Source of the DNA: Tribonema minus
Lineage: Eukaryota; Sar; Xanthophyceae; Tribonematales; Tribonemataceae
Length of the DNA: 64,000 nucleotides
Direction: 5' to 3'
NCBI GenBank assembly: GCA_017506865.1
Contig: JAFCMP010000057.1
Coordinates: forward strand, 992,001 to 1,056,000
Shown piece by piece: positions 1 to 64,000 of the stretch. The position numbers were made by a program, and so were the translations under genes. Under the pieces are notes generated by a model, which saw nothing but the letters and a program-made list of their open reading frames with translations, made no database searches and had not been told where the DNA came from. The stretch's first letter is position 1. Each line of letters starts with the position of its first letter.

Positions 1-297
1 ATGCACCTGCCAACGACGCACTGCAGCCGCATTTTCAGCGCGCTGTGCGAGAGGGACGACAGGGACGTGCGCGACAACAGCAGCAGCTCAGCCGTGCTCT
101 CAACGCTTAATGTGGCGGCGCTTTCAGGCGCGCATGAGTCGGCAGCAGCGACACCGCCTTCATGGTCTCAGCGCCAGCAGTGGCGGCGGTGCGCGCACGC
201 GATGGGAGTGTGCATAACAGCCGTTGCGGTTCAGCCGCGTGCACAGCATAATGCCTTTTATGGCACTTGTATCGCATGGCGGTACCGGCGATACGTG

Positions 298-668
298 CTA
301 CGAAGGCAGCGGCGCCAGTGCAGCGAGCGCGGTGCGTCGCTCCAGCTCCTCTACGCACTCGCCGAGCAGCGCCATGTCTGAAAGGCGTCGGCGTCGGCGG
401 CGTGCGGCGCGCTGCCGCCGCCGCCGCACGCGAGCGCATGCCAACGCCGCAGCATACGCCACAGCTGCGGCGTGGCGTCGAGGCCCGGCGAGCGCAGCGC
501 CGTGCAGCGCGGCGACCTTGTGCGCGATGGCGGCGCTCGTGCGCGGCTCGCGCATCTGCGCCGGCGTCAGCGTCTGCGCCTCCAGGAACTCCTGGCGTCG
601 AGCAGGCGGGCCGGGGAGGCGGGTGCTCTCGACGGCAGCAGAAGAGGCGGGGGCGCATACGCCTGAGG
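298..668 (-). CDS. Last exon of an unknown gene (partial model)
   Basis: On the minus strand a reading frame of about 120 codons runs from a plausible 3' splice site (CTCCTCAG, near 668) to a TAG stop at 298. It starts VCAPASSAAVESTR and ends ELERRTALAALAPLPS. The middle is rich in Arg and Ala, as is usual for GC-rich exons here. The segment QEFLEAQTLTPAQMREPRTS looks like real protein rather than a composition artefact. The upstream exon or exons between 670 and 900 are not resolved, and I recognise no family. Overlapping plus-strand frames are more repetitive and probably shadows. The assignment rests on reading frame and splice context only. Confidence 0.4.
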
Positions 669-946
669 AGCAGCAGCGCCTGGCACGGCACAAGGTGCTG
701 CTCACTTGATGTAATCAAGCGCGGACGGGCGTGGCGATGGCACGCAGCTGCCAGACACTTCAGCAGCAGGTGTTCCAAAGCTGCGCAACACTAGCGCAGC
801 TGTTGTGACTCCCACCAGCGATCTGGCTGTGTGCAGCACATAGCAATGTGCATGAGGGGCATGCCGCAGCAGGTTTTGTCCGACGGGTGCATCATGAGCA
901 GCTTGGCTCGTGATGCACCCTCAGCTGCGTCAGTTGCAGATGGAAG
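669..946. other. Spacer without a resolved gene
   Basis: Upstream (minus sense) of the 298-668 exon. It could hold earlier exons of that gene, but I see no convincing one. Confidence 0.3.
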
Positions 947-1142
947 CGCGTAGCATGCTGGACGCTTTCAACAATTGTGAGCATGCCTTGGTAAATGGTG
1001 GCACGTCAGCTCTGGCTGTGGCGACATTTAATAAATGTTCGAGGCGCGTAGCATGCTGGACGCTTTCAACAATTGTGAGCATGCCTTGGTAAATGGTGGC
1101 ACGTCAGCTCTGGCTGTGGCGACGTTTAATAAATGTTCGAGG
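947..1142. repeat. Tandem duplication, unit about 100 bp, two copies
   Basis: The segment beginning GCGCGTAGCATGCTGGACGC and ending TTTAATAAATGTTCGAG occurs twice head to tail with almost no differences, so the duplication is recent. The short ORF spanning it is just the repeat read twice. Confidence 0.85.
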
Positions 1143-1975
1143 CTTTACTACCAACACCTACGCTATACTATGAAGTATAGTTGTCCAACATGTTTCGTCA
1201 TCCACGTGTGACTCTGTCTTGGAGGCTCTTTTGACTGTTGACGCCTGATGCATGATCATGATGCTTACACGTGAGGTTTCTTGTGCATGATCATACCTTC
1301 CCTGTTGACGCTTGATGCATCATGCTTGCACATTAGATTTCTTGTGCATGCTGCACACCTTCCTGTTGGTTGCTTCATTTGAAACTCGAAAGGTTGGCGA
1401 TATATATATGTATTACGCAAACATCATGAACTTGCGTGTTTCGCTTTGCAATGTACATGAATCAATGCAAATGGCCAACATGGGTGCTGGTACACGGGTG
1501 TGTGTGCTCCCATCGCACATTGGACAAGCATCAAATTGAATGATCGCACATTGCTGCCCATTTGATTGTGGCTGCTGGATTATTGAGCATACATGTGGTC
1601 TTGTTGCGCCAGCATCCATCCACACAACCTTACCCTAAATCTTGACACAATCATCACCTGTGCTTTGGCGTGCAATGTCCCAAACAGCTGACGTGAACCA
1701 CTACATGCTACATGCATGTATACGAATGCCTCAGAGGTCTCCAATGAGAGTGTAAAATGTGTGCACGCACACATTTGCAGAGCGAGCTCATATTCCTATC
1801 ACATGCACACCCATGCATCTGATGGAAAAAGCCGAGCGCAGCATTGACAAAGCTGTCTGCAAGACAGTTCAGATCATGCATGATCATCACAAGGGCAAAA
1901 ACACAATCTTGCAAGAAAGATGAATGCATCAGAGATGGAATGCCAATGCAAGGAATATATTGCACATGCAAGCGT
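1143..1975. other. AT-richer intergenic stretch, no gene seen
   Basis: Lower GC than the flanking exons, with many CATGCAT/TGCATGA words and several short partial repeats (for example two copies of a TTGACGC-TGATGCAT segment near 1240 and 1310). No long ORF with coding character. It lies just 3' of the MULE transposase gene and would be the place to look for that element's terminal inverted repeat, which I could not identify. Confidence 0.5.
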
Positions 1976-4900
1976 TTAGGTTTTCTTCTTCTTACTGGGG
2001 CCAGCTGTGCTGCCCCGTGCCCGTTTCCCCAATACTTTCTGTGTACGCCTCTGCCTGATGAGTGGGTCATGGACATTGCCTGCTACTCTTTCAAGTGCTA
2101 CTTGGCTAAGGTACTTCATCAGTTCCACCGCCTCCTGAGGTGGCAATGACTTAACATCCGCAATGAGATTCTTGGCAAGTCCCCAGATTTGGGCATGCGC
2201 TATGTCAACGCTCAGCTGCTGAGGCTCATCCACCCCCATTGCATCCCAGTCATCGCATGCTGCAGCCCCGACACCAGATGCGGCAGCTGCAAATTGCCTT
2301 GCAGCAAGCGCCACCACTTTTGCTAGTACTATCTCTTTACCTTCACCAGTGAGAATGCAGGCTGCCGCCTTCATACGGGAGGGGTGGAGCCACCTCGAGT
2401 GCGTGTTGCGGAAGATACACTCTGCAGCTGAGCGCTGCACGCGTGAGCATTGTGCGACAGTCGCCATGGTCGTCACTGGGCTTGCCGCAGTCGCTGATGC
2501 TGCCGCCGCCGCCGTCGCTGGTGCTGTCGGCGGCGCCGCTGTCACCGGCGCTGCGTCCATGCTGCGCACAAGCGGCGCTGCTGCCGCTGCTGCCGCTGCC
2601 GCTGTCGCCGGCGCTGCCGCCGCTGCTGTCGCCGGCGCTGCGCCCAAGCTGCGCACAAGCGGCGCTGCTGCCGCTGCCGCTGTCGCCGGCGCTGCCGCCG
2701 CTGCTGCTGCCGCCGCTGTTGCCGGCGCTGCGTCCAAGCTGCGCACAAGCGGCGCTGCTGCCGCTGCTGCCGCTGCCGCTGTCGCCGGCGCTGCCGCCGC
2801 TGCTGCCGCCGCCGCTGTCGCCGGCACTGCGTACATGCTGCGCACAAGCGGCGCTGCCGCCGCTACTGCCAGCGCTGCTGTCGCCGGCGCCGCGTCCATG
2901 GTGCGCCCAATGGCAGGCGGCGCCGCAGCAGCTCGCACCACTGATGCCGCCAGCGCCGGCGTCGAAGTCCGTCGCGAGCACACAGTCAAGATGTTTGTGC
3001 TGGGGCTTGCTTTGCGTGCGCTGCTGAGCACCAGCTTTGCGTCCGCCGCCATGAGCCCTTGAAGCCTGCGCCCATCAATTGCGGTGACAGAGTCACCTAC
3101 ATGAATGCGCCGGCTCTCCTCCGCTGGCAGCAGAGCCCCTGTTAATTTGTTGCGAGTGAAGCTGAGCACTGTGACCGTGTTGTCCGTGAAGCCGAGCTCA
3201 ACTCCAAGACTCTCTCCCACCATCATGCGCAGTGATACATCATGCGTAGTGTACGCTTGAAGTTGAGTAGCACCGCCTGTGGCTGCCGCTGCGCCGGATG
3301 CTGCTGTTCTGCTGCCGCCGCTGCTGCTGCTGCGCTGCCGCTCCTCCGCGCCGCTGCTGCATTGCTCATCTTCCTCGCCGCTGCTGCTGCCATCGTCCGC
3401 GCCGCCGCTGCGCTGCCCCTCCTCCTCACCACTTCCGTTGCCCCCTTCACCAGGCAAAACTGTCACTCGCGGCAAGCACGCGAGGACATGGCGGCACAGC
3501 ATGCCTGTCCGCATAGTCTCCAGGCAAGTGCACAGCGCAGCTCCTGAGGCAGTTATCACCACAGAATGGCTCGAGCGGCCAAGAGTGGAAGCTACAGAAA
3601 ACCATTCCTGTGCGCCAAACGCTGTGTAGTTGTCTGCGATGGCTTGCAGCATGCTGATGCTTGCTCTGTGATGATCATTCTCGTCCAGTGCTGCATCGGG
3701 CTCAGCCTCCACGGCCCACTCTGCAAGCAAAGAGCACATGCCATCATGCTTAGTCAATGTGAAGTGGAACACAGTAACCCGTTGTGCTTGCTCCACTTTC
3801 ACCACTTGGTGCGATAGTCGTCACTTGGTGTCTATTCAGCAGCAAGGATGCTGCTGTTGCCTGCCGGTAACAATAGTTTTGAACGACAGTGTCAGAAGTA
3901 CGGCCAATGTAAATGTGATGATATCACAGATGACCACACATGTAACACATGCCTAAAGTAGTTGCTAAGCTGGTCGCTGACACCAACAAATTTTGCGTTG
4001 TGCAGCCTTTCGTTTGATCACACACAAAAAGCATAGCAATCTAATTGAGCACTGATGTGGTGATGATCACTGGGGTCGATATATGCGCTCAAGCCGCTCT
4101 GGACACGCTGCTCCTTGTATGCAATGAGGTTGCGAGACTGCCACTATTGAAGTGAAAAACTTTCTAGCTAGCCTAATGACCCGAACCGTTGATGTTGAAG
4201 TTAGGAGTTAATGTTACCTACTTGAACAGAAACTCAATTGGAACTTTTTGAAGCAAAAACAAGCTGCTGAACATCAATTCTTGGTAATTGTACAACTCCT
4301 GTTTGCATGTACCTGAGGTGTCGCAGTGATCCTGCCTCGCCAGCTCAACATGATAGCGCGCAGCAGCTCCAACTTCCTGAACGAGACACGTGAAGCAGTG
4401 CAGCGTCCCGTCCTGCTGAGCGACGTCCAGAAGCGGCTGATAGATGTTGCAAAGCGCTGCATCCACGCCTTTGAGCACTACGCCATATGCCCGATTTGTG
4501 GCCTTGTTGTAGAGCTGGTCTTCGGCGCTGTATCTGCTGGTGATGCGGTCAATGGTGGTCTTAAGGACGCAGAGGGTGCTGAGCTTGTGAAGCTCAGATT
4601 TGATCTTGGCGAAATATCCCTCACACCGCTGGGTAGAGTTGATCCCCAAGGTGAGGACGCCGATGCGGAAGTAGAATGCCCACCGCTGCCGTATGGGGTA
4701 GATGGTCGTGTTCAGGTACTTGACAACATCGGCATCGGCTTTGCCAGCACTCGCAAGTGCACGGTGAAGTGCGGTCCAGGCGCGCTCAAAGCAAACCTCC
4801 GTGGGTGCCCTGGATGCTCGATGCAGACACTTCTTGAAGACCTGCCAATGGCATCGAGGTGTAAGTGAACTTCAAGTTGATGAACACTGCAGCTTTGAAG

Positions 4901-7796
4901 GTGTATCAGCCAGTGCGGCAGATGCAAAGATAAGGCCTGCATGGGTGCATAAAATACTATTTTGTACATTATCGTGGCACAGCAGCAAAGGACAATCATG
5001 ATGGTGGATCCACACGCACATCCATTTTGTGACATGTTATTAGACCGATGATATTGCGCTGGCAATATCGCAACATGCGTGTTACTTGAATGGCCATTGC
5101 CATATTGGGTTCTGTGAATTGCTGCTGCAGCGGTCTGCTTGGTGTGGACCAAACATGCATGAGTGAATGAGCCTCCATAGCATTGCAATGTGTCCATGAT
5201 GGCTTTCTGTTTTGCAGCACGCTCCAACCCAATGCTGTTGATGGTACTACCGCTGGCAGCAATTTAGAGCCGTGGATGTCAGGTTCATTCACGCTATCAC
5301 ATTTAAAACATTTGAGTATGATATTTAACATACAGATAGCATGCGCGCAGTTTGCAAAAAAATTCTCTACGCCACGTTCACCAAGTCAAATACTTCAATG
5401 CGCGCATCACCATTCCGGATTGGCAACTTCAGAGTAAACATTTGCCATACATTTGAGTATGTTATTTTACATACAGATAGCATGAGCGTAGTTTTCAACG
5501 TATTTCCCTACGTCACGTTCACCAAGGTGAAACACTTCAATGCGTGCATCACTTCCGGATTGGCAACTTCACCTTCAAGTTGAACGTTTGCCATTCGTCA
5601 CACGGTTCTCAGCAGTATGTAGAAGAATAACCCCTCCCACGCAGTCAAAGACGGGGAAATGAATATTATGAGCCCATGTTGCAATGCCTACGTGAAATTA
5701 AAATTATGCCCCAGCTATGCAGTAATGCAACATCAAGTCAAGCGGGCAAGCAAATTTTGCACTTGCCTGCCATGTTGATTCGCCCAGCTTCCCCTTGAGC
5801 TTCTCCTTCACATTCTTGATGAAGTGCCACTCGCAGATGAGGTGCACTGTTCCTGGCCAGGAAAGCCCCATGGCAGCTTCCGCAGCAAAATCCCTGCAAT
5901 GGAGGTGAAAAGCAGATGTTGCATGCGCATGTGAGACGGCTGTGCGCAAGGCGGGCTACTGGGCACACTGACAATGATATCATTGACATCCCCACCATAA
6001 TTCGCACACCTGTCTGTGAAGCACACACGAGGGTGCTTGCCGTTCACCATTTTCACGTAGTGGTCAAAGAACCACGTGAATGCCTCTGTGTCCTCCTTGT
6101 CCAAGACTGCCTGGCAGAAGAGTCGTGTCCTGTACACCAAGAGCGCCGCAATGAGTCGCAGTGAGAAAATGAATGCATCGCTCAGCAACATGCAGTCAAT
6201 TGTTAAGAACAGTGAAAAAGCAGTGTAGTCCATCAGCATTTGGCAGCTATACAGTATCGCTGACTGCTATGTCAATCACTGTAGTTTGGTGACGGCATGC
6301 ATTCAGCATTATTACATACTGCTCACTTGCTCTCGCCGTTCACGCCAACGATCACGCTCAGTGGCAGGCCATACTTGGTGGTGCCAAAAGTGCAGTCCTG
6401 CACAGGCGGCACAAAAGCATAGAAGTTGAGCGGAACATGATGTGTTGTCATTTCGTCATACAGCGATAATTTCCTATGAGCCGTTGATGACCACCTCCAT
6501 CATGGTGTGCGAATGTAGCTGAGCCAAATCATTTGGGCAAATATGAGTTTCAGTATGCACACTGTGACCGCATTGGTGCTGGGTTTTCCAGAGGCAGCTG
6601 CTGATCAAGTAGTAAGCGATGACAATGACACGGTGACACCAGTCAATTGCAGCGCACTGGCAATTACATACAGTACATCGTCAAAATATTCAGACCATGG
6701 GGTGGCAAGAGGGACAAAGTATACTGCCTTGAGACTAGGTACGTCATGATGCTGCATGAGTTGAGTGCAGCAGCCATGGAAGCATCACCGGTGCAGTAAC
6801 AGCAGCATACCTGTTGGATTACATCTAGGCCAAATTCCATAGCGCGCTCCACCTGCTCCTGAGTAGCCCAAAAAGCGCGCCTGAACGTGCAGTCCTCCTG
6901 AAGGTCGTATGATGCGTATCCTCCGTTGGCCTTCACCTCGCAGAGCGCTGCGATGAACTCTTTGCTATCACCCTTGGTGAACGCAATGCGTGCTCTGACG
7001 TCAGATTTTGTGTTGTTCAGCAGGGCGAGAGCTGATTGATCAAAAACCGCTGTGAAGTCACCACCGAAATGATGAGTCACGACAGTCTGCTGAAGCACCC
7101 TGCCACTCATAGTTGGTGCGGCACTCCAGTTCCTGACGTTCTGGATGATGTCATCCGTGAGGTCTTCCCTGGTGATGATGCGACCTTTATTACCAGGTGG
7201 CGCCACCGCTTCAGTCATGGCACTCAGCGCGTGATTGTGGCCGTCGTGGAATGATGTGAGTTGGGAAATTACCCATGGTGGCTCCTGGCTGGCATTCTGG
7301 CATGAGTTCTCATCTGGTGCTGTGTGCTGCTCCTTTGACACTGACTGTTGTCTGAGCTTTACAAGCCACTGGCACTCGCACTTGATGCATGTGCTTGCGA
7401 CTGCACGACGCTGCGCTTCTGGGTGCGTCTCTGAGCGCTTGCGAGGTGGTTTGCCAGCACAATGGCAGATAATCCAGAACAGAGGAGGGCTGCGTTGTTT
7501 GCTCTTGCAGTATACCTTGAAGCCAGCACTGGCAGCATACGTCTGCACCGCATCGATGGCATGCTGCCGGGTTGCAAACAGCCTGCTGTTGAGGTCAGCA
7601 CAGACCTGAAAATGGCGAGGCAGAAAACAGCAAAGCTATCAGGCAGGGATGCTGTACAGATCAAGGCAAGTATTGCATTACAGACAGGTATATACACTCC
7701 TTAACAGAGGAACCAGACACGTACCTCAGCGTCTGTCACGTTGTGGACCGCAGCAGTCTGTAACGAAGGCGCTGCCAGCTCCTGGAGCTGTTCCAT
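1976..7796 (-). CDS. MULE-family transposase with FAR1 DNA-binding, SWIM and PDZ-like domains
   Basis: Seven minus-strand exons join in frame to about 1180 aa: 7796-7725, 7605-6811, 6397-6327, 6129-6010, 5893-5767, 4841-4313, 3804-1976. The N-terminal part has a FAR1/WRKY-GCM1-type zinc finger (CIKCEC followed by HDGHNH). The MULE catalytic core follows: DCTFGTTKYGLPL (first Asp), CFTDRDFA across the exon 4/5 junction (second Asp), HLICEWHFIKN (C/H motif) and NSTQRCEGYF (Glu). A SWIM finger (CTCLETMRTGMLCRHVLAC) comes next, then a PDZ-like domain around GDSVTAIDGRRL, six or so Ala-rich repeats containing APLVRS, and a basic NLS-like tail (GKRARG..KKKK). All key residues are present. Intron 5 uses a GC donor, and the exon 7 acceptor reads CACCAAG rather than CAG. 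It could be an active transposon or a domesticated FAR1/FHY3-like regulator; no terminal repeats were found to decide. Confidence 0.85.
2520..2920 (-). repeat. In-frame Ala-rich tandem repeats inside the MULE protein
   Basis: GCC/GCT-rich repeats encode alternating poly-Ala blocks and APLVRS(M/L)DAAP spacers, with copy-to-copy length differences that all keep the frame. This suggests replication slippage under coding constraint. Opposite-strand ORFs here are shadows. Confidence 0.8.
5312..5575. repeat. Tandem duplication within MULE intron 5, unit about 135 bp
   Basis: Two diverged head-to-tail copies share CATTTGAGTATG, ACATACAGATAGCATG, ACGTTCACCAAG and TTCCGGATTGGCAACTTCA. No coding potential was seen. 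This lengthens the intron in the same manner as the repeat-filled introns of the host genes further right. Confidence 0.8.
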
Positions 7797-8266
7797 CTCA
7801 GGATCTGTGGCGCCACAACAGGAACTGAATTCAGCAAAAGCGAATACGTTTTGTGCTCACGCAGGATCAAAGCGCATACTTATGAATGCACGTAACTTGA
7901 TGCGTTGCTTGGTGCTGTGTGCTTCACTCAATGGTGCACAAGCAACTTGTCCAACGTGAACACACAGACAAGCAGTAGTGCGGCAACGACAGTTGGCGCA
8001 GTGAGAGGTGCATTTCGCGTGACGCCGCACCTGGAGAGCTGTGGCGGTCGCCAAGGCCTCAAAAGTTGTCAGTGTATCAAGCTCTACAAGCCTCGCCCCA
8101 TCCGCCAACGCTCTGCTGGTGTAGTAGCTGTCGTACGCCACCAGGGCGCTTTGCTGGGCACAATGAGTGTCTCTTCGGGTGCGGCAGCAGCGCAGTTCTC
8201 AGCGGATGACGTGGCCTACCTGGCCCACGAGATATTTGGGCCAGGCTGGCCCAAATATGGGGTTCG
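7797..8266. other. Spacer between MULE gene and LTR element
   Basis: Presumed 5' flank of the MULE gene. Near 8215-8260 a GGCCCACGAGATATTTGGGCC-like segment resembles part of the adjacent terminal repeat. No gene was recognised. Confidence 0.4.
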
Positions 8267-8390
8267 GTTACACCACACCAAGGGTGCCAAAGTAGTGGGC
8301 CTCGTGGTGGGCAACTGTACCAACGGTAGATGGCAGTTACGGAAGTTGAAAGATGAAGTTGTGGGGCGGATAAAGGGGCAGATTCCCACA
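8267..8390 (-). repeat. Terminal direct repeat (LTR-like), left copy
   Basis: A 124-bp repeat identical to 15383-15506. In element orientation it begins TGTGGGAATC, as LTRs usually begin TG, but it ends GTGTAAC rather than CA. It is short for an LTR. It contains part of an internal ~60-bp repeat (GTGGGCCT...GGCAGTTAC). Confidence 0.65.
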
Positions 8391-8502
8391 TACCCCCCTT
8401 GATGTACCTGTGATAACACCAGTGTGAACGTGGTGCATCACAAGAATATGCTCCCCCCTCCCTTATAGTTACTCAAACGGTGTCACAATAGCACCACATT
8501 GC

Positions 8503-8592
8503 AAAGCGGCCAATAGGGCGGCGATGCTGCTGACACCTAACAGCAAAAGCTGCATGTACGCAAAGCGGCCAATAGGGCGGCGATGCTGCTAA
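8503..8592. repeat. Tandem duplication near the 3' end of the LTR element, unit about 57 bp
   Basis: GCAAAGCGGCCAATAGGGCG occurs twice, followed in both copies by GCGATGCTGCT and AACAGC. It lies in the untranslated 3' region of the element, just downstream of the integrase reading frame. A CG dinucleotide run follows at about 8618-8640. Confidence 0.75.
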
Positions 8593-8749
8593 CATTGAAC
8601 AGCCAAGCTGTATGAAACGCGCGCGCGCGCGGCGCGCGACACACTACATTGCACATGGAGCGCAAAACAACAGACATGCGGCGGAGTGCGGCATGTACTT
8701 AGCGCGTGCGCGGCGACGCCCCCCTCCAACGCCTCTTGAAGTTCTTGGC

Positions 8750-11317
8750 TCAGGCGCGGGTGTCGAGGTTGATGGGCTCGGGAAGCGCGAAACGCGTGTC
8801 GAACGCGGTGACCATGTCGTGAAGGCCACGGTTGATGAGGTGACGACGGCTGAGCCAGTCAGTGCCGCTGAGGTCGCCGAAGTAGCGGACTTGGTAGACT
8901 TGCTTGCCGTCGGCGGCACGTCCACGCCCAGGCTTGCGCGCCACGATGGCCTCGACGGCGACGCACGGGTCCAACATACAGGCGACGTCGGCGTCGGCGC
9001 CGTCGGTGCGGCCAGGCGCGCGTGGCGCGTGAACCGTGAGTAGGGGGCGGCCCATGTAGACAAAGTCGCTTTCCGTGAGCGGCGATGGGCGCTCGCCGTC
9101 AGCGTAGCGGCGGACGTGCGCGATGTGGAAGCGCGTGCCGGTGGTAGCGTTGGCGGACATGCGTACTTCAACACATATGAGGTTGATGACGCGCAGCACC
9201 TCAAAAGGGCCTGCCCAGTCCGACTGAAGCTTGGGCGCGACGGCGATTTTGGGGTCCGGTACGGCGGCCACCCAGACGCGGTCGCCAACTGAGTAGGTAG
9301 GTATGTCGAGCGCGGCGGCGTCAGCGTCAAGGCGGCATTGTAGGGCCTCGCTGTTGCGGCGTAGCAGCTCGTATGCCTCCTGCAGTGTTGACTGAAGCTC
9401 GCGGCGGTAGTCGCTGGAAGTAGGCGGCGCGGGCTCGCCCAAGATGATGTCGATGGGAAGACGCGGGTGAAAGTCCATGTGGAGGAAGAATGGCGACTCA
9501 AAGACCGAGCGGCGGTACGCGGTGTTGGCGGCGAGGGAGTGCGCGAACAGTAGCCGGTCCCAATGCTGAGGGTGACGCAGGGCGTGTACGCGCATCATGT
9601 TGCCGAGTACGTCGTTGCCGCGCTCCACGATGGCGTTGGCCTGGGGGCGGTACGGCGTGGTGGTGGTCTGGTCGATGCCGAGCAGGTCGCAAAGCTCGCG
9701 AATGACGTCATTGACGAACTCCGTACCTTGGTCCGAGTGCAGGTACCGCGGCACGCCAAAGTAGGCCACCCAGTAGTCCACGATGCGCTGAGCGACGTGG
9801 CGGGGCGCCTTGCCTGGTATGCCGGTGTTGACGCGGAAGCGCGTGCAGGGGTCCACCAGTGTGCACACGTATAGGCTGCCATCAGCGGACGGCTGAAAGG
9901 GGCCCATAAGGTCGATGTGGAGGCCTTGGCGCGGCTCCAGTGTAGTGTTGAGCGTGCCGGAGGGGAGTTGCGCCTTGCGGTGGGGGGTCTTGGTGCGCTG
10001 ACACGTAATGCACGTGTCGCACCAGCGCAATACATCGGCGCGGTGCGTGGGCCAGTAGTACTTGGCGCGAACGCGGCGCAGCGTGACCTCCGCGCCCATG
10101 TGGCCGCCGGAGACGTGGTCGTCGTGGGTGGCGGTGAGCACTGTGGAGACCAAAACCTCAGGCACAAAGAGAGTAACGCGCTCCCTGTCGTTGCTGTACA
10201 CTGGTGACTGCTCCATGTCCACGCGGAATAATACGCCATCGTCACTGAGACGGTAGTTGGCGAGTTCGGCGGCGGCAGAAGTGGGAGCGTCACCGGCGGC
10301 AGATGACTGAGCAGTAGAGTCGCCGGCGAGCTGTCGCAGTATGGGGCCGGCGGCGGCGTCAGCGGCTTGAAGTTCGCGAAGGCGCTCTAACGTAAGGCCA
10401 GGCAGGCTGGAGTAGCTTGCGGGCGCGCTGGAGTCGCCGTCGCCTTCCGCTGAGGCGGTGAAGTCCGCGTCGTTGATGAAGTCCGCGCCGCCAGCGTCTG
10501 CAACGCTAGAGGCGGCAGCGGACGGCATGGGCGCGCTGCTGCTGTCCGATGGGGCTGGCGAAGAGGCAGGGTCGGCGGCGGCAGCGGGCTCAGAAGCGCT
10601 GGCGGAGCGGCCGACGCCATCGGCGCCAGCGGTGCCAAGGACGGCCGGCTGCGTGCTAACTTCAACGTCGGGGCTGGCGCCGGCGGGCGAAGCGGCGGCG
10701 CTGACGGCTGCGTCGGTGGTGCCAAGGGCGGCTGACTGCACGCCAACTTCAACATCGGCGCTAGCGCCGGCGGAAGAAGTGGCGGCGCTGGCAGTTGCAT
10801 CAGCCGCGGCGGAAGTGGTAGCGGTGGCAGCGGGCTTGGCGGCGCTGCGGAGAACCCTAGTGTTGGGCACCAGAGGGTTTGGAGCGATGACAAGCGCGGC
10901 GCTGTTGAGCGCTGCGCGGTCAAACTGAACAGCTCCTGACGCCATGTGGGCCTTGGCGCGAGTCGGCGCGCAAATGAGGCGGCCAGAGATGATCGTGGAG
11001 ACGGGCAGTAAGTCCAGCGCTCCTACCATGGCCACTGGCAGGCAGCTAGAGAGGGTCTTCATGTGAATGGGCAGGATGGCGTTGGCGGCCAGGCGTCCCT
11101 CCAAAGCGCGGGGGAGGGGCAGTGGCGGCGAAATAGGCTCCATGCCCTGAATGCGCAGCATGTCGCTGAAGCTCAAAGTATGAGCCTCAGAAGGTGCGCA
11201 GGCATCGCCGGCGCGCGGCACGTAGTTGGCCGGCAGGCGCTGAGCGATGCGCGCTAGAAGAGTGGGCGCGGGCGCGTGAGCATCCAAGATGCAAGCGCCG
11301 GCGGGGTAGCGGGACAT
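8750..11317 (-). CDS. Retrotransposon ORF: end of methyltransferase domain, integrase, chromodomain
   Basis: An 855-codon frame. Its first ~130 residues contain SFSDMLRIQGM and LAANAILPIHMKTL, which match the late conserved motifs (IX and X) of C5 cytosine methyltransferases. A long Ala/Ser-rich linker follows. The integrase has the HHCC zinc finger (HVSGGHMG ... CDTCITCQRTK), then a DDE core: HIDLMGPF, HSDQGTEFVND and PQANAIVERGND. The C-terminal segment (VEAIVARKPGRGRA ... VRYFGDLSGTDWLSRRHL) reads as a chromodomain, which in chromoviruses directs integration to modified chromatin. Part of the 8267-15506 element. Confidence 0.85.
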   Translation of the reverse strand: MSRYPAGACILDAHAPAPTLLARIAQRLPANYVPRAGDACAPSEAHTLSFSDMLRIQGMEPISPPLPLPRALEGRLAANAILPIHMKTLSSCLPVAMVGALDLLPVSTIISGRLICAPTRAKAHMASGAVQFDRAALNSAALVIAPNPLVPNTRVLRSAAKPAATATTSAAADATASAATSSAGASADVEVGVQSAALGTTDAAVSAAASPAGASPDVEVSTQPAVLGTAGADGVGRSASASEPAAAADPASSPAPSDSSSAPMPSAAASSVADAGGADFINDADFTASAEGDGDSSAPASYSSLPGLTLERLRELQAADAAAGPILRQLAGDSTAQSSAAGDAPTSAAAELANYRLSDDGVLFRVDMEQSPVYSNDRERVTLFVPEVLVSTVLTATHDDHVSGGHMGAEVTLRRVRAKYYWPTHRADVLRWCDTCITCQRTKTPHRKAQLPSGTLNTTLEPRQGLHIDLMGPFQPSADGSLYVCTLVDPCTRFRVNTGIPGKAPRHVAQRIVDYWVAYFGVPRYLHSDQGTEFVNDVIRELCDLLGIDQTTTTPYRPQANAIVERGNDVLGNMMRVHALRHPQHWDRLLFAHSLAANTAYRRSVFESPFFLHMDFHPRLPIDIILGEPAPPTSSDYRRELQSTLQEAYELLRRNSEALQCRLDADAAALDIPTYSVGDRVWVAAVPDPKIAVAPKLQSDWAGPFEVLRVINLICVEVRMSANATTGTRFHIAHVRRYADGERPSPLTESDFVYMGRPLLTVHAPRAPGRTDGADADVACMLDPCVAVEAIVARKPGRGRAADGKQVYQVRYFGDLSGTDWLSRRHLINRGLHDMVTAFDTRFALPEPINLDTRA

Positions 11318-11489
11318 GTAGACGTAGGCGTCCGGCTGGCTGGGCAGGACGTCGTGGACGGTGAGGCGGCGCGGCTGCTAGTGGCAATCGCGAATGCACT
11401 GGTCCAGTAGCATGAGGCGCGACCCAGAGCGCTCACTGCGTTGCAGTGACACAACGTAGGTACAGTGGCGGCGCCAAGAGCCGCTGCGT

Positions 11490-13511
11490 CTAACGTGTAT
11501 ATGCCGATGTCGTAGCGCCGCTGAGAAGCATGTCGCGGTACGCGCGGAAGGTGGCACTGCTGAGAAAAGGGGGCACGTTCTCCAAGATGCCGAGCACGGG
11601 CCGGCACCGTAGCTGCAGGCGGCCGTAGTCGAGTGTGGAGATGGCGAGTGGTCCTTCGATGCGCGGGCCAGCGGCGGAGTAGGGCTGGCAGTTGCTGCCA
11701 TGTACCAAGGCGTAGACAGAGCGTACGCGTAGGAAACGGTAAACCTCCTCCGAGGCAAGGTCGGCGCAGATGGTGGGCACTGTGGGGAAGCGCTGCGAGT
11801 ACACATCTAGTGTGCGTTGGTCGAGCTCCACGGCGATGATGGGGCGCATGTAGCCAGCGGCGCCCTCCGTGGCGCCGCCGATGCCACAGCCCAAGTCGGC
11901 AAAGGTGGCTGGCTGCATAATGCTGCGCGATGCGCCTGGCCGGCGCAGCGGCAGTTGAAGCGGTAAAGCGGCAGCGGGCACGTCGTATAGCTCCTGTAGC
12001 TGATCCATGCCAATGATGCGGCTGAAACCGTCGGCAGGCTGATGCTCGCCCTTGAGGTAGCGCACGGTGTAGTCGTACTCTTCAAGCTGCAAGGCCCAGC
12101 GCGTGAGCACTGCGCTGCTGGCCATGTTGCGGTTGAGGAAGAGTAGAGGCTGGCAGTCAGTCCACACTGTGAACGACTCGTAGCGTAAGTAGCCGCGGAA
12201 GAACTCCACGGCCTTGACGATGGCCATGAGCTCCTTGACGGTGGCGCCGTAGTTGGCCTCCGCGGGGGATAGCACCTTGCTGAAGAAAGAGATGACGCGC
12301 TCGTAGGGCTGTAGGGCGCCGGCGCGATCGGGACCAGCTTCTGCATCCGGCGGGCACTGTGTGAGCACTGCGCCTACGGCGTAGGCGGACGCGTCGGTGT
12401 AGAGCTGGTATGCCATCTGAGGGTCAGCGTATGTGAGGACGGGCTCCGATAGCAGGGCGGCGCGCAGCTGAGCCATGCAACGGTCGTGGCGCTCACACCA
12501 CTGGCGGAATGGATCAGGTCCCGCAGTCTTGCGTAAGAGGTGGTTGAGCGGTGCCACGAGCTCTCCGTGACGGGCAATGTGCTTGCTGTAGAACGCGACC
12601 ATGCCGATGAAGCTGCGCAGCTCCTTGACGGTGCGCGGCGAGGGCACTGCAGAGACGATCTCCACATTGCGAGTGAGCGGCTTGACGCCTGAAGCAGAAA
12701 CTTCAAACCCGACAAACTTGGTTGAAGTTGTACCAAAAGAGCACTTGCTCACCTTCCACACCAGGCCGTAGTAGCGGGTGCGGAGTAGGATGGCATAAAT
12801 GAGTGCGCGGTACTGCTGGTAGTTGGCGGCGTGTGGGCTCATGTCGTCGACGTACTTGGTGGCGCCGGCGGGGCGCAGGTCGCCAAAGCACATGTCGGCG
12901 ACGCGGTTAGAGGCGGTGGGAGCGACCTTGCTGCCAAAGCCGAGGCGTGTAGGCTGAATGATGCCAAGCTGCGGTATTTCCAGCGCGTACAGGTGGCGGC
13001 ACTCGGGGTCGATGACCAAGTTGTTGAACGCCCCAAGCGCGTCCATGCTGCCAAAGATGCGGCTGCCGCGGAAGTCGCCCATGAGCTGCGGTATGTGGAC
13101 AACGGGGCCGTAATCGTCGGCGGTGTCCTTGTTGATGCGGCGGTAGTCGCCGCAGATGCGCCACTTGCTGGTGTGCGGCTTGGGGGTGACGAGGGGCTGG
13201 CTCAGCTGGTCAGTGCGCGCGCAGCGCTCGTGAAGGCCAGCTGCAAGCTGCTGCTCGCCCCAAGTGAGCAGTATGGCAAGGGCCACGGGGCTGAAGCGGC
13301 GTGTGGGTTCACGAAAGGGCTTGTAGGAAGCCTTCATGACCGGCCGGAAGTAGCCGAAGGAAGCAGAGACGTTGCCGACGTCCGTGTCTTCTTGTCCGAA
13401 GCAGTCCTCGAACTGTTGGAGCAGGGTGACGAAGTCTTGGCGCTGCTCCGCCGTGAATGGGCTGTCGGTTGGGATGAGCGACGCGAAGTCCACCGGCGGC
13501 TTGCTGGTCAT
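11490..13511 (-). CDS. Retrotransposon ORF: reverse transcriptase, RNase H, N-terminal part of C5 methyltransferase
   Basis: A 673-codon frame. The Ty3/gypsy reverse transcriptase core shows WRICGDYRRIN, MDALGAFNNL, LGFGSKVAPT and YVDDM. The tether has FVGFEVS and LRSFIGMVAFY. RNase H shows YTDASAYAVGAVL, KELMAIVKAVEFF and WTDCQPL. After GEHQPADGFSRI the frame does not go on to integrase. Instead it enters a cytosine methyltransferase: FADLGCGIGG (SAM-binding motif I), IIAVELD (motif II), GSNCQPYS (motif IV with the catalytic Cys) and LGILENVPPF (motif VI, ENV). This cargo is discussed in the findings. Confidence 0.88.
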   Translation of the reverse strand: MTSKPPVDFASLIPTDSPFTAEQRQDFVTLLQQFEDCFGQEDTDVGNVSASFGYFRPVMKASYKPFREPTRRFSPVALAILLTWGEQQLAAGLHERCARTDQLSQPLVTPKPHTSKWRICGDYRRINKDTADDYGPVVHIPQLMGDFRGSRIFGSMDALGAFNNLVIDPECRHLYALEIPQLGIIQPTRLGFGSKVAPTASNRVADMCFGDLRPAGATKYVDDMSPHAANYQQYRALIYAILLRTRYYGLVWKVSKCSFGTTSTKFVGFEVSASGVKPLTRNVEIVSAVPSPRTVKELRSFIGMVAFYSKHIARHGELVAPLNHLLRKTAGPDPFRQWCERHDRCMAQLRAALLSEPVLTYADPQMAYQLYTDASAYAVGAVLTQCPPDAEAGPDRAGALQPYERVISFFSKVLSPAEANYGATVKELMAIVKAVEFFRGYLRYESFTVWTDCQPLLFLNRNMASSAVLTRWALQLEEYDYTVRYLKGEHQPADGFSRIIGMDQLQELYDVPAAALPLQLPLRRPGASRSIMQPATFADLGCGIGGATEGAAGYMRPIIAVELDQRTLDVYSQRFPTVPTICADLASEEVYRFLRVRSVYALVHGSNCQPYSAAGPRIEGPLAISTLDYGRLQLRCRPVLGILENVPPFLSSATFRAYRDMLLSGATTSAYTR

Positions 13512-13904
13512 GTCGCGAGGCTCAGCAGGGGGGCCAAATAGGCGCGACGGCTCCAGTGGATCTGCGAGCAGGGGATGTTTGGCTACGACGCCGGAGCAAC
13601 TTTAGCCACCGTGAAGGTCAGCATCGGCAGCGGAGCCGAACATCTTGTACCAGTCGTCGGTACGCCAGTGAGACGGCATGCCGACGGGGATGACGCAAGG
13701 GTCCGTGAATGCTGTGGCGCGTAGGTATGCGGGGGCGCCCAGGTTGACAGAACCGTGATGAGCTGGCCGCGGGCGCTGCTGTGCTGCGCCAGGCGTGCCA
13801 GAGTTGTCGGGGCCGCGGCTAGGGAGCTGGCGGCGTGCGTCTTGGGGCCGTTCTCCGCTGCTGGGGTTGAGCGTGGATGGACGCGGCGGCGGCGCCTGCT
13901 GGCG

Positions 13905-15113
13905 CTACTGGCTGCGGTCTCGAGAAGGCGTGAGTGCGGAGGCGGCACCTGCAGGGGGAGCAAAACGCAGCGCAGAGTTGCCACCTTGGGGGGTGGGAGC
14001 ACTCTGCGGACGGGAATTGTCGCCGTGACGGTTGCCGCGGTAGGGGCGGCGCCCGCTGCCGTTGCGGTTGCCGTTGCCCTGGTTGTTGTTGCCGTAGTTG
14101 AGCGATGTGTCGTCATCAACGTAGTCGGCGGAGGGAGAGCTGTTGAAGGGAGATGGCGACCCATGCTGAGGTGGCATGAAGTTGGCGCTGCTGGCGCCGT
14201 TGGTCGCGGTGGAATTCTCTTTGTTGCGCAAAACGATGGTGCGTTCAATGCGCTGAAGAGACGCCACCATCTCCTCCTCGTTGAAGCGAGAATGCGTCTG
14301 CAGGCGCATCTGCTGGCGCAGTCCCGGAAGTAGGCCCCCCTCGAGGATGGTGAGGAACAGGCACTCCTGAAGCTCAGGCAGAGGGGCGGCGGAGGCGCCG
14401 CTGCTGCCGTCAACGGAGACGGCGCGAGTGCGGCGAACCTGGCCGTATAGGGTAGACAGTTGCTGAAGCGTGCGGCGGCCGCGTAGAATGTAGGCCTTGC
14501 TGGTTTCCTTGGCCCCCTGCTTGAGGTCGACCACGGCGCGGCAGCTGTCCTCGAACGCTGCCGGGGGGGCGAAGTGCTCGAGCAGCACCTGGGCGATGCC
14601 GGTGAAGGAAGTTGGCCAGGTGCCGGCCTGGCGGAGAGAGGTAGCAAGCGCATGTGCCTCGCCTCTCAAACTGAGGAAGGCATAGTGGCAGATGTCGTGG
14701 GGCGCGGTGACTTTCTGCGTCTCCATATAGGAGATGAAGCGCTCTACCCATTCCGTGACGTCTTGTTCCGTACGTACGCCTTGAAGTAGCTTGGCGCCAT
14801 GGTAGTCGGGGAGGTTCTTGACGGCGTCTGGCTTGAGAGGTTTTTCTACTGCGCCACGACCTGTGAGGGGGATGCCGATGCTGCGCAACGAGGCAAGCAG
14901 CTTGGCATGGTCACGGGCGGCGCGCTCCTCGGGGGTGCGATGGCGCCGCGGGCGCAGGTCGATGCCTGCGGCGGCGGCGGCGGCGGCGACTTCAGCGGCG
15001 GTGGCGGCCGCGGTCGGGTCCAGTGTAGAGGGCGCGCCCGCGAAGGAGGGTGCGGCGTCTGCTGGAGGTCCGGTGGCAGAATGTGGGGTAGGCTGTTTTA
15101 AGCCCCATGACAC
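13905..15113 (-). CDS. Retrotransposon gag
   Basis: A 402-codon frame starting MSWGLKQPTPHS. Its centre matches the Retrotrans_gag domain pattern: LPDYHGAKLLQGVRTEQDV, WVERFISYME, the helical segment around HYAFLSLRGEAHALA, and LLEHFAPPAAFEDSCRAVVDLKQG. The C-terminal part is Asn/Arg/Gly-rich and basic, as expected for a nucleic-acid-binding tail; I see no CCHC knuckle. It sits first in element order, upstream of the RT frame. Confidence 0.8.
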   Translation of the reverse strand: MSWGLKQPTPHSATGPPADAAPSFAGAPSTLDPTAAATAAEVAAAAAAAGIDLRPRRHRTPEERAARDHAKLLASLRSIGIPLTGRGAVEKPLKPDAVKNLPDYHGAKLLQGVRTEQDVTEWVERFISYMETQKVTAPHDICHYAFLSLRGEAHALATSLRQAGTWPTSFTGIAQVLLEHFAPPAAFEDSCRAVVDLKQGAKETSKAYILRGRRTLQQLSTLYGQVRRTRAVSVDGSSGASAAPLPELQECLFLTILEGGLLPGLRQQMRLQTHSRFNEEEMVASLQRIERTIVLRNKENSTATNGASSANFMPPQHGSPSPFNSSPSADYVDDDTSLNYGNNNQGNGNRNGSGRRPYRGNRHGDNSRPQSAPTPQGGNSALRFAPPAGAASALTPSRDRSQ

Positions 15114-15382
15114 AGAGTGTGTGATGGCCAGACCAGTTGTAGGTCAGCCCACACTCAGCTGTAGGTGAAAAACAGCAGGCCACTTGTTGACTCCAGGTTG
15201 GCAAGGCAGGGCAGGGTTGCAAAGTCTGACACTGTCGTGTTGCAGGGTAAGAGTGATTGCATTGCAAGGGAGCAGAGGAGAGCTGCTGCCAACAGTTGGC
15301 AACTTAAGAGAGCCAGTGTGGGCACACCCAGGGCCAGAGTGGTGGGCCTGATTGGTAGACAACTAACCAATCATAGGTGGCA

Positions 15383-15506
15383 GTTACACCACACCAAGGG
15401 TGCCAAAGTAGTGGGCCTCGTGGTGGGCAACTGTACCAACGGTAGATGGCAGTTACGGAAGTTGAAAGATGAAGTTGTGGGGCGGATAAAGGGGCAGATT
15501 CCCACA
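15383..15506 (-). repeat. Terminal direct repeat (LTR-like), right copy
   Basis: Identical to 8267-8390. The plus-strand sequence just inside it (15320-15382) contains a diverged version of the repeat's own internal unit (GTGGGCCTGATTGG...GGCAGTTAC). The sequence outside is unlike that flanking the left copy. Confidence 0.65.
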
Positions 15507-15597
15507 CATAGTATATACAGAAACAGAACAAGTTTTTTGTCTGCATATGTGGGCCAAACACTCATCATCACCTCTCTGAGCACGAATAAAAAAAAAA

Positions 15598-15668
15598 GGC
15601 TTGGTGGTTCAATGGCAGAATGGATGCTTGCCATGCATTCGACCCGGGTTCGATTCCCGGCCAAGTCA
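15598..15668 (+). tRNA. trnG-GCC: tRNA-Gly(GCC)
   Basis: A 71-nt cloverleaf. The acceptor stem GGCTTGG pairs with CCAAGTC (one G-T wobble), with discriminator A. The D arm is GGTTCAATGGCAGAA (A-box region). The anticodon stem is GATGC/GCATT with loop TTGCCAT, giving anticodon GCC. The T arm is CCCGGGTTCGATTCCCGG, which contains the B box GGTTCGATTCC. No intron and no encoded CCA. A T5 run at 15674-15678 is a suitable RNA polymerase III terminator. An A-rich run directly precedes the gene. Confidence 0.95.
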
Positions 15669-16879
15669 AGCATTCTTTTTCGCCCCATCTTTGGCTGAAG
15701 TTGCATGTGGGAACCTTCAAAGTTGGCATGAATGGATCATTGATTGCACACCTCAATGCATGCTTCCACATGACATGCCTTTGTGTGCACTGCATCTCAT
15801 CCATATCCCTGCATGTCCCTACTTTTCGGCCCATCTCTGTCGCAGCTGTCGCAGCTTCCTTTTCTTCCTGGTGATTCTGTGTATGTAGTGTGGCGTGTAC
15901 AGGTGTGAAGAGGGCAGAAATGATTACATGGTGCACAACGCTCTTCTGCAGCACCGTAACGGCAAGGCTTCACTTCGCAGATTTCGACAACTACTCATGA
16001 GGCACCCATGTGCATGATGAGTCATTGATGACGGATGTACGTAGTTGATGTTGACGATGTCAACCTGAATTGAGCAAAGCATTTGTCACAACGCCACGAA
16101 TTGAGCACAGCATCTGTCGCAATGCCACATCTTGAGGCGAACAGGTATGCTGCAGTACCCAAACAACATGTGTGAAGCACAAGCAAACCATGACTGACAA
16201 AACATACAGTAAAGAGCAGCATTTATTGCTGCGTGTAGCAGAAGAACCAGTCTTCCATTGCGTCCTTCAGCATGGTGATGGAATGGTGGGTGAGCATTGC
16301 CGCATGTTGCTAGCTGCCAAGGCTTGGCTTAGTGCACATGCGGTGCCCTGAGTCGTGTCAAAGTCCGTGACGTGCCTGCGCAAGAGTGTCCCTGGCGCAA
16401 TGCAGCTTGCACTTAAAAGGAGGCAGTGGGTGCTGCTGTGCCAGCCGAGGGCATCATGTTCGTCGTGAATGTTCACCAAACTCCTGAGTTCCGCGAACAA
16501 CGGCAAGCTGTGTTGCAGATCCAGGGTAGTGTGGGTGCGCAGTCAGGCGCCACTGAACTAACTGCCTTCAGTCGCCCAATGCGCCTCGCAGTGCAGGGGC
16601 AGCTACTTAGCGCAGCAGCCCTACGTCATGCACTGCAGCACGCATGCACTTACTGCATGCGCACAGCGCGTAGCGTGATGCGGGCGCCACCGCGGCGCCC
16701 TGTGCAACGCACAATTGCACTTTCGCGCAACAAGGCGCTGTCTTTCCCACATCCCCTTCGCACGCAAGCGCGGGCATCTGGGCGGGCGCGCAGCCCAGCC
16801 CAGTGGCAGTGCTCCGGAATCGTGTGCATCACGCATCTGTGAGCGGTTTCAGAGCATGACTCGAGTGCGGCGCGCGCTG
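15669..16879. other. Intergenic region, 3' flank of transporter gene
   Basis: No ORF here has coding character. A near-duplicate GAATTGAGCA(A/C)AGCAT(T/C)TGTC is present around 16070-16110. Otherwise nothing was recognised. Confidence 0.5.
15674..15678 (+). terminator. Pol III oligo-T terminator of tRNA-Gly
   Basis: TTTTT six nucleotides after the tRNA 3' end. Confidence 0.8.
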
Positions 16880-19800
16880 TCACAGTATGACTATGAGGCT
16901 CTCGATGATGGTCCACGCCAGGCTGCCAAAGAGCACGACGAGGAACGCCGTGCCGCCCCACCTGTAGCTCTCCTTGTTGCCCTGCATGGCGCGCTGCTGC
17001 TCGGCGTTCGCCGGCAGGTAGCCCATGAGGACGAGCGGCAGCGGCTGAATGAGGCTGTGACGCACAGCACAGGTACAGGGCGGAAGCGTCAGAATGACGC
17101 AGTGTCTCAAAGGTTTGCGGAATGAGGCTGCAGCACACAGCGGAGGTGCATGCGGGAGCGTCAGAATGACGCAAGTGTCTCAAGTTTCTTCTTGCGGAAT
17201 GAGGTTGCAGCGCACGGCGGGGGCACAGGCAGGAGCGTCAGTCTGACGGAGTGTCTCAAGGGTTTGCGTAGACGTGGCGTTGTTCTGTGTGGGTTGCTTG
17301 ATGCCAGTTAGGGATGACGAAGCACTCAGGCATGCCGCACTTGCACCTTCCACGCCGCACCCGATCACATGTATGGAGGGTGGAGCATGCATCAACGATG
17401 CGGTGACCGAGGCTGTCGGGCTGTGCGGCTCTTGAGCGCATGTGTGAAGTCCACACTGTGAACCATGGGGCTTTGGACGGCAGCCACGCACGCCTCCGAG
17501 GAGCTCAGGTGACCAAGTTCCAAGCACCACAGCGTAACCAGACAGCGCCGTCAACAGCTAGCAGTGGCCACCTGTTGGGCATAGGGCAAACAGTGTGCGC
17601 AAGTGCTGCGTTGATGTGGTTGCCAACGACAGTGCTTGTAAGGGCTCAACGCTGCGCTTACCGCTGCCGAATTGCGCGGGCTGCACTCAATGAGCCGCAC
17701 TACGATCAATGCCGAAGTGACCGTCACTTTGCCCTGACCCTAATTTAACCCCTGCCTTAACCTGGGGCCTGTTTTCCAGCTTTTCCAAGCGTGTCTGCTG
17801 CTGCTGTGGAGCCAATTGACTTTTCATCGAATAGTAACTTTGTATACCTTGTAAGCAGGGTAAGCCGCCACATGCCACCAAACTGGCCTGCCGCAAAGGC
17901 CTCGTTGCTGACGTCCCAGAGGTGCGTGAGCAGCGTCCCGATGCTGAAGCTCACCGCGCCAGCAACATTGCTGCAGCAGCAGCGCACAAGTACATGTGCA
18001 GGACACGAGTGAGCTGCCAAGAAGCCGCAAATGTGCGCTTCACAACGCAAACATGCGCTGCACATCCAGATGTGACCGTAACGCATGAGCGCGGTCAACA
18101 GATCAACAGACCCGAGACAGTAGCGCAGCGGCGTTGCGCAGCAGGATCATTTTTGAAGCTGAGCATGGAGGACACCACGAAGCATTGAGTGGGCACGGCA
18201 TTGAAGTCAAAGAAAGAAGTGTTGCATGCCGGCAGTGCGCAGGTGCCGTGGTGAGCTACGTCGCAGGATGTGTGAACATCCCCCGCCCCCCTCCCCACTG
18301 CTCTGCTGCTGCCACACTGAAAGCACCGGTTTTCAAGCAGTGCTCTCATTTCATCTGCTGCTATCACTTTGAAACTGACGCTTCCCCAGGAGCGCTTGAT
18401 TTCAGCACACAACTTCCAGTTTCAAGTTCAACTTCAATGAGGAGAGTCGCCTGCGTCTCACCTGAGCGTTGTGAGGATGGCGTACGTCGTCCCCTCCGTC
18501 CCCTCGGGGCACATGCTGATGTACATCTGGCACACGGGCAGGAACTGTATCGCGCTCACAAACTCTGCCAGCGCGTCGTCGCCCAGCGCAAAGGCCAGGT
18601 CCCCCACGCCGAATCTGAATGCAGAGGAGGAGCAGGGAAAGAGTCACGCAGGCGGTGAGCAGCAGCAGATAGATGAGCAGGTGAGTGGTGTAGTGACGCA
18701 AGAGGTCATGATGATTGGGCACAACCTCCAGTCAAACTTCATCTCATCTGTGAAGTACATGAAAAAATTCAATAGCAAAGTTCAATCATTGAAGCCCAGA
18801 AGCCGCCCGGTTGCTAACCGCTGCTGTACGCAGAAGACGAGCAGCAGCTGCACCACCGCGAAAAAGCACGTTCGCGTCGTGGTGACGCGGTAGATGGTGA
18901 TGCATGTGGGTACGTGACCAAATCATTTCATCATAGGTATCTGTAAAAGAATCATCAGATTTGCTTCTAGTTGGCATCTCAAAAAACTGTGTGAGCGCTC
19001 ACCGCTGATTCACCCGAAATATGAGCAGCAGCTGCACCACCGAGAAGAAGCACGTTAGCGTCGTCGTGACGCGGTAGATGGTGCGCCAGCCCGTCCCCAT
19101 GAAGCAGCGCTTGTACGCGATGAGCCCGCAGCTGCTGAAGAGGCTGCCGACAATGCCGATAAGCCCCAGGTCGAAGCTCTCAAACTTCAACCCCTCCACC
19201 AGGAAGGAGCGCCACGCGGCGTTCGGCACCTGGAAAAGGGACAGGGGGGGGGGGCAGAAAGGTGAGTGAGCACTGTGCTGATTGCAGCCACTCGCCAGTT
19301 TGAACGAGGTGAGACGTGGAGAAAAGTGCTGATTAGGTAGGCCATGTGTCTGCATGAGCTGGCGGCCAGGTGAGATTGCGTTACAGCCTCCTTCCACGCA
19401 GCAAACGATGCTCCATCAAACTACTCTCATCATAAGGCGTCTACTGCACAGACCACAGTCCTGCGCTATGAAGACTGCCCTATGGTAACACGCGTGCCAT
19501 ACTACTAGCCTACACAATTGTGACCAGCGCAGTCTTGACCGCCGCGTGTCAACCACAGCGCATGTTTTCTTTCGCTGTTGCCATCACCATATGGATGTCG
19601 TCCTGCACTTGAACTTGGTGCTATGTACGCGCGAGCAAATCATGCGCTTTGCCGTCACTGCAGGCACGTACCTGAAAGAGGTTGTACGTGAACACCACCG
19701 CCATCGGCACGAACACCGACCGGAGGCTCAGCGCGGTGAAGATGGCATCGCACTGCGCCTGTAAGGTGCCAGACAATTGGCACAGAACACAATGGAAGCG

Positions 19801-22800
19801 AGGAATGTCAGCCGTCTGCACATCAATCGCTGTTCATAAGGGGGTCGACGAGGACAGAGTAGTGCAAGAGGGCGTGTGTGTGCTGCATGTTGAAGTTGAG
19901 CTCGCGCGAGACGCAGCGGCGGCATGCCAGCGACGAGCGATGGCTCACTGTCGGCAGCGCGGTCCGCACAACGTGGGGCAACGTTATTTACTATCACTAT
20001 GGATGTTTTCATGAACTCGCCAGCAGCACGGCAAAGTGGGGGGCCACAGCCTTGGCAGCCATCGACACTGCGTACAGCACGCACACCATGGGACGACGCT
20101 CGATATAGTAGCCAGCAATGCATGAAGTCGCCTCCCATATAGCAAGGCGCCTGCCACAAGCTCAGCAACAATATAACCACCAGCAAGACGCCACCCTACG
20201 CGCCGTGTCCCGTCAACAGCATCCTCTCGCGCTGCGCAGGCCACCTGCTTTCAATCGGTGCAGGTCCATGGTTTTATGTAGAAGTAGTAACTCAAGTTCA
20301 ACCAAAGTTTCCTGCTCGAATACTTCTAAACGCACCCTGAGCGCTGCTGCCCTGTCGCCCGGCCGCGGCACGTACGCGCTCTCGCGCAGCGTCCACATGA
20401 AGGGCGCCACCACGAGCAGCGGAAAGAGGCCGTTGAGCAGGAAGACCTCGCCTATGGTCATGCCCCACCCCCAGCGCTCCTTGTTGTACACGCAAGTGCC
20501 CAGGACGCTCCCCAGGAGGCTGCCGCAGAACCGCGTCGCGTAGCCCGTAGCCTGCAGCGCGCGGAGCACAAGGTGACGCTGCGTGTAAGTTGCCATGTCT
20601 ACCTACGCTCTGTACGGTCATCTGGATCGGGCACACAGACCTTGAGGTGCAGTGCCAGCTTCAAGTATGAGTGTCAGGCCTACACTCTGCATCTGGATCG
20701 GGCGCACCGGACCTGAGGTGCAGTTGGTACCAGCTTCAAGAGTTAGTGTCATGCCTACCCTCTGCTGTACCTGGATCGAGCGCGCAGAAAGTGAGGTGCA
20801 GCTGGTGCGAGCTTCAAGTGTAAGTGTCACACCTACCCTCTGCTGCATCTGGATCGAGCGGACAGAACTTCAAGTGCAGTCGGTGCCAACTTCAAGCGGG
20901 TGACTCGCCTGCATGCTCCCGCGCGTCTCCTCCGGCTCGTTCTTGGAGCGCTCCACGATGATGGCGTCCGTGGTGACGTCGGACATCATGAAGCCGCACG
21001 TGCCGAGCAGCTGCAGCAGCGCGACAGACTGCACGCCGGGGCGCCCCGTCGCCGCCAGCAGCAGGTTGCACATGCTGACAAGGGCGAGGCGGGGCGGCAG
21101 GTGCGTGATAGACTGAGATGTGAAGTGTTTGCGAATGGCAGCAGGTTGCACATGCCGACAACAAGAGTTGTCATCAAACATCAACAACATGGGGCAACAG
21201 GTGCGCACTGAGATGTGGAGTGTTTGCGAACAGCAGCAGGTTGCACGTGCTGACAACAAGGTGGGCAACAGGTGCCAAGATGGGCAACAGGTGCGTACTG
21301 AGATGTGAAGTGTGTGCGAATAGCAGCAGGTTGCACATGCTGACGACTGCGAGGTGGGGCGGCAGGCGCGCGTTGACAGAGATGAGAAGCGTTTGCGTGC
21401 TGAGGACAAGAAGGTGGGGAGCAGGTGCATGATGGACTGAGATGTGAAGCGTTTGCGGAGAGGCTGTGCGCAAGCAGCGGCGTAGTGCATCGCTTATTGA
21501 TTCGCACAGGCCGGCGGAACTGCGCTTGCAGCTGCAGGAGAGCCCGTGCTGGTAGGCGACACTGAACAGCCGTTTGGGCGGAGAATCCAGAGCACCGACA
21601 ACCAGACGACGTGACAGCGCCAGCACAAGTGTGTACTGCGCTGCATGTCATATCTGAGTACGGTACTGTGAGGGCAACACCGCAGGGGCTGAGCAGCCGC
21701 AACAGTGCGAGTGCCTGTACGTTGGGGCGCTGCGCCGGTGGCAGCATAAGCCTGCAAGGAGCGCTGCCACACTGAACTTGTAATTGAAGTTGCTCAATGT
21801 CTGTGCGCGGTGACGCCACATGCGCTGAGCAGCTGCAGTCCATTGCCTCGACGCTGCGCGGTTCACGGTCCTAGTTTTTGGGCTTTGGCTTAGACCTACA
21901 ATGCGGTTATGCCAACACACTTTTGCACTCCGTTATCTACAGTCCGAATAAGACTGCTTGGTGAAACCATACTTGAAGTGTCGCTCCTTTAGTTCCAGCC
22001 GGACTTCAACCAGCACGCAAAAGATCTGACATCTTTTGGGTCTACCGATTTCGCCATAGCAGCAGTTGATGCAGTGGGGATTTTACGCTGGGCGGTTCTG
22101 CCGCTGTCAGCGGCAGCATGCGTGAGGGAATGCAGCAGCTGACTGGTGCTCAGCTGCTGTAGTGGTGTGAGAGGCTATGCAAGCATCAATGAAGCACTTG
22201 AGGCATGCTCTATGCCCCGATGAGGCGTCCAATAAGCGCTACGCTGAAAGCGGCAGCGGAGTGAGGCACAGAGTTGAAGTACTGTGCCGCTGCAGCAGTG
22301 TGCTCTGTGTCCAGAACACGCATTCAGGAGGCATTTTGAGTTGTACACAAGCAGCATGATGCACCTCCTAAGGGCGCAGGTAACAGGCGTGCGCATGCCC
22401 TGTTGTGCAATGTGCACCAGCATACACCTGCCTTTGACCACTGCCATCTGGTCCAGCTCAGTCACGCTCAAGGCCACCGGTCTGATGACACCTTCTGCTG
22501 ACACCTACTTGCAGTGACCATTCAGAATATATCAAGTACCTGAAGAGCTCTGGTCCCATTCATTCCTCTCAGCACGCACTACAGAATGGAGTTTAGTCAT
22601 ACGCGTCCAAAGACCCAAACACGTGTGCCAGGGAAGCACAGCACATACTGCAATGGCCGTTGGTGCGCTCCTAAAAGGTTGCAGAAAAGACACAAAAGGG
22701 CGCGCACCTGTAGATGAACCACCCCGCGATGAAGTAGGGCTTTCTCCGCATGCCGCCGATGGGGAAGTTGTCGGAGATGAAGCCGTACACCAGCTTGAAT

Positions 22801-25055
22801 GACCACGGCAGCATGGCGAGCGTCACGACGACGTTCTGCTGGCTCGGCGACGCACCTGCGTGTACAACATCAACATCAACATGAACTTCAACATCAACAT
22901 CAACTGTCGGAGATGAAGCCGTACATCAGCTTGCAAGACCACGGCAGCATGGCGAGCGTCACGACCACGTTCTGCTGGCTCGGCGACGCCTGCACGCGCA
23001 ACATCAACATCAATATGAACTTCAACATCAACATCAAGTGTGTCAGAGATGAAGCCGTACACCAGCTTGAACGACCACGGCAGCATGGCGAGCGTCACGA
23101 CGACGTTCTGCTGGCTCGGCGACGCACCTGCGTGTACAACATCAACATCAACATGAACTTCAACATCAACATCAACTGTCGGAGATGAAGCCGTACATCA
23201 GCTTGCAAGACCACGGCAGCATGGCGAGCGTCACGACCACGTTCTGCTGGCTCGGCGACGCGCCTGCACGCGCAACATCAACATCAATATGAACTTCAAC
23301 ATCAACATCAAGTGTGTCGGAGATGAAGCCGTACACCAGCTTGAACGACCACGGCAGCATGGCGAGCGTCACGACCACGTTCTGCTGGCTCGGCGACGCA
23401 CCTGCGAGCGCAACATCAACATCGACTTCAACATCAACTGTCGGAGATGAAGACGTACAGCACCTTGAACGACCACAGCAGCATGGCGCTCGTCGACGCA
23501 CTGCGTGTACAACATCAACATCAACATGAACTTCAACATCCACATCAACTGTCGGAGATGAAGCCGTACAGCTTGAATGACCACGGCAGCATGGCGAGCG
23601 TCACGACAACGTTCGGCTGGCTCGGCGACGCACCTGTGCGTGCAACATCAACATCAACTTCAACATCAACAGCAGCGCCCTGAGGCGCCTTGACGGGTCA
23701 CTATCGGGATGGACACATGGGGGCTGAAGTGAGACACAAGTTGCTGAGGCGCCTTGACAGATCACTGTCCGGATAGACACACGGGCTGAAGTGAGAACAC
23801 CACAAAATGAAGTGCGCACCGTACGGTGCACATCTATGCAGACACATGGGTTGAAGCGAGAACACCACAAGTTGAAGTGCACACTTCAACGCATGGCGCA
23901 TCCCTACGCAGTGTCGCCCGCAACATCCACGCGCCCTCTTCGGCATCTGCATGACTCGCTCGCCCAGTGCCGCTCGCGGTCAGCATGCATAAATACAGCT
24001 ACACCAGCCCTCCGTCTCACCGAGCGCGTGCACCAAGTAGTAGCTCACGGGTACGGGGTCCGCTAAGCAGACATACGCTTAGCCCTCAGGTCTCACGGAG
24101 CTCGAGCACGAGGTAGTACCTCACTCGCACTGGAGCAGCATACCGTCTTTGCCTATTTAGGCCGACCGGGCCAACAATGGGCGTGTACCGGGCACCAATC
24201 CTAATTATGCCCCAAGTGTTTTTCTGGCATTCTCAATTAGGCCTGGTGGCACATCCGCCGTGTTGACCTATGGTTGCGTGGCCCTATTGTGTGCTCACAG
24301 TCAAGTAATGAATCGGAACGCCATAGCAGGCAAGCAGATGGCGAGTGCCATGCTCACGAGTGTCGTAATATTTATGTACCTAGAGTCTGTTTGTAGCCGC
24401 ACACTGATGGCCCGCACACCTGCACTTTCACTTCGCAAAACCAACTTCACCTGTAAGTTGAATTTCTTGCCGAAACTGTTGAAGCAGACGCATCGCGCGC
24501 ATGGATGGTCATTGTGTGCTCATTTGGGGTGTTCCTGAGGCTCTGTCCTAATTTAGGCCTGGTACTTTTTTTGCGTGATCCTAATTCAGTGCCCGAGTGC
24601 TTTGTTTCACGATGCTTAATGTTGGCCCGGTCGGCCTAAATAGGCACATGACGGTACATACGGCAGTAGCTCACGGGCACGGGGTCAGCATAAGCATACA
24701 TACGGCTTGCTCTCTCACCGAGCTCGTGCACGAGGTAGTAGCTCACGGGCGTGCGCAGGAAGCTCATAGCGATGCCCACGCAGAAGTAGCTCGCCGGCAC
24801 GGCGCGGTTCGGCGCCGCCCAGATGTCGCTCATCCAGTCAACGTGATGCCGCCCATGGCCACTGCGAACATGGTGGTGGTGCTTGCCATCGCGCACGTGG
24901 CCCGCTTCGTAGTCGCCGTCGGCCTGCTCCGCGAGCGAGATCTCCAGCGGCTCCACGCGCGCGGCGGCGGCGGAGGCGGAGGCGCCGCTGCCCTGCCGCT
25001 CCTGAGGAGCGCGCGGTGGCGGCGCGGCGGAGGTGCGCGGTGCGGATGTGAGCAC
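16880..25055 (-). CDS. Folate-biopterin transporter family (FBT/BT1) membrane protein
   Basis: Nine minus-strand exons join in one frame to 543 aa: 25055-24719, 22855-22708, 21074-20909, 20551-20336, 19758-19672, 19229-19003, 18614-18462, 17970-17848, 17054-16880. Family signatures are clear: LPWSFKLVYGFISDNFPIGGMRRKPY (residues ~128-153, split across the line here only by description), DVTTDAIIVERSKNE with ETRGSMQ (to ~217), and MCPEGTEGTTYAILTTL (~428-444). The rest is hydrophobic helices, consistent with the 12-helix MFS-like fold of plant/algal FBTs and trypanosomatid BT1 proteins. Members carry folates or pterins, but substrates vary and some are unknown. The first ~70 residues are hydrophilic with HHHH at 59-62. 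Exon 3 ends at a GC donor (CAG|GCGAGT). Several introns hold decayed copies of neighbouring exon edges. Confidence 0.9.
17040..17260. repeat. Echo array of transporter exon 9 acceptor, three units of about 70 bp
   Basis: In gene sense each unit contains CTTTGAGACACT-GCGTCATTCTGACGCT..., a CAG acceptor and the first eight or so bases of exon 9 (CCTCATTC). Only the copy at 17054 continues into the true exon. Units lie head to tail immediately upstream of the splice site. Confidence 0.8.
18838..18905 (-). repeat. Decayed copy of the 3' end of transporter exon 6
   Basis: In gene sense this encodes YRVTTTRTCFFAVVQLLLVF..QQR followed by a GT, closely matching the end of exon 6 (YRVTTTLTCFFSVVQLLLIF..NQR|GT, 19003-19085). 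It lies inside the following intron and repeats the exon edge with its donor region. Confidence 0.85.
20630..20900. repeat. Minisatellite in transporter intron 3, unit about 62 bp, four to five copies
   Basis: Head-to-tail units contain ATCTGGATCGGGC/CTGGATCGAGCG, GAGGTGCAG, CAGCTTCAAG and GTGTCA-GCCTAC-CTCTGC. It directly follows the exon 3 GC donor in gene sense. Confidence 0.85.
21055..21465. repeat. Echo array of transporter exon 3 acceptor
   Basis: Four or five units of about 75-95 bp share AGCAGGTTGCACATGCTGAC, which is the reverse complement of the exon 3 acceptor plus its first ~20 coding bases. They are separated by GGGCGGCAGGTGCG..GACTGAGATGTGAAG.GTTTGCGAA. Only the 21074 copy continues into full exon 3. 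Confidence 0.8.
22860..23645. repeat. Echo array of transporter exon 2, six decayed copies
   Basis: Copies start near 22907, 23042, 23178, 23318, 23440 and 23550. Each carries, in gene sense, a CAG acceptor and about the first 85 bases of exon 2 (ASPSQQNVVVTLAMLPWS.KL.YGFISD). It then breaks off into a (TTGATG)-rich spacer instead of reaching the exon's own end. Unit length is about 110-140 bp. Two alternating subtypes (KLVYGF and KLMYGF) show that larger blocks were also duplicated. Overlapping ORFs here are repeat artefacts. Confidence 0.92.
24015..24140. repeat. Echo copies of the 3' end of transporter exon 1
   Basis: Two decayed copies (24017-24062, 24096-24128) of the exon 1 end plus donor, in gene sense VPVSYYLVHALG|GTGAG and VRYYLVLELR|GTGAG, compared with the true VSYYLVHELG|GTGAG at 24719. 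A further fragment lies at 24662-24690, beyond the inserted MITE. Confidence 0.8.
24146..24661. mobile_element. MITE-like non-autonomous DNA transposon in transporter intron 1
   Basis: Imperfect terminal inverted repeats of about 38 bp: the left end runs CCGTCTTTGCCTATTTAGGC onward, and the right end is the reverse complement (GGCCTAAATAGGCACATGACGG). Both share GCCTATTTAGGCCGACCGGG and CCAACA. A TA dinucleotide flanks each end, consistent with a TA target duplication. The interior has further inverted AATTAGG/CCTAATT words and no transposase. It interrupts the array of exon 1 echoes, so it inserted after those duplications. Confidence 0.75.
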
Positions 25056-26125
25056 GCGAGCGTCGCACGAAGGTACAGCCTAATGGGGTTACCCTAACCC
25101 TAACCCTAACCCTAAACCTGACCCTAAGCACTGACCCTTACCCTGACCCCAAACCAAGCACACACAACCGCGAGGTGTCCGTGGAGGTCGGTTCAAGGTG
25201 CTGGCTGCCGTAAGCGTGTCCAGCCTTGTACACAGGCATGTAGGTACATCGGACCATCCCCGTGATTGCGGGTAGGCTGCGCTGCTGCCCCCCTGGCGCC
25301 TCGCCGCGTGCGCGGCGTTCGCAAGCAACTCGCGCTCGCATGCGTGCAGCGCAGGCTCAAGCGCCCATGTGTTGATGATACAGACGGTCGTTGAAGTCAG
25401 GTCGCGGTGCTCGCTGTCGAGCATGCGGCCCGCCTGCAGTGCTCTCTGCCGACCTGCGCCGCGAGGAAGATATATGGCCGGTGGCCGACCGCCGCCCTGC
25501 CGTCGCTGTGTATGACCCGACACTACATACGCGCAGGACATGACACTACGCGCAGCAACGCTCCCGTGTGCGCCATGCGCTCATGCGCACGAAAGGCGAT
25601 GTAACGTTTCTGAACAGTTACTGAGGCGGTCAGCGATTGAAGTTACATGGTTCGAACCGCTGCGCATGAGCGTTCGGATCGGTTCGCTTTGCTTGGGTGT
25701 CGCCTGCTGCCGCGCCACCACTGTGTACAGCTTGCACTTCATCGGCGGCGTACTGCGTACTGCAAACATGCTGTGGTACCTGGCGGACAGCTGACAGTGA
25801 GATCAGGTTGTCCTGTTGTCCTTTTCAAGTGCACTGCATTCGCACAAAGATGAGGTGACTGTGAAACGCTGCCGCCGCATGGGCAGCCACGCCTTGTGAG
25901 CGCTGACTTGAAAGGTGTACGCCACGGTGAGCACTTCGTATGCACTGCTGTCCTCACTGCTGCCTGTTGAAGTGTAGATCAATTCAAGTAATTTACTGCC
26001 AATGTACCACTGGATACTTCACGTATCACCTAGGTTTATCACGGTTGATAAGACTTTACATACATTCATCAAAGGCTTACCAACAGTGCAATACAACGCG
26101 TCATAAGCCAGCGTATACGCGGTTG
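25056..26125. other. Intergenic region upstream of the transporter gene
   Basis: Starts with a telomere-like tract (25092-25152). The rest has no ORF with convincing coding character. It probably includes the transporter promoter on the left and the 3' flank of the 26.1-27.7 kb gene on the right. Confidence 0.4.
25092..25152. repeat. Interstitial telomere-like (CCCTAA)n tract
   Basis: Three perfect CCCTAA units followed by degenerate CCCTAAA, CCTGACCCTAAG and CCCTTACCCTGA. It lies about 40 bp upstream of the transporter start codon. Confidence 0.9.
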
Positions 26126-27726
26126 CTACGATGATATGAGTCGTACATAGTGGCCCTTGTGGGGACTGGAACGATGAGGGCGGTCCCTGGCACGTGCAAA
26201 TACGCTTATGATGCATCCATTTTCAGACACGAGCGTCATACGCCCGACGGCTTGTGCACCAGTAGCCTTCACCGCAAAGCGGGAAGTGAATGCCGACATG
26301 TGGCCGTAGCGGAATGACACCTGCGTGGTTACTGAGCTCAGCAAGTTAGCTGCTGCAGTGGCCGCTCAATGACCACCTCGCAGCAAAAAGAAAGCGTGCC
26401 GCAACCGACTGCGGCTACATTTACCGCAATGCTGCACTGACTGGTCCCTAAAGAAACACCACTTCAACTATACCTCCCGCTCACCTCATGCAGCTTGAAG
26501 TACCCGCTCCCCTTCCCGCTGCCCCCCCTGGTCACCCCCGCGCGCGCATGCGGCGGCACATCCGTCAGCGCATACGTATTGACCACCGCGCCCGCAGCGC
26601 CCCCCCCTGAGGGCCCCAGGGGTACCCCCAACGCCGACCCCCCCAATAGCGAGTCCAGCGCCGCTTCCGCTTCTTCCACTGTGTCTACCTCTCCCTCGTC
26701 GTAATCGTCCTGGCGGGTGGGGAGGGTTGGGGTTAGGGTTAGCGAGTGAGCGCAGCACAGCTCAGCTTGGGGTCCACCTCTCCCTCATCGTAATCATCCT
26801 GGCGGATGGCTAGGGTTGGGGTTAGCGAATGAGCGCAGCGCGGGCTAGCATGGTCATTCTATCAGACGAATGAGATCAGCGATTAAAAACAAGACGGGCG
26901 TTCATCTGGGGGGTAGTGAGGGCAGAAGGCTGGCTGCTGGCGGTGTATACTGCATGAGGCGGCGAGGGGGTCATTTACTGGAAGTATTGCCCCTGTGCGC
27001 ATGGAAGCGACCAGCACATTCACACACTAAGCAACTGATGAAGTAGAGCCGGTGGTGTGAGGAGTTGCAGCCATCAATGCGCATGAATGATAAGACGGTG
27101 TCTCTGGTACGATAATATTACTTACAGACCACTGCCATCTTGTCTCATGCACATGTGAATGGATGAAGGCTGTGCCTGTCAAGGCCATACCTGATCATCT
27201 GACAGCGCGTCGTCGAGCCCATTCTCGCCAGGAGAAGGCAGCTTGTCCCAGCGTGGTCCTGATGACCCTGGCATCGTTCTGAGAGCTAGACCTCCCTACC
27301 AGTGATGTCAGCCCTATCACGGGTGTGCAGCAGGAAGGCGAGAAGTGATGCTTGAGTGCAATACCAGATGACTTACGATATGGGGGCCTCACGTAGACAT
27401 TGGCAACCAAGTGCTCGAGGCACCGACACCTCCTGTCGAGGTGTGCCACTCACCGAACCAGCAAAACGCCAATCTTCGACGACGACAGCACGCAAGGAAA
27501 CACCAGGCGACAATCGAGAGACGTCGACAAATCGAAGAGACCGTGACGTTGGCAACTGCCGACTTAATGTTGACTTCACTTTTGGTGTTGCTGTAGCTGA
27601 TTTCCTAAGTATGAGTCGTCTCTCAAGCTTCAAGTTCCTAAGCAGGTGGCCGGGCACTGCATGGGCGGCGGCAACGACGTGCCAAGAGATTTCACCTGCA
27701 AGCGGTATCCTGCCAACAGCTTGCAA
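26126..27726 (-). CDS. Hypothetical protein, acidic and Gly-rich (tentative four-exon model)
   Basis: Exons 27726-27393 (uncertain), 27267-27191, 26709-26485 and 26320-26126 join in frame to about 276 aa. The last two are best supported: CAG acceptors, GT donors and clean coding sequence (GSGYFKLHE spliced to VSFRYGHMSAFTSRFAVK, ending HYVRLISS). The middle exon is acidic (NGLDDALSDDQ then DDYDEGEVDTVEEAEAALDS). The first exon may be wrong, because its start Met and donor were chosen only to keep the phase. I recognise no family. A decayed copy of the 26709 acceptor and exon start lies upstream at about 26776-26812, the same echo pattern as in neighbouring genes. Confidence 0.5.
26776..26815 (-). 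repeat. Decayed copy of a 3' splice site and exon start
   Basis: In gene sense CCGCCAG|GATGATTACGATGAGG.. repeats the true CCGCCAG|GACGATTACGACGAGG.. at 26709, followed by a GGGTTGG/GGTTAG tract in both places. Confidence 0.75.
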
Positions 27727-28165
27727 GCCGCGCGCACTGCCGGTGCACGCGGCCGAGATTCTGCGTGAAGCAAAGCGGTGCTGATGAAGACTCCTTTACG
27801 ACATGGTGGTGGCCTTCTCAGAGAGCACTCTCACAAAGTTCAAGTGCATGCAGAAACTTCAAGTCCTTCGTTGAAGCCAGAATGACGCAATTAGCGACCC
27901 CACCGCTGCAGCATGCTTCAGGCCTGTGACCCTTGGTGAATCGCAAGCAGCACCTGAACTGACACCCATCCTGAGCACGGACACGCCTCGACGAAGCAAT
28001 TTATCCGCATTGCGCAGGCGAATCAGCCCCACCCCTCCCGGGCGAGGAAACACAAGTGAACACCATGGAGCACAGCACGAATCACAGGCTCCGCCAAACA
28101 AAGTGTATTTGCAAATCTCAGGCTCCTCCAAAACAAGTTGTATTGCTGAGCCGATTCGTCAAGCG
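27727..28165. other. Intergenic spacer, nothing recognised
   Basis: Contains CTTCAAG/TTGAAG words. No clear gene. Confidence 0.4.
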
Positions 28166-31100
28166 TCAGCTGAACTGCCGCCGCCGCAGCGCGTCCAGCT
28201 CTGAGCGCTGCCGCTCCTCCTCCGCGCGCAGCCGCTCCGCCTGCACGCTCAGCGCCGCCGTCAGCTCGCGCCGCCGCTCGAGCACCGCTGCCACCTTCGC
28301 CTCCACCGCCTGGCGCTCCGCGGCTGCCTCCCCGCGCGCCTCCGCCGCCGCCGCCGCCGCCGCCTCCTGCCCGCGCGTCAGCGCCGCCGTCGCGTCGGCC
28401 AGCCGCCGCCGCAGCGCCGCGGCCTCCGCCTGCGCTGCCGCCGCTGCCGCCGCGGCGGCGGCGCGGCACGACTGCGCCTCGCCGGCGGCGGCGGCGCGCG
28501 CGTCGGAGGCCTCGGCACGCAGCGCGGCGAGCGAGGACTCCGCCGCCGCCGCCGCCGTCTCCGCTGCGGCGGCGGCGGCGGTGAGCTCGTGCGCGGCGCG
28601 CTCGGTGGCGGAGCGGCGTGCCGTCGCCGCCAGCGCGCGCTTCTTGGCGCGCGCCTCCGCGTCCTGCGCAGCGTCGCACAGCATCAAAAAAGACGTTTAA
28701 CCATTTGACCTGTGGCTGATATACGGAAGCGTGTCCAGTAGGTATGTGCGACGCGCTCGCATGCAGCGCCCTCGCATGCAGCACACTTGCACCAGTACCT
28801 GAGCGTCCCGCACCGCCGCGGCGTGCGCGTCGCGCGCCGCCGCCGCCGCGCGCCCCCTCTCCGCCTCCGCCGCAGCGCCCTCCTCCCGCGCCTCCGACTC
28901 CAGGCGCGACACCACCATGGCCGCCTCGGCGTCGGCGCGCGCACGCTCTGCCGCCGCACGCTGCGCCAGGTGCGCGGCGCGCTCCTTCCGCAGTCCCTCC
29001 TGCACCTCGGCGCGCCTGCAGCGGATGGCGGCGGAGTTGGTGGCGGTGCAGGCCAGGTTTAGCGGATGGTCACTTGGTGTATGCACGACGCACCAACGGT
29101 GATCACAATGAGCTCGGTTGGACAGGGCAACAGAGCAAAAACCCTGCAGCAGACTGCTCCCCAATGCCACGTGCGAGTCGCTGCAGCGCTGAGTACCGAA
29201 GTACTGCGCGCACCATCGTTCGCTGCGCAGGCGATGCATCACCAGCGCGCGCGGCATTCACGCGCAAGCTCAGCGGCAGCAGCAGCGCTGCGCGCCCCAT
29301 GAACCGCCAGCACCGCCGCCACACGCTGCCGCCTCGACTGCGCGCACCCCACTCACCAGCGCTCCCCCTCCGTCTCCAGGCGCCGCCGCGCCGCCGCGAG
29401 CTCGCGCTCGTGCCGCCGCGCCAGCTCCGCCGCCGCCGCCGCGTGCGCCGCCTCCGCCTCCGCCGCGGCGGCGGCCTCGCCGTCGCCGGCGGCGCGCAAC
29501 GCGTCCGCGGCGGCGGCGCGCAGCCGGCCGCGCTGGCCCTCGAAGCGCGCGCGCTCGGCCTCCTGGTCGCGCCGCGCGGCATCGCGTGCGTCCGCCAGCG
29601 CAGCGCTGTGCAGGGCGTCGTGGCGGCGGCGGCAGCAGCAGCAGCAGCAGCAGCAGCGGCGGCTGGTGTGTGCGTGTTGGTGTGAGCACATGCGAGGAGG
29701 GTACATACCAAGTACGAAGCACTTGCTGCTGCAGCGGCGCAGTCAGCAGCTGTGCCGCCCTCTTTGCGCCACGCTGGGCCGTCGCTGCAATGCTACTTGT
29801 CAGAGCGCAAGTACCCGAAAATCTTGGCTTCAACAGCACGCCAAGCGGTAAAGTGCGCTTGAGCGGCGCAGAGCGCAGTATTCGGCGACTGTGATGCATG
29901 TAGATTGTACCGGTCGCATTGCTGCAAACGCGGTGGAGCTGCGCGGGGGGGGGGGTAGCAGTTGAGAACGTATTAGCAGCAGCTGTTGAGCGGCGAAGCT
30001 GTCGAGCCCGCAGCGACGCTCAGCACGCGCACCGCCGCGCAGCAGCACTGCTCATCACGTGCACGCGCATCCCCGCAAGCACATGGACACTAACTGACAT
30101 GCCACATCCATGGACGCAGCGCAGCGCACCCGTTTCGCGCTCGCGCACGCCTCAGCTGAGCACTGCCAGGCCGCGTGCGTCGAGCACAACATCGCCGTCA
30201 CAACTATATACGCAGATGACGGCCACAGCGCACGCGAATGGCACATTGCGCAGCAGAGGCACACGCGTTCGCTGTTCGCTCACCTGTGCTCCCGTATCAT
30301 CGCCCTGATGCCCTGCTTGGCCTCCCTCTCCTCCTCCGCGGCCTCCGCGGCCATTTCCGCTGAGCACTGCCGCGCTGCCTCCAGCACGGCCGCCTTGACG
30401 CGCCTGTCCAGCTCCTCCTGCGGTCAAACGACAACGGCGGCGGCAGCGGTCGTCGTGAACTCAGAAAGGGATGGGAGATGACGCATGCGCGGCGCGCTTC
30501 AGGCGCGCGAAACGCGTGCTGACAGCAGTCCGCCAATTTGGCGGCAATACATGGCTTTGAGATTTGAACACCGGACAGGCTCGTTGGCAAGAATGCACGC
30601 CTGTCTAACTGCTCCTACAGCAGGCAAGCAAACATTCTGCAGCGGTGCTCGCGGCAGCAACAGCAGATATCTTGCTGGTCTACACGAGAGTGCTACTGGT
30701 CAGTCTCTTAGTGTAGGGGACCTCCTTCTCCCTTCACCAGATCATGGTGATGCAAAGAGCCGCAGTTCGTCACCTTGCGTGCGAATACTCTTGAATGCAG
30801 CCATCTGGCACTTTAACAGGTGCATCAGCTGAGCATGCGACGTGCTCTCACCCACATTTCAACAACCGCGCGCCACTGCGCTTCAGCCCCCTCCCCCCCC
30901 CCCCACCCCTCCCACCCCCCCACCCCCCTCACCTGCAGCTGCGCGCCCTCCTGCTCCCGCGCCTCGCGCGCGCGCCGCGCGTCCGCGCGGTTCGCCGACA
31001 CGAGCCGGTGCAGCTCCGGCTCGAGGGCGCGCGCCGCCGCGGCCTTGACGTCTGCCGCGCGCGCCGCGGCGAGACGCTCGAGGCGCTCGCGCTCCGCCGC

Positions 31101-34100
31101 CGCCCACTGCTCGCGCGCGCGCCGCAGGGAGCGCGCGCACTCGGCGCGCGCTGCAGCGGCGGGGGGGGTGGGGGAAGGGGGGGAAGGGAAGGGGGGGCAG
31201 GGAGGGGGTGAGGTTGGGTTCGAGTCGAGGATGCGCGAGCGGCGCGCGCTGCGGCGGGGGGGGGGGGGGGGAGGGGGGGAAGTGGGGGGGGGGATTGAGG
31301 GGTAAGGTTGGGTTTAAGGTCGAGGGTGCTATGCGCTGTTGGAGTGTTTAGGCCGGCGTCGTACGCGCGTGCTCTCAGCGCATGTTAGCGCTGGCACAAC
31401 GCGCTGTCCGCGCTCGGCGGGTCAGCTGCATGCGTGCGAGCACGAAGGACGGCGCGCCGCCCACACACCTGCTTCACCATACGTGCGACATGAGGTTTCG
31501 AAAATCATTAGGATTTGCCAGTTACACCGATGTTCGGATGTACCCTCATGACACGGACAGCAGGCAGCTTCATCAGTTGGCGGCTTCATTTACAACACCA
31601 GGACCAGAACACAAGCACGCAGGGCGGTGATGCAAGTCCTCACCGGCTTCGCACTCACTGGCACGCGCCGCGCGCGCCTGCGCCGCCTGCCGCTCAAAGG
31701 CGTCTGCCCTGTCGCGCAGCGCATCGCAGTCGTCCTGAGCACAGCAGCGGCAGCGGCGGCAGCAGCAGCGCATCAGAGCATCAGCAACAGACGTCTGCAG
31801 CGCTCTGCATGGGAAGATTTGAGTGGCAGTCTGTGGAGCCAGCGGCCGTGCGCATCGCGCTGCGGCAGCCCCAGCCAGCAGCTGTCGCAGCTGTAACGAC
31901 GCGGCGCGCTGCTGATGAATACTTCAGAAGTGCAGAGCTGCAGCGGCGCGCCGTTACGCGTACATCCACGCATTGCCGTCCCGTGAGCAGCCGCAGGGCA
32001 TGGCGTAGCTGCGCCATGTGCGGGCGCGCCGTCCGGCAGCAGGACTGCAGCGGCCTGCAGCGGCGCGGCGCCGCGCTGCCGCTGATGAGCTGCACGCGCA
32101 AAGCCCGTCGCCCTGGCGCAGCCGCGGGCACTGGTGTGTCGCGTGGCGCTGTCTTGTGCGCAACAATGAGCATAACAGCGGCGCAGCGACCGCGTGCTCG
32201 TACCCTGAGGTGTACATGAGTGTACTGCGCACCACTTCGCACGCACACGTGATTTAAATCAAATGACAACCTGCGAAGGCCGCCGCTGCAGCAGCGGCCG
32301 CGGCACGTCTGCCACGGACACAGGGATTGCGCGGCGGCAACGACGTGAACGCCAACGCAACGCGACATCCACCAGCACACCCCTGTGTGTGGGGGGGGGG
32401 GAGGGGGGAGCGCACCTGCAGCTGCCTGGCGAGCACCCTGTGCCTCTCGAGCGCTGCCGCGCTCTCCTCGGCGGCGCGCGCCAGCCGGCCCTCCGCGCGC
32501 GCCGCCGCCTTGGCGCGCCGCCGCTCCGCCGCCGCGCGAACGCGCCGCAGCGCCGCCTGCGATGGAGAGAAGAGGGCAACAGTGCGTACGTGAGAGGTGG
32601 GTGCGAAGCGCTGAGCGCACGCTGACGCGCGGGGGCTGTGTGGGACGGTGAGAGAATGCGGCACTGGACTGTGCTGGCGGAGCGCGAGGGGTGAAACACG
32701 TGAGGTGCGTCAGGGGACTGCTGTCGCGGCCTGATGACGGTGCAGGTGCGACACGCTTCCGCATGCGGCGTCTGTGTCACGTCGGGCAGACTCAGGTGCC
32801 CCGTTCCCGCTGCCTCTGCCGCTGCCGCCGCCGCGGCGGCTAATGCTGCGGCTGCTGACGCCGCTCCTGCAGCTGCTACTGCGCTGCAGCTGCTGCTGCT
32901 GCCGCCGCTCCTGCTGCTGCGCTGCAGCGTGCACACGCCACTGCGTGCACCGAACAGGTCCTGCGCTGCATGTGACTGCGAGTTGCCGTGGTCGGCACGG
33001 GCGGGTACGAACGCCTTCGCAGACTGGTCACGCATGCGCCGTGCACAATCGAGCGCTGCCACTCATCGGCAGCATGCGCATGAGCCGCTGCATGCCGCGG
33101 AGCACACCGTGAATGGCCTGCGCGATGCGCGCCAGGAGCGCCAGTGCGGGCACTCCGCTTCAACCTTACCCTTACCCTAACCCTGACCCTAAACCTAAGC
33201 CGCAAGTAATGTGATGCGATGCACACCTGGTCAAGGAGACACAACAGTAGGTACTCCTTAGGATTCACGACTAGTAGTCTCGCAAGATAAAAGCGTTTCT
33301 TTTGTCCGCCACTGTCCGCTGCAGCCCAGCGCAAGGGTCGTGTCTCCACCTTCAGTCAACAACCTCGAAGCAACATATCTGTGTGTCATGAAGCTGCGCA
33401 CAGCATCACACCTTGCCTGTGAAGGCCCTTCATCCCAGCCGCCAGTAACGCCAACTCGAGTCACTACACTTGAAGCAATATATCTGTGTATCATTAAGCT
33501 GTGAACAGCAACACAACTCGCCTGTGAAGGCCCTTCATCCCAACCGCCAGCAACGCCAACTCGAGTCACTACACTTGAAGCATCACATTTGTGTTTTGTG
33601 TGTGTCATGAAATTGCGCACAGCATCACAGCCTGCCTCTGAAGAGCCCTTCCTCCCAACCACCAGTAACGTCAACACGCGCCACCATACTTGAACAACAT
33701 ATATCCCTGTGTCATGAAACTGCGCGGCATCACAACTTGCCTGCCGGTCTTTGACGGCGGCGCGCCGCTCCTGCAGCTCGGCGCGCAGCTCGTTCACCTG
33801 CGCCAACAGCGCTCCGCTCGCCTCCTCCTCCGCCCCCTCCCCTCCCTCCCGCCCGCCGCGGCCGGCACTGCGGCTGGAGCCTTGTGGTGGTCTGTGTGAT
33901 TGCCCGCTTCGCACAGTTGGCGCGGCATTTGCCTGTGCATCTCCCGAGTCCGCTCTGTCGTGCACCCGTGAGCTTGTAGTGCTTCGTTGAGTGGCTGATG
34001 TCGGCGCCGGAGCAGCTCTTTCGCCGGCGCTTGGCGTACTGGCGGCGTCTATGGTCTCAATATCTACATCCCACTCATCCCACACCCACTTCAACCGGGC

Positions 34101-34421
34101 TCTGCCGTTCTGCGGGGGAGCGCTCGCAGGCCCGTCGCTGCTGCTCTTCTGCTGTTGCTTGGGCGGTGTCACAGGCCGGAAGTAATCAGCGTGATTGTTG
34201 GCAGCGGGCCTTGAGTCACGATGCAAGGAATCGCCAGTCCGATTTCTGCGCGCAGCACCAGGCGTTGTGCTGCGTTGTTGAGGTGGCGGTGCTGGAGGTG
34301 GTGTGCGTTGATGTCGCTCCTGCAGCTCGCCTGAAGCAGCAGGCTCTGCATCTATCTGAGCCTCGACCTCCTCCAGGTAGGCCAGAATACTTGCAAGCTT
34401 GTCACTGGTGCTTGCCGTCAT
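28166..34421 (-). CDS. Large coiled-coil protein, possibly centrosomal/ciliary
   Basis: Minus-strand exons 34421-33741, 32556-32416, 31734-31659 (or to 31644), 31150-30933, 30417-30284, 29605-29357, 29015-28799 and 28663-28166 keep phase to about 737 aa. Exon 1 (227 codons, MTASTSDKLASILAYLEEVEAQ) is followed by a Pro/Ser/Gln-rich disordered region. From NELRAELQERRAAVKDRQ onward almost everything is Ala/Arg/Glu heptad-like coiled coil (for example AERERLERLAAARAADV), ending ELDALRRRQFS. Intron 1 has a GC donor. A small extra exon between 32.6 and 33.3 kb cannot be excluded. The KLASILAYLEEVEAQ start and the head-to-head pairing with an axonemal gene suggest a ciliary or basal-body role (CEP131/AZI1-like is one idea), but that is inference. 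Confidence 0.7.
31157..31290. repeat. Long G-runs (C-runs in gene sense) next to a splice acceptor
   Basis: Several G tracts including a run of about 15 near 31257. In gene sense they are C tracts upstream of the acceptor at 31151 and appear to serve as its polypyrimidine tract. Confidence 0.6.
33165..33200. repeat. Telomere-like tract in coiled-coil gene intron
   Basis: CTTACCCTTACCCTAACCCTGACCCTAAACCTAA; degenerate CCCTAA units. Confidence 0.8.
33355..33740. repeat. Tandem intron-like units with GC...AG boundaries, about 125 bp each
   Basis: In gene sense, three to four units each start GCAAG/GCGAG/GCAGG-TGTGATGCTGT.CGCA..TTCATGACACA and end GGATGAAGGGCCTTCACAG or similar. The true exon 1 donor (CAG|GCAAGTTGTGATGCC) opens the array. 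Every unit boundary therefore looks like an AG 3' site abutting a GC 5' site. Confidence 0.85.
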
Positions 34422-34699
34422 TGTTGCTCCCAGTTGCAGTCAGTGCCCCATGTCTGCTCTCGGTTTATGGACCCAAATCAAGCCGATTGTGCTACATGTG
34501 GTGCTGCCTTCCCTACAGCATGCCTCTTGCAGCACCGACAAGCTGGTTTCAGCCTCAAAGCTTCGACTAATTGCGCCGAGGGTGATGTTCAACAATAACG
34601 GAAAGTAACTGTCTGGCGAGAGTTGAAGTACATGACACACTTCGGAAAAGCGAGAGAGAGAGAGAGAGAGAGCCCCAGCCCTGTTGGCGACGCGACGTC
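34422..34699. promoter_or_regulatory. Short shared promoter region between two divergent genes
   Basis: 278 bp separate the start codons of the coiled-coil gene (minus) and the IQUB-like gene (plus). It contains a (GA)n tract at 34652-34672 just upstream of the IQUB-like ATG. A bidirectional promoter is inferred from the spacing only. Confidence 0.5.
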
Positions 34700-36268
34700 A
34701 TGAGTGACGAAGAAGAGGAAAAGGCGGAAGCTCGGAGTGTGGAGGAGGAGGCGTTTGGAGTGCAGGATGCGAGAGACTTCGTGCAGGAGGAGGCAGTCGA
34801 AGCTGCCATGGACTCTGAGCCTGGCTCAGATGGCGCGTACCAAAGACGAGATAGCGGGCAGCAAAGTTCTCCGCGAGAGAACTCCGCACAGGACGCTTTA
34901 AATGCTGGTTATAACGAAGATCTCGATCACCCGCACAGTGAGTCACAGGAGCCGGCATTGGAATCGCAGGATGGCGAGGCAGCGGAAGCGCGCCTCACTG
35001 GCGATGCGGATGAAGCGGCTCCCATCGCCTCGGTCCCGGCATCTCTTGATGCTATGGACAGCTATCCCACCTACTGCGACCCTTTCTACCGCATGCCCAC
35101 GGAGCTGGCTGTGCGGGTAGAAAGGGGAGACGGGGATGCGGAAGTGATAGTGGTCATGGTGGAGAAGTGCCCCGAGGGCGGCTGCAAGCCGTACCTCGGC
35201 GGCTACAAGGCGCGCGCCACCGGCAAGACCTTCCACCACGCCAGCACGCAGTTCGGCAGCAGAAAGAGGGTCGTCAAGGACACCAGCAACCTGCGCAGCC
35301 GGGACACGCAGACCGTGCAGCTGCGCACCGTCCGCGCCCAGACGCGCCGCGAGTGCGGCACGCAGATGGAGCGCCGCGGCCTGCACCTGAGCACTGACGC
35401 CGACGCTCCGTGCAGCGTCGGCGCCTACGTCACCGCCGACGAGTACTGGGCGCGCCGCGCGGCATGCGTCGTCACCATGCAGCGCTACTGGCGCGGCCAC
35501 GCGGCGCGCGCGCGCGTCTGGGGGCTGCGGCAGCGCCGCTGGCAGCGCACCGTCGCGGCGCGGCAGCGCGCGGCCGCGGCCGCCGCCGCCGAGGACCGCG
35601 CGCGCGAGCGCGAGGCGCGCCGCCGCCGCCACCCGCGCACCGCCGCCGACTTCGAGCTGCTCTACAACGAGCTCGCGGCGTGGTGCGCGGCGGAGGCGGC
35701 GCGCGCCGCGGAGCTGCCGGAGGGGCCGCCGCGGCGCGCGGCGATGGCGGCGCTGCTGCGCAAGGAGACGCGGCTGCTGCAGACAATAGAGGGGCTGAAG
35801 CGCGCGGCGGCGCGCGCGGGGGCCGGTGCGCGCGTCGCGCGCACCCTCGACCTCATGGCGCGGCCGAAGCGCTGGGAGCTGCGCGACGGCAGCGCGGCGC
35901 GCGTCGCGACGGAGTGGACGGCGCGCGCGGCGGAGCTCGCGGCGCTGTACCGCGCGCTCGCCGCGCCGCTCGTGGGCGCCGCGGAGCGCCTCGACGTGCT
36001 GCTGCACGTCAAGTGGGCGGTGCGCGGCTTTGAGTGCCGCCTCACGCGCGAGCTCGTGGAGCTGCTGGACCGCGAGGCCGACCTGCTGAGCCGCGGGCGC
36101 GCGGCGCGCTCCATGGCGGGCCTGCGGCTGCGCGCATGCGGCCTGTTCCTGCGCTTCATCGAGACGCCGGACTTCAACCCGGAGGCGTCGCGCTTCCTGC
36201 GCGCGCCGCCGTCGCACCAGCACCTCGCGGTGGCGGCGTCCAAGCAGCTGGTGGGCATCGCGTGCTGA
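34700..36268 (+). CDS. IQUB-like axonemal protein (IQ motif and ubiquitin-domain family)
   Basis: A single exon, 522 aa. After an acidic N-terminal region (MSDEEEEKAEARSVEEE) it follows the conserved core of IQUB proteins in order: KPYLGGYKARATGKTFHHAS-TQ, RDTQTVQLRTVRAQT, TADEYWARRAACVVTMQRYWRGHAAR (IQ motif, ~residue 255), the Arg-rich helix, HPRTAADFELLYNELAAW, LLRKETRLLQTI, LDLMARPKRWEL, AERLDVLLHVKWAV.GFECRLTRELVELLDREADL, and ETPDFNPEASRFLR. IQUB is associated with radial spokes of motile cilia, so the organism probably has flagella. The N-terminal ubiquitin-like domain is not recognisable, and the C-terminal Cys-rich segment of animal IQUB is absent because the frame ends LVGIAC. The start fits the acidic N-terminus and the short divergent promoter. 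Confidence 0.88.
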   Translation: MSDEEEEKAEARSVEEEAFGVQDARDFVQEEAVEAAMDSEPGSDGAYQRRDSGQQSSPRENSAQDALNAGYNEDLDHPHSESQEPALESQDGEAAEARLTGDADEAAPIASVPASLDAMDSYPTYCDPFYRMPTELAVRVERGDGDAEVIVVMVEKCPEGGCKPYLGGYKARATGKTFHHASTQFGSRKRVVKDTSNLRSRDTQTVQLRTVRAQTRRECGTQMERRGLHLSTDADAPCSVGAYVTADEYWARRAACVVTMQRYWRGHAARARVWGLRQRRWQRTVAARQRAAAAAAAEDRAREREARRRRHPRTAADFELLYNELAAWCAAEAARAAELPEGPPRRAAMAALLRKETRLLQTIEGLKRAAARAGAGARVARTLDLMARPKRWELRDGSAARVATEWTARAAELAALYRALAAPLVGAAERLDVLLHVKWAVRGFECRLTRELVELLDREADLLSRGRAARSMAGLRLRACGLFLRFIETPDFNPEASRFLRAPPSHQHLAVAASKQLVGIAC

Positions 36269-37432
36269 CGGCGGCGGCGGCGGCGGCGGCGGCGCGGCAG
36301 TGGCGGCGGCGGTGGCGCGGCAGTGGCGGCGGCGGCGGCGCGGCGGCGGCGGCAGCAGCAGCGGCGCTCTACTCAGGCGTGCTGCACGAGCATCACCACT
36401 ATTGGCTACTATGAATGTATACATGTGCATACTGTGCAAAAGTGAAGCCTTTTGGTGATGCGAGCGTGTTGTGTTGGCCGCTCTGTGACTTCTTCTGTTG
36501 ATGGCAGTGCATTCAAGTGTGCCTCCGGGGCCTGCAGCTGGACATGAATGTTTTCGGACTGATCAGTGGTGGCGTTCATCGGCGCCCGAGCCCCGAGCTC
36601 GGGGCCTCCATCTGCCAACTGATCTTCGGCAGGTTGTTGCTGCGAAAGAAAAGAATGCAGATGAGATGAAGCAGTTCCAGATCATGCTCGGATTGCCGGG
36701 GGGCCGCAGAGCGCCACCTGCCGCAGCACACCACCGCCAGACGCGGCATCATTTTGACCCGCCCCTCGCGCCGCCGTTCACAGCGAACCCTCGGGGCCTC
36801 TGCCAACTGATAAGCCGAAAAAAAATTGTTGCAGCGACACCACAGCGACCACGGAATTGCCGTTCTACTGCATGGAGATGCCGGAGATGCACCTGCACAC
36901 ACTCCTGCTCACTCCTCTCGACCTCGCATTCACTCTCCCTCATCCCGGCACACACAGCCTCGACACCACCACCATGGCTGGCACACGCAGCATGAGTGGC
37001 CGACCTCCGCACGCCCTCGCACCCACCTGAGACGCCACAGCAAGCGCATCGAGAACATCAACAACACCACCGTCTTCGCGGATCTCGCGCACATGGCAGG
37101 TCAGTCATCCACTTGCCACAGCTCTTGTGATTGTTGCTGTACCGCGCAAGCGCACCACTCTCTGCGTGCGTGTTGCTCCGCTTGGATGTGCCGTCGTTGA
37201 GGATTCTGGTGGCATGCGCTTGCCTGGATTCGCTGCACCGGTCTGCTAGTGGCGTACGCTGTTTCGCCGCGCTCACGAGCACAAGCCTTCGTGCTTTATG
37301 CTTGCCGCTTCTCGCGTGTGCTCACGATCTCTCCCCGCTCGCGTTGTGTCTGCGCAGATTTTGCCGGTGCCGATGCGATCCAAGCTTGAAGCAGCACCAA
37401 GCCTCAATGCTACGCGCAAGTGCCTCCGCTTC

Positions 37433-37464
<32 letters not shown>

Positions 37465-37883
37465 CAGCCAACATTCATGCGTAAGTCTGAGTGTCGTGCA
37501 CCCGAGTTGTTACCTGTCTTCGCGGCTCATGCGAGGGGGGGAGATCAGCTATGTGGTGATTGGCTTCGCCAGCACCTCAGTTGTCAACCTCCTTGGGTGT
37601 GCTTTGAGAACAGGGCGAGAGCAGCTATGGTGCACTTCCCATCCAGCTTAGGCACTCCTGCCCCATTGTTGTTACTCTGCGCATCTCATGGCGCAGAGCT
37701 AGAGCACCAACTGGGGCAGTGCAACCTGGTAGTGAGTTGTTACTCCAGTGATGCAGTAGGGCGCAAGTTGTTTGTGCTAGGGTTCTACAGGCATGACTCG
37801 ACAACCTGGGTCCGTCACTGTTACTCAATCTCCAGAGGGAGAGCGAGCTAGAGCAGTGTCAGGCACAGTGCAACCATTCTTAG

Positions 37884-38400
37884 TTGTCACTCTCATCGTC
37901 CATGCAAGTGCGCCAGAGCAGCATTCTCAAAGGTTTTGCCAAGCAGTATGGCATTCACCCACCTCCAGTCATTGTTACCCCCTTAAATGGGGCCAGAGCA
38001 ATGACTGACGTGGTGCGAACCTTTTACGCTGTTACGCTCTTGTGTACACAAGAGCGCGAGAGCAGCGTCCAAAGGTTTGCCATGCAGTGCGGCATCCACC
38101 AGCACCAGTCGTTGTTACCCTTTGATGGGCTAGAGCAATGACTGGCCGCTGTGTAAACCTGTTTTGTGCTGTTGCGCGCTTGTGTGCACAAGAGCGCGAG
38201 AGCAGCGTTTTTGAAGGTTTTGCTGTGCAGTGCAGCATTCACCAGCACCGGTCATTGTTACCCCTTCATGGGGCTAGAGCAATGACTGATGCTGTGTCAA
38301 CCTTCGCGCTGTTACGCTCTTGTGTGCGGTGGCGAGCAAGAGCAACTGTTGAACGGTTTGTCGCTAGCCATTTCCCTGTCCTCACTGTTGTTACTCGCCC
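37884..38400. repeat. Minisatellite, unit about 125 bp, about four copies
   Basis: Units share GGGCTAGAGCAATGACTG, GCTGTTACGCTCTTGTGT, CAAGAGCGCGAGAGCAGCGT and TTCACCAGCACCAGTCATTGTTACCCC. Divergence is moderate, with weaker related copies upstream from ~37.5 kb and downstream to 38.47 kb. Confidence 0.85.
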
Positions 38401-39214
38401 CGTATGTGGGGGCGAGCGAGAGCAACCAGTGACTGAAGCACGAGTCAAGTTTCCGCGCTCCCTGTGTTACTGTGAGCAAGAGCAATTCACACTACCAAAG
38501 ATTTTCTGCCGGCTACTCGCAGCATGAGTGGTTGGTCGCTGTCTGCTGCTGCTGACGATGAGCATCTGCTGCCATGGACTTTCGTCAACATCATGGGCCA
38601 ACATCCGACCAAGCATTGCCATTGCCCCCCCCCCCCGCTCCTTCTCAAGAGCGTAGGCGTTCCGCGCTTTCTCGCGCAACAAGTAGCCCCGGCGCTGCTG
38701 TACTGCTATGCTTGCAGCAGGTCCACTGTAGAGCATACATTGTTTCACATCCACCAAGGGCTTTCGCATGGTTTATACCGCAGTGGCGATCTCTGGGTCA
38801 ACTCAGAAGTAAATGACAGTTGGTATTGTGCCATGCACTTTCATTCTGAACAGGCTTCAATGGTGTCATCCATGTGCGTTGCATGCCTGCTGCGTGCGGC
38901 ATGGTTGCTGAGCTGTGTGCACGCTTTTGCGGTTGCGGCTGCCATGGGCTCTGCTCGCCATGCCGCCTGTACCTAGTGATGGTAGCTGAGCTTGCGTTTG
39001 TGGTACAATTTTGTAGCCTGTTCGTACTGCGTGGCATCTGCGTCCAATGAGAATGTGTACACCTGCCTGCGTGATGTAGTGTCAGAGGTGAACTTGTGGA
39101 TCTACATGCTAGACTTGCTATGCCATGTGTGTGTGTGTGTGTTTGTACCTTTGGCTGATTTGCTGCGCACTGTCTCGACGCCATTGCAAATGCCACAAAA
39201 CATAGGTCATACTT

Positions 39215-39590
39215 CCGGAAGTACAACTATTGGGCTTTTTCGCGCCCTGAGCGAGAATTACTAAAAAGTACAACTATCGGAGGAGCGCGCCCTAAAGCTC
39301 TCAAGGGCATCGCCCTGGCGCGCTTACGCTCGGCACTGTCGGCAGCGCTCCACATGGCGTACTCTGGCCGTGTCATGACACACATGGCAGAATCCAGGGG
39401 GGGGGGCACATGGAGGAGGACGTAGGGGAGGACCCCGAGATGCCATTTGGCGGCGGCGGCGTTTGAGTGGTTGTCGTTGCGACACTTATAGACTGTCATA
39501 CGACATGTAGATTCCTTACAGCTAGATGCCAATCATCTGGGCTTTTTCGCGCCCTGAGCGAGAATTAATAAAAAGTACAACTATTGGGAA
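39215..39590. repeat. Dispersed element or its remnant flanked by 46-bp direct repeats
   Basis: GGGCTTTTTCGCGCCCTGAG followed by CGAGAATTA.TAAAAAGTACAACTAT occurs at 39231-39276 and again at 39539-39584. The core GCTTTTCGCGCCCTGAG also occurs in reverse orientation near 63575-63590. This suggests a dispersed mobile or repeat family. Confidence 0.7.
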
Positions 39591-40672
39591 GTATCATCCT
39601 GTGGTGTTGTTGGGACATGCGTGCTTCTTCGAGCGTAGTGCTTAAAGTATGACAGTGACCATATGTGCCTGCCTGTTATGCAGTCAATTGCACAGGTCGT
39701 TAGCGAGGCATGCATTGCGCAGTATACACATGATGACGATGCTCCATATGCTCACATTATCAGAAGCACAAAAGACATCGTTCAATACCTCCACGGTATG
39801 ACAGTGGACACACGAAGTTGCGTATATGCCAGAGTTTACAACCACAATTCAGTGCATCATGCATTGACTATTGACATCGTACTTGCTCAGAACTAATGCC
39901 TATGTCCGCAAATGATACCACTGACCCACATAGCACATGCCCGCAGCAACATTGCACACACCAAACAAATCACATTTGCCTACACCAAACAAATCTTGCG
40001 CAGCATCACGAGACGTGGATGTTTTAATGTTTGGTGTCTCATAATGACAAATAAAACAGGAGCGTACGGCAAGGCCACACGGCGACGGAGCGATACGCGT
40101 TGTATCCTCCCCCAAAATTGCCGCAGAGCCTCGGACCAAGGGGCACCGGTCGGCGCTGCTCACGAAGCTCAACACACACCACACACGTAAACACAAATGC
40201 CTGCGCGCACAGAGCTCGCCCGCAGTGATCTCGATGCGCCTCGACAGCGTCCGCATGCAGCATGCCATTCGGCACTGCCATGCTGTTGCACATCCCGCGA
40301 CGCGTTGGCGTGTCGTCGCTGCCGCATGCACTGTGCCAGCCCAGCACCTCTGCCGAGCGTTTAATTCCTGCCACCGCGACCACGGCGCCCGCAGAACTGC
40401 GCGCTGCCGGGACGATGACGCGAGGGCTGCGCCGAGCGACGGCAGCGCCCAGACGCTGCTGCGCGCAGCTGTAACTGCCGTCGCTGCTCATCACCACTGC
40501 GACCAGTGCTTGGCGCGTACACTCGCGCCTATAAGCGACCGCGGCGCTGCAGCGCATTTACAGCATGCACGTGACGCCGCTGTCATTGCTGCCGCCGCCT
40601 ACCCATGCGCAGCGGCGGCGGCGGCGGCGGCAGCAGCAGCAGCGGCGGCGGCGGCGGCGGAAGCAGCAGCGC

Positions 40673-43600
40673 TCACTGCGACGGCGCCGACGACCACGCC
40701 TTCACCGAGATGAGGACGCTCACGCCGTCGGGGCCCACGGCGGCGCGCGCGGCGTCTGCGCCCCACGCGCTGAGCGGCGCTGCGTCAGCCGGCGCGGAGC
40801 GCCAGCGCGCTTCCTCCGCGGCGGCGCCGTCTTTGAGTGTGAGAGTGCCGTCGGCGGCGAGCGCGGCGACCCAGCCGTCTTTGCTGGTTGCTGCCGCGGG
40901 CGGCTCGTCGGCGGCCGCGCTGTGTTGAGGAGGGGGGGGGGAGGGGAGGGGGTGAGTGGGGGGGGGGGGGGGGGGGTGACATGATGCCGAGTTTTCGAGA
41001 AGTTGTTGTCTTCTGATCAACGAAACACTCCTTAACGTCTTCTGTTCAACAAAACACTGATCAACGAGTGTCAAACAAGATATCGCTTCGTGTGTCGTGT
41101 GAAGGATTGAAAGCTGGATGCGCAGGTGATGCGGGCGCTGTTACAGTCAATAGCATGCACGCGGCGTTGAGAGGGGTGTTGCAGCTCCTCTGAAGCACCG
41201 CAGACACTGCGGGGGGCTGAGTAACAGGGAGTTCTTCGCAGGGGGGGTGTCAGTTGAGCACACTGTGAGTACAGTAGTTCTGAGCAGGCGGTGACTGCTC
41301 CGTGCAATGCGCAGCCAATCGTCACACGCATGTTGATTCGGCAATAAACAACGCGGCGTTGCGGTGACACCGTAACAGGGTCTGCAGGCCTTGCCGTCAA
41401 GCTCAGAAACGCGCCGGAACCCAGCTGCATGACTGAGGGGAACTACTCAAACTTCTGCATGTGCCAATGCTGAGATGACTGCAGTACGAACTTCTTCGTC
41501 GTGAAGCGAGAGATGCGCGCGCACACAAAGCACTGCACAAGTCCTTGAACTGACGTGAATAACAGACACAAGAACAACACAAGCTGTGAGGGCAATGCAC
41601 TGGAGCATATGCATATGGCGCGCTGTCACTGACCTTGACCACAGCAGCGTGTTGGACTTGGCGCCGGGGCTCTGCGTTGTTGCGAGTGCACGCGTGCAGC
41701 AGGAGGGCCAGCAGACAGAGCAGAGGAACATCAGCGCAGCATTTCGTGATACATGTACTTTACTTCGAAAAACAGTGTTTCAAACTGTTATTTTCAAGCA
41801 AGTATGCAGTCGTGAAACAGCACATGATGTCGTGCCAGCAACGACAACACAAAGGCGTCAGAACATGCAGGCGTCCAGCATCACACATATGTTGCAAGCG
41901 CATGCCCTCGCGTGAGTGCTACCTCAACTATCACACGCGCCACAAAACATGCGCGCGCACTACGCCAACCTCAAGTGAGAACTTCAATCATTGAGAGTCA
42001 ACCTGAAGTGATAGCTTCAACATCTGCTGTGACAGTTCGATACACGCCCACCTCCAGTGAGAATTTCAAACTCTGTGACAGACTAGTCACAACCTTAGGA
42101 AAACCTCAACTTGCAACTTCAACTTCACCTTGCCCCTGTACACCGCGAGCCGCCCCGTCGCCTCCACGACCGCGATGGTCGGCTGGCACCCCCTGAGCTC
42201 CGGCAGCAGCGTGCACCACCCCAGGAACTCCCCCTGCTTGAGAAACTGCAGTCACGGCGGCGGCGCCGCGCGAGCGGGGGGAGAGCGCGATGGTCAATGG
42301 CTGCGGTGTGGGATGCGTGTACAGTAGGGCGAAGTTTGCACAGCCGAACTCGGAACACGCTGTCGCTGTAGGGATGCAGTACGGGTGAGGGTGAAGTCAA
42401 ATTTCCAGTCTGCGTCGGAGCGGAGCGGACTCGGAGTCAGAGAGGAGTCAGGCAGGCTCTCAGTCCGAGTCAAGGAGGCTGGCGGCGCGCAGGCACACAT
42501 CGCTGGGTGATTGGGTGACTGCCATGCAAGGCGCTGTGCGCAGCGGAACGCCGTGTGCAACGGTCGATAAAAAAAACTGCGCGCCCATCAAGTCGGCTCA
42601 ACGGGCACGCGTCTCTCTTGCGCAGCGGCAGTGGGTAGGTACAATGCATATTAATACATACCTTCCTGACCTCAGCGTGCTCCAGGGCATGCACGCAGGA
42701 CCACACGGCAGCAGCACACACATCTCGAAAGCGCGGCAGCAGAAGGTGAGTATAATGCATATGAATACGTACCTCCCCCGACCTCAGCGTGCTCCGGGGC
42801 ACGTAGGACCACACGGCAGTGGCATATACATCGCAAAAGCGCGGCGGCAGCAGGCGGGTGAAAATGCTAAACATGCATATTCTCACGTACCTCCCCTGAC
42901 CTCAGCGTGCTCCGCGGCACGTAGGACCAAACGGCAGCAGCATACACATCACGAAAGCGCGGCGGCAGTAGGTAGGCATTATGCATACTTCCGAAGTAAT
43001 GGTACATACCTCCCCTGACTTCAGCGTGCTCCGCAGCACGTAGGACCAAGCGGCAGCAGCATTTACATCACGAAAGCGCGACGGCAGTGGGTAGGTATGA
43101 CACGACTCGATACGTACCTCCCCCGACCTCAGCGTGCTCCGCGGCACGTAGGACCACACGGCAAAGGCGGCCAGGCCCATGACGCCCAGCCCCCGCGCCG
43201 CGCTCAGCAGCGACTTGACCTGCAGCGCGCAGGGGGCAATAGCGCCGTATTTGCGTGAGTGCTGAGGCGAGGATTCACTGGTGATATGAATGCAATGGAA
43301 CCTAACTATACCCTACCCCTGACCCTTGCCCTAACCCTAGCCCCAAAGCCTAACCCTACACCTGACACTTGTCCTCACCCCTGACGCTTGCCCTACCCCT
43401 ATACCTAAAACCTACCCCTACCCCTGACACTTGCCCTAACCCTAGCCCTAAGAGGGCTGCGAGGGACGTGGGAGGTCACGCAGCCCTGGGGCGCTACTCG
43501 ATCAACGCGTGAGCTCCTGTTGCCGTCGCCTCCGACGAGGGGGGAGTTGTGCAGTATTCATGCGGGCGAACGCCTGCCCGCCCAGCATACAAGTTCGGCA

Positions 43601-46600
43601 GGTGTCCCAGGGCGCAGCCATAAGCACAAAAACATGCACATGGAGTGAGCGGCGGGTATCAACCGTAGTGTCACCGCAAAAGCGACCGAACCTGGGTGCG
43701 CATGAACGCACAGGGCAGCAACCGACGAGCACGGGGGCACAGACATCACAATGACTTAGCCTTCGCTGGACACAACAGGAGCCGGAGGTGGCGACAGCGT
43801 GGCGCACGCCGCACTATGTTGATCTTTGTCGCCACCCCTGCCAGCTCACACGGCAGAGGTCGCCGGGGCAGATCTTGCTATGCCCGTGCCTCTCTGCGTC
43901 ACCACATCTCAAACAGCGTCACTCGCCACTGCACGAAGCTGTAAACACTGGCGTCCACGGTTTCGACTACTCGTTTCCACAGCCCTGGTTGTAAACTCTG
44001 AGGTGCCGACAAACATCAATCGCTGCACTGTCCTTTCAACGTCAAAGCGCGCCGCTCACCAGTTTGCTGGTCTTGCTCTTGGCCTTGCCCTTGCCGGGCT
44101 TGATCGGCGCGCGCGGTATCCCCGACACGAGGTACACCACCTGCACATCAAGGCGCATGCGAGAGAGAGACCACGACGCGCGTGGCGTCAGACGACGGCG
44201 CCCCCTCACTGGCCACTCTACGTACAGACGACGGCACCCCCTCACTGGCCACTCCACATCGCACTCTGCCGTATCGGCAGGGCATCGCAGCGACTTTCAA
44301 CGCTGCGCCGCCGTGCCCCCGGCGCAGCGGCGCTCGCGGTGCGGCGGGGGCGATGCGGTGTGCTGAGCGCTGTTGCGCTGTGCGTGGCCGCGTATGCATG
44401 CCTTTGTGCAGTACGCGCCTGCGGCTCGATCCCGTCGCGTGCACGGTCGATGAGCGTGACATGTCTGAGCCATGAATATAAGTGGATGCCTCTAGAAGTG
44501 TGCGAGTGCGCACGGTCGAAGAATGCATACTTGCTACCTGACAGCCAACATGTGGAAAGTCCGTGGCCAGTGAGTCGCCACCGCCGCAACGCCAGGGATG
44601 CAAACGCGCTCGTTACTGCGTGCTGCATCGTGCTGCTCCGCACGTGCACACGGCGCGGCGGACCAGTCATCAGTGCTCAGCACGCACACACACACACACG
44701 CACACGCGCGCGCGCGCATGTGCTGGCGTACGCAATCAAACAAACCACATGCACCTGTTTGTGATCAAACACACATACATCAAGCACATGTACATGCAAA
44801 TGTGCAGTCACCAGTCAGCATGGCGCTGACAGCAGCGTGCACGCGCACGGCGCGCACGAAGCCGCGCCTCTGCGCACACGACGACTGCCCGCGTGCGATG
44901 CATACCGTACGTACATATGCCGCATGGCGGCGGCGCGCGTGACCTGCTCATGGCACAGCAGCAGTGGCATCATGCAACCGCGAGACATCTCATTATGAAC
45001 AGCGTCTTGTTGCGCTGTGTGAGCGGCATGCTGCTGTACGCTGCTGAGCACTGGGGTGGGGTACTCACCTCCCAGATTGGCGTGAATGGGTTGAAGGTCG
45101 AGAACCTCGGGAAGGACTGTGGGGATGGCGGGGGGTGCGGGGGGGGGGGGGGGAGGGGGGGCAGCAGCGATCAGCATCAGCGCTTGCAGACCCCCTGTCC
45201 ACATGCAGTCTGCAACGTGTCATAGATGCATCGTGCACAAATACATGCACAGCGCGGTGCGGCGCGCATGGCTGTGGGTATGTACGTAGATCAAGGGAAT
45301 GGAGCAGGCGCGAACGTGGGGAAGTCAGCAGGGACACTGCAGAGCGCGCATGCAGCGCTGAGCGCGCGCACGCGCGCGTCGAGCGGTGGAACTGCGGACA
45401 GGCGGGCGCGGCGCCGCCGCATCATTGCTCATACCTAACCCTAATCTCAACCCTAACTCTCCTTCCTACAGTGCTCAGCTTTAAGCTTCCGCGGACTGAC
45501 CCTTACAGATATAGACAGCGGCGTAGAGCGCGCCCCCTTCGTAGGTCGTTCATTGCAAGGAAGCATGCGTTGGCCGTGCCCTGGTTGTGCATGCACACAT
45601 GTAGCACTGCAACTCCTAGCTACAGACGATTGCCAGAGCCTACTCGCCATCAACGTTGTTGATGCTAGGAAAATGGCAGCACGCCGCCTCCACCTGGATG
45701 ACATTCATCACCAGGAACAGCGCGACGATCGCGCAGCGCAGCGCCGTCCGTGTGACGGCGCCGCCACCGCCCCTAGCCAAATACTGCCGCCAGAGCCTTC
45801 TCATGAGCAACTTTGACGTTACAGAAACTGCTTCAGAGAGCACAGCAGCAGCGGCGCGCCGTTACCTGGATGACGTTCATCACCAGGAACAGCGCGACGA
45901 TCGCGCAGCGCAGCGCCGTCGGCGTGACGGCGCCGCCGCCGCCCGCCGCGCGCGCCAGCGCCGCGCGCACGCGCCCCCCCGCGATGTGCGTGTCGTTCAC
46001 CGCCAGGTGCCACACCGCGCTACAGATGAGCGCGATTTGCGCGTTGAAGGGGAACGCCGACGCGAGTGCGCCGAGGCCCTTGTCGGGAGGGAAGACGTTG
46101 CCGCCGGCGCCGCGGATCGTGCCGACAATGATGGGCCCGAGCAGGGGGATGGGGTAGTAGACGCCGGCGCCGGGGTGGTTGAGGAGGCGCTGCAGGGGGA
46201 GGAAGGGGGGGGGGGGGGGGGGGCAAAGGGGGGCGGGGGGGGGGGGGGCTGCTTAGCGACTGCCTAGAGGCACAGTGTCATATGTCGCGGGAAAGCATGG
46301 CTGGCGGGGTAGGAGATGCCCCGGGGGGGGGGGGGGGGGGGGGGAGGAGAGGGCGTGCTGTGGGGAAAGGAGGGGACCGGTGAGACTCATGAGTCTATGC
46401 ATATGCAAGTGCTGCGCCTGGATGCAGCTGCACCGAGCAGCAGCATGGTGTGAGTAGATGCCGTTGCGGTGTGTGTGCGTGGGGGGGGGGGGGGCAAAGG
46501 GGGGCAAGACTGGTAGCTAGCATGCACTGCCACCAACGATCAAGACAAGCTGAGAAGCAGCGTGCGATTGCAGATGCCGATGCTTGAGCACGCGCCGGGG

Positions 46601-49600
46601 GGGAAGGCGCTGAAGGGCAGGGTCAACGGGGGGGGGCGTAACATCTAGTGCAGAACACTCAGTCTCGCGCGACCAACCCACATGCCTTCTATTTTCCCAA
46701 AACATCGCAACCCTCGCCCTTGCCCTAACCCGATCCCTAACCTAATCCCAACCCCAAAACTTCATAAAAGTTATCAGGCAGGACGGTCGTTAAAATATGC
46801 TGCCATATCGCGCACAAGCCGGGTTGCGAATACTCATCGTGATGTATGCGGGTTTGGTATGTGACTGATAGCGTCACGCTGCATGAGTTGAGCATCATCA
46901 CACATGACCCGGGTTCCGATACCGCGATCCACATGCATGCGCGAATCAGGGCAAACACTCTCAGCTACTGTACGTACATCACACTCGTGCTGCGAGCGCG
47001 CGGGGAACACCGCGCCTGGGAGCGTACACAGGCATACCTTGTAGGCCTTGTCGGTAAATACGCACACGTTGTTGGCGCGCGATAGCGTGGAGAAGAAGAC
47101 CAGAACCTGGTACACCCCGAGGCGGCTGGCAAACTTCACCATGGTCTTGTCAAACCTGCACACACGCGACCCGCAGCGCCACTCAGTCAGCCAGGGGTTG
47201 AGCACTGCAGCCGGCGAGTGCAGCGCCGTGCCGGAACTTCAACAGCGAGTTCAACAAAGTGACTGCCATGAAAGCCGGGGCTCTTCCGTAGACTGAGCAA
47301 AGCATGCGCAGTAAAGCCGGAACAGTCACCTGCAGCGTCGCGCTGTTGCCATTCAGCAGGGAAAAAAGAGTGCGCAAGACTTTGCAGCAGCAGCGCGCAA
47401 CCGTGTGCAGCGCAGCAGCACACCAGCCATGCACAGGGCATGGCTGTGCTTCAATGGCTGTGCTTCAACACAACGTTGAAGTTGTCAAGATGCGACTCCG
47501 TGCCGGGGCACACGGGAAAGCCACGGCGGCTGTCAACACCGTGCGCCCTTGCAGCCTGCAGTTGCTGCGCCGCCGGCAAGGCGGTGCTGGCGCATCATCC
47601 GAGTACGCGCCGGCCGATGCATCGTGACGGGCAGTCCTCTACGCAGCTATGCCCGTGTTGGCATAGTGCATGCGGCGCTGACCCAAGCCCCAGCCCAACC
47701 CTGACTTGACACTGGAGGGCGTACAGGCACTACGCCATCCCCAACCCTAGCCCTAACCCTATATGACCGCCGCTCAAGCACAAATTACTTGCTCTCGCTT
47801 CTTAAAATAAAAGGCGCAAACAAGCCCCCCTGACCGAGGCCGCGATTGCTACGAGGCGCCCACGTCTTGTCTCGCAAAGCGGCGGCGCGTGACGGTCAGG
47901 ACATTGCGCAGCGATGCCTGTGTTGGCGTAGAGCATGCGGCGCTGTCCTAAACCCTAGCCCCAACCCTGACTTGACACTGGAGTGTACAGGCACTACGCC
48001 ACCTCTAAACCTAGGCCTAGCCTATATGACCGCCGCTCAAGCACCTTTTGCTTGCTCTCACTCAAGGCACAAAAGGTCCCGCTGACCGAGGCCGCGCTTG
48101 CTGTGCGAGGTGCCCACGTCTCATCTCGCAAGATTACGCAGCGTTCTAGCGCTGAGCTATATGTACTTCGACACAAAGCACGTCGCATGTGCCGCAGTTG
48201 CGGTTGACGCGCCTGTAGAAGATCATCCAGACGACGCCCAGCAGCGTGAAGTCAAGGTCATTGGTGAGTATGAGCGGTATCTCGCGTCACATGCGCTAAA
48301 TTTGCAGTTGACGTGCCTGTAGAAGATCATCCAAACGATCGCGAGCAGCGTGAAGTTGAGGTCGTTGGTGAGTATGAGCGGTATCTCGCCCACAAAGAGC
48401 GGCCCGAGCACGCCCGTGGCGAACGTGTTGAGCATCGTGTGCAGGAAGTCGTGCAGCGGGTGCCACGTCTTCTTCGGGTCCGCCTTGCGCGTCTTGAGGC
48501 AGCCCGTGAAGACGAGCGCGATCGTGCACACCTCGCCTGAGCGGTTACAGCGGTTACACGGCGAAGAGATGAGGGGGAGCACGGATCAGCAGGCGGGTGG
48601 TAGCGAGCTTTTTCAATAGAAATAGAAGCTGTATTCTCATGGCTTGATGCAGCTTTCGCCGTGCGTGTATTGAGGCAGCCCGTGAAGACGAGCGCGATCG
48701 TGCACCTTGCCTGGGCGGTTAAAGCGGTTACACGGCGAGAGAAGAGAAAGCGGGGGCGGGTGAGGGGGGTCAGCAGGCGAGTTGTAGCGAGCTTCACAGC
48801 AGAAAAAGCAGATGTATTTTTATGGCTTGATGTCCTTTTCGCCTTGCGCGTCTTGAGGCACCCCGTGAAGAGGAGCGCGCTATGGTGCACACGTCGCCTG
48901 CGCAGTTTGAGCAGTTACACGTCGAGAGATGAGAGAGGGGAGCGCGGTTCAGCAGGCGGGTGGTAGCGAGCTTTTTCAATAGCAACAGAAGCTGTATACT
49001 TATGGCTTGATGCAGCTTTTGCCGTGCGCGTCTTGAGGCAGCCCGTGAAGACGAGCGCGATCGTGCACACCTCGCCTGGGAACAGCCGTTACACGGTGAG
49101 AGGGGGGGGGGGGGGGGGGGGATCAGCAGGCAGGCGGTAGAAAGCTTCACAACTAAATAGAACCACTTTGATGCAGTTTGCACCTTGCGCGTCTCGAGGC
49201 AGCCCGTGAGGGACGAGAGAGACCGTGCATACCTCAACCGGGCGGTTTGAGTTACACGGCGACAGTGGGGGGGGCGAACACGCAGGCGGGCGGTAGCAAG
49301 CTCCATAAGAAAAAGAGATGTGTCTAGTCTGCGGATTATGACACATTGGCTTGCACCTGAGACACGCGCTTGAGGCAGCCCGTGAAGACGAGCACAAGCA
49401 TGCAAACCTCGCCTGGGCGGCTACAGCAGTTACACGGCGAGAGCAAAGGGGGGGGGGAATCAGCGGGCGGAGGGTAGCAAGCTCCACAATAAAAACAGAT
49501 CTAAGGTCTGCAGATTCATGAAGCTTTTTGCTTGTGCTCGAAGGCGCTTTCGGCGGCCTGTGGCGACAAGCGCAAGCGTGCACACCTTACCTAGGCGGTC

Positions 49601-51278
49601 ACAGCGGTTGCACGGCGCGAGAGTGCAAGGTTTGAGTGGCGAGACGCGGATCAGCGAGCGGTCAGCGGCGAGCAGCGCGGCGAAGGCGCGCTTGTGCAGA
49701 TTTGGCACGCAGCGCGTACGACGCTAAAGCGGTGGTCGCAAAGGCTGTGAAACGGCAGCCATGCACGACAGTCACGGACCGGTGCACCTCAATACGGCTG
49801 GTGGCAGTATGGTATGCCACTTATATGCGGAGTGTTGAGCCGTCATTGGAGGGACGTGCCGCCCGTGCACCACGAACGCGGAGGAGAAGAATCCGCAGCG
49901 CAGTGCGCCGCAGACTCTGCGGCGCAGGCCCTGCAAAGGAGTGCCCAGCAGCGCACCACTGTGCGCTGCAAGTGGGATGCCGGCGCTACCGCACTGGGAG
50001 TCCGAGCTACAATGATTGAGCGAGAGAAACCGACACTGCTGTGCGCTGTCAAAAAAGTAGTGGCGCCGACTTGCCTACGTTGCGGACTGTGCCATGGTGC
50101 TGCAAATAATGTGCACAGCAGCAGATCCGCAGACCCTAGATGAAGCGTTGCCGATGTGCCCTTGCAGATGCGGCTACAAGCATCCAGTTCAAGTACGCTA
50201 CGCTGCGTTCATAGATGTGCACATTGATGAAGTTACTTGTGACGAAGCACTTCACACGCGCTCAGCGGATGTGCAGTCACTCTGTTGAAGTAGCAAACAC
50301 AGCGCATTCTGCACTGCAAACATTGTGCAGCAGACGCCGAGCGAGCGGCCCACATTCACTGGCATACGAGGGCAATACACATACTTCAAGAAGTACATGG
50401 CGGCGCAGCACCAAAGTGCAAGTGTGCGTGACTGAGCACTGAAGTGCACGACTGCTGAGCGCTGAAGCAGCACGAGTCGCCACGCTTCACTGACTTACCG
50501 CGTGCAATGTAGTCGCGCTCGCATTGCACCCAGCCAGCCTATGCCGGCCTCCGACGTATCCATACTTCAGGGCATGCGCCGTGCAATGGCCCATGGGGCT
50601 GCATTGGGCTAGACTATGATTTGAGGCAATGATGCGCGCCGCACTACATTGCAGTGTGTGCGGCCCTGCTGCAATCGGCAAATGCGCTATTGCATGATGG
50701 CCAGCGACACTTTAGTGCACACCGGCAGCATCTTTCGCCTGCATATGAACATGACCCTGTCCTGCATGCTAATGTCAGCAGTTTTTTTTTTGCGGCTTCC
50801 GACAGCAACCGCATGGGCCTGTCACAGCTCACGGGTGTCACAGAGCCAAGGGTCATTATACTGCCAAGAAGACTCGGTGATGCTGGCTGTACTGCATGCA
50901 GTTCCTGCATGCACTGGCTTGCATGATCTGCACAACCCTGTCAGCACCTTTCTTTGAAGCGGTGCAATCATTGGTTGCGAGCCTGGCGAAAACGCAGACA
51001 AGCACATCGCCGCTCGTGCTGCCTCATTGATAGGCATTCTTTTGATAACTATACTATCACTACGTACAGGCGTCTCAACACACATGAAGAAATGGACGAC
51101 ATGCACCAAGACGGCGCGCACCCAATTGCTCACTCCCGGTCTGGACATGGACATGTCGAATGAAATACGTTATGATGAGGTGGCTGTGCAGTAGTCGATG
51201 CAGCGAGGCACAGCGCAACTCACCCGAGTACGGCCATTTGCGCAGCAAGAAATCCTCCAAGCTAGGGAGGTAATCCAT
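40673..51278 (-). CDS. TRIC-like (TMEM38-type) intracellular cation channel with a C-terminal extension
   Basis: Ten minus-strand exons join in one frame to 445 aa: 51278-51224, 48536-48317, 47155-47038, 46189-45866, 45116-45069, 44140-44060, 43219-43118, 42233-42129, 41671-41634, 40919-40673. The TRIC pattern is visible: HPLHDFLHTMLNTF..G.L..LFVGEIPL (from residue 44), LNFTLLAIVWMIFYRFDKTMVKF, LGVYQVLVFFSTLSRANNV, PLLGPIIVGTIRGAGGN (~150-162) and a final hydrophobic helix pair. A basic segment (KPGKGKAKSKTSK, ~269-281) follows, as in TRIC tails. TRIC channels carry counter-ion K+ current across ER-type membranes during Ca2+ release. Residues ~283-445 are an unusual addition with one more hydrophobic segment (LGVMGLAAFAVWSYV) and beta-rich stretches. 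Exon 2 ends at a GC donor (ACAG|GCACGT). The exon model is firm; the family call is good but not certain. Confidence 0.78.
42650..43110. repeat. Echo array of TRIC-like exon 7, four decayed copies
   Basis: Copies near 42655-42740, 42773-42850, 42889-42960 and 43009-43080. Each repeats, in gene sense, the last ~45 coding bases of exon 7 (VWSYVPRSTLRSGE-like) together with its GTACGT/GTATGT donor, then a spacer CTGCCGCCGCGCTTTCG.GATGT. The true copy is at 43118-43164. Confidence 0.92.
43301..43451. repeat. Degenerate telomere-like tract, about 150 bp
   Basis: A mix of CCCTAA, CCCTAC, CCCTTG, CCCTGAC and CCCCAAAG words in TRIC-like intron 6. The longest such tract in the window. Confidence 0.85.
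44170..44260. repeat. Tandem duplication, unit about 34 bp
   Basis: AGACGACGGC(G/A)CCCCCTCACTGGCCACTC occurs twice in TRIC-like intron 5. Confidence 0.8.
45692..45790 (-). repeat. Decayed copy of the 3' end of TRIC-like exon 4
   Basis: In gene sense it reads GGGGAVT.TALRCAIVALFLVMNVIQ followed by GT, as in the true exon end at 45866-45945. Only a few substitutions separate them across about 80 bp. Confidence 0.9.
46195..46350. repeat. Very long G homopolymer tracts (C in gene sense)
   Basis: Several runs of more than 10 G, including 46323-46344, just upstream (gene sense) of the exon 4 acceptor at 46190. Confidence 0.8.
47680..48080. repeat. Duplicated intron block with telomere-like words, unit about 250 bp
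   Basis: Two diverged copies share CCCCAACCCTGACTTGACACTGGAG, GTACAGGCACTACGCCA, CCTATATGACCGCCGCTCAAGCAC and CTGACCGAGGCCGCG. Both carry CCCTAA-like segments. They lie in TRIC-like intron 2. Confidence 0.85.
48213..48295 (-). repeat. Copy of the 3' end of TRIC-like exon 2 with its GC donor
   Basis: In gene sense EIPLILTNDLDFTLLGVVWMIFYR|GCGCGTCAAC repeats the true LTNDLNFTLLAIVWMIFYR|GCACGTCAAC ending at 48317. The copy could act as an alternative exon end, but I favour the complete upstream exon. Confidence 0.9.
48600..49620. repeat. Echo array of TRIC-like exon 2 start, six decayed copies
   Basis: Copies near 48660, 48838, 49020, 49185, 49367 and 49535. In gene sense each consists of GTAACCGCT..-CAG acceptor plus the first 40-60 coding bases of exon 2 (VCTIALVFTGCLKTRKA-like), and then departs into AT-rich spacer (GGCTTGATG...AAGCTCGCTACCACCCGC). 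Spacing is about 180 bp. Divergence increases away from the true exon at 48536. Confidence 0.92.
49625..51223. other. TRIC-like intron 1, distal part
   Basis: No further exon of the TRIC-like gene was needed to keep phase. It contains a (CCCTAA)-free stretch with duplicated short words and a T9 run at 50784. Short ORFs here look non-coding. Confidence 0.5.
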
Positions 51279-51702
51279 GTTTGCCCCTCACGCCTTCACC
51301 TGCAGCCCTATGAAAGATCAAGGCCAGGTCCACGGCAGCCGATGCAACAGGCGCCTGCGCTTGCCGGAGCTCCGTCCGCGACGCCGGCGGCTGGTCCGAG
51401 GCGGCTAAAGTCGCCTTCTCACGGCAGAACCCTAACCCTCCCTAACCCCTTTTCGAGCGTTGCCGTAACTGCCGAGCCAAAAACCAGCTAGAGGTAGCAC
51501 GCACGTCTACTAGCGCAGTCAGCGGTCCTTCGCTGCTGCTGCAGCCATACTTGAGTCGTTGAGAACGCATCAGCGGGTGAAGAAGCAATCTCTCACCATC
51601 GAAGAAAAGCACAGCAGCGCTTTGCTGCATCGCAAGCACTGTTGACTGCTGGTGACCCTGCAGTCGTAGCAGTGGGAGCGCCAGCGCATCAAGGCCCTCG
51701 AC
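51279..51702. promoter_or_regulatory. Divergent promoter region between TRIC-like and kinase genes
   Basis: 424 bp between the two start codons. It contains a CCCTAACCCTCCCTAACCCC tract at about 51428-51449. A shared promoter is inferred from the spacing. Confidence 0.5.
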
Positions 51703-58335
<6,633 letters not shown>

Positions 58336-58963
58336 GGCTCACGTATTATTGTTACCGAGTGCCTTTGCTAGGCGACGAGCACCCTTCCAATATATCAAAG
58401 CCTGCTAGCTGCTGGCATCAGCTTCACCTGTTAACTGCGCATAAAATCACAGGCTGCAGCACCTGGTGAAGGTTAGCAGTGTAAGGGATCCCTGTGGAAC
58501 ATGGCAAGCGGTCATGTGTCGTGATTCGCCCCCCCCCCCCCCGCTGGCCTCCCTGCTCGTTGCCTCTTTGTGACCTGGGCTTTGGGTGCTCTACATACGT
58601 CGGCAAATCCGGCAGCCATGTGTGCCCGAGCGAATGCTTTTCCTGTACACGAGACAGCCCACTCACAACACACACCATACTCCCCCCCTTCGCGCGCATG
58701 TGCGGCAGGAGCGGAGAATATTCCAGGAGCTCGACTCCTTCTAGCCGCCGCGCGCGGACGAGTTGCGCTGCGCACCACACGCTCAGGCCGCAATAAACTT
58801 CAACTTGAAGCGGGCAGGAGCGTCACACTTTCGTGCACCAGTCCCGCTGCCGTCGAGCCACTGTACTGGCGCGCAGCCGGTGCAGCCTAGTCGCCGAGTA
58901 ACGGGCGGACGGACGTCCGTACGGGGGGGTCCTTAACATGCGCGCGCGCGGTGTGTTGTTTAT
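58336..58963. other. Intergenic, 3' flank of the kinase gene
   Basis: Contains a C11 run near 58531 and a CTTCAACTTGAAG word near 58798. No gene was recognised. Confidence 0.4.
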
Positions 58964-59579
58964 ATGTGGGCGCCGCGGGCGTCAGTCACGTTTATGGTGG
59001 TGAATCGTGACGGGAAGCGTGCATGTGCGCTGCCGCGCCGCCGGCGCATTCGGCGCAGCTCGTCATCGCCTCGATTGGGCGTGCTGCGGCGCTCGGTCAC
59101 GCAAGGCAGCGGCGCGGCCGTGCATTTTCAGAATGAGCTATTGTTTCCGTCCGCTGCAAAGGGGAGCGTGGTGTTGTTTGATGTTGCAACTGCTGCCGTT
59201 GCTTTGACGATGTGAGTGCGCGGCAAACATGTTGGTAGAAGTCAGAGGACCCACTGCAGGCGCATGCACCCTTTGAGGTTTGCCGCCGCCGTCCCTGCTC
59301 GCATCGCTGGGCTCGCAGTCAAAGGCGCTCATGCATTTCATTCGCGCTGCCAGAGCCATTGGCGCAACACTCATTCGTAGCGTCTCGCGATGCACGTGCC
59401 CGACCTTGCACAGTGCTCCTGCACCCCCCCCCCTGTGCCCACCTGTGATCCTAATCCCCGATGCTGCGAGCGAAGTGTATGCAGACCCAAGAGTCCGTGA
59501 TACCGTAGACGCTGGCCGCGTCGCCTACGCAGACACGCTTCAAGCCAGCCCTTGTAAGGTGCGCAGACAGGTACTGTAA
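58964..59579 (+). CDS. Hypothetical protein (tentative, two or more exons)
   Basis: A first exon candidate 58964-59213 (MWAPRASVTFMVVNRDGKRA ... GSVVLFDVATAAVALTM) ends at a good GTGAGT donor. Its last strand-like segment resembles a beta-propeller blade. A second coding-looking segment (VILIPDAASEVYADPRVRDT ... VAYADTLQASP) lies at about 59448-59556. The splice joining them is not settled, and I recognise no family. Both lie between the kinase and the LRR gene. Confidence 0.35.
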
Positions 59580-59913
59580 TTGCCAACGGCCTCAACTTCA
59601 ACTTCATCTTGAGGTACAGGTTGATGTCGCCACGCGGACTCGCTCTAAGGTCTTGATGGGACTTTTGCACGCAGGGTCAGTGAAAGCGACTCCAAACGCG
59701 ATGCTCAAAGTCTGCAACTATGCAGGGGTCAGCCCGCTCTCATACATACACAAATATGGCATATGTGGAGACATGGTAACAAGGGTCACTTTTGGAGGGC
59801 AGTTTCGCATACACTTACAACCCAAACAGCTATACAGCCACATGCAATTGTTAACTTACCTGAGCTGGCAGACTATGGCCCTAGATCTAGACTTCACAGT
59901 TATTGGCGCCAAA

Positions 59914-61647
59914 TTACGCGAGCTTGGGGGGGCGGGGCGGGGATACGACACGAGACAAGTAACGTAACACGATGCCTTTAATCAAGACATTGCTGAGGAG
60001 GTGACCTTGCAGGGGAATCAAGACATTGCTGTGGAGGTGACCTTGCAGGGGAAGGTGTGTTGCACACAAGACAAACACACTCCAAATGCCCACAGCCCCT
60101 TCGCATTTGTGCACGCAGTCAATCACACAGCTCAGCCACAGCAGACAACAAGAAGGCACATCAAATGAAGGTAGGTGGCAGATGAGCGTACATTGCTTTC
60201 GCTTGTTGTGTGCTCCTGCATGGTCCAGCAAGAATAACCAAAGCATCTGGTGAAGCCACTCAATGCCAGGCATCGGCTGGCGGTTCAGCGAGACCCTCAC
60301 CGACCGCACCAACTGCACGGGCTGTGCGAACTGCTCACCCGTACACACTTCGCGCAGTTGGTGCTGCGGCCAGTGGGCGATGCGACAACCGTTGATGTGT
60401 AGGCTACGGAGCGTTGAAGGCAGCATCTCTATCAAAGGCTGTGCATTAACGTTGCCTTCCGTTGTCCAATACGCCAAGTGCTCCAGAAAAGGGGGCCAGA
60501 CAGTGGGAAGCCGCGGTGGAGCCATGGGTGGGTCCCACAGGGATGGGTCCCATGAGAGCGACAGTGAATGCAACCTATCTGGGTAATAAACATCATGGGC
60601 GCAGTTATTTAGCTCGAGCGTCTCCAACGTGTCAGGCAGCGTTGGTAGCTGACGGTTGTACTCGCTTATCCTAAGCACACGCAGCCGTGGCGGCAGACTT
60701 TCTAGTTGATCACACCCAACCAGCGTGAGCTCCTCCAGATTTTCTGGCAACATCTGAGCAGGGATATCAATCAAGTGGTCACCATAGACGTTCCCCAGAG
60801 CAAACGACTCGAGGCCTGGAGGCAGCCCATGTGTAAGGACGGCATCGATGCCGGACGACATGATGGAGACTCGGCGCAGCGTCAACGGTAGCCTATCAAA
60901 AATCAGTTGCCGGTCCGCATGGCAGGTTACTAACTCAAGAGCGGACAACTGCTCAGGTACGGGGGTCATCAGATTACGACCTCCTGAAGCCTCGAAATCG
61001 AAGAAACAGCAGATGAACCTTACTCTCGCCACCTCTGGTGACAGCAGTGGCAGTATTGGCTCCCATGATTCCAGGGTCCAGTTTTCTAGCTCGATGACCT
61101 GCAGCGCCATCGGGGTGCGCACAACAGTGCCGAGAGGAAACCACATTTTGGCACCCCGGTACGCATCAGAGCCGCACAAACGCAGCTCTTCCAGCTGCGG
61201 CGCACTGCTGATGATGGCCGCTGCGCTCCCCAGGAAGGCTTCAACATCGCTATCGACGATTTCTCCTCCGTCTTCGAGAGACATGTTGAGATGGAGGCAT
61301 CGCAGACCGGAGGGCAGCGGCGCCAGCCTTCCTTTGAAGTTGACAAGCTCTAGCCGGACAGTGGTCTCGCAAAGAGTCACGGTGTGGGGGCAGTTGGTGA
61401 AGTCGCCTTCCAGTTCCACGCTCAGCGGCCGTTTGGTGATGCCTCCGAGGATATTTGTCACCGCTGTTGGGCTGATCTTTGTCGCTGAAAGTCGCGCTTT
61501 TACGAAAGGAACAGCGGTGCACAGCTCCCGTGAGAGACTCCAACCCTGCTTCGGCAGCAGACGATTGGCTGCCAGCACTTGAAACACTCGAAAAGTGCGC
61601 GGTCCTGGAGCAGGCTGATGAGTCATGGAGGCGGTTGTGGCGTCCAC
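59914..61647 (-). CDS. Leucine-rich, FNIP-like repeat protein
   Basis: A single uninterrupted frame of 577 codons. Repeats of about 20-23 residues follow the pattern LP..L..L.L......(L/I)P: examples are LPPGLESFALGNVY, LPENLEELTLVGCDQLESLP, LRVLRISEYNRQLPTLPDTL and LPSTLRSLHINGCRI. This resembles LRR/FNIP proteins of Dictyostelium and giant viruses. No signal peptide, membrane segment or kinase domain. The last ~110 codons look less protein-like: they include a 35-bp tandem duplication, and the true end may be earlier through splicing. It is intronless among intron-rich neighbours. Confidence 0.72.
   Translation of the reverse strand: MDATTASMTHQPAPGPRTFRVFQVLAANRLLPKQGWSLSRELCTAVPFVKARLSATKISPTAVTNILGGITKRPLSVELEGDFTNCPHTVTLCETTVRLELVNFKGRLAPLPSGLRCLHLNMSLEDGGEIVDSDVEAFLGSAAAIISSAPQLEELRLCGSDAYRGAKMWFPLGTVVRTPMALQVIELENWTLESWEPILPLLSPEVARVRFICCFFDFEASGGRNLMTPVPEQLSALELVTCHADRQLIFDRLPLTLRRVSIMSSGIDAVLTHGLPPGLESFALGNVYGDHLIDIPAQMLPENLEELTLVGCDQLESLPPRLRVLRISEYNRQLPTLPDTLETLELNNCAHDVYYPDRLHSLSLSWDPSLWDPPMAPPRLPTVWPPFLEHLAYWTTEGNVNAQPLIEMLPSTLRSLHINGCRIAHWPQHQLREVCTGEQFAQPVQLVRSVRVSLNRQPMPGIEWLHQMLWLFLLDHAGAHNKRKQCTLICHLPSFDVPSCCLLWLSCVIDCVHKCEGAVGIWSVFVLCATHLPLQGHLHSNVLIPLQGHLLSNVLIKGIVLRYLSRVVSPPRPPKLA
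59982..60055. repeat. Tandem duplication, unit 35 bp
   Basis: GAATCAAGACATTGCTGAGG or its GCTGTGG variant, followed by AGGTGACCTTGCAGGG, occurs twice inside the 3' end of the LRR frame (encoding LPLQGHLHSNVL / IPLQGHLLSNVL). Confidence 0.9.
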
Positions 61648-63292
61648 TGCAAACGCTTAAACTGAACTTCATCTCCATCTTGAAGTACCATCATCGTAAC
61701 TTCAGCTTTACCTTGAGGTTCCATGGTTTGGTACGCCAGTTGTGTTCTTCTGCACAAAGGAGCTGCACTGACTTGCTAGCTGTATGGGAATCAACTAGAG
61801 CGGTGCTTCCGTCCCGAGGACCTGCCTCAAACAGGAAGGACTGACTGCGTGGGGGAGCTGCCTCAGACAGGAAAGGACTGACTGCGTTGGGGAGCTGAGC
61901 AAAAGCCAAACAACACGGGACATGTCGAACATCTGGTAAGCTGCACACGCCGGCTGTCAGTCGTTGACGGCTCCCCTACTTCAAAATGCATCGACTCCGT
62001 GCTCTGAAGTTTGCAGCACTAGCACAACCAGTAATGTAGTCGGTAAGCTGCAGCTGCGTGCTTGCCGAATTTCGGCTCTGTTGTCTCAGACGGTTGCTCG
62101 TCGTGAAGGCTTGCAACGATGGTTTCATCCGTCCTGGTTGTAACAGCGACATCAATTGGTCATTGCACTCAGTGACAGATTCTGGTGCGCGCAATATCGC
62201 GTTCAATGAAGGTTTGAACCTGAAGAGTGAGCACCTTGTGCACTCGACTGATCTTCCCCTCGCCGCTGACAAGTGTAGTCTAGGCTCATACACCACGACA
62301 TTATGCACCGGTTCGCACCTTTTTGAACAAGACGACATCAACCAGACTATACAACGCTTTTATGAACAGTGCAGGGGCAACAGCAATTCACGGCACGCTG
62401 CCATCATTGCTTAGCCCGCAAACAGTGATCACAGGACGCGATCACTGCAGCGAGAGCACCATCCTTGAGAGGAAACCATAAGATGGGTTATCAATGAAAA
62501 CCAATGCAGGGGGGGGGGGGGGGGGACTGGGGTAACACATGAATGGTCCTTTACCCCGCCATGAAACTCAGCGGTACCCTGGAAGTTTCTGTTTTGCTCA
62601 CCACATTATCGCAACGGGTGGCCCTTTTTATGCGAAATGTGTAATGATGCACGACAAGCACAGTGTGTAAAGCAGGCAATCCTGCTAGTCCTTGCGCCCG
62701 CGAAGCAATGTCAGCTGTGACCCTGACACAGGAACAGTTACGCTTGAGAAGTTAGCTCCACCACACAGGCCGCACACTGACACCAGCTGACATGCGCTCG
62801 GTCCCCTGACACCAATCACTATAACGCCGCTCACTGTAGCACATACATGGCGATGCAGCACAGAATCTATGTAGCAGCCTATCACTATTGCTTTGGCAGC
62901 GGCAACATTGCACATGCTGGATTGGACTGTGCTGCAGCTTCCGGATGAAGAGTGGAACACATTATGAGGTCGCTGCCGCGAAAATGGCAGGTGGGTGCTG
63001 TGGAGTCTTATGCCCATGGTCGTGGCAAATCTATGCAGCAGGCTGCGATCACAACGCAATGCTCGCTCTTAACAGGCATTTCTACAATATTGAGTTACGC
63101 GAAGGCACAGTCTTCGTCTGTGGCCGACCGCCTGCGCGTTGCACGTTTGACGGTTCAACTTATTATACAGCAGGGGTTACAGCACATTCGCTTTACAAGT
63201 GTGCTGCCAAAGCTGTGCGTGTCACGCTATCAACCCTGACCATGCTGCCCTCCGCGCAAATTGCGCACCGCCCTGCCTGCGGCTGCGGACAG
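61648..63292. other. Intergenic region, no resolved gene
   Basis: Overlapping frames on both strands at 61976-62414 have no recognisable domain. A G18 run lies at about 62509-62526. Upstream exon(s) of the ankyrin gene should be near the right end; one candidate donor is ATGGCAG|GTGGGT near 62989, but the phase does not match. Confidence 0.4.
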
Positions 63293-63388
63293 GATTGCGG
63301 CCGGCGACGGCAATCTGGAGCGGGTGCAGCACTTGGTGGAGCAGGGGCAGTCTGTGAATGCCGCGGACGACATGGGGTACACGCCAAT
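63293..63388 (+). CDS. Ankyrin-repeat protein, one exon visible
   Basis: Between an acceptor (GCTGCGGACAG) and a GTGAGC donor the frame reads RIAAGDGNLERVQHLVEQGQ followed by SVNAADDMGYTPM. This is the helix-turn-helix and loop pattern of an ankyrin repeat (GD...V..L...G..VN..D..G.TP). Other exons lie outside the resolved region or beyond the window. The intron starts with AACTTCAATACTGACTTGAAG, the TTGAAG-rich type common here. Only the domain type can be named. Confidence 0.7.
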
Positions 63389-64000
63389 GTGAGCAACTTC
63401 AATACTGACTTGAAGTATTGCAAGTTCAAGCGCACACTTTGCAGAAGGGACTGTGGACAGGTCGCACCTCGATACGAGGCGCATGAGTGCTAGGCGCTGC
63501 TGATAAACATTAGTGTCCGCAATACGTTCAATGGTGGATGTACATGTATGTACCCTTCATTTAGTTTTGCTCAGGGCGCGAAAAGCACAAAAATGGTGGA
63601 TGTACTTCAGAGTGCTGGAAGTGTGAGTACGGGCGCTCATGACAGCCACAGACGCCATCGCATTGCTCAGCAAGTTCTTGCCGTGGGCACCCTGCTCTTG
63701 TCGGCATGGGCATTGCTGGTAGACATGAAAGCGCTGTTAGAGCATGGGTTTGGTTTACCTTACACATATGGCGGTCTCTAGAGTCTCACACGGCCCTCTC
63801 TGCACACCTCCAATGTGCCACATCGGCGCACTTTTGCCCAGTGCCAAGCGCAGCTCTCGCCCCCCCCCCCTACAAACCGCGCGCGGGTGCGGCCACATTA
63901 CCACTCCAAAGTGCCTTTCTGCCACAGCTCAAACCCCATCAATGACCACACATCAGTGCTCAGTGCCCGCCGCCGTCATCCCGCCCTCGCCACGTCGCAC
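63389..64000. other. Probable intron of the ankyrin gene
   Basis: Contains a reverse-orientation copy of the CGCGCCCTGAGC repeat core at about 63575. No further ankyrin exon was recognised before the window ends. Confidence 0.4.

Follow-up and report, generated by a model that had tools for sequence, protein, structure and literature searches.

It was found that a Ty3-type LTR retrotransposon of the alga Tribonema minus encodes a C5-cytosine DNA methyltransferase inside its pol region, between RNase H and integrase. The element lies on the minus strand at 8267-15506 of the window, the whole stretch of 64,000 nt analysed here. Transposons are as a rule on the receiving end of cytosine methylation; as far as checked, the Ty3-type elements of this stramenopile alga bring their own methylase-type domain. 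The window copy is a dead one. I consider it fairly probable that it belongs to a set of elements whose methylase would derive from a single capture, would have been inherited along with the reverse transcriptase (RT), would have changed its place twice and would act on the cDNA.

A broken element in the window

The 5′ LTR (15082..15506; this and all features below are on the minus strand) is 425 bp long, has TGTGGG...CCCACA ends and is identical at 414/426 positions to the 3′ LTR region of the sibling L053. Because the alignment with L053 gives a 425-bp LTR, the segment 8267..8390 is a truncated 3′ LTR. Its remaining 124 bp, the first of the 425, are identical to 15383-15506 at 124/124 positions. 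The truncation leaves no target-site duplication to be read, and no primer tRNA could be matched to the bases following the 5′ LTR. Insertion aimed at tRNA genes was considered, as a tRNA-Gly is located at a distance of some 92 bp from the 5′ LTR; this tRNA is missing from the genome-wide tRNA list, in which only 63 of 2861 candidates were scored.

The Pfam domains follow one another as RT, RNase H, C5-methyltransferase (running into the next frame), H2C2, and rve. This order confirms the first-pass annotation, which had placed a methyltransferase within pol between RNase H and integrase; the peptides it had quoted (FADLGCGIGG, IIAVELD, GSNCQPYS, LGILENVPPF, DMLRIQGM, and LAANAILPIHM) are all present in the two pol frames. 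A gag-type frame of 412 aa (13905..15143) has a PF03732 (Retrotrans_gag) match at about 14454-14684, barely above the cut-off (2.3e-5). By ORF and Pfam analysis, pol frame a (11490..13601, 703 aa) comprises the RT (12699..13184; PF00078, RVT_1, 2.9e-14, residues 140-301), the RNase H (12075..12425; PF17917, RT_RNaseH, 3.2e-26, residues 393-509), and the N-terminal part of the methyltransferase. Pol frame b (8750..11377, 875 aa) comprises the remainder of the methyltransferase, the integrase zinc-binding domain (9986..10165; PF17921, Integrase_H2C2, 4.4e-18), the integrase core (9644..9937; PF00665, rve, 1.3e-15), an SH3_Tf2-1-like segment (9104..9286; PF24626 at 3.3e-3, a weak match under its cut-off), and a C-terminal tail (8753..9000).

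The direct LTRs with TG...CA ends and the position of the integrase behind RT and RNase H are Ty3/Gypsy (Metaviridae) features, as are the gag upstream of RT in the window copy and the protease upstream of RT in the sibling L052. The feature of Chromovirus and other chromodomain Gypsy elements, a chromodomain behind the integrase, was not detected; the tail resembles a chromodomain by eye only and has no Pfam match, Chromo included, at E up to 5. The HMM profiles proposed for the pol ORFs were matched for PF00145, RVT_1, and rve. The chromodomain that had been read in this element was not confirmed, the weak SH3_Tf2-1 match being the only one behind the integrase.

Motifs I to VI of the methyltransferase are found at 11541..11906 (PF00145, DNA_methylase, 7.3e-8, residues 566-687). 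The score, 32.6 bits against a curated cut-off of 22, supplies the match on which the earlier reading had been staked. The catalytic Cys codon is at 11688-11690 in the context S-N-C-Q; motif IV of the window family is N-C-Q where P-C-Q is usual, with the Cys kept and the Pro replaced by Asn. The C-terminal part, with a target-recognition-like segment and motif X (10978..11377), was recognised by comparison with L052 and L051 and has no separate Pfam match. In an AlphaFold model of 11493-11951 (mean pLDDT 78), the predicted fold is best matched by DNMT2, 3g7u, and DNMT1, and the first DNMT3A chain ranks 22, below these three.

The window copy lacks 1.4-2.2 kb including the protease, has a cut 3′ LTR, and has a methylase frame interrupted between about 11490 and 11377. 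When the element is compared with its siblings by blastn, the internal deletion before RT measures about 2.2 kb against L052 and L053 but 1.4 kb against L034 and L037, and a 66-bp inverted patch (13574..13639) lies at the deletion. The aspartic protease motif of L052, which resembles that of the second family L051 (5.9e-5), falls inside the deleted stretch. The copy is probably of recent age. Since its methylase frame is broken, it is unlikely to give a working enzyme.

The methylase domain in siblings and other Ty3-type families

Is the domain a property of this copy or of its family? As the first-pass annotation expected of sibling elements, the methylase is present in 9 of 11 other window-type places (identity of at least 78%). 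The other two are deleted remnants, one having lost everything after RT and one being a short RT fragment. In L052, a single open frame spans everything from RT and RNase H through the methylase to the integrase core, with a PF00145 match (1e-14, 55.2 bits) between RNase H and integrase. L051, which is 52% identical, has the domain at the same place (1.7e-16, 61 bits) with a motif IV of P-C-Q. A JGI metagenome protein (P0014) joins RNase H to the same methylase with about 83% identity. Searches for protein relatives returned none among 7989 candidates for the L052 polyprotein region, 2 of 7997 for the L051 domain, and 57 of 7995 for an alignment of 11 methylases, and the IMG/VR viral contigs contained no match to any of six peptide patterns taken from the L052 domain.

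The dN/dS values of the methylase sets were 0.14-0.59. Five L054-type methylases gave 0.69 (4 synonymous and 8 other differences, summed) and the window-type RT alone gave 1.06, both from a count in which two copies entered twice. The methylase domain is mostly under purifying selection. A functionless passenger, that is, a host gene joined to the element accidentally or through an assembly error, would suit the broken state of the window copy, but it is contradicted by the open sibling frames, the many copies, the dN/dS values mostly well below 1, and the same junction in the metagenome relative, and it is extremely improbable.

The first-pass annotation had assumed a capture limited to one lineage, which proved too narrow. 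Where RNase H hits were scored in frames of at least 2000 aa, every one of the 49 has a methylase-type domain within reach, and related domains were found in L054-L062. One of these families, L054, does have a chromodomain (Chromo 1e-6). A chance match is rejected by the PF00145 value in the window, the 9/11 window-type places and the 49/49 long-frame hits taken together. The domain occupies three positions: before the protease (methylase-protease-RT, group B), between protease and RT (protease-methylase-RT, groups C, E, and F), and between RNase H and integrase (RNase H-methylase-integrase, group A).

Of the 11 aligned methylases, 10 retain the catalytic Cys and ENV, and none has lost the R-x-R pair. 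This conservation argues against the idea that the domain is retained for some task other than catalysis, for example binding of cDNA or host DNA or a structural part in Gag-Pol, with catalysis being optional. There are observations that favour the idea. The Pro before the Cys is gone in 2 of the 10 loop-bearing methylases (N-C-Q in L052, S-C-V in L060). Subfamily F1 is without the motif IV catalytic loop, as read in L062 only and as indicated by gap-free match length in 27/27 matches of at least 375 aa, four of which sit in frames of 3452-3455 aa. In F2, a relative of F1, R-C-E replaces P-C-Q, but the Cys is kept. On balance, retention for a non-catalytic task is unlikely. F1 makes up 7/49 of the frames of at least 2000 aa with RNase H hits and has retained the domain; its abundance despite the lost loop suggests that catalysis is dispensable in some families.

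Descent of the domain

The methylase tree and the RT tree have 6/7 splits in common, which was matched by 1 of 20000 random trees. A single branch separates the retroelement methylases from 17 cellular enzymes with support of 100/97, in trees built without eukaryotic DNMT1, DNMT3, and DNMT5 and without giant-virus and ochrophyte methylases. The first tree, which had 22 cellular and host rows, gave the retroelement branch support of only 69/80. The grouping of D and F, which are long branches, with B received 92/74 in the first tree and 53/70 in the 17-cellular tree. A profile of the 11 methylases matched DNMT2, bacterial, and DNMT1 chains and no DNMT3 chain among the best 60 of 66 matches (E up to 0.98). 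Judged by these profile matches and the fold ranking, the retroelement methylase is not DNMT3-like. Most likely, the enzyme is close to no sampled cellular methyltransferase.

Three layouts might mean three captures from one donor methylase family, with no relocation at all. The three distinct positions (B; C, E, and F; A) fit such a history, and the deep nodes of the tree are unsure (53/70). However, the RT and methylase trees agree between the groups too (the 6/7 common splits), and the joining of A with C/E alone (p-AU 0.022) or of B with C/E alone (p-AU 0.005) was rejected, that of A with B alone (p-AU 0.38) not being rejected. Three captures are thus possible but doubtful. In the single-capture reading, one C5-methyltransferase would have been taken up once by the ancestor of these elements, passed on together with RT, and shifted twice inside the polyprotein. 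More tentatively, a single capture in a xanthophyte lineage may have made the domain a standard Ty3-type module, which changed its place twice within the polyprotein while keeping to the RT tree and was kept in F1 after the loss of the loop. If this is true, the methylase domain would have a second, non-catalytic role, and the loss of catalysis in a still-spreading family would serve as a natural experiment that shows how much a retrotransposon gains from methylating itself.

Possible role of the enzyme and known systems

Among the element copies, C-to-T singletons occur at 48/2190 CG sites versus 45/4991 C sites outside CG, which gives an odds ratio of 2.46 (p 2e-5). No excess is seen for transversions. 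CpG depletion was sought in the element and not found, observed/expected being 1.06 there and 0.95 in the window outside it. The C-to-T excess at CG, about 2.5-fold, is the sole in-silico hint that the element may methylate itself, and it may come from host enzymes instead.

Enzymes encoded in pol are expected in particles together with element RNA and cDNA. It is likely that the methylase would be synthesised within the Gag-Pol polyprotein and might methylate the new double-stranded cDNA before integration, most probably at CG. This step is suggested by analogy with SymbioDIRS-Dnmt3 and by the weak CG mutation signal. The methylated copy could then resemble host DNA, or could quickly enter a CG-methylated state upheld by the host DNMT5, an enzyme present in T. 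minus (PMC10538959). A target in host or rival-element DNA, by which rivals would be quieted, own copies limited, or target sites marked, is quite improbable. The CG excess in the copies would agree with it, and many domain copies could alter the methylome of the host, an argument made for Symbiodinium in PMC5890265, but a pol-encoded enzyme is expected to be packaged alongside RNA and cDNA of the element that encodes it, which points the other way. The several layouts and the active-looking and catalytically dead versions in one 158 Mb genome make a retrotransposon's gain from methylating DNA testable with one long-read methylome.

Among the closest known systems is KnitGypsy-Dnmt3 of Klebsormidium nitens (PMC5890265, de Mendoza 2018). 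It is likewise a Gypsy-type LTR element, and its Pol polyprotein includes a C5-methyltransferase domain under purifying selection. This methylase is related to Dnmt3 and the repeats of the element have a DIRS-like arrangement, whereas the window element has ordinary LTRs and the T. minus methylases match DNMT2, bacterial, and DNMT1 chains in three layouts within one genome. An activity test of the KnitGypsy-Dnmt3 enzyme in yeast was inconclusive. According to the same paper, Symbiodinium carries SymbioDIRS-Dnmt3 and SymbioLINE-Dnmt and resembles T. minus in that one algal genome has hundreds of methylase-bearing retrotransposon copies. Two of its DIRS structures differ in domain order, and de novo CG methylation by SymbioDIRS enzymes was demonstrated in yeast. 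In contrast to the Ty3-type elements studied here, those of Symbiodinium are tyrosine-recombinase DIRS and LINE elements, and other elements of both kinds in that genome lack the domain.

Ectocarpus, a brown alga of a related host group, is without cytosine methylation. The polyproteins of its Ty3/Gypsy elements have extra domains, namely a chromodomain, Tudor, and, in Pol, an N-terminal NADAR; in the main text of PMC12477816, no C5-methyltransferase is described for them, and the two occurrences of "methyltransferase" concern a Sola transposon gene and histone enzymes. Ty3/Gypsy and DIRS elements encoding DAM and DCM were reported in Stramenopiles and in red and green algae, among others (PMC6338049); that report pools adenine and cytosine enzymes and could include the present kind. 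A limited literature search found no methylase-bearing retrotransposons described in Tribonema. The present elements widen a phenomenon already described in dinoflagellates and a charophyte alga. Within the limits of that search, they give a third well-described host group after these two, and their enzyme is not DNMT3-like.

Structure of the element and its close siblings

The first-pass annotation had placed a C5-cytosine DNA methyltransferase (methylase) between the RNase H and integrase domains of an LTR retrotransposon, and profile searches confirmed this arrangement. The element (8267-15506, minus strand) has a gag-type frame (13905-15143, minus; Pfam Retrotrans_gag, 2.3e-5), pol frame a (11490-13601, minus; RVT_1 2.9e-14, RT_RNaseH 3.2e-26, DNA_methylase PF00145 7.3e-8) and pol frame b (8750-11377, minus; Integrase_H2C2 4.4e-18, rve 1.3e-15, and a weak SH3_Tf2-1 match). 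Terminal repeats of 124 bp, identical to each other, are visible at the two ends. Alignment with the sibling L053 revealed a full LTR of 425 bp (TGTGGG...CCCACA, 15082-15506), of which the 3′ LTR retains 124 bp. Before the RT, the window copy has a deletion of about 2.2 kb relative to the siblings L052 and L053, or about 1.4 kb relative to the loci L034 and L037; the aspartic protease motif of L052 falls within the deleted stretch. The methylase reading frame is also broken. Since the LTR stretch is identical, though short, the window copy looks recent, but it also looks dead. A 66-bp inverted patch lies at the deletion junction (13574-13639) and could be a trace of template switching or of break repair.

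Pol frame a was searched against the whole assembly (158 Mb, 554 contigs), and the best 63 of 802 candidates were scored. Among these, at least 11 further window-type places were found at 78% identity or more. Sibling copies had been proposed as a check on the domain, and nine of these places have it, at 97-99% identity. The other two are remnants rather than intact methylase-free elements: C135 (81-87%) has lost everything past the RT, including RNase H and integrase, and at C509:245 (78%) a short piece of the RT is left. In L052, a single 2029-aa frame encodes protease, RT, RNase H, methylase (PF00145 1e-14), H2C2 and rve, and the sequence diverges past the integrase core; other window-type siblings have open frames of up to 2585 aa. 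A relative at 52% identity (L051, contig C112) also has the methylase, with a canonical P-C-Q in motif IV and the domain order of L052, but with the integrase encoded in a frame of its own. A JGI metagenome protein (P0014) combines RNase H and this methylase at about 83% identity, which rules out a single-assembly artefact as the source of the RNase H-methylase junction.

A tRNA-Gly gene (15598-15668) lies about 92 bp outside the 5′ LTR end. For the window element, tRNA-linked insertion, as in yeast Ty3, is possible. Elsewhere in the window are a frame with an IQUB-like domain (34586-36265; PF25805 1.2e-43, weak IQ motif), presumably a flagellar host gene, part of a protein kinase gene (52964-53854; PF00069 4.1e-13), and a 323-aa frame (6664-7635) whose faint FAR1-like match (0.43, under the cut-off) is perhaps that of a MULE-type remnant.

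Methylase domains in other Ty3-type families

A related methylase domain was found at different positions in further Ty3-type families of the same assembly. The order is methylase-protease-RT in L055, L056 and L060, and protease-methylase-RT in L061, L054, L058 and L062. L054 (G000 C340) has a 2936-aa frame for protease-methylase-RT-RNase H-integrase-chromodomain (Chromo 1e-6). The protease was assigned by weak Pfam matches in L055 and L061, by similarity to those two in L056, L060, L054, L058 and L059, and by motif alone in L062; none was placed in L057, and no RT was found within the fetched stretch of L059. A deposited gene model (P0046, Tribonema minus JKP88DRAFT_249838) is a piece of an L058-type methylase-bearing retroelement, matching one place in the assembly (100% over residues 13-262, 99% over 258-483) with two stops inside; this match points to T. 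minus as the host.

In the best 150 of 432 candidates, 49 RNase H matches lie in open frames of at least 2000 aa, many of them nearly identical members of a small number of families. Each of the 49 has a methylase-type match in reach, on the same contig and between 5.5 kb ahead of and 2.5 kb past the RNase H, regardless of strand and frame; for the three window-type matches, the methylase was located within the pol frame a match. Seven of the 49 frames are of the loop-less F1 type. No Ty3-type family without a methylase domain was found among the families within the scored candidates. Merged coordinates of several searches, each scoring part of its candidates, gave at least 309 places more than 6 kb apart, a count that includes fragments and in which retroelement context is not established for each place.

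The methylase has been inherited together with the RT. In ten families, 6 of 7 splits are common to the two trees, some of them only joining close subfamilies; 1 of 20000 random trees reached six. The retroelement methylases lie on one side of a branch and cellular enzymes on the other, with a support of 69/80 in a first tree set (13 retroelement, 22 cellular and host rows). In a second set (12 retroelement and 17 cellular rows; without P0007, P0036, P0048, P0014, L001 and L002), the support was 97/97 without groups D and F and 100/97 with them. Cellular rows in these trees are largely unnamed proteins and include no eukaryotic DNMT1, 3 or 5. Joining the protease-methylase-RT groups C/E with the RNase H-methylase-integrase group (A) was rejected (p-AU 0.022), as was joining them with the methylase-protease-RT group (B; p-AU 0.005), while joining A and B alone was not (p-AU 0.38). 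I favor, with moderate confidence, a single capture of the methylase and two relocations. Three free-standing C5-methyltransferase frames of 367-390 aa (L001-L003), which may be of host or viral origin, have the strongest PF00145 scores among the matches listed (up to 1.7e-35); in the first-set tree, L001 and L002 branch apart from the retroelement enzymes.

Selection, CG mutation and a loop-less branch

The methylase is mostly under purifying selection. Its dN/dS is 0.42 in nine window-type copies, 0.20 in 11 L055-type copies, 0.59 in three E copies and 0.25 between two of the three D copies tried. Between subfamilies it is 0.20-0.27, with dS above 1, and the loci L030 and L019 gave 0.14 (pN/pS, binomial p 1.5e-10). 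For RT plus RNase H, seven window-type copies gave 0.59. Less favorable are the L054-type methylase (0.69, five copies, 12 differences summed over pairs) and the window-type RT alone (1.06).

Singleton changes were kept only with at least 18 of 20 agreeing neighbors. C-to-T singletons occur at 29 of 1041 CG sites versus 23 of 2011 other sites in the window type (p 0.0016), at 18/390 versus 21/1245 in the L055 type (p 0.002; one divergent copy, L030, accounts for 38 of the 50 changes in that count) and at 1/759 versus 1/1735 in the L054 type. The pooled odds ratio is 2.46 (p 2e-5), and the pooled copies have no transversion excess at CG (7 versus 20, p 0.68). The CpG observed/expected ratio of the window element is 1.06. 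The C-to-T pattern fits CG methylation of element copies, by whichever enzyme.

One branch has a CATALYTICALLY dead methylase. In L062 (subfamily F1, G000 C214 2681-3844) motif I, E-N-A-P and R-x-R are kept, but the motif IV loop and its Cys are missing. At 98% identity or more and a length of 375 aa or more there are 27 matches, four of them in frames of 3452-3455 aa. All are exactly as long as L062 and should have the same gap, the sequence having been read for L062 alone. In relatives at about 63%, the match is broken at the loop site with extra residues between, and 66% relatives are longer by about 25 residues. The one relative that was read (L063, C54, 106 bases) has the Cys, as R-C-E. 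Given the shared F1 gap and the Cys kept in L063, a single loss of catalysis is probable, and the family went on spreading afterwards. This warns that at least one family either does without catalysis or has it provided in trans.

Enzyme type and known systems

When 11 retroelement methylases were aligned, all kept E-N, the R-x-R pair and both Gly of motif I, ten kept the catalytic Cys, and eight had a Pro preceding it. The closest solved chains by profile are DNMT2, an E. coli prophage enzyme (3g7u), M.HaeIII, M.HhaI and DNMT1. The best 60 of 66 profile matches (E up to 0.98) include 9bap and 9baq, which I take to be Cryptococcus DNMT5, and no DNMT3 chain. The unbroken N-terminal methylase piece of the window copy alone matches 3g7u (6.7e-4), and a fold search with its AlphaFold model (153 aa, mean pLDDT 78) ranked DNMT2, 3g7u and DNMT1 best and the first DNMT3A chain 22nd. 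The methylase would be made as part of Gag-Pol and may be packaged, where it could modify the element cDNA, and the element may benefit from this methylation.

The principle of methylase-bearing retrotransposons is already known, because de Mendoza and colleagues published such elements; PMC5890265 describes C5-methylases in a Klebsormidium Gypsy element and in LINE and DIRS elements of Symbiodinium, purifying selection on them, and yeast assays with CG activity for the DIRS enzymes and inconclusive results for the LINE and Gypsy enzymes. Ectocarpus Gypsy elements have Tudor, chromo and NADAR domains, and a C5-methylase was not found there in the consulted portion of PMC12477816. For T. minus (Xanthophyceae) itself, DNMT5, HELLS, CDCA7 and a DNMT4-clade protein are reported in PMC10538959. 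As far as the literature searches go, the new features are the host group, a non-DNMT3 enzyme in ordinary LTR elements, the presence of the domain in all Ty3-type frames checked, three layouts that share one genome and follow one tree, and the F1 branch with its dead methylase.
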